DNA from: Hyphomicrobiales bacterium
Lineage (GTDB): Bacteria; Pseudomonadota; Alphaproteobacteria; Rhizobiales; Rhodomicrobiaceae
DNA length: 35,989 bases
NCBI GenBank assembly: GCA_019634405.1
Contig: JAHQVI010000093.1
Coordinates: 1-35,989, forward strand
Reading direction: 5' to 3'
A program made the translations under genes and the position numbers. Positions 1-35,989 of the stretch are shown one piece after another. Each line of letters opens with the position of its first letter. Within the stretch, counting starts at the first letter, position 1. The notes under the pieces are model-generated. The model did no database searches. It was not told the DNA's origin and was given only the letters and a program-made list of their open reading frames with translations.

Positions 1-606
1 AAGAACGATCTCATCAACTGGCTCGCTCCGCCAAAACGCGGCCCCTACGCCCTTCTTGATGTCGCAGGCGGCACGGGCGACGTGTCCAGGCGTTTTCTCG
101 ATGCGACCGGACCTGAAGCAAGCGCCACGATCTGCGATATCAGCGCGGAAATGCTCGATGTCGGCCGCTCCCGGCTTGCCGCGAGTTTTGGCGACCGTAT
201 CAGCTTTGTCGAGGACAACGCCGAAGCGCTCCCCTTCCCTGACAAGAGTTTCGACGCCTATACGATCGCGTTCGGCATACGCAATGTCACGCATATCGAC
301 AAGGCCCTATCGGAAGCCCACCGCGTCCTGAAGCGCGGCGGGCGTTTCATCTGTCTCGAATTTTCCCATGTCACCAGCCCGATCATCGACAAGGTCTATG
401 ACGCCTTTTCGTTCAATGTCATTCCGCGCATCGGCGAACTGGTCACAAAGGATGCAGAATCCTATCGCTATCTCGTTGAGAGCATCCGGAAGTTCCCTGA
501 TCAGGACAGCTTTGCCGGGATGATCAGTGGCGCTGGTTTTGAGCGTGTGCAATATCGCAATCTCAGCAGCGGCATCGCCGCCTTGCATTCCGGCTGGCGC
601 ATCTAG
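1..606 (+). CDS. ubiE: Ubiquinone/menaquinone C-methyltransferase UbiE, 5' truncated by window edge
   Basis: Frame 1 is open from base 1 ([32 protein letters not shown]...), with SAM motif [22 protein letters not shown], and C-terminus [12 protein letters not shown] typical of UbiE. Confidence 0.95.
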
Positions 607-753
607 CTGTCACCTGTTCACACACGCATGGCGGCGTTCACTATGCACCTCCGATTCCACTTGGTCAGGAATAAGGGCAAATTCGCTGTGGCATATGGCG
701 CTTTTTGACAGATTCGGGCTCAATCTTAACGATTGGCTTGCTATAAGGCATCC

Positions 754-2322
754 ATGTTCAGCGCGTTGATCAATCTGTTCAGGCTTGCGCGGGCGGGCGT
801 CATGCTTGCCTGGCATGGCGTGCATTTTCTGCCCGATGGTCCGGAGACGCCTGCCCCTGCGCGTCTGCTCAGACGTCTGCTATCGCCGCTCAAGGCGCGC
901 AAGAGCCAGCCGGACCGCCTCTCCAACGCATTGGTAGCTCTTGGCCCCAGCTATATCAAGCTTGGCCAGTTCCTTGCGACAAGGCGCGACACGATAGGAG
1001 CCGAACTCGCCAACGACCTGGCCCAGCTCCAGGACCAGTTGCCGCCCTTTCCCATGGAAGAAGCGAAAAAGGCGATCCGTGAAGCGCTTGGCAAAAATGC
1101 GGATGACATCTTCATCCATCTGAGCGAACCGATCGCGGCGGCTTCAATAGCGCAGGTTCACAGGGCGCGCATCCGCGATACGGATGGAACGGAGCGCGAT
1201 GTCGCCGTCAAGATCCTGCGGCCCAATATTGAGAAACGATTCCGCCGCGATCTGGAAAGTTTCTATTTTGCCGCCCGCCTGATCGAGTTCGTTCACAAGC
1301 CGTCTCGCCGCCTGCGCCCCATCGCCGTTGTCGATACGCTGGCGGAGTGGACGCGTCTGGAAATGGACCTGCGCCTTGAAGCCGCCGCCATGTCCGAAAT
1401 GTCGGAAAACACCGAACGTGCTGGCGACCCGGCTTTCCGTATACCGAAAGTCGATTGGGAACACACCTCCGCACGCGTCATGACGGTGGAATGGGTGGAC
1501 GCCATTCCGATCGCCAACCTCACCGCAATCGAGCGCGCCGGGATCGACCGCGAGGCGCTGGGCAACCATGTCATTCGCTCATTCCTGCGTCACGCCATGC
1601 GCGACGGATTTTTCCATGCCGACATGCATCAGGGCAATCTGTTCGTGGATCCGGACGGCACGCTTGTTCCTGTCGATTTCGGGATAATGGGAAGACTTGG
1701 CCCGAAGGAGAAGCGCTTCCTTGCGGAGATCCTTTACGGCTTCATTATGCGCGACTATTTGCGCTCGGCCCGGATGCATCTGGAGGCTGGTTACGTTCCC
1801 CCGCATTACAGCGTCGAAGCCTTCGCGCAGGCATTACGCTCGATCGGCGAACCGATAAAAGATCGGACGGCTGATGATATTTCGATGGCAAAACTTTTAA
1901 GTCAGTTATTTGAAATTACAGAACTTTTTGACATGAAAACTCGACCAGAACTGCTTCTGTTGCAGAAAACAATGGTCGCGGTTGAGGGCGTTGCGCGCAT
2001 GCTCGATCCGAAGCTGAACATGTGGACCGCCGCCGAACCTGTCGTCAAAAGCTGGATGGAAGAACAGATCGGCCCGCGCGCCAGGCTGAACGAAGCCGTG
2101 GATGGCCTGACTGCGCTCGCGAGTCTCGTCAAAGATGCGCCCAAGCTCGCCGAACAGGCGCGCCGGATCAGCGCCGCGGTCGACGAAAATGAAAGCAATG
2201 CCGGATTGCAGCTTTACGCCGGCGCAAGCGGGCCGCATGATAGTCATGAGCGAGCGATCAGAAGCGCGCTCTGGGTCGGCGCGATAGCCCTTGCAGCCAT
2301 CGCGGTCAAATTGTGGGTGTGA
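754..2322 (+). CDS. ubiB: UbiB, ABC1/ADCK atypical kinase family protein for ubiquinone biosynthesis
   Basis: LGPSYIKLGQFLATRRD, SIAQVHRAR, FFHADMHQGNLFVDPDGTLVPVDFGIMGRL motifs; ATG at 754 preferred over the TTG at 733; follows ubiE. Confidence 0.95.
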   Translation: MFSALINLFRLARAGVMLAWHGVHFLPDGPETPAPARLLRRLLSPLKARKSQPDRLSNALVALGPSYIKLGQFLATRRDTIGAELANDLAQLQDQLPPFPMEEAKKAIREALGKNADDIFIHLSEPIAAASIAQVHRARIRDTDGTERDVAVKILRPNIEKRFRRDLESFYFAARLIEFVHKPSRRLRPIAVVDTLAEWTRLEMDLRLEAAAMSEMSENTERAGDPAFRIPKVDWEHTSARVMTVEWVDAIPIANLTAIERAGIDREALGNHVIRSFLRHAMRDGFFHADMHQGNLFVDPDGTLVPVDFGIMGRLGPKEKRFLAEILYGFIMRDYLRSARMHLEAGYVPPHYSVEAFAQALRSIGEPIKDRTADDISMAKLLSQLFEITELFDMKTRPELLLLQKTMVAVEGVARMLDPKLNMWTAAEPVVKSWMEEQIGPRARLNEAVDGLTALASLVKDAPKLAEQARRISAAVDENESNAGLQLYAGASGPHDSHERAIRSALWVGAIALAAIAVKLWV

Positions 2323-2625
2323 ACCTGGCGTGCTAGCCTTGCGTAGAAATCACTCACAAGCCTCTATTTTAATTGAAAATTTTTTGCTCAATTCGCCAAC
2401 GGATCATTTTTCTTAACCTTGTGGAAGCATCCGCAACCGCCGTTTCTCCAAGCCGCGCAAGGTTTTTCGCAACGGAAAGTGCATGCAACGCGCCCGGCAT
2501 TCGTTAAACGGAGCGCTAAAACTTCTCAACATTGCTGAAGCGATTGTTAAACATAATCGAAGATAAAGAGGCTGCTATTTAGCACTTCCGAGGTTTCATC
2601 CGTATTCGGCTGTCAGACCCGGACA

Positions 2626-3048
2626 ATGACCAACAACGTAGAGAACGGGAACAGAATAATGCAGTCTAAAACTTCCTCCGCGAAAAACTCGCACGAAATC
2701 AAAAACACGGCATTCGCGTTCGGCGTCTATGGCGCAAACTCCAAGCGCATAGCTGACGTCTCCGTCACTGACAAGGGCCTGGTCTGGAACAATGGCAAGA
2801 GCAGCAAAGACGTCGTCGTCAAATGGGAAGCGTTCGTTGAATTCATGCAGTCGCAGATCCCTGCCCCGGTAAAAAAGGCGGCTCCTTCAAAAGCCAGGTC
2901 AGCCGCTCCCAAAGCCAAGGCTCCGGCCGCGGCCAGCAAGACGAAGAAAGCCGCCAAATCCACTACAAATAGCGTAAAGCGCGCCGTTACCAAGAAAACG
3001 CCGGCCAAGGCCGCAGCAGTCAAAGCTTCAGGAAATACCGTACACTGA
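2626..3048 (+). CDS. Small basic protein with Lys/Ala/Pro-rich histone H1-like C-terminal tail
   Basis: 140 aa ORF; N-terminal half of mixed composition, C-terminal half PVKKAAPSKARSAAPKAKAPAAASKTKKAAKSTTNSVKRAVTKKTPAKAAAVKA. Confidence 0.75.
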   Translation: MTNNVENGNRIMQSKTSSAKNSHEIKNTAFAFGVYGANSKRIADVSVTDKGLVWNNGKSSKDVVVKWEAFVEFMQSQIPAPVKKAAPSKARSAAPKAKAPAAASKTKKAAKSTTNSVKRAVTKKTPAKAAAVKASGNTVH

Positions 3049-3116
3049 TTTTATTCATAGTACAGAGTTCAAGGGAGTATTTGCGTGTGTTACCACTTTC
3101 AAAAAAGGTGGACGGA

Positions 3117-3158
3117 TTAGAGCGGCGGCTTTTGCATGGACGGGAAGCGCCGCTCTAA
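3117..3158. terminator. Candidate terminator/hairpin between the convergent histone-like gene and metH
   Basis: Perfect 11-bp inverted repeat TTAGAGCGGCG (3117-3127) / CGCCGCTCTAA (3148-3158) in the convergent intergenic gap; weak U-tract. Confidence 0.4.
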
Positions 3159-3217
3159 CTTATTGTATGGCAGTCGGAATTATCTGAAACCTTGCGTTCC
3201 CTGCCTTACGCGCTCTG

Positions 3218-4285
3218 CTAGGCGTGTACGAACGGTTCAAGCCCTGACAGCCGCATCTTCCGCTCAACTTTGGCTAGCTTGCGCGGCGAATATTTCGACA
3301 TCTGCGTGTGAAGCGCGGTGATATGCTCCGGCGTCGAGCCACAGCAACCGCCTACGAGATTGACCAGCCCGTCCTTCGCCCAGCTCTCCATCTTTCCAGC
3401 CATCTGCCCGGGCGTCTCGTCATACTCACCCATCTCGTTGGGCAAGCCCGCATTCGGATAAGCCGAGACATAACACTCGGCAAGCGCTGCGATTTCCGCG
3501 ACGGCAGGGCGAAGATGCTCCGCCCCGAACGAGCAGTTCAGACCGATCGAGAATGGCCGCAAATGGCGCATCGAATACCAGAACGCCTCCGGCGTCTGAC
3601 CGGACAGATTACGGCCGGACATGTCGGTAATCGTTCCCGATATCATTAACGGCAGCGAGCGGCCCATCGCTTCATAGGTTTCCAGAACCGCATAGCCGGC
3701 GGCCTTGGCGTTCAGCGTATCGAAAATCGTCTCGATCATGATCGCATCGGCGCCGCCATCCATGAGCCCGCGCGTCTGCTCGCTATAGGCCTTCACCAGC
3801 TCCTCGAACGTCACATTGCGGAAACCGGGATTATTGACATCCGGCGAGAGCGACGCCGTGCGGTTGGTCGGCCCGATGGCGCCAGCGACGAAGCGCGGGC
3901 GATCGGGCGTTTGCGCTGTGACCTTATCCGCAGCCTCGCGCGCGAGCTGTGCGCCAACCAGATTGATCTCGTAGCTGAGGTCCTCCATGCCGTAATCGGC
4001 CATCGAAATGAACTGCGCATTGAAGGTGTTCGTCTCAATGATGTCGGAGCCGGCTTCGAGATAGGCTACGTGGATATCGCGAATGATATCCGGCTGGGTC
4101 AAAACCAGAAGGTCGTTATTGCCCTTCAGATCCGATTGCCAGTCGGCAAAACGCTCACCGCGATATTCGGCTTCGCCCAGCTTGTGACGCTGAATCATCG
4201 TTCCCATTGCGCCATCGAGGAACAGGATGCGTTCGTTGGCGGCAGCCGTCAGGGCTTGCAAGGGATCGAGTCCTGTTGTCGTCAT
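3218..4285 (-). CDS. metH: Methionine synthase homocysteine-methyltransferase module (split MetH, N-terminal part)
   Basis: [57 protein letters not shown] (zinc-binding motif); ends at LSGLEPF. Confidence 0.93.
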
Positions 4286-4324
4286 CGGCGTGTCTTTCTG
4301 TGTACGGCCATTAAAGGCGCAGTC

Positions 4325-5248
4325 TCAGGCGGCTTGCGGTTCACGATCCTCAGCATACGGAGAAATGCCTAAACATCGGCACATAGCGAAAACCAGATTC
4401 GCCCGATTCAGCGTGTAGAAATGAAAATCGTCGATGCCCTGCTCCGCCAGCCCCATGACCTGCTCCGCGGCGACAACGGCTGCGAGGAGGTGCGACGTCT
4501 CGGTATCATTTTCGAGTCCGTCGAAACGCTCGGCGATGGCCGCCGGGATGGTTGCGCCGCACTGCTTTGCGAAACGCGCGACCTGAGGAAAACTGTGGAT
4601 CGGGATGATGCCCGGCACAATCGGCGCGCTGACGCCAGCGGCGCGAACGCGGTCGACAAAGCGGAAGTAATGATCATTGTCGAAGAAGAACTGTGTGATC
4701 GCGCGCGTGGCGCCAGTGTCGATCTTGGCTTTCAGATTGTCGATATCCGCTTCGACCGAAACAGAATCAGGATGCTTTTCCGGATAGGCCGCAACCGAGA
4801 TTTCGAAATCGCCGATCTCGCGGATACCGGCTGTAAGATCGCATGCATTCCGATAACCGTCCGGATGCGGAACGTAAGGCGTACCTGCGCCTTCCTGCGC
4901 ATCGCCGCGCAGGGCAACGATATGACGAACGCCTGCATCTCGATAGGAGCGAATAACCGTATTGACCTCATCGCGGCTTGCCGCAACGCAGGTCAGATGG
5001 GCAGCAGGCAAGAGATCTGTTTCATTTACGATGCGCGCAACCGTTGCGTGTGTGCGCTCGCGCGTCGACCCGCCCGCGCCATAAGTAACCGAAACGAAGC
5101 TCGGCTGAAGCGGCGCAAGCTTTTCGATCGCGCTCCAAAGGTTGTTTTCCATCTTTGCGGTTTTGGGCGGGAAAAACTCGAAGGAAATCTTGATATCCCT
5201 GTCCCCCGACCCAGTTGCCCGGCCGGTCTGCCCCGCAATTCCCGTCAT
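4325..5248 (-). CDS. metF: 5,10-methylenetetrahydrofolate reductase
   Basis: KISFEFFPPKTAKMENNLW, FVSVTYGAGGSTRERT, HIVALRGDAQ, ITQFFFDNDHYFRF, PGIIPI, FHFYTLNRANL. Confidence 0.95.
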   Translation of the reverse strand: MTGIAGQTGRATGSGDRDIKISFEFFPPKTAKMENNLWSAIEKLAPLQPSFVSVTYGAGGSTRERTHATVARIVNETDLLPAAHLTCVAASRDEVNTVIRSYRDAGVRHIVALRGDAQEGAGTPYVPHPDGYRNACDLTAGIREIGDFEISVAAYPEKHPDSVSVEADIDNLKAKIDTGATRAITQFFFDNDHYFRFVDRVRAAGVSAPIVPGIIPIHSFPQVARFAKQCGATIPAAIAERFDGLENDTETSHLLAAVVAAEQVMGLAEQGIDDFHFYTLNRANLVFAMCRCLGISPYAEDREPQAA

Positions 5249-5251
5249 ATT

Positions 5252-6298
5252 TCACCCCTCCGCCGCAAGTTCTTCATTGTCTTCGTTCCCAGCATGATCA
5301 TCCGTGTTCTGCACGAGCTGGAGCGCTTTCACGCCCAGCCAGAGCGAAACTGTCAGCTTTCCGTCACTTTCAAACGGAGGACGGATCGCCTGATAGTGCG
5401 TACAACGCATTCCATTCTGACGCATCCACACCTCAACCGTCTCCTGTTCAAAACCGAGCCGCCTATGTGCATAGTTCTCGCGCATTTCTTCAAGATCGTG
5501 AGCCGCGAAATCTGCGATCAGCAAACGTCCCGATGGTTTCAGGAGCCGCGCAGCCTCGGCAATGGCGGCAGCCGGATCATCCAGAAAATGCAGCACCTGA
5601 TGGATCACAACCGCATCTGCATTGCCGTCTTGAATTCCCAGATTCGCAATGTCGCCAAGCCGGACCTGAGCATTGCCGACGCCGCCGGCATCGAGGCGCG
5701 CCCGCGCATGGGCCAGCATTTCGCGATTAATGTCGTAGCCCGTAAGCGTCTCGGCACTCTCCGCAAACAGTTCCAGAATGCGTCCAGTCCCGGTCCCAAG
5801 ATCGACAAGATACTGGAAAGGCCCTTTCCCCATCGCGGAGAGCATAGCTGCTTCGACCGCTTCCTCCGGGGCGTGGAACGAGCGTATCTTATCCCAAGCA
5901 TCCGCATGGATTTCGAAATAAGCCTGAGCAGCGCGTGTCTTTTCCTCACGCAAGGCGTCGGCGCGGGCCAGATCGCGGGCAAATTGCGTGTCGCATTTAT
6001 CCAGCGCGTCAAGCAGCGGCGCAAAAAGCCGTGCATTCGGACTGCGATCCGACAGGCGATAGTAAACCGCGCTTCCTTCCTGAAATCTTACAATCAACCC
6101 CGCATCCGCCAGAAGTTTGAGATGACGACTGAGGCGCGGCTGGCTTTGCCCAAGGATCTGCGTGAGATCTTTGACATTATATTCGGCCTGGGCGAGCAGA
6201 AGCAGCAAGCGTAGCCGTGTCGGCTCGCCCGCAGCTCGAAGGATATCCACCAAGATCGCTGAAGGGACAGCGAGTGTCATGCGCTGCCTCTTGTCCAT
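5252..6298 (-). CDS. ArsR-family HTH fused to SAM-dependent methyltransferase, likely methionine-pathway regulator
   Basis: N-terminal wHTH (EPTRLRLLLLLAQAEYNVKDLTQILGQSQPRLSRHLKLLADAGLIVRFQEGSAVYYRL) plus methyltransferase domain (LVDLGTGTGRILELFAE...GYDINREML); heads the metF-metH operon. True start may be the internal Met at 6280. Confidence 0.9.
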   Translation of the reverse strand: MDKRQRMTLAVPSAILVDILRAAGEPTRLRLLLLLAQAEYNVKDLTQILGQSQPRLSRHLKLLADAGLIVRFQEGSAVYYRLSDRSPNARLFAPLLDALDKCDTQFARDLARADALREEKTRAAQAYFEIHADAWDKIRSFHAPEEAVEAAMLSAMGKGPFQYLVDLGTGTGRILELFAESAETLTGYDINREMLAHARARLDAGGVGNAQVRLGDIANLGIQDGNADAVVIHQVLHFLDDPAAAIAEAARLLKPSGRLLIADFAAHDLEEMRENYAHRRLGFEQETVEVWMRQNGMRCTHYQAIRPPFESDGKLTVSLWLGVKALQLVQNTDDHAGNEDNEELAAEG

Positions 6299-6316
6299 AT
6301 AAACATATCTTTATAT
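6297..6316. promoter_or_regulatory. Candidate operator for the ArsR-methyltransferase regulator
   Basis: Near-perfect palindrome ATATAAACAT|ATCTTTATAT (half-sites match 9/10) at the 5' end of the regulator gene. Confidence 0.5.
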
Positions 6317-6365
6317 CCTTTTGAAAATGACAAAAGTCAAGCATGGATCAACGCAATTCACCGAG

Positions 6366-6380
6366 TTAACGCTCGGTTAA
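6366..6380. promoter_or_regulatory. Candidate CtrA binding site (TTAA-N7-TTAA) upstream of ccrM
   Basis: TTAACGCTCGGTTAA read directly, about 125 bp before the ccrM ATG. Confidence 0.6.
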
Positions 6381-6483
6381 CCAATCTTCCATAATTCTAA
6401 ATGACAGCCTTGAGTTGTAGGATTTGAGAGCGGCCCGGCTATCACGGGCGCTGCAAAGCCGCTATGAATAGATGTTCAAGTAG

Positions 6484-7614
<1,131 letters not shown>

Positions 7615-7683
7615 AGTCAGGGCAGCATTTCAGAGGAGATATGCTGCCAATAGTCCGTATCGCCTGATAGGTATCACTGCCAA

Positions 7684-7959
7684 TCAGGCGATTGCTTTTA
7701 CCGATTCCGGCTCCGTTTCGTCAGCATGGCCGCACGTATTGCGCGCGCGGCGCATATTCACGGCGCTGAAGGCGCCGCAATTGGAGCAAACGAGATATCG
7801 CTCAAGCCCCTTGGCCGGTCCCCAGCCATATTCCACGTCACGTACTTTCAAAGCTGGTACGCCGCAATCGGGACAATCGACCTTTTCAGCGGAATTCACC
7901 GCCAGCCTTTGAGCCGCCCCGATCCATTCAGCGAGGTTTTTGCTTCCTACCGCGCTCAT
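7684..7959 (-). CDS. Small zinc-ribbon-like hypothetical protein
   Basis: 91 aa with paired cysteines CPDCGVPAL...CSNCGAF. Confidence 0.6.
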   Translation of the reverse strand: MSAVGSKNLAEWIGAAQRLAVNSAEKVDCPDCGVPALKVRDVEYGWGPAKGLERYLVCSNCGAFSAVNMRRARNTCGHADETEPESVKAIA

Positions 7960-8224
7960 TTAGACCTCCTTTCCTGTAGTCATCTCATGTTTGATGTCTG
8001 CACATCAAATCACATCAGTTGCAGTTTCAATATCATACTCGCATAAGTAGGCTATTAACATCAGAAAATTACTAACGACCATCGTAAAAGCTGAAGAATC
8101 CTTCCTTTTTTGACGATAACACTCAACACTGCTTTTATCTGTGATAATTTTACACTCTAATGGTAAAACTACGTATACAATATATTTTTGGTAAACATGA
8201 ACTGATTCGCATTTAATCATGTAC

Positions 8225-8254
8225 TTGACCTGCGGGCTCATGATTGCCTTATTA
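8225..8254 (+). promoter_or_regulatory. Putative sigma-70-type promoter of rnpB
   Basis: TTGACC (8225-8230) and AT-rich -10-like TTATTA (8249-8254), just upstream of the RNA start near 8261. Confidence 0.5.
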
Positions 8255-8260
8255 GCAAAA

Positions 8261-8648
<388 letters not shown>

Positions 8649-8655
8649 CCGACAA

Positions 8656-9546
8656 CTAAGGCGCAGGCGCGATATTTATAGTGATTTCATCCTCATACAG
8701 ACCTGCGCGTTTTGCGACGACATCGCCGATACGAAATTCAATCGCGAAGGATTGCCCCCCAATCCCGCCGCGCTCATAAGGACCTCCCTTGAATGGCAGC
8801 TTTAACCGGCTTCCATTCAGATCGAGATCATATTCAACCCGCCAATGCTGATAGGGTGGCTCCAGCGCCAGCGCCCCGCCATGAAGCGAAGTTATCTCAA
8901 GCAGAAAGCTGCGATTGGCGCGCGCTTCGATCACGACGCGGCGGCTCATGCCTTCGGCAAGTTCGCCGAAATCGACCGTCTTGCTCAGTCCCGCGCCCGC
9001 AATATTAACGCCGAGATGATCATCCACGCTGCATAGAAGCGGCAACTGGACCGTGCGCAGAGCAGCTGCAGCAGCTCCCTCATCGTCAGTAGGCGTCAAT
9101 ACCAGATCAATGCTGGTCCGAAACTGGCCTGGCGAGAGAAATTGCCCTTCCGGCAGGCTGTAGATCAACTCCAGCCTTTGCGCTTCCGCCGGGTTCAGCA
9201 TGCGGCTGATAATCTGGCCCTGTGTCCCGGGCGCAGAATCGCTATCAGCCAACACAGTCCCGTCAGCAGCCGCAATCCCAAAACCGAATGCGTGGCTGGC
9301 CGAGATCGCCTTGAACTGAACCCGGTATTGGCAGGCCTGGCTGCCAGTATTTTCGATTGTAACCGCGAATGCTCTCCGCTGCGCAACCGGATGGAACGGA
9401 TTATAATTTGCAATAGCCTCGTCGATGGCGGCAATACGCCCGAGACACGTCTGCGCAGCCGCCATGTTGGTGCCGCTGGCAAGTCCGTATAAAAGCATGG
9501 CTACCAATGCAATGAATTGGCGTTTCAAGAAAGACGGCGGTGTCAT
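8656..9546 (-). CDS. Spore coat protein U-like putative tip subunit of an archaic chaperone-usher pilus
   Basis: Signal peptide; SCPU-like C-terminus RAGLYEDEITINIAPAP; ATGA overlap with the usher gene. Confidence 0.72.
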   Translation of the reverse strand: MTPPSFLKRQFIALVAMLLYGLASGTNMAAAQTCLGRIAAIDEAIANYNPFHPVAQRRAFAVTIENTGSQACQYRVQFKAISASHAFGFGIAAADGTVLADSDSAPGTQGQIISRMLNPAEAQRLELIYSLPEGQFLSPGQFRTSIDLVLTPTDDEGAAAAALRTVQLPLLCSVDDHLGVNIAGAGLSKTVDFGELAEGMSRRVVIEARANRSFLLEITSLHGGALALEPPYQHWRVEYDLDLNGSRLKLPFKGGPYERGGIGGQSFAIEFRIGDVVAKRAGLYEDEITINIAPAP

Positions 9547-12170
9547 GGGCGAACCTCAAGCGGATGCAAGGCGCCGGCGCGAACCAGACCGATGCTTTCA
9601 TCCGGGATAACAAGTTCGAAGCGCTGCGGCGGCGTGCCCGCAAGCTCGATCAGCCATTGGCCCGGAGCAAGCCCTTGCGCTGCGAAGCGGCCGGCCCGGT
9701 TCGTGAACAGCTCGATCACCTTGCCCGGATTGGCGGCCTCCGTGGCCATCCCGGGCAGCAGTGCGATCGGTTCCCCCCGATTATCCACCAGCGTACCAAT
9801 CGCCGTGACGGTATAGGCGGAGCCGACATTAAGTGCATAGCCTGACCGATAGCCGGGCTGAAGATCAAAATGCCCATCGCCCAGATTGTAGCCTGCTGGC
9901 AAATCCGCGACGTCAAAATTGACTCGGTTCAGCGAATACGGCGAAATCGAAGGGATCAGTGCGGGCCCGAGCCGATCCGCCACAGCGGTTTCCGCCCGGC
10001 CAATCGTGATGTCATGACCGGACAGGCCGGAATGGGGCGCTACAATCGCAAATCCATCCGCAACCGGACGGCCAAGGGCAAAAACGCCATCGGCATAGGC
10101 AATGGCGGTCTCAACCCGCAAAGACGTACGCTGATCGAGCGCCTCCTCGTCAAGCCCGGCGAAACGCGTGGTCTGATAAACGCCGATCAGACCGCGATTG
10201 CCGCTATGCTGAATTAATCCGTCTACAGTGTAATTACTGAAAACCGGATCGAAATTCTCATTATCCGCCGCTTCATGGGAGATATCTCCTCTGACATACC
10301 AGCTATCACCGCCGCGGCCATAGCGCCTTGTATAGCTTGCGCGCGTCCTGTGCGCGGCCGGATCGTATGAAAACCCCAGCGCGCTATCGATATCGGGACG
10401 ATAATTCATGCGGAACTGCAAGCTCAGATCATCATCATCCTCGCGATGAAGCGCTGCGCTGTAGCCCGCAGTTACACCCAGATTCACCTCCGTTCCGAAT
10501 GAGCGGCTCAATCCGGCGTCAGCATGGAAACGGTCGTCTGACGCCGCAAAGCCAAAACCATATCCGGCTGCCAGGAAAGTCGATATTTCAAAAGGGATTT
10601 CCGTATGATAGCGGGCAGACAGATCAAGCCATCTGTCGTGGTGCGAGGCCACGACCTCCCGACTTTCGGGCGCATGCAGAATGGACCCGGTATAGTCATG
10701 ACTCCGACCTCGGATCGTGAACTGGAACGCATGGTTGCGATCATATGTGTCGGTCCAGACGGGCGGCGAATAATAGGCCTCGACAGCAAGACCCCACTGC
10801 TCTTCACCGACCACGCTCGCTGCCCCCTTGAGCGCAAAAAGCCCCAGGGACGATCCGTACACAAGACCGAGCCCCGCAAGACCGTAACCGGCGCCGCCCT
10901 GCAGATGCGCTTCGGCTGTTATCGTCTCCGCTATGCCCTGACGGTAATATCCCGTTCCAAAATAGTGGTCGCCATAGTCCGGTTCCCCACGATCGTATGA
11001 GGACAAAACGCCGCCGGACACAGCCCATTCCGACAAACCCGGCTCAAGCAGAGCCCCATCATGGAAAACAGAAAAGACCAGCCGTTCCTGTGCGCCAGCA
11101 TCGTCGGATATCAACAGGACAATTTCATTCAGACCGCTGCGTATCGGCAGATCGGAGAGACTGTAATCGCCGGGATCGAGTTTCAGGCGGCGTTCGATCA
11201 CACCGTTAATTTCGACATCGACATTGGAAGGGCGTTTGATACGGAAGCTACGACGGCTGGTTGGGCGAATGTTGCGGCCAGGCTGAAGCATACGGTAGGA
11301 TCGCTCGACGGAGACCCCAAGCAGGTCGGGCGTGCTTTGCATTGCCGCCCCGGCCGGGTAGATATCGCCGGCGCTGACACGAATGGCCTCCGCCTGAAAA
11401 TCGCGTATCAACCTTGTACCGCGACGCTTGAACCCATTGCCTGAGCGATGAAAAATTGAGACGTCGTCCGGCTCGTAAGTCGCTTCGGCCTCAACCACAA
11501 TTCCCCGCCAGCTCGCCGCACCTTCCAGATTGAGCCGCGGGATCGTCATCCCTTCCTGTCCTGCGGGCGACTTGCCGACATATTCGGCCACGCCACGGAT
11601 ATTGAGGAATGCCGCCAGCTTTGCTGGTTCGGCTACATTCGAACTATCCGGCACAGCCTTGCGTGCCTGCACGCTGATATTTCCTTCAACCTTCTGGTCC
11701 AGCGTCGGAGCAAAAGTGATGTTGACCGCGGCAGGGTCGAAGCGGAAATCGAAACCGGCGTCACGCAGTTTGGTGAGCGTGACATAGTCCTGCCCCTGGC
11801 TGACTGCGTGCAATTCCCGAAGCGTATCAGGGCGCACCAGTTCCCTAATGGCGCCGCCGAGATCTCCAATCGGGACTTCGACAGTCTGATGCGGAGTGAG
11901 CCGCACAGACAGATCGCCCAGATAATAATCCCGGTAGCCCAGGGGAACGATCATTTCGATTGTTCGTCCAATGCGATTGATTGGCTGGATATCCGGTTGA
12001 GGCGCCATGGCAGGCGGAAGATAGGATGCCGGTCCGGATGAAGGCGCTTGCGTGTGTCCCGGAGACGCGCAGAGAGCGGTCGCTACAGCGATGAGGGGAA
12101 GGGTGCGGCGAGCGCAGAAGCAGATGCTGACACGGCGACGCCAGCCTTTGAGGAAATCCACGCGCAACAT
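9543..12170 (-). CDS. Fimbrial outer membrane usher protein (archaic/Csu-like)
   Basis: 875 aa; usher-like segments (LNIRGVAEYVG, GDIYPAGAAMQSTPDLLGVSVERSYRMLQPGRNIRPTSRRSFRIKRPSNVDVEINGV, LPIRSGLNEIVLLI, DVADLPAGYNLGDGHFDLQPGYRSGYALNVGS). Confidence 0.9.
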   Translation of the reverse strand: MLRVDFLKGWRRRVSICFCARRTLPLIAVATALCASPGHTQAPSSGPASYLPPAMAPQPDIQPINRIGRTIEMIVPLGYRDYYLGDLSVRLTPHQTVEVPIGDLGGAIRELVRPDTLRELHAVSQGQDYVTLTKLRDAGFDFRFDPAAVNITFAPTLDQKVEGNISVQARKAVPDSSNVAEPAKLAAFLNIRGVAEYVGKSPAGQEGMTIPRLNLEGAASWRGIVVEAEATYEPDDVSIFHRSGNGFKRRGTRLIRDFQAEAIRVSAGDIYPAGAAMQSTPDLLGVSVERSYRMLQPGRNIRPTSRRSFRIKRPSNVDVEINGVIERRLKLDPGDYSLSDLPIRSGLNEIVLLISDDAGAQERLVFSVFHDGALLEPGLSEWAVSGGVLSSYDRGEPDYGDHYFGTGYYRQGIAETITAEAHLQGGAGYGLAGLGLVYGSSLGLFALKGAASVVGEEQWGLAVEAYYSPPVWTDTYDRNHAFQFTIRGRSHDYTGSILHAPESREVVASHHDRWLDLSARYHTEIPFEISTFLAAGYGFGFAASDDRFHADAGLSRSFGTEVNLGVTAGYSAALHREDDDDLSLQFRMNYRPDIDSALGFSYDPAAHRTRASYTRRYGRGGDSWYVRGDISHEAADNENFDPVFSNYTVDGLIQHSGNRGLIGVYQTTRFAGLDEEALDQRTSLRVETAIAYADGVFALGRPVADGFAIVAPHSGLSGHDITIGRAETAVADRLGPALIPSISPYSLNRVNFDVADLPAGYNLGDGHFDLQPGYRSGYALNVGSAYTVTAIGTLVDNRGEPIALLPGMATEAANPGKVIELFTNRAGRFAAQGLAPGQWLIELAGTPPQRFELVIPDESIGLVRAGALHPLEVRP

Positions 12171-12344
12171 ACGGCAAACACTTTCCTGTTTCGCAACACA
12201 ATTGCTGTGTGCGATATACTCCGTCCCAGGATCTTTTTCTTTGAGGTCATGCGGCCGCCAAGCGAAGGCGTCAGCAGAGCCGCAACAGCTCTCACGCCAC
12301 CGCTTTCAGCGCCATCGGATCAAACTGACTTGGCGATCATTGCC

Positions 12345-13121
12345 CTAATTCTCCGGTGCGTAATCTAAGCTTGCCGTGATATTGGAAACATCCGGCGGGA
12401 GATCGATCGGGAGTATGAACCGCCGCTCCTTCCCCGGCTGCACGATGCCGAGCCCGATCTTCTGTTCCATCTCATGGGCGCTGAGTATTTGCGACCAGTT
12501 TCCCGAAGCCAGACGCAATGCGGCGTAACGCATATAGGCATGTTTGTTACCCGCATTCTTCACATTCAATTCGACCAGATCAGCACCGCTGTCACTTTTG
12601 GCCGACTTTACTCTCGTCACGCTGATATCCGCTTGCGACTGAAGCGGAGAGACGCTGACGACAACCCCAAAGCTGAGGGTGATCTGAATGCCCGAACTGC
12701 CTTCAGGTTTCTTTACGGGAACCTGGGAAACGGAAATACGGTAATTACGGCTTCTGTCGATGTCCGGATCGCCGATCCACTGAACACGGAATGTCTGTGC
12801 ACCACCTGCTGGAATACTGGCCAGCGGAGGGAAGATCAAAAAATCATCTTCAGCGGGTGTGTATTTTGCATCACCATCCGGCTCCAACTCCATATGCGCA
12901 ACCGTGATTTCAACGGGCATGGAAGACGTCGTTATATTCGAGACGTTGAAAGCGGCATTGACCTTCGTTCCAGCGCTTGTGACATCAAGAACCATTGGTT
13001 CAACCGACATCGCCCCGACGCTAACAGCAGAAAGCGAGAGCAGGGCGATCGCGACGGAAAAAATACGCTTAAACTGCATACAAAAAGTCCTCCGGAAATT
13101 TCCTCCACGCTCTTCGGGCAT
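12345..13121 (-). CDS. Periplasmic pilus-assembly chaperone (PapD-like)
   Basis: Chaperone pattern MVLDV...NVSNITTSSMPVEITV, DFLIFPPLASIPAGGAQTFRVQWIGDPDIDRSRNYRISVSQVPVK; adjacent to usher. Confidence 0.9.
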   Translation of the reverse strand: MPEERGGNFRRTFCMQFKRIFSVAIALLSLSAVSVGAMSVEPMVLDVTSAGTKVNAAFNVSNITTSSMPVEITVAHMELEPDGDAKYTPAEDDFLIFPPLASIPAGGAQTFRVQWIGDPDIDRSRNYRISVSQVPVKKPEGSSGIQITLSFGVVVSVSPLQSQADISVTRVKSAKSDSGADLVELNVKNAGNKHAYMRYAALRLASGNWSQILSAHEMEQKIGLGIVQPGKERRFILPIDLPPDVSNITASLDYAPEN

Positions 13122-13136
13122 GGAGGTTCTGTTTGG

Positions 13137-13670
13137 CTAAACCGGATCGATGCTGATCTTGAGAGAACCCGAATAGCTTCCGGCCGGGAGGTCTGTGCTC
13201 TCTTGCGTTGTAATGCTGACGCCCAGCGTTGTCGTCGAACGATTTATGATTGTGGTCTTTTCGCCGGTCCCACCCGCGGGCGCGACATATTCATTCGACT
13301 TTTCTATTTTCAACCCATTATCAACGACATAGGCTGAGTATGCAATTTCACTACTGCCGTTTGTAATCCATCCATCCGGATCCAAAGTCACCTTTATCTG
13401 GTTGCCTGTACAACTGATGTCGCCGATCGTCAGTTCACCTGAGGTTGAATTTGCAGTCGTGCCGGTAACGCTTACTCTGAATGTCGAACTCCCTTGAGTG
13501 ACGTCGCTAAATGAGCCGGAAACGATTGCTGGCGCACCGCTAAGACTACAGAGTATTGGAATCGACGCTGTAAGCGTAAGATTATGCTCGATCGTCGACG
13601 CACTGACGTGCCCAACTGCCGCAATTGCAGACAAGCCGGCAAGATTGACTGACATCCATTTTTTACGCAC
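13137..13670 (-). CDS. Putative fimbrial subunit, spore coat U-like
   Basis: Signal peptide, 177 aa, C-terminus DLPAGSYSGSLKISIDPV typical of secreted pilin-like subunits; position in the operon. Confidence 0.75.
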   Translation of the reverse strand: MRKKWMSVNLAGLSAIAAVGHVSASTIEHNLTLTASIPILCSLSGAPAIVSGSFSDVTQGSSTFRVSVTGTTANSTSGELTIGDISCTGNQIKVTLDPDGWITNGSSEIAYSAYVVDNGLKIEKSNEYVAPAGGTGEKTTIINRSTTTLGVSITTQESTDLPAGSYSGSLKISIDPV

Positions 13671-13725
13671 AACTATTCTCCTCTAGTGTGATGATGAGTT
13701 TGCTTATGCTGACAAACTCGTTTTG

Positions 13726-13745
13726 CGCCAAAGCCCCCTTTGGCG
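13726..13745 (-). other. Intercistronic hairpin in the pilus operon
   Basis: Perfect 8-bp stem CGCCAAAG-CCCC-CTTTGGCG starting directly after the stop of the 13746-14339 gene. Confidence 0.5.
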
Positions 13746-14339
13746 TTACTGTTTTACACTCAGTGTAATCTGAAGATTTTCTTCATAGTCTCCTGACTGA
13801 AACCATTTGCTTTTCAGCATGATCACAGCCACTTCTCCACGCTGGCCGATGGCGACAGCATCGCTGGAATCCAGGATGCATCCGTTCAGGCCGCTTCCAG
13901 CGCGTAGCCTGTCTCCGTCACATTCAGCCTGGAGAAGATCGCCATCATCTGTCGGGATCTTGATTTGGATTCGATAGGGAATGGCCGGAACTGCCCGCCC
14001 ATCTGACGCAGACGCGCGCGCAAGCTTCATCGCACCTGCGCCGCTTGACCTGACAGAGTAGATAAAAGGCGTGTTGCAGTTGATCGTGAAACCGACAGAC
14101 ACCCTGTCCTGCCGGTTGACTGCCGAGCCGCCGTCAAGAGCAAACGTATCCGCCATGCCAGCGAGACCGCATCTTGGCGTAACCCGTCCGCGTAACTTGA
14201 TCTGTACGCTGTCGCTCATGGCGACTGGAGAGGATACGGCCTTTGCGGAAGGCACTAACGCCATTGGAAGAGACAATCCCGACGCGAGGACGACCGCGAT
14301 AATTCCGATACTGCATACAACGCCAACAGAGAACGGCAT
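13746..14339 (-). CDS. Putative fimbrial subunit, spore coat U-like
   Basis: N-terminal hydrophobic segment; VQIKLRGRVTPRCGLAG...INCNTPFIYSVRS...GDYEENLQITLSVKQ. Confidence 0.75.
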   Translation of the reverse strand: MPFSVGVVCSIGIIAVVLASGLSLPMALVPSAKAVSSPVAMSDSVQIKLRGRVTPRCGLAGMADTFALDGGSAVNRQDRVSVGFTINCNTPFIYSVRSSGAGAMKLARASASDGRAVPAIPYRIQIKIPTDDGDLLQAECDGDRLRAGSGLNGCILDSSDAVAIGQRGEVAVIMLKSKWFQSGDYEENLQITLSVKQ

Positions 14340-14629
14340 TTGCTACTCGATACTGAAAACCAAACGGAAGCAATCCATCGTATACAGACTGCCTTATGCC
14401 ATGAAGATTGCGAAAAAAAAGCGTCACCTACAATTCGCGCAGAACCGTATAAAAGGTAAAAATACTAGAGTGTGCCATTACAACATCTACGGATTATTGC
14501 TAAGGATATAAATACAATAGCATAAATACTTATACGCCTAACCGCTTATACACTCCTTAAGATTTCATTCACTGTTTTCATCGCAATCAAAAACAATGAT
14601 AATTTTTGTCAATTTTTCTGGATTGCATC

Positions 14630-15421
14630 ATGCATCTGCCCCGTAGTCTTACATTCGCAATAGCAACGATCGCCGCCGTCAGTTCGGCCATCGTCATGCG
14701 CGAGGCGACCGTCCCCGTACCGCAGCAAGCCGTCAAAGCGGAAAGGACCCTGATTGAAGTGCTGGTCGCAACGCGCGCAATTTCTGCCGGCGAGCGCGTA
14801 TTGGCGGCGGATCTTGGCTGGCGGAATTGGCCCGAAGACGCCGTCCCGGCAGGCGCAAATATTCGCAATGGTGGGGGACAGCTTGCTGATTTCGCCAGGA
14901 CGTTCGCCCGTTACCCCATCATGGCGGGAGAGCCTGTGGCCGAAACCAAGCTCGTCCGTCCCGGTCATGGAAGCCATGTGGCGGCGCTCATCGCATCGGG
15001 CAAACGGGCTGTTGCCGTCCCCATTCGAGAAGAAAGCGCCGTAGGCGGACTGGTTAAGCCAAATGACCGCGTTGACGTTTTGTGGGGCAACCATTCGATC
15101 CGTACAGCCGAACATGCGGAGTTTCCGGTGCAAACGCTGCTTCGCGGCGTCAAAGTTCTTGCAATCGGAGGCTCTGTCAACGCCGATACTGCCCAGTCCG
15201 GCAATAAAACCGCGACGCTTGAGTTAACCCAGGAACAAGCCCGCATCGTCGCAGGCGCGCGCATCAGCGGAGAGATATCGCTAGCGCTTATTCCGCTAGC
15301 AGATGAAATTGCGATCGCTTCTGCGTCCGAAACCGCCGCCATTGGCACCGCCGGCGCTACCCCCAAACTCCTCAAATTCGGACGCCGCTCAGCTCAGCCG
15401 ACTGCAAGGAGCCTGCGATGA
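14630..15421 (+). CDS. cpaB: Flp/Tad pilus assembly protein CpaB/RcpC
   Basis: SAF-like region VLVATRAISAGERVLAADLGWRNWPEDAVPAG, VKPNDRVDVLW, ATLELTQEQARIVAGARISGEISLAL; ATG at 14630. Confidence 0.9.
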   Translation: MHLPRSLTFAIATIAAVSSAIVMREATVPVPQQAVKAERTLIEVLVATRAISAGERVLAADLGWRNWPEDAVPAGANIRNGGGQLADFARTFARYPIMAGEPVAETKLVRPGHGSHVAALIASGKRAVAVPIREESAVGGLVKPNDRVDVLWGNHSIRTAEHAEFPVQTLLRGVKVLAIGGSVNADTAQSGNKTATLELTQEQARIVAGARISGEISLALIPLADEIAIASASETAAIGTAGATPKLLKFGRRSAQPTARSLR

Positions 15422-16779
15422 CATCTCAAAGCATCCCCCAGTTTTCCCTGATCATCACAATGATTATGACGCTCGCATCGCCGTCCCAAGAGGCGTTCGC
15501 CATGGAGGATCGGGGTCATCCGTCAGCGGAACAGATTGTAACGGTCGCTCTGAACAAATCAAACCTTGTGGATCTGCCCGGAGATATTGGCGAAATCGTT
15601 ATATCTGACCCCTCCATTGTCAACGCGGTCATAAGAAACAGGCGCAGTGTTCACCTGCTTGGCCAGAAAATCGGTCAAGCCACGGCCAGTTTCATCGGGC
15701 AGGACGGATCGCCGGTCTTGACGCTGCATATTATCGTCGAACGTGATCTGACTCCTCTTTCGGCGCTCATCAGGCGAATGATCCCGACCGCCAAAGTGAA
15801 GCTGGAAGCCATCAACGACAATATCGTCGTATCAGGCAGCGTGACCACCCCGCTGGACGCCGCGCGCATCACCGATATTGCCGGACGCTTCGTGGCCGAT
15901 AGAGATCATGTTCTGAATTTCGTCGACGTAGAGGCTAAGCAACAGGTTCTGTTGCAGGTGCGCGTGGTGGAGATGAACCGTGCCGCAACACGCAGGCTCG
16001 GCATTGACATTGGCGGGTCATTTGGTTCGGGTGAAATTTCTATTGTCAATCTGAGCAAGGCAGCGTTTCCGCTGACGGGGGCGACCATACCGACCGCTAT
16101 GTTCGGACCTGTCGCCGAAACCTTGTCCGGCACCGGAGCCGGGCAGCTTTTCGGTCTCGGCATTGGCGGTCAAAACGCCCAGGTGGACGCCATTATCCAG
16201 GCGCTGGAGCGAAACGGCATGGCGCGCATCCTGGCGGAACCGAACCTGACCTCCGTTTCCGGCGAGAAGGCGCGATTTCTTGCCGGCGGAGAATACCCCG
16301 TGCCGGTCGGCAATGACGATAACGGTACGCAGATCATCTTCAAGCCATTCGGCGTCACATTGGCGTTTACCCCTCTTGTGCTGGCCGCCGGCAGGATCAG
16401 CCTGAAAATCAAAACGGAAGTCAGTGAACTGAGCAATGACGGTGCCGTGACGATAAACGACATCAGCGTTCCCGCTCTTCGCGTCCGCCGCGCAAGCAGC
16501 GTGCTGGAAATGCCAAGCGGCGGCTCGCTGGTTATGGCCGGCCTCATCTCATCGCAAACGCGGCGCAATGTCGAAGGCCTGCCAGGACTGAAAAGCCTGC
16601 CCGTCATCGGCGACCTCTTTACAAGCGAGGAATTCATCCGTTCGGAGACTGAACTGGTGGTGATCGTAACGCCCTTACTCGTAACGCATACGCAGAAGCA
16701 TCTACTGGCTGATCCAGGAGACACATTGCCGGGAACAGGCGGTCAGAGCGACCAGCTTTACGGTTTCATCCTCGAATAG
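15418..16779 (+). CDS. cpaC: Tad secretin CpaC/RcpA
   Basis: N-terminal KSNLVDLPGDIGEIVISDPSIVNAVI, secretin domain ALERNGMARILAEPNLTSVSGEKARFLAGGEYPVPV, GLPGLKSLPVIGDLF; ATGA overlap with cpaB. Confidence 0.95.
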   Translation: MTSQSIPQFSLIITMIMTLASPSQEAFAMEDRGHPSAEQIVTVALNKSNLVDLPGDIGEIVISDPSIVNAVIRNRRSVHLLGQKIGQATASFIGQDGSPVLTLHIIVERDLTPLSALIRRMIPTAKVKLEAINDNIVVSGSVTTPLDAARITDIAGRFVADRDHVLNFVDVEAKQQVLLQVRVVEMNRAATRRLGIDIGGSFGSGEISIVNLSKAAFPLTGATIPTAMFGPVAETLSGTGAGQLFGLGIGGQNAQVDAIIQALERNGMARILAEPNLTSVSGEKARFLAGGEYPVPVGNDDNGTQIIFKPFGVTLAFTPLVLAAGRISLKIKTEVSELSNDGAVTINDISVPALRVRRASSVLEMPSGGSLVMAGLISSQTRRNVEGLPGLKSLPVIGDLFTSEEFIRSETELVVIVTPLLVTHTQKHLLADPGDTLPGTGGQSDQLYGFILE

Positions 16780-16788
16780 GAGCGACCA

Positions 16789-17124
16789 GTGCGAACACAT
16801 AACCTGATAGCCCTGATTTCTTCCGTTTGCGCGTTATCAGCCTGCACTGATGGTTTCGCCCCTGACGCTGACGGGATCACATGCATCCGCGTTGACCGGG
16901 CGATCACGGAATGGCGCGCAGGCTGCGCATCCCGGCATAATCTGGCGATGACCGCCGACGCGAGCGATGATCTGATCTTGCCGCGCCCTGAAACACCACA
17001 AAACATGATGCGGCAAAAGGTATTGGAAAGCATCAGTCACTCCTCGGGCTCCGGCCGTCAAACCCCTCCCCGCCGACGAGCGGCTCATCCGCCTGCACGG
17101 AAAACCACGGAAAAAGCGCAATGA
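16789..17124 (+). CDS. cpaD: Short CpaD-like lipoprotein
   Basis: Lipobox-like LSAC; WRAGCASRHNLAMTADASDDLILPRPETP resembles the CpaD C-terminal GCA.x.NLAxMVADPxDLxxPR signature; between cpaC and cpaE. Confidence 0.7.
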   Translation: MRTHNLIALISSVCALSACTDGFAPDADGITCIRVDRAITEWRAGCASRHNLAMTADASDDLILPRPETPQNMMRQKVLESISHSSGSGRQTPPRRRAAHPPARKTTEKAQ

Positions 17125-18404
17125 TAGTGACGGAGGAAATGGATGTTTCCGATGACGAACCGATAAGACCGGCTCCCATCGCAACCGCGCTTGCTTCCCC
17201 CAGGATCCACATGTTCTGCGAAGCGGGCAGCGGCGTTGCAAAGACTGCGGACATTCTGCATAGCAGCCATCTTGAGCTCGGATCCGCCGAGATCCATGCA
17301 GGCGGATTTTCTGCGGCGATCGCAGCTTATGAACGCAAACCAAGCCCTGACCTGCTCATTGTCGAGACGCATTCATCGCCCCAACAGGTTTTCTCCGCAC
17401 TCGAAACGCTTGCGCCGCTGTGCCAGGAACACAGCCGGTTGATCATCATTGGACAGATCAATGACGTGAATTTCTATCGGGCTCTTCTCCGCTGCGATGT
17501 CAGCGACTACCTTGTCGCCCCGCTTGCCCCCGGTCAACTCGCATCCTCCATCCGCTCGGTTCTGAACCCGGTCGGCGAACCGGCAACGAGCAACATGATT
17601 GCTGTCATCGGCGCGAAAGGCGGATGCGGGGCCAGTACCATCTGCCATAATCTCGGATGGACACTCGCCGAAACCCAGCAGACCGATACCGTCATTACGG
17701 ACTGCAACCCGCCATTCGGCACGTTGGGCCTCAATTTCAATCAGGACGCCGGACACGGCCTTGCGGGCGCGCTTGCCGCCGGCGAGAAACTTGATGCGGC
17801 CATGATGGAGACACTTCTTGCACGATGCTCCGATCACCTGTCGCTGTTGATAGCCGATGGTCTGCTAACGGACAGCTCCCATATTTCTCCAGCCAGCGCG
17901 ACCCATATCGCCATGCTGTTGCGGCAGACCGCGCGCATAGCGCTTTTCGATATTCCCTGCGCATGGAACGGCGGTGCACGCACGCTGATCGAACAGGCCG
18001 ATGACTGTATTGTCGTTGCGGAACCGGATCTCGTAAACCTGCGCAATGCAAGAAATCTTTTCGCGGCAATCCGCGCCGATCGTGACGATGGGAGATCTCC
18101 GCTTCTCGTCCTCAACAAGGCGGGCATGCCACGCCGTCCCGAAATTTCTGCCAAGGACTTTGCCGATGCGCTTGATGTCTTGCCGTCTGTTGTCGTGGAT
18201 TTCGATGCCCGGCTGTTTGGCATGGCCGCCAATAACGGGCTGATGGTCGAGGAGGTATCGCCCCGCTCGCCCGCAGCCAAATCCATGCAGCGCTTAGCGG
18301 GAAAGCTCGCCTGCCAACGCTTGCCAAAGCCAACCAATCTGTCGGGCAGAAATCCTGTCAAGGCTCTGATCGATAGCATCAATCGCCAGTTTGCGGCAAA
18401 GTAA
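17121..18404 (+). CDS. cpaE: Tad pilus assembly ATPase CpaE/TadZ
   Basis: Receiver-like N-terminus, then deviant Walker A AVIGAKGGCGASTICHNLGWTLA; position before cpaF. Confidence 0.92.
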   Translation: MIVTEEMDVSDDEPIRPAPIATALASPRIHMFCEAGSGVAKTADILHSSHLELGSAEIHAGGFSAAIAAYERKPSPDLLIVETHSSPQQVFSALETLAPLCQEHSRLIIIGQINDVNFYRALLRCDVSDYLVAPLAPGQLASSIRSVLNPVGEPATSNMIAVIGAKGGCGASTICHNLGWTLAETQQTDTVITDCNPPFGTLGLNFNQDAGHGLAGALAAGEKLDAAMMETLLARCSDHLSLLIADGLLTDSSHISPASATHIAMLLRQTARIALFDIPCAWNGGARTLIEQADDCIVVAEPDLVNLRNARNLFAAIRADRDDGRSPLLVLNKAGMPRRPEISAKDFADALDVLPSVVVDFDARLFGMAANNGLMVEEVSPRSPAAKSMQRLAGKLACQRLPKPTNLSGRNPVKALIDSINRQFAAK

Positions 18405-18411
18405 GGCACTC

Positions 18412-19878
18412 ATGTTCGGCAAGCGACGCTTCCCCCCCGAAACGCCCTCGGCTGAAGCAAGGCGAAAACCGCAATCCGGCGCATTCAGACAATCGCCGGA
18501 TTCGGCGCAATCAAGATTGTCCGAACCTGAAACACCGGTATATACGCCGACGCGCGATTTCGAGAGATCGGACGCCTTTTACGAAACCAAGAAACGGACC
18601 TTCGCAACCCTGATCGAGAGTATCGATCTGACCGCGCTCGCCAGAACGCCTGGCGGCACTGCCCGCAAGGAAATCCGCGAGGTCGCCGATGAAATTCTCA
18701 AGCTCGGCGCACCCCCGCTTTCCGGTGTCGAGCGTGATGAACTGCTGGAAGAGATTTGCAACGACGTGCTCGGTTTTGGCCCGCTGGAGCCATTGCTGGC
18801 ACAGGATGACATCAGCGACATCATGATCAACGGAGCGCGGGAATGCTACATTGAAAGCGGCGGGCGCCTTAGCCAGGTTCCTGTCCGCTTCGCGGATAAT
18901 CAGGAACTGGCCAATATCTGCCAGCGCATTGCAAACAGGGTCGGGCGGCGCGTCGATGAAGCCACCCCGATCTGCGATGCCAGACTCCCTGATGGCAGCC
19001 GCGTCAACATCATCTTCCCGCCACTGGCGCTTGACGGGCCTGTCCTGACCATTCGCAAATTCCGGCGGGACCGGTTGACGCTCAAACATCTGGTAAGATT
19101 TGGCGCGCTGTCCGAGGAGGCGCGCATTGTTCTTGAGATTATCAGTCGCTCCCGTTGCAACGTATTGATTTCCGGTGGAACTGGCTCGGGCAAAACGACA
19201 TTGCTCAACTGCATGACCGGCCATATTTCCCCCGACGAACGCATTGTGACCTGCGAGGATGCGGCGGAGCTGCAATTGCAACAGCCTCACGTCGTCAGGC
19301 TGGAGACGCGACCGCCTAATCTCGAAGGCGAGGGCGATGTCACAATGCGCGATCTGGTACGCAATTGCCTGAGAATGCGGCCTGAACGGATTATTGTCGG
19401 CGAGGTACGCGGGCCGGAAGCTTTCGATCTGCTTCAGGCAATGAATACCGGTCATGACGGCTCGATGAGCACCCTGCACGCCAACAGCCCTCGCGAAGCC
19501 CTGAACCGGTTGGAAGGCATGATCCTGATGGCCGGGTTCAACCTGCCTTCGCGCGCCATCAGGCAAATGATTACAGGCGCGATAGACATCGTGATCCAGG
19601 TGGCGCGGATGCGTGACGGAAAGCGGCGTGTCACCCACATTACCGAGATTGTCGGCATTGAGGGGGACGTCGTCACCACACAAGACCTGATGCGCTTTCA
19701 TCTCGTAGGGGAAGATGAAAACGGTCAGTTGATCGGCGGACACCGCTTTACCGGCATTTCGCGGCCACGATTTGTTGATCGCGCGCGCTATTACGGACTT
19801 GAGCAGCGCTTGACCGAAACCTTGTCGGCAACCGATCCGGTGTCGCCGCAACCGCAGGCGGTGCACGGTTATGGCTGA
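18412..19878 (+). CDS. cpaF: Tad secretion ATPase CpaF/TadA
   Basis: [13 protein letters not shown], Walker [64 protein letters not shown]. Confidence 0.97.
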
Positions 19879-20860
19879 TCTGCTCGACGCGCAAATAACA
19901 GCGCCCGCTCTCGCTGCGCTCAGCGCCATATGCTTCGTATTCGCCATCTTTCATCGCCAGGCGAACGGCGTCACCGCCGCGGCAAAACGCAGTGTGCTCT
20001 ACCGAAAACTGGTTTCCTCCGGCAATCAGACAAAACGCATGGCCGAAAGCCGGACGGTAAAACGCGCGCAGGAAGCCGCCCTCAAGTCAATCGCCAGTCA
20101 GGACCGGAAGCGGAAACAGTCGCAACTTCAGGACACGCTTACGGCGGCAGGGTTTACGGTATCTCCCCGGATCTTCATCCTTTGCTGTATATCGATCGGC
20201 GCGAGCGCAACGCTGATGGTTCTGTACATGACCAGCTCGCTTCTGATGGCGATCGCATTTGGCTGCCTAGCCAGCTGCTTTTTGCCACTGCGTTATCTGG
20301 CCTGGCGGACAGAGCAGCGCAAGCGGGCCTTCCTGAACGCCTTCTCCCCGGCGGTCGAAATGATCATACGCGGGGCAAAATCCGGCCTCTCCCTGCTGGA
20401 TTGCCTCGCCATGGTCGCCAGCGACGCCCCCTCACCGGTCCGCGAGGAGTTTCAGACCATTACCTCGCAAATGGCGGCAGGCGTGCCCCTGCCTGTCACC
20501 ATGGAGAAGCTTGCGCGGACAACACCGACGCCGGAAGTTCGGTTCTTCGCGATGGTCATGTCAATGCAGAACCAAACCGGCGGCAACCTGACCAATGCGC
20601 TGGCCAATCTTGCAAATGTTTTGCACCAGAGGGAAAGGCTCGTCACAAAAATCCGTGTCGCCAGCGCGGAGGGACGAATATCGGCGCTGATAATCGGCGC
20701 ACTGCCGTTCATCGTAATTGGTGGAACCTACGTCTTCTCGCCCGAATACATTTCGTTTCTGTGGACGGATGAAACGGGACGCAAGGCCGGACTCTTTTCA
20801 CTGATCTGGCTGATCATCGGAATTGTCGTCCTCCTCAGAATGTCGAGATTCGAGGTTTGA
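19871..20860 (+). CDS. tadB: Tad inner membrane protein TadB
   Basis: T2SSF domain: FSPAVEMIIRGAKSGLSLLDCLAMVA...PTPEVRFFAMVMSMQNQTGGNLTNALANLANVLHQR. Confidence 0.92.
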   Translation: MADLLDAQITAPALAALSAICFVFAIFHRQANGVTAAAKRSVLYRKLVSSGNQTKRMAESRTVKRAQEAALKSIASQDRKRKQSQLQDTLTAAGFTVSPRIFILCCISIGASATLMVLYMTSSLLMAIAFGCLASCFLPLRYLAWRTEQRKRAFLNAFSPAVEMIIRGAKSGLSLLDCLAMVASDAPSPVREEFQTITSQMAAGVPLPVTMEKLARTTPTPEVRFFAMVMSMQNQTGGNLTNALANLANVLHQRERLVTKIRVASAEGRISALIIGALPFIVIGGTYVFSPEYISFLWTDETGRKAGLFSLIWLIIGIVVLLRMSRFEV

Positions 20861-20863
20861 CGC

Positions 20864-21913
20864 ATGGCTGGATACGAATCAAACACAGAACTACTCTTGG
20901 CTATTCTGACCGGAATGGCAGTCTTTTGCGCGGTCTATACCCTGCTGGCGCCATATGGACGGAGCGGTAGATATGCCGCACGCCTGAAAGCAGTGTCCCG
21001 CGTAAGGACCGGATCGCGCGACGAAACGCTCAAAAGCCTTGCAGGCAAACCTGAAAGCCCGCTTCGCCGCAAACAGGCGAACTGTTTTACGCGGATGATC
21101 GGAGGCGGAAAAACCGATAAGGATAACAAGGATATAGAGTTGATCGTCGAGCTGCGCATGGCTGGATTTCGTAACCATGGAGCAGAAGCGGTGTTCCTGT
21201 TCTACCGGATGGCGTGCCCGGTCGCTTTCGCCCTTTTGTGCCTTACGGCCATCGCGCTTTTCGATCCGAAAGACATGAGTGCAAGCTTGGTCATGACATT
21301 GACGGCCGCCTCCGCAGCGCTCGGCTATGTCCTACCCAGGCTGATCATCCGTAAGCTGATAGAACGGCGCCAGCACCGCATAATGCGCGCCTTTCCCGAT
21401 GCGCTCGACCTTCTGCTTATATGTGTCCAGTCCGGCCTTTCGGTCGAGGCGGCGCTGGGACGAGTGACTGAGGACATCGCTGCGCAGAGCGTCGAGCTGG
21501 CCGAAGAGCTTGGGTTGACGATGGCCGAGCTTTCATATTTGCCAATCCGCTGGCGGGCCTACGCCAATCTTGGCGAGCGCATCGGACATCCGGCGGTCAA
21601 ACTGATCACGGCAGCGCTCGTTCAGGCGGAACGGCACGGCACATCAATCAGTCAGGCTCTCAACTCCGCCGCTCACGCCGGACGCGAAGCGCGTATCGCC
21701 GAGGCGGAGTTCCGCGCAGCCGCCCTTCCGCCGAAACTTGCGGTGCCGCTTGTCGTGTTTTTTCTGCCCATCTTGCTGACGGTTATCCTTGCACCTGCCG
21801 TAATCGAAGCTGGACGCGTCCTCACCAAACAGAGCGATCATATTAACGAACGGTCTTCGATGCCCCCAGAGACGCATCGGCCACATGCGGCTTCCAGTTC
21901 AGATCCTCAGTAG
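20864..21913 (+). CDS. tadC: Tad inner membrane protein TadC
   Basis: T2SSF domain: FPDALDLLLICVQSGLSVEAALGRV...GHPAVKLITAALVQAERHGTSISQAL. Confidence 0.92.
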   Translation: MAGYESNTELLLAILTGMAVFCAVYTLLAPYGRSGRYAARLKAVSRVRTGSRDETLKSLAGKPESPLRRKQANCFTRMIGGGKTDKDNKDIELIVELRMAGFRNHGAEAVFLFYRMACPVAFALLCLTAIALFDPKDMSASLVMTLTAASAALGYVLPRLIIRKLIERRQHRIMRAFPDALDLLLICVQSGLSVEAALGRVTEDIAAQSVELAEELGLTMAELSYLPIRWRAYANLGERIGHPAVKLITAALVQAERHGTSISQALNSAAHAGREARIAEAEFRAAALPPKLAVPLVVFFLPILLTVILAPAVIEAGRVLTKQSDHINERSSMPPETHRPHAASSSDPQ

Positions 21914-22628
21914 CAGCGCGCTCGTCCAGCCCCATAAAAGCTGCGATTTCATCTCTGCCCGCATTCTCAAGCGCGCGTGGCAGCGAATATCCCGCAAGTC
22001 GCTCAGCTTGCTCAAATTCTCCCTGAATTGCGAGGGCTACCGCAAGATTGCGCTTTACCAGAAAGATGTGATCCTTGTCGATTTGCGGCGATATCAGAGC
22101 CTGCCGGAATATGGCGGCGGCATCGGAAGTTTGCCCCTCAAGCAGGTAGAACATGCCGAAATTGTTGAGGCTCGCCGTATTGGCGCCGGAAATTTCGCGC
22201 GCCCGAGAAAAGGCCTGCCGCGCCTCCATCTTATGTCCCTGCCGCTCCGCAACAATCGCGTAAGCGGAAAAAACGCGCCAATCTTCGGGATCGGCGTCAG
22301 ATGCGCGTTGCAGCAAGCGCAGCGCCAGCGCGTCCTGACGCATTAACGCCGCCTGATAGCCATAGGCAGAGAGCAACGCAATATCGTCCGGATAGCGTGC
22401 ATGCGCAGATCGCAGAACAGAAAGCGCTTCGCCCGAAGCGCCGCTGTGCTGCAATGTTCGCGCGAGTTGGATCGCATCATCGACGCTCGCCCCCGCTTGC
22501 GAATCCATGAGTGGCGGTAGCGGAATGCTTGTGATCCGATATTTTTCATCCGAGCCGGTGCTGCACGCCGCAACAGGCGCAATGACCGCCAGCAGACTGC
22601 AAAACCTGAATGTCATCCCCATGCCCAA
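21843..22628 (-). CDS. TadD-like TPR lipoprotein
   Basis: Lipobox-like VAAC; TPR-like repeats LLSAYGYQAALMRQDALALRLLQRASDADPEDWRVFSAYAIVAERQGHKMEARQAFSRA; next to the tad genes. Confidence 0.75.
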   Translation of the reverse strand: MGMGMTFRFCSLLAVIAPVAACSTGSDEKYRITSIPLPPLMDSQAGASVDDAIQLARTLQHSGASGEALSVLRSAHARYPDDIALLSAYGYQAALMRQDALALRLLQRASDADPEDWRVFSAYAIVAERQGHKMEARQAFSRAREISGANTASLNNFGMFYLLEGQTSDAAAIFRQALISPQIDKDHIFLVKRNLAVALAIQGEFEQAERLAGYSLPRALENAGRDEIAAFMGLDERAATEDLNWKPHVADASLGASKTVR

Positions 22629-22719
22629 ATTCCGATCTCAGAACTTAAAAATATGGGGATTCGCACATTCAGAAAATAAGTATAAATAACATCAAGGCGC
22701 TATAAGTGCATGGATAAGA

Positions 22720-23409
22720 TCAGCTTTCCTTGCGCGCCTCGTCCGCCCACTCCGCCAGCTCGGGCATTGCCATGATGTTATCGCGGTAGCGCGCGGCCGT
22801 GCCATCATCGCCAAGTTGCGCCAGATCCACCGAATAGGTCGTGAAACGGCTCGCAACAGGCGCAAACATGGCGTCCGCAGCGCTGAATGCACCGAACAGG
22901 AATTCGCCGCCATCGCCAAAACCCGCACGGCAATCGCGCCATATGCCGACAATCCGCTGCATATCCGCTTTTGCCCCTTCGCTCGGCGCGGCAGCCTCGC
23001 GCTGATTGACGAAATACATCGGAAATTCGGCACGCAGGCGCTCAAATCCGGAATGCATTTCCGCAGCGACCGACCGCGCTACGGCGCGCTTCTTCCTGTC
23101 GTCTGGCCACACGCTCTTGTCGGAATGGGTCTCAGCAATATATTCAATGATAGCAAGGCTATCCGGTATTACAAGGTCGCCATGTTTAAGCACGGGGACC
23201 GTTCCCGCCGGCGAATGTTTCAAAATTTCAAAACGCCGGCCGGCCGCCTTTAAATCAACAAGAACTTCGGAAAACGAAATGCCGAAATGTTTGAGCACGA
23301 GCCAAGGCCGCAAACTCCACGATGACAGATTTTTATTCCCAATTATCAGCTCGTAACTTTCATTCACTTGCAATTCTCCTATTCCGGCGCTCTTCCGGTT
23401 TCTGACCAA
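22720..23409 (-). CDS. Glutathione S-transferase family protein
   Basis: YELIIGNKNLSSWSLRPWLVLKHFGISF...GTVPVLKHGDLVIPDSLAIIEYIAE; true start may be downstream of 23409. Confidence 0.88.
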   Translation of the reverse strand: MVRNRKSAGIGELQVNESYELIIGNKNLSSWSLRPWLVLKHFGISFSEVLVDLKAAGRRFEILKHSPAGTVPVLKHGDLVIPDSLAIIEYIAETHSDKSVWPDDRKKRAVARSVAAEMHSGFERLRAEFPMYFVNQREAAAPSEGAKADMQRIVGIWRDCRAGFGDGGEFLFGAFSAADAMFAPVASRFTTYSVDLAQLGDDGTAARYRDNIMAMPELAEWADEARKES

Positions 23410-23432
23410 ATCAATCAGGCAAGATCCAAATC

Positions 23433-24839
23433 ATGACGACACTATACTCAAAAATCCGCGATGATATTCAGTCTCTTTTCGACACGGATGATGCCGCAAC
23501 GGATATACGGCCAATCCACATTCTGGGCGATGGCAAGCTGCCGCAATGGCTGACGCCGGAACAGCGTGGCTGGCTTGAAGGAACAGCATTCGATCCGAAA
23601 GCGGCAGGACATGCGCTGCTGCCCGGAAGCAACGGCGTCCAAGCCGTGCTTGCTGGCGCTGGCGGGCAAGAAGACAGCCCCTTATCGGCCGGCGGCCTTT
23701 CCGCCACGCTCCCGGAGGGCGCATATGGTTTTGCAAGCGGGATCGAAAATCCCGAACACCCTGCCCTCGCCTGGGCGCTCGGTCATTACATCTTCCGGCG
23801 CTACAAAGGCGACGGACCTAAAAAATCACGCCGGTTACGGATGCCGGAGGGCGTTGATGTGAACCAGATCGTGAATATGGCTGCCGCCGTCTGGCTTGGC
23901 CGCGATCTGATCAACACGCCCGCAAACGATATGGGGCCCGGCGAGCTTGAAGAGACTTCCCGCGGGCTCGCAAGCTTTTTCGGCGCCGAATGCAGCGTCA
24001 TCAACGGTGACGAGCTTCTCGAAAAGAACCTGCCGCTGATTCACGCCGTCGGCCGGGCGAGCCCGCGCACGCCGAGGCTGATCGAGCTGCGCTGGGGCGA
24101 TGAGAGCACGCCGAAAGTGACGATTGTCGGCAAGGGCATCTGCTTTGATACGGGTGGGCTGAACCTGAAGCCAGGCAACACCATGGACCTGATGAAAAAG
24201 GATATGGGAGGCTCGGCAGCCGTGCTAGCCCTTGCGGCGATGATCATGGGCGCGAAACTGCCCGTGCGCCTTCGCGTTCTGATCGCGGCAGCGGAAAATT
24301 CGGTAGCCGGCAATGCACTCCGTCCGGGCGACATTCTCAAGAGCCGAACCGGGCTGCATGTGGAGATCGGGAACACCGATGCGGAAGGCCGCCTTGTTTT
24401 AGCTGACGCGCTTGCTCTCGCCGATGAGGACAAGCCCGACCACATCTTCAGCCTTGCGACGCTGACCGGGGCGGCGCGCGTAGCGCTGGGCGCAGATCTA
24501 CCGCCGGTCTATTCAACGAATATTGCTCTGGCGCAGGCCATCGCGGCGACCGGGACCGATATCGGCGATCCGTCATGGCCAATGCCGCTATGGGCACCTT
24601 ACGACAAAATGATCGATTCGAAGCTGGGCGATATCCGGAATATCGGGCCCTCACCCTTTGCGGGATCAATTATTGCCGCCCTCTTTTTGAATCGCTTCGT
24701 AAAATCGGCGAAACACTATACACATTTTGATATCTACGGCTGGGTTCCAAAGACCCTGCCGGGAAAACCAGCGGGCGGGGAACCACAATGCGCCCGTGCG
24801 ATTTTCGAATATCTGAAGGGGGCATATTCAGACCGATGA
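23433..24839 (+). CDS. Leucyl aminopeptidase family protein (M17)
   Basis: VGKGICFDTGGLNLKPGNTMDLMKKDMGGSAAVL, NTDAEGRLVLADAL metal-binding motifs. Confidence 0.95.
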   Translation: MTTLYSKIRDDIQSLFDTDDAATDIRPIHILGDGKLPQWLTPEQRGWLEGTAFDPKAAGHALLPGSNGVQAVLAGAGGQEDSPLSAGGLSATLPEGAYGFASGIENPEHPALAWALGHYIFRRYKGDGPKKSRRLRMPEGVDVNQIVNMAAAVWLGRDLINTPANDMGPGELEETSRGLASFFGAECSVINGDELLEKNLPLIHAVGRASPRTPRLIELRWGDESTPKVTIVGKGICFDTGGLNLKPGNTMDLMKKDMGGSAAVLALAAMIMGAKLPVRLRVLIAAAENSVAGNALRPGDILKSRTGLHVEIGNTDAEGRLVLADALALADEDKPDHIFSLATLTGAARVALGADLPPVYSTNIALAQAIAATGTDIGDPSWPMPLWAPYDKMIDSKLGDIRNIGPSPFAGSIIAALFLNRFVKSAKHYTHFDIYGWVPKTLPGKPAGGEPQCARAIFEYLKGAYSDR

Positions 24840-25711
24840 ACGAACCGGCCACCAAGCTTGACCCGCGACGCAATGTTTACCGCGAAGACCTCGCCGCCGA
24901 ATATCTGAAAGATCAGGTAAAGGCCCCGAAATATGCGGCGGGCGAGCTGCGTCAGGTCGTTGGCGCGATCGCGCCGGTTCGCATCGTGCCACGTTTCGAT
25001 GCCCCGCTTCTGACGCAGGCGCTGTTCGGAGAACTGGCAACGGTTTTCGGCGTGGAAGGGGGCTGGGCCTGGGTTCAGTTGGAAAATGACGACTATGTCG
25101 GTTACATGCCCGCCGACAATCTGTCCGTTCTGATCGAGGAACCCTCGCATTGGATCTTCGCGACCGGCACGTTCGTCTACCCTGCGCCAGATCTGAAAAG
25201 ACCGCCTATAACGCGGCTCAGCTTCGGTGCGAAAGTTTCAGTTATCGGGCGCGAAGGCCGGTTTGCCGAACTGTCCCGTGGCGGCTTTGTATTCGCAGGA
25301 CATCTCAAACCGTTTGAAGAGAAGACCAAGGATTTTGTTGCAATTGCAGAATCCATGCGTGGTACCCCTTATTTATGGGGCGGGCGCTCCTGTAGCGGTA
25401 TCGACTGCTCGGGGCTCGTGCAGCTGGGTTTGCAATCGATGGGAATGAGTTGCCCTCGCGACGCCGACATGCAGGAAGGCGAAGTCGGTGAAAAACTGGC
25501 GGAAAATGAGTTGTCCGATCTTGAACGGGGCGATCTGGTTTTCTGGCGTGGCCATGTCGGGATCGCGCAATCGTCAACCAGCCTCGTCCATGCCAGCGGT
25601 CACCAGATGGAAGTTGTCTGCGAACCGATCATGGATGCAGTTGAGCGCATTGCCACGACGCATGGCGACATAACGTCGATCCGGCGAATTCCTGATCTGA
25701 AGCTGGAATAG
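24836..25711 (+). CDS. NlpC/P60 (C40) peptidase with N-terminal SH3-like domains
   Basis: GTPYLWGGRSCSGIDCSGLVQ and GDLVFWRGHVGIA catalytic motifs; ATGA overlap with the aminopeptidase. Confidence 0.92.
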   Translation: MNEPATKLDPRRNVYREDLAAEYLKDQVKAPKYAAGELRQVVGAIAPVRIVPRFDAPLLTQALFGELATVFGVEGGWAWVQLENDDYVGYMPADNLSVLIEEPSHWIFATGTFVYPAPDLKRPPITRLSFGAKVSVIGREGRFAELSRGGFVFAGHLKPFEEKTKDFVAIAESMRGTPYLWGGRSCSGIDCSGLVQLGLQSMGMSCPRDADMQEGEVGEKLAENELSDLERGDLVFWRGHVGIAQSSTSLVHASGHQMEVVCEPIMDAVERIATTHGDITSIRRIPDLKLE

Positions 25712-25752
25712 AGGGGCGTAAACGGCGCGATTAAATCCGAACGTAAAACAGG

Positions 25753-27609
25753 CTAAAGCCCTAACATACGCGTTCCGAACATTGCCAGTTCAGTTAGCAC
25801 TCCACCAAGTATCATGACGGCAATCCACTTGATGCCTCGTCCCATTGCCAGCCAATAATTCGTCCGCACATTGATCGTGATAACCTGATCCGGCAGAGCG
25901 GAATCCGCAACTGCGCCATTCGCGCCAACACTGCGCGACGCAACAAGCAGTTGGAGCGTGCGCGTTCCCTTACGGCTTGGCGTAACTGACCAGCGCCAGC
26001 GCCCATAAACATCGTTTTCGTCGGCGCGATTGAATATCCATTGTGTTTCAGGGTTCAGCGGTTCGATGTTGAAACCGCCTTCCGGTGCACGAAGCGCCAC
26101 GCTCATGGTTTGCGTGATGTTGATGTCATGCCCATGCATATCGCCGCGACCGTCAAAACCACGCAGGATCGCAATGGTTTCTTCCCGCGATATGCGGACC
26201 TCCACGCGTTCGGCGACGGATGCGCGCATCTTGCGGGGGATATTCTCCAAAAGACGTCCGGCGATGGTGTCCTGCGGACTTCGTTGCCGCTGGCGCTTCA
26301 CCGGAAGGTTGGGCGATCCCCCAGCCGATCGGCCGTTTTTCGCCGGAACTTGCCCGCCACGCGTACGGCGCGTCTTCTGGCCGCCCATTTGCGGTGGGGC
26401 CGCAGGAGCAGGAGCGGGTGGCGCTTCCCCGCGGCTGCGCGGCCGATTGAGACGCATCTCGTCGAGGCGGCTCACAGGGGGAACCGGATCCATCGACATC
26501 TTGTCGGCGGGCGGTTGAGGCGGACCCTGGTACTGCTTTCGTTCTCCGCCGCCACGATAGCCGGAAAAATTGCCGTTCGGAGGCGTTTTCACCGGTGGCG
26601 GAGATGGTGGCGGCTCCATGCGGAGGTTTGGCCGTTCCGGCGGCGCATATCCTCCCGGCGCGCTCGTCTTGCGGCGATGGCGGATCTCAGGCTCGTTCAC
26701 CGGCGGAGGAGGAGGAGGAGGCGGCGGTGATGCACGCGAGTCAACAGCAGGCTCAAGCGCTTCTTCTTCATAGACCTCAATATCGGCTTCAACCTCACTC
26801 AGCGCTTCTTCTACGGCCTCTATTTCCAGCTCAAGCAGATCCCCATCATGAGTACTTTCTGCCGGCTCGGCAGGCGCCGACATCACGGCAGGGGACTCTT
26901 TCGGCGCGTCATGTCTAGCCTGCATTTGCGCTGGCGCCGGGGCAGGAGCCCTGGCATAGCGTTCGCGAGCGGGAGCGGCGTTGGCGGGCGTTCGCATCTG
27001 CGCGCCCGGAACAGGGCCACGCTGCGCGGGAGTCGGCACCGGCATGTCGATCGCGGGCGTTCCCAGATTGTGGTCTTCGACTTCAGGTTCGGGCTCGGGC
27101 GCGGGCGTCGGATTTCTGCGCGGCGAAGGTGTCGTCGCGCCGCGATTGGCGTAGAGCCAGGACACAGCGCTGGCGTAGCCAACGCCATTCCGCTTCAGCA
27201 CCTCACTCGCCATATTGTCCGATTCGCGAGACAGGGCCGCAATGACGAACGCTGCATCCACCTCCTCACAATTCAGGCGGTCCGCGTCATCGGAGGCAGT
27301 TTGCAGAACACGCTCGACCTTGTAGCTGGCGTGCAGATCAAATTCGCCCGGCGTGTAAAGAGACGTCAGCCCGCGATTGACCGCCTCCGCAATATTGCCG
27401 CGAATCCCGGCCATATCCGCCTGCAGCCCCTCAAGAATCTCCGTCGTGCTGGGATCATCCATGAGCGTGTACAGCAAATGCTCAAGCGTCACATAGCGGT
27501 GCGACCGCTGCTGCGCGAGCGAAATGGCGCGCTCAATGGACAATGCAAGATAGGTCGATTGAGGAAGATCGGTTTGGAATCCCGATGTCTCGGCCACGCG
27601 AACCTCCAA
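25753..27609 (-). CDS. Clp-N-domain protein with long proline-rich linker and C-terminal transmembrane segment, function unknown
   Basis: N-terminus LSIERAISLAQQRSHRYVTLEHLLYTLMDDPSTTEIL...VERVLQTASDDADRLNCEEVDAAFVIAALSRESDNMASEVLKRNGV (two Clp-N-type repeats), PPPPPPPPP linker, C-terminal hydrophobic WIAVMILGGVLTELAMF. Confidence 0.85.
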   Translation of the reverse strand: MEVRVAETSGFQTDLPQSTYLALSIERAISLAQQRSHRYVTLEHLLYTLMDDPSTTEILEGLQADMAGIRGNIAEAVNRGLTSLYTPGEFDLHASYKVERVLQTASDDADRLNCEEVDAAFVIAALSRESDNMASEVLKRNGVGYASAVSWLYANRGATTPSPRRNPTPAPEPEPEVEDHNLGTPAIDMPVPTPAQRGPVPGAQMRTPANAAPARERYARAPAPAPAQMQARHDAPKESPAVMSAPAEPAESTHDGDLLELEIEAVEEALSEVEADIEVYEEEALEPAVDSRASPPPPPPPPPVNEPEIRHRRKTSAPGGYAPPERPNLRMEPPPSPPPVKTPPNGNFSGYRGGGERKQYQGPPQPPADKMSMDPVPPVSRLDEMRLNRPRSRGEAPPAPAPAAPPQMGGQKTRRTRGGQVPAKNGRSAGGSPNLPVKRQRQRSPQDTIAGRLLENIPRKMRASVAERVEVRISREETIAILRGFDGRGDMHGHDINITQTMSVALRAPEGGFNIEPLNPETQWIFNRADENDVYGRWRWSVTPSRKGTRTLQLLVASRSVGANGAVADSALPDQVITINVRTNYWLAMGRGIKWIAVMILGGVLTELAMFGTRMLGL

Positions 27610-27831
27610 TTCAACTCACGAAAGACAAATTTTAGCATGGCTAAGCCCTGGAAAACCAGTTTCCAGATCGCCGCCCCATGCACTAGTTAGACCCTCCTTC
27701 GTCACATAACGCAAATCAGGCTCTACCGAAAGGTCATATCGGCCACAATCGGCAAGCGTCTTAAATCATTTGAGGCGCGGGGCAAACTCGCTATAAAAAA
27801 CGCCAGTTCCAAAGAAGAGAGGCTTGGCTCA

Positions 27832-28746
27832 ATGGGAAGTTCCGCCGAGGCAGGATATATGCCGATAACACCGCATACACATGCCGTCATCCTTTCCGAA
27901 GCGCTCCCCTACATGCAGCGTTACGACCAGCAAAACGTTGTCGTGAAATATGGCGGGCACGCTATGGGTGATGCGGAGCTATCCTCATGTTTCGCCAAGG
28001 ATATAACGCTTTTGGAGCAATCTGGCGTTAAACCGGTCGTCGTACATGGCGGCGGCCCTCAGATCGGACGGCTGCTTGACCGCCTGCAAATCAAATCGGA
28101 ATTTGCTGACGGCCTGCGGGTCACGGACGCCGCAACCGTTGAGATTGTGGAAATGGTTCTGGCCGGATCGATCAACAAGCAGATCGTTGCCGCCATAAAC
28201 CAGGCAGGCGGCCGGGCTTGCGGAATTTCCGGTAAGGACGCCAATCTGCTGATCGCAAAGAAGCTGGAACGGCGCGTGCGCGATCCGCAATCGAATATCG
28301 AACGCGTGATCGACCTTGGCTTCGTGGGCGAACCTGAAGAGGTAAACCCCCGAATTGTCGAAGTTATCGCCAGTGGCGATCTGATCCCGGTCGTGGCGCC
28401 GCTTGGCGTCTCCCGCGATGGCATGACCTACAATATCAATGCCGATACATTTGCCTCCGCGCTCGCGACGGCGATGAAAGCGAAACGCTTGCTATTGCTG
28501 ACGGATGTTGTCGGGGTCCTGGATAAAGAGGGGCGGCTCATCCCGAAGCTCACCGTATCGGAAGCGCGCGCGCTGATTGAGGACGGCACGATAACCGGTG
28601 GAATGATTCCAAAGGTTCAAGGCTGTATTGACGTCGTTGAAGCAGGCGTCGAGGCCGTCGTCATCATCAATGGCAAGGTCCCGCACGCCGTACTGACGGA
28701 ACTGTTCACCCAGCACGGCGCAGGTACATTGATCGAGCGCGACTAA
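27832..28746 (+). CDS. argB: Acetylglutamate kinase
   Basis: [81 protein letters not shown]. Confidence 0.96.
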
Positions 28747-29059
28747 AGCCCAAAGCCAATTGCCTTTGAATTGACCGATACGGCATAATGACGCCTGAAA
28801 ACATATGGGTTACGCAATTTACCGCACATCCATCCGGTGACGGCATCCTTACATTTTGAAAAAAACTCACCGAGATCGCGTCAACATCGCGGAGTCGGAC
28901 GAGGTCGGGGCGCTCATTCAAGAAGAAAGCAACGACAGGACGACGATTATGAGCGGTGCAGAACCGCCGGAGATTGGGTAAACATGGCTCAAATCGCCAT
29001 CGCAATAGGCACTGACCAGAGAGATGCCGTAAGCGGTGTTTAGCATCGCCAACGGCCAA

Positions 29060-29504
29060 CTCTCAGGTCAAGGGAACTCCACAAACGGCACGACAAGCAA
29101 AGCACTCACAACCTGCTCGTCATCATGATTGCTATCACAACGAGCCTGTGCCCATCGCCTTGACCAATGCGGTCCATGCGGCAAGCAAGGCTTTCCCGTG
29201 ACGCGTTGATCACGCTGCGGGGAGCCAAAGAGCAATGACCGGTCACGTGCTGAAGATTTGCATCGAAGCGCAGTTCGCACTCGTACTGCGCCCCAAAACA
29301 CGATTACCCGTTCCTGGTTCTACCGCCGTCCTTGCCCGGAGCCCCCCATCGAAACCGCTTTCGCCAGGCTCAAAGCTTGCCTCATGGCGCGTCGGCGCAC
29401 GTCCATTCGACGCCCTGATCAATTCACTCGGCGACTTCTGCCATCTCTTCTGGCCGGCAGAATGCAAAAACTGCGTCAGATCTGCCGGACATACCCCACA
29501 TTAA
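29060..29504 (+). pseudogene. Degenerate IS630-family transposase remnant (catalytic C-terminal region)
   Basis: Frameshifted segments FLVLPPSLP / EPPIETAFARLKACLMARR / ALINSLGDFCHLFWPAECKNCVRSAGHT match the IS630 LPPYSPDLNPIE-FAKLK...F-P-EC-NYF-AGY pattern in order. Confidence 0.5.
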
Positions 29505-29516
29505 ATGCAGAATCCT

Positions 29517-30191
29517 TTAGCTCGTCCGCCGGGATTGTTTTTCAAGCAGCTGGCAGCCCGGCGAGTTGTCCTGTGCATTGCTGTTGTCAACAATGGAAGA
29601 CTGGAAAACCTCAAGCGAGGATTCAATCAGATTTGTATCCTCGATCTCACCTTCGGCAAGCCGACAGGCGTCAACGCCCAAATCATTGATATCGTAGATG
29701 ACGCGCCATGTCGGAATGACGGCGCGATAGGAGGCCAGAACCTTGCGGGCCATATCCCGGAAGTGATGATCGGTGATGTCATATTTACACAGCCCGCGCT
29801 CCATACAGCGCGCCGTCGCGTCATAGAGCTGGACCAGTGACATGCCCCGGAAATCGAACAGGTCGTCATTGTCGGTACCGCTCACGGCATTGGAGTGGAG
29901 CTGAGCGAGCCGATAGTCCCGCAGCACGCGCTCAATGGTCTGCTGCGGCAACCCCTGCACATCGATCCGATCGTTTCTGAGACGCGAGACGATTTCGGCC
30001 TCCAGATCAAAAAGCTGCTTGCGCGCATCATAAAGACGCTCATTGTTGTGAAGTGTAATGAAGGCAATAGCGGCTTGCGTACGGCTTTGCCGATTGCTCT
30101 CCCAAAGTTGCGCGGCTGTAAACATCAGACCCAAAATTGCAACGATGACAGTCCCCTTCGTGAAACGGGACGTTTGACTACCTTGATCCAT
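29517..30191 (-). CDS. Hypothetical protein with N-terminal transmembrane helix
   Basis: 224 aa; GTVIVAILGLMFTAAQLW helix then FITLHNNERLYDARKQLFDLEAEIV. Confidence 0.65.
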   Translation of the reverse strand: MDQGSQTSRFTKGTVIVAILGLMFTAAQLWESNRQSRTQAAIAFITLHNNERLYDARKQLFDLEAEIVSRLRNDRIDVQGLPQQTIERVLRDYRLAQLHSNAVSGTDNDDLFDFRGMSLVQLYDATARCMERGLCKYDITDHHFRDMARKVLASYRAVIPTWRVIYDINDLGVDACRLAEGEIEDTNLIESSLEVFQSSIVDNSNAQDNSPGCQLLEKQSRRTS

Positions 30192-30203
30192 GATTTTGCC
30201 CCC

Positions 30204-30620
30204 CTAGCAGCCAGGCCGCTTGCAAATCTCTACTGTACCGGAACCACTGAGCTTGCCGCGATAGAAGTCAGCGGTGCATTGCAGATTCCGATGCGAGAAA
30301 GTTATCAGCAATTCACCGGAAGTGGCTCCTAACGCCTGCAGATTGATGAGAACAGGCTGCTGCTTGCTCATATATGTTGGCAACGCCGCAATCACCTTGT
30401 TGAGCGCCGCCTTGTCGACTTGCCAATTTTCGCCGTCAGGACAGGCAAGAGTTTGCGCCTGGACTGTCATACCGGTCAGAATCGAGACAAGCATGCTTAT
30501 AGCGGCAACAGCGAAAAGCCTGTCAAGCCGGAGTGTTCGAAACCTGCCCATCATTCCCAGAACCCTCTCTTTGATCATTCTTACCAATAATTGTTTGTTA
30601 ACTAAAATACATCCGGACAC
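30204..30620 (-). CDS. Small putative secreted hypothetical protein
   Basis: 138 aa; hydrophobic segment ending in VQAQTLAC; co-oriented 12 bp upstream of the 29517-30191 gene; start uncertain. Confidence 0.55.
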   Translation of the reverse strand: MSGCILVNKQLLVRMIKERVLGMMGRFRTLRLDRLFAVAAISMLVSILTGMTVQAQTLACPDGENWQVDKAALNKVIAALPTYMSKQQPVLINLQALGATSGELLITFSHRNLQCTADFYRGKLSGSGTVEICKRPGC

Positions 30621-30724
30621 TATCCAAACGAAATCAGCCTGAACAAGGGATTTATAGACTTTATCTGGAAATCACTGCGCTGTTTCAATACTATTTGTTG
30701 TGATTTGCCGATCACGAAAAACGG

Positions 30725-31516
30725 ATGACAATTTCAGTCCGCCCGCTTAATTTTACGGGTATGGAACTCATCACAACCGCAGAAAAGTCCGCATTTCGCC
30801 GTGTCGACAGCTGGATTTTCGATCTCGACAACACGCTCTACCCGGCCGAATGCAACCTCTTCATGCAGATTGACGAGCGTATGGGCGCTTTCATATCCGA
30901 ATTTCTCGGGGTCGACGGCGCGGAAGCCCGGCGGGTGCAGAAAGACTATTTTTACCGCTACGGGACGACGCTGACCGGTCTGATGAACGAACATAAGCTC
31001 GCGCCGGAGCGTTATCTGGACTTCGTACACGACATCGACCTGACGCCCGTCGCCGCCTCGCCTCAGCTTGGCGCCGCCATCGAAAACCTGCCAGGCCGCA
31101 AATATATCTTTACCAATGGCTCCCGCCGTCACGCGGAGCGCGTTGCGGAAAAGCTCGGCGTTCTGCAACATTTCGAGGATATTTTCGACATCGTCTCCGG
31201 AGACTACGTCCCGAAGCCGTCAGCGGAAGCTTACGACCGCTTTTTGAAGGCACACGGCGTGAACGCGGTAAGCAGCGCCATGTTCGAGGATATCCCTCAC
31301 AATCTCGAAGCGCCGCACAAGCTGGGCATGTCAACGGTGCTGGTGCATTCCGGCCAATACGATCACCCGTCGCAGAAACAGATCAAGGAATGGCGCACGC
31401 TGCCTCCGCATGTGCACCATATAACGGCGGATCTGACCGGCTTTCTTGAGGAGACGCTGATCGGGATCGCCGCAAGGCTGGACGGCGCGCCTGACAGCGA
31501 TCACGCCGGCTGCTGA
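30725..31516 (+). CDS. Pyrimidine 5'-nucleotidase-like HAD hydrolase
   Basis: WIFDLDNTLYPAECNLF, YIFTNGSRRHAERVAEKLGV, GDYVPKPSAEAYDRFL, FEDIPHNLEAPHKLGM. Confidence 0.92.
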   Translation: MTISVRPLNFTGMELITTAEKSAFRRVDSWIFDLDNTLYPAECNLFMQIDERMGAFISEFLGVDGAEARRVQKDYFYRYGTTLTGLMNEHKLAPERYLDFVHDIDLTPVAASPQLGAAIENLPGRKYIFTNGSRRHAERVAEKLGVLQHFEDIFDIVSGDYVPKPSAEAYDRFLKAHGVNAVSSAMFEDIPHNLEAPHKLGMSTVLVHSGQYDHPSQKQIKEWRTLPPHVHHITADLTGFLEETLIGIAARLDGAPDSDHAGC

Positions 31517-32196
31517 CACGCTCCGCCGCTTTCGCTCGTTGTCCAGCTCCTGGTCAGTCCGATGCCGATAGCGGCAATCGCGCCGCCGAGAGGAATGACA
31601 TAGTCCGGCGAATCCAGCTCACCGAGCATCAAAGCCGAGATCACGCACCACAGCACAGGCACAATCATCAGCGCCCAGCGTATGCCGCCCGACGTGATGG
31701 ACAGGAACGCCAGCGTTGCGATCACGGTCGGGTCCGGCATGAGACCGAAAATCTCGGCCGCCGACCAGGACCGGCCCAGCAATGGCGCAATGTAAGGATA
31801 CGCCAGAACCGACGCCGAGAACAGAACCTGTCCTGAGATCGCAACGCCGCTCTGCCTCGGCGCAAGGCTGAGCCCGCCCCCCGTAACGCCAACGGCAATC
31901 AGCGCGGCCCCTTGCAGAGCCATGAATGGCGCAATATAGTCAATCGGCCAGTTGATCGTTGCAAAGCGCTCCCAGAGAAAGGCGTAGGAGACCCAAATCC
32001 AGACGATCCCGAGCGATATTGCGGCGAACCGAATGCCCTTCCCCCTGATCAGGGCGACAAGTATCGCCACTCCCAGAGCAAGCGCGAGCAACTGAGCTGG
32101 AGCGACAACCTCATTATACAGCACGATCAGGCGGTAATAGACGCGAGGCGAAAACATCAACGCGTCGGACAGGGAAAAGTTAAGCCATTCCGACAT
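31501..32196 (-). CDS. Multi-spanning membrane protein, DUF6064-like
   Basis: 231 aa, several hydrophobic segments; YRLIVLYNEVVAPAQLLALALGVAIL; TAATG overlap with the upstream reductase gene. Confidence 0.7.
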   Translation of the reverse strand: MSEWLNFSLSDALMFSPRVYYRLIVLYNEVVAPAQLLALALGVAILVALIRGKGIRFAAISLGIVWIWVSYAFLWERFATINWPIDYIAPFMALQGAALIAVGVTGGGLSLAPRQSGVAISGQVLFSASVLAYPYIAPLLGRSWSAAEIFGLMPDPTVIATLAFLSITSGGIRWALMIVPVLWCVISALMLGELDSPDYVIPLGGAIAAIGIGLTRSWTTSESGGACQQPA

Positions 32197-33116
32197 TAGA
32201 GGTCCCTGATATACTGGATCATCCGCTCCCGCATAGCTTGGTCAGGCATGACGCCTGTCGCCGCTGCGAGATTCTCCTGCACATGATCCGTGCGCGTCGT
32301 TGCAGGTATGGCGCAATTGATCGCGGGATGGGAGATGATGAATTTCAAAAGGAACTGTGCCCAGCTGGACGCTCCAGTCTCACTGACCCATTTCGGCAGA
32401 TCATGGCGGCGAAAATGTCTGATCAGCTGTCCACGCCGGAATGGCCTGTTGATGATGGCGCCAATTCCGCGCTCTTGAGCGATCGGCAACAAACGCTGTT
32501 CGGGCTTGCGGTCGGCGACATTGTAGGTGAACTGAACAAAATCGATTGGCTGGGTCGTCATGATCCGCTCCAGATCGTCATGACGCCGGCCGTGAGACGT
32601 GGTCACGCCCAAATAGCGCAGCTTGCCGTCGGCTTTCATAGCCAGAAGCTGATCCAGATGTTTTTCCCAGGATGCGAGATTGTGAACCTGCATCAGGTCA
32701 AAACGCGGTACGCCCCAATCGACGCGCGATTGCTCCATCTGGTCCAAGCCGGCATCGGCGCTCGATTGCCAGACCTTTTCCGAGGAGAACAGGCTCGGAG
32801 GATAGCCAAGCTTCTTCAGCCCGTAGCCGACGGTCGGCTGCGATGACCCATACATTGGCGAGGAATCGATGAGCTGGCCGCCGGCTTTGAAAAAAGCGGC
32901 CATGACGGCTGCGCACTCGTCCAGAAGCTTCTGATCACGGCCGACATTGAACGTAATCCATGTCCCAAGCCCCACCAGCGGTAATTTTTCCTCTGTGGAC
33001 GGTATTTTACGCATATGCAGCGACGCGTTCTGCGCCAATGCCGCATGCCATGGCGATATCGCAGCCGAAGCCGCGCCGAGCATCCCTTTAAGGATCATTC
33101 GTCGCGTGTGTTGCAT
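32196..33116 (-). CDS. Aldo/keto reductase with Tat-like signal peptide
   Basis: TRRMILKGMLGAASAA leader; LVGLGTWITF, LIDSSPMYGSSQPTVG, LGVTTSHGRRHDDLERIM. Confidence 0.9.
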   Translation of the reverse strand: MQHTRRMILKGMLGAASAAISPWHAALAQNASLHMRKIPSTEEKLPLVGLGTWITFNVGRDQKLLDECAAVMAAFFKAGGQLIDSSPMYGSSQPTVGYGLKKLGYPPSLFSSEKVWQSSADAGLDQMEQSRVDWGVPRFDLMQVHNLASWEKHLDQLLAMKADGKLRYLGVTTSHGRRHDDLERIMTTQPIDFVQFTYNVADRKPEQRLLPIAQERGIGAIINRPFRRGQLIRHFRRHDLPKWVSETGASSWAQFLLKFIISHPAINCAIPATTRTDHVQENLAAATGVMPDQAMRERMIQYIRDL

Positions 33117-33354
33117 AGTCTACCTCAACTGCAATTATGTAAACTTCGGGCAACACGTCTGAGGCCGCGCGTCGCCCTATATCCTCACCTTACCTTGAGT
33201 TTCAGACCTAAGTAGGGATCGCGTACAAAATCTCCGGCCCTAAAGTCAGCGGCCGGATTTCGTTGTAAACAGTCGCTTTTCAGGGGGGCGGCAAACAAAA
33301 TGGCGGACGTTTGGGCGGCCGCCGCTACGAAAAAACTACATTTCCGCCATATTG

Positions 33355-34797
33355 CTACTGTTCGGCGGACCATGCCATAAAGTCGCTGAAAAGCCGTTCG
33401 CGCTCCTCAACCGTCATGTTCCATGGCCTGTTGCGCGTTTGCAGGAATTTCTCGAAACTCGTTTGCTTCAGCACTGGCGTGTTCCGTGGCCCGGCCGCCA
33501 GCAACTCATCGGCGACATCGAAACGGTCCCAGCCGGACAGCGTACTGGCCAGATTGACCGAGCGCCATTTGGGATGACGCGACGGCTTCTGGAATTCATC
33601 GATCTTCGCAAACAGTGCTTCAACGAATTTTTTCACCCGCCGGTAACGATCCGATTCCTTGTGCCAGTCATAGGCAATCAGAACTGCGCTGACCGCGATC
33701 GTCTCGACGGACTGCCCGTCTTCAACCAGCCCTGGATAATTGCTCGAAGTGAAATTATTCGGCAGGTAATCCTCCTGCAGCGCGGAAGCGTAAGGGATGG
33801 GCAGAAGCCTGAAACCGTCTTCCGGGCGTATTGCCGCCAGCGACGAAACAGGCTTGCCAGCCACCAGTACGGTCGCCGAAATTTCGCCGGTCCTCATCTG
33901 CTCCATCGCATCGGCCTGATCGAGATTGACGGCGACAACGTCGATGCCGAGATTCCTGAAAACATCCTGCATCGTGAACGCTGTGCCACTGCCGTTAATA
34001 TCGATATTGACCTTCTTGCCGCGCAATTGCGATATCGACCTGATATCCGAACGGGCGGCCAGATGAACCTCTTCGCTAAAGAGATTCGCAATGTAGACAA
34101 TCTTGCTGTCATCAGCGCTGGTCGCGAATGTCTTGTTCGCGCGCAGATAGCTGTTCAGGATATTGGACTGCGTGAAGCCAACATCGATCCCTCTCAGAGA
34201 CCGAACGTCACGGATGTTCTGCTCGCCGCCCATACCAACGACGGGTACGACGCGCAGATTGCTGCCGTCATTGAGCACAACAGCCATATCATACGCGAAT
34301 TGCAGGTAGGTCGGAGCTGAATTCGGATTTCCGGCAATGATCCCGACCGTATTTTCGTTCGGCGTATCCGCCTTGTAGACACGGGCCCCAACGGCATAAT
34401 CGCCAACGCGCTCCACATAGGCCGACTGGTCGGCGATTTGAATTCCGTTGGGGATAGCGAGACGATAATCAACCCAGCCGCTGCCCAGCGTCTTGGCGAG
34501 TTCGACAATCTCGCGGACGAAATATTTACCGTTCTCGTCCTGGTAATTGATGTTGTTTTCCCGGGTCAGTTTGATGTTGGTTGCGTGACCGATCAGCTTT
34601 CCCGGCACCGTCAGATCATGGATGAACACGTAAAGGTCGCGATCTATGAACCTTGGATCCTTATTGTTTACGGCTTTGACGACGGCATCGACGCCATCAC
34701 GTTTGATCAACGCGATTGTGCGCTTCACCAGAGCGACAGCCTCTTCCGGTGTGCCATTTTGCGCGGCTGCATATGTTGAGGAGAAGGCTAGGCTCAA
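33355..34797 (-). CDS. TAXI-family TRAP solute-binding protein with putative N-terminal single-Cache-like domain; 5' end probably disrupted
   Basis: N-terminus PEEAVALVKRTIALIKRDGVDAVVKAVNNKDPRFIDRDLYVFIHDL...GWVDYRLA (Cache-like) followed by TAXI-like GGEQNIRDVRSLRGIDVGFTQSNILNSYL; no ATG and no charged signal-peptide n-region before the stop at 34810-34812. Confidence 0.78.
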   Translation of the reverse strand: MSLAFSSTYAAAQNGTPEEAVALVKRTIALIKRDGVDAVVKAVNNKDPRFIDRDLYVFIHDLTVPGKLIGHATNIKLTRENNINYQDENGKYFVREIVELAKTLGSGWVDYRLAIPNGIQIADQSAYVERVGDYAVGARVYKADTPNENTVGIIAGNPNSAPTYLQFAYDMAVVLNDGSNLRVVPVVGMGGEQNIRDVRSLRGIDVGFTQSNILNSYLRANKTFATSADDSKIVYIANLFSEEVHLAARSDIRSISQLRGKKVNIDINGSGTAFTMQDVFRNLGIDVVAVNLDQADAMEQMRTGEISATVLVAGKPVSSLAAIRPEDGFRLLPIPYASALQEDYLPNNFTSSNYPGLVEDGQSVETIAVSAVLIAYDWHKESDRYRRVKKFVEALFAKIDEFQKPSRHPKWRSVNLASTLSGWDRFDVADELLAAGPRNTPVLKQTSFEKFLQTRNRPWNMTVEERERLFSDFMAWSAEQ

Positions 34798-34869
34798 AAC
34801 CCAATCACTTCATTGATCTGCATAGGCAAATCATGATTCAGCTTTGCTCATGGGATGAGGGAGCGGATG

Positions 34870-35187
34870 ATGAGCCGACTTTTCTGGTTGAGCGACGAAG
34901 CCTGGTCAGCGATTGAGCCGTTTATGCCGAGAAACCAGCCTGGCGCGGGTCGTGTGGATGATCGCCGCGTGATTAGCGGCATTTTTCATGTGCTCAAATC
35001 CGGGTGCCGCTGGTGCGATTGTCCGCAGGATTACGGTCCGCACACGACAATCTATAACCGGTATAATCGCTGGTCCCGGAAACGGTTCTGGCTCGGGCTT
35101 CTTGAAGCATTGGCCAACGCCGGCGCCATCACCAAAAGCACAGCGATCGATTCAACCTATGTCAAAGCCCAGCGCGCCGAGCCGTAA
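34870..35187 (+). pseudogene. Truncated IS5-family (IS427-like) transposase, N-terminal part only
   Basis: SRLFWLSDEAWSAIEPFMPRNQPGAGRVDDRRVISGIFHVLKSGCRWCDCPQDYGPHTTIYNRYNRWSRKRFW...AIDSTYVKAQRAEP then stop; the rest of the DDE domain is missing. Confidence 0.85.
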
Positions 35188-35189
35188 GT

Positions 35190-35438
35190 GCTCGAGACCT
35201 TGCCGGCGCGGCCAAAAACATGCGGTGCCTGCTCCCCAATCGTCAGCCACCAGACGAACAGCGACCAGGGCGCGTAAAGCGGCATGCCAAAGAGTGTGAT
35301 CCACGGCGCCCCGAGACTCGGGTGAAACCCAAGCGCGCTCGCCGTCCACTCCGTTGCACCCCACAGGCAGATGAGTGAGATCAAAAGGCAGCAAACTACT
35401 TGGAGACCATAGGTTCGGAAAATGGACACCGCGAACAA
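35190..35438 (-). pseudogene. N-terminal fragment of a TraG/VirD4-type conjugative coupling protein, cut by the IS5 fragment
   Basis: MFAVSIFRTYGLQVVCCLLISLICLWGATEWTASALGFHPSLGAPWITLFGMPLYAPWSLFVWWLTIGEQAPHVFGRAGK resembles TraG N-termini (WAATQWTA...LGAPWF...PVYxPWxLFxWWYAYDAYAPxVF); sequence changes at the IS boundary. Confidence 0.6.
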
Positions 35439-35762
35439 TCCTTCTCAGCCAGTCCTGCAACTGTCTGAAAAGTCTGGTTGCGCAGCAGTAATCGCTCAAG
35501 AGAGTAAATTGTGCAGTCTTGTGAAGCTGTGTGAATTGGCGGGAAGATTTTGAGGCGGTTTCGTGGCGCGCCGATATTCGAGAAGAATTACAGATGAACT
35601 GTTCGCGACGTTTCCATTTCGGTCGGGAGCTTGTTTAATCGGAGGCTTGAAGCTGGCCAAGTGTGACCGGTAGGGTTCGTCCGTGATCTATCAATTTTGC
35701 CGATGAGACAGATGTCGGCATCTTTGTGCTGTGTAATTCAGCGTTAAAATTGCGGCTTACCT

Positions 35763-35989
35763 CTATTTGTCCAGCTTGGCGGCTACACCCGCATGCGGCA
35801 TGAGAAACGCGGCAAGATCGTCGGTCACTTCCGCCAAAGTTCCGGGATTGAGAGCGGCATCCTCGAGAAAGGCCCGCCATTGCTGCTGTTTCAATTCGTC
35901 CGCTGCAAAGGCAGGAGAAAGCGCATCCGGCAGATCGACCGGAATCGCTGTCCCGCGTCGCGCGAAAGTAGCCGCGATTGCACGGGCAA
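35763..35989 (-). CDS. C-terminal end of AbiEii/AbiGii-like nucleotidyltransferase toxin, 5' end beyond the window
   Basis: Minus-strand frame open to the window edge: ARAIAATFARRGTAIPVDLPDALSPAFAADELKQQQWRAFLEDAALNPGTLAEVTDDLAAFLMPHAGVAAKLDK*. Confidence 0.65.
   Translation of the reverse strand, partial: ARAIAATFARRGTAIPVDLPDALSPAFAADELKQQQWRAFLEDAALNPGTLAEVTDDLAAFLMPHAGVAAKLDK

Follow-up and report, generated by a model that had tools for sequence, protein, structure and literature searches.

A ClpA-type N-domain without AAA+ modules in a predicted tail-anchored protein of Hyphomicrobiales

Clp N-domains are a binding place for substrates, adaptors and several antibiotics. That a Clp_N domain can occur without an ATPase is already known from mycobacterial ClpC2 (PMC10030653) and from plant ClpT1 and ClpT2 (PMC4243950). 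ClpC2 is a ClpC-type protein that dimerises via its N-terminal domain, binds DNA and sponges cyclomarin; the binding of a Clp-targeting ligand and the regulation of its own gene are the traits of a sponge of this type (PMC10030653). The ClpT proteins are homologues of the Clp N-terminal region standing alone, small accessory factors of the chloroplast that associate with the ClpPR complex (PMC4243950). Two further proteins are relevant for comparison: StpX (NF051869), a stalk-specific inner-membrane protein of Caulobacter whose role is unknown (PMC5590869), and PopZ (DUF2497, PF10691), which uses its N-terminal region for client binding (PMC9512792).

The protein described here is encoded in a window of 35,989 nucleotides, the whole stretch of DNA that was analysed (Table 1). 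It resembles the ClpA N-domain (PF02861; PDB 1r6o, 1k6k) in sequence and fold, but the AAA+ modules are absent, and with them unfolding and the ClpP-binding part. With ClpC2 it has in common a Clp_N-type domain without ATPase but it is of the ClpA type and carries a long linker and a predicted membrane tail; ClpT proteins, on the other hand, possess neither linker nor beta-domain nor membrane anchor. The likeness to StpX is remote, runs through stand-alone relatives and concerns the membrane-proximal beta-domain with its transmembrane (TM) helix; StpX is not known with Clp_N, and the beta-domain is predicted to be periplasmic in the stand-alone relatives examined but cytosolic in the Clp_N family. 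A linker motif of many family members, embedded in a Pro-rich stretch, resembles the PopZ N-terminal EPSMEEILASIRRII, whereas the C-terminal domain of PopZ is absent from the family. In the literature searched, mostly outside subscription journals, we found no ClpA-type, tail-anchored, StpX-related form.

Table 1. Features of the gene under study and of the surrounding window.
Feature	Position	Strand	Remarks
Whole coding sequence	25753..27597	-	614 aa, GTG start; mechanical ORF 25753-27609, 618 aa from TTG
Double Clp_N domain, ClpA type	27145..27549	-	Residues ~21-155 (618-aa reading), ~17-151 (614-aa reading); Pfam, NCBIfam, PDB, AlphaFold and Foldseek
Low-complexity Pro/Ala/Arg/Glu-rich linker	26260..27144	-	~296 aa, 21% Pro in the window protein
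C-terminal beta-sandwich (Ig-like), distantly StpX-related	25843..26256	-	AlphaFold pLDDT 86.5; hhalign; L136 to NCBIfam StpX
C-terminal membrane helix, predicted tail anchor	25759..25857	-	Helix 143-173 of the modelled piece; hydropathy; upstream side positive
argB, divergent neighbour, not a functional part	27832..28746	+	NCBIfam TIGR00761 5.7e-76; synteny
DNA adenine methylase with RAMA domain, CcrM kind	6493-7614	+	
RNase P RNA, class A	8262-8646	+	Rfam 324 bits
Usher and PapD-like chaperone genes, chaperone-usher pilus cluster	9543-13121	-	Weak usher score
DUF6064 protein beside aldo/keto reductase-like gene	31501-32196	-	

Start codon and ClpA-type N-domain

The open reading frame of 618 codons listed in the preliminary description is real, but it runs on the minus strand from 27609 to 25753 and the likely length of the product is 614 aa. 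A TTGGAGG sequence precedes the GTG at 27597 (window sequence: GAATTGGAGGTTCGC GTG GCC GAG ACA TCG), and the corresponding region of a relative from Rhodomicrobium sp. R_RK_3 reads GGAGGGAGGC GTG GCC GAG ACA TCG, such that GGAGG and GTG are common to both. GTG 27597 is therefore probably the true start, and the listed TTG would be part of the ribosome-binding site. Residue numbers in the text refer to the 618-aa reading, from which 4 has to be subtracted for the 614-aa reading.

A Pfam scan matched the N-terminal region to PF02861 (Clp_N) in two stretches with 1.8e-10 and 41.2 bits, the curated cut-off being 20.7. ClpA was the best NCBIfam match of the N-domain (2.2e-16, compared with 1e-7 for ClpB and 7e-4 for TssH), and a sequence search with the window N-domain retrieved ClpA N-domain chains in the PDB at 8e-12. 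The AlphaFold model computed from 31 sequences (pLDDT 91.2, pTM 0.87) has the all-helical double-repeat Clp_N fold. Its top Foldseek match was 1r6o, the ClpA N-domain from the ClpA-ClpS crystal (E 2.9e-8, rmsd 1.5 A, 27% identity); 8ad9 (ClpC2) was also among the structural matches. AAA+ modules with Walker motifs were not detected in the window protein by Pfam and NCBIfam scans of the reading frame, the remainder consisting of linker, beta-domain and TM helix. Both the Clp-N assignment and the absence of an AAA+ domain, as proposed in the preliminary description, are thus borne out, and the structure prediction suggested there agrees with the HMM match in placing the N-domain closest to those of ClpA.

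In ClpA, ClpS is contacted by E23, E28, T81 and R86 (PMC12493166). All four residues are present in 10 of 10 alphaproteobacterial ClpA proteins, while the window protein has R, E, S and R at these positions. Across the family, E28 is conserved in 58/65 and R86 in 50/65 sequences; E23 and T81 are found in 0/65 each, the latter being replaced by Ser in 51. As E23 and T81 are never kept, docking of ClpS in the manner of ClpA is not predicted for the family N-domain, and its ligand is likely to be other than ClpS. E28-H29 are probably retained for the sake of the fold. In three of 22 family-bearing genomes, all of them fragmented metagenome-assembled genomes (MAGs; G000, which is the window's own, G052 and G054), neither a ClpA N-domain nor ClpS was found, which may reflect assembly gaps. 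Loss of ClpA and ClpS from the window genome was set aside as a clue because this MAG is 82% complete and clpS adjoins clpA in relatives.

Membrane-proximal domain, topology and linker

The C-terminal domain had no match in Pfam, NCBIfam, PHROGs or PDB sequences, and no Pfam or NCBIfam model covers it. Its AlphaFold model (55 sequences, pLDDT 86.5) comprises about nine strands followed by the helix listed in Table 1. Foldseek with this model returned generic Ig-like folds alone, with TM-scores of 0.3-0.4, and we therefore derive no functional reading from the fold. Profile searches uncovered distant relatives of the domain without Clp_N, namely an alphaproteobacterial pair (L102/L103), L121, L125, L134 and a protein encoded in the window's own genome (C86, see below), as well as further stand-alone forms in Paraburkholderia, Calothrix and one phage record. 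The distant-profile searches covered 399, 385 and 399 Pseudomonadota genomes, plus plasmids and phages; in these genomes the matches were exclusively stand-alone membrane or lipoprotein forms. When seven stand-alone relatives were aligned without any Clp_N protein and compared with the family C-domain by hhalign, the probability was 98.2% (E 3e-14). One stand-alone relative, L136, matches NCBIfam StpX over positions 242-359 of 516 (1.6e-6, 27.7 bits), for which the equivalog cut-off is 450 bits, and a protein on contig C86 of the window's own genome does so weakly (0.0077); the window C-domain itself does not match NF051869. By way of the stand-alone relatives, the C-domain is thus a remote relative of the domain that lies next to the membrane in StpX.

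The C86 protein (G000:C86:10798-11250; L126, L135 2609-4258) has 550 aa and constitutes a second occurrence of an StpX-like beta-domain with TM helix in this genome; a long Glu/Ala-rich repeat precedes the beta-domain and an acidic tail follows it. The phage record (L139; LR756501.1, 735 kb, from a very large uncultured phage) encodes a protein resembling a lipoprotein, in which this beta-domain is likewise combined with a C-terminal TM helix.

Hydropathy analysis of the window protein yielded a single stretch, at about residues 594-613 of 620 at the extreme C-terminus, and neither a signal peptide nor an N-terminal TM helix. Hydrophobic stretches ahead of the C-domain are marginal in the Clp_N family and all lie inside the Clp_N fold. 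In many members the tail reaches no more than moderate hydrophobicity, and in 27/64 relatives it falls under a stricter hydropathy cut-off of 1.4. On average across the family, the 15 residues before the C-terminal helix carry a net charge of +1.9 and those after it +0.36. Since an N-terminal membrane segment is missing and the positive charge lies upstream of the helix, the positive-inside rule predicts a tail-anchored protein whose beta-domain and Clp_N domain face the cytosol. The stand-alone relatives examined possess an N-terminal TM helix or a lipoprotein signal, and in L102, L121 and L125 the C-terminal hydrophobic stretch is followed by positive charges, for which reasons their beta-domain should be periplasmic.

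The linker is between 139 and 527 aa long in relatives. A motif like xxEDILASARERVQ occurs in 39 of 65 family linkers and in none of 200 rounds of shuffled linkers. It is in L004, L009, L010, L016, L038 and others that the short stretch resembling the PopZ N-terminus is seen within the linker. A profile made from PopZ N-termini alone matched 16/65 family linkers (best E 0.07) and no shuffled linker, and when it was applied to 5,616 unique ORFs, 17 of the 25 non-PopZ matches were family members; as these are mutually related, the Fisher p cannot be taken at face value. In the reverse direction, a profile based solely on Hyphomicrobiaceae linkers failed to pick PopZ from whole genomes. The window protein does not contain the PopZ N-terminal motif xPS(M/I)EEILASIRxII, its best linker score being -6.5 compared with 7-46 in most of the relatives shown. 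After these mixed profile results we keep the link to PopZ as a lead rather than a finding, and for the family level only.

The remaining domain assignments of the preliminary description also stood up: the linker is indeed of low complexity and rich in proline, the C-terminal region is folded, as judged from its model and its recurrence in 68 loci, and belongs to no Pfam or NCBIfam family, and the C-terminal TM helix is upheld as a prediction by the AlphaFold helix and hydropathy.

Distribution and chromosomal setting

Across 84,980 species genomes, a single scan found 68 loci. The N-domain lies in the same open frame in 64 of them, while the other four genes hit a contig end or stop at most 15 bases short; every one of the 64 relatives whose gene is complete has the same architecture. 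In an order-wide sample of 61 genomes the C-domain was found in 22, distributed over 14 of about 52 families, and two of the most distant members of this sample have the full architecture as well. Because the frame is the same in 64 loci and the fusion is found in two of the most distant genomes, we regard the joining of Clp_N and C-domain as old and stable, yet patchy within Hyphomicrobiales. Many family members stem from Hyphomicrobium, Filomicrobium and Rhodomicrobium, genera of budding bacteria from soil and water with hyphae or prosthecae.

The gene is adjoined by argB in 58/68 loci, divergently as in the window, and a pyrimidine 5'-nucleotidase gene mostly comes next; the distant loci L004, L012, L019 and L115 likewise have argB. 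YidC-like and EngB-like genes, named from sequence and not by profile, are usually situated on the other side, where the window instead has genes for an NlpC/P60 protein and a leucyl aminopeptidase. A search of plasmids revealed no full-length copy; the matches were short, confined to the N-domain and ClpA-like. Given the linkage with argB and the lack of a full-length copy on plasmids, we consider that part of the Hyphomicrobiales has inherited this as a core gene and that it is no defence cassette. A defence island was rejected: PADLOC found 0 families, and the neighbours are metabolic and cell-envelope genes. The preliminary description had raised possible defence signalling, which these results do not support. 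Recurrence of the C-domain with TIR, caspase or other effector domains, for which it proposed a profile search, was not seen in the 399, 385 and 399 Pseudomonadota genomes; the C-domain instead recurs in lipoproteins and in StpX-like proteins with two membrane anchors, between which it lies.

Possible functions

The membrane-tethered adaptor put forward at the outset is still the best guess, without its defence component, and we tentatively favour a membrane-tethered docking hub or decoy in which a ClpA-type N-domain works without an unfoldase. As a tail-anchored protein of the inner membrane it would display this domain into the cytosol on a long disordered tether, and the domain would bind a peptide, degron or adaptor as Clp N-domains do. 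Since no ATPase is attached, it could only dock, hold or compete, by which docking would be separated from unfolding. The membrane-proximal beta-sandwich would serve to hold a partner in the envelope or to fix the protein in its place. The net effect would most likely be that clients or a Clp adaptor are concentrated or sequestered at the membrane, tuning what ClpAP sees; there is no direct tie of the family protein to ClpP.

It appears rather doubtful that the protein instead acts as a scaffold for envelope structure or polarity in budding, prosthecate bacteria, brought to the pole, the hypha or the neck of the bud by its StpX-like domain and the PopZ-like linker motif, with Clp_N acting as a mere protein-protein module outside proteolysis. 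The relationship to stalk-specific StpX (PMC5590869), the StpX-like protein encoded in the same genome, the PopZ-like linker motif with the matches of the PopZ N-terminus profile, the client-binding role of that region in PopZ (PMC9512792) and the many members from budding, hypha- or prostheca-forming genera all speak for it. However, the link to StpX is indirect and not apparent for the window C-domain itself, the likeness to PopZ is short and weak (single hits with E 0.07-8), is missed by the reverse profile and does not extend to the window protein, and the stand-alone domain is not confined to stalked or budding lineages, being present in Paraburkholderia and Calothrix and on a phage record. 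A combined version, in which an adaptor shared by the whole lineage and tethered to the membrane brings a ClpA-type N-domain to the pole, hypha or bud neck via the StpX-like domain and, in most members, the PopZ-like motif, and spatially organises regulated proteolysis during budding, strikes us as quite improbable. The same low probability is attached to a decoy role, in which the protein would sequester toxins, antibiotics or phage proteins that target the N-domain of ClpA. This would follow the logic of ClpC2 and cyclomarin, a Clp_N-type domain without ATPase (PMC10030653), and the docking surface has in part diverged from ClpA, but a sponge needs no membrane anchor, a DNA-binding part as in ClpC2 is not apparent, and the gene has been inherited in a constant position on the chromosome, even between distant families, and had 0 PADLOC matches.

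An adaptor or sensor of immune signalling, sharing its C-domain with TIR or caspase effectors, has in its favour only that the protein is modular and anchored in the membrane, as such proteins generally look; we judge it very unlikely in view of the PADLOC result, the core-gene synteny with metabolic and cell-envelope neighbours and the lack of effector fusions in any of the three sets of 385-399 Pseudomonadota genomes searched. The long low-complexity stretch and the non-ATG start might even suggest a decayed ClpA copy, that is a pseudogene, or a chance ORF. This is hardly conceivable, as the open architecture is the same in 64 relatives, both folded ends are conserved and the Shine-Dalgarno sequence and start are common to the Rhodomicrobium relative.

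The docking hub or decoy that we favour would mean that a core gene of these bacteria places a motorless ClpA-type N-domain at the membrane and that docking is separated from unfolding in them. The family joins two undescribed pieces, an StpX-related membrane-proximal domain for which neither Pfam nor NCBIfam has a model and a PopZ-like motif in proteins other than PopZ, and, if the reading is true, it would offer a handle on how budding cells place proteolysis.
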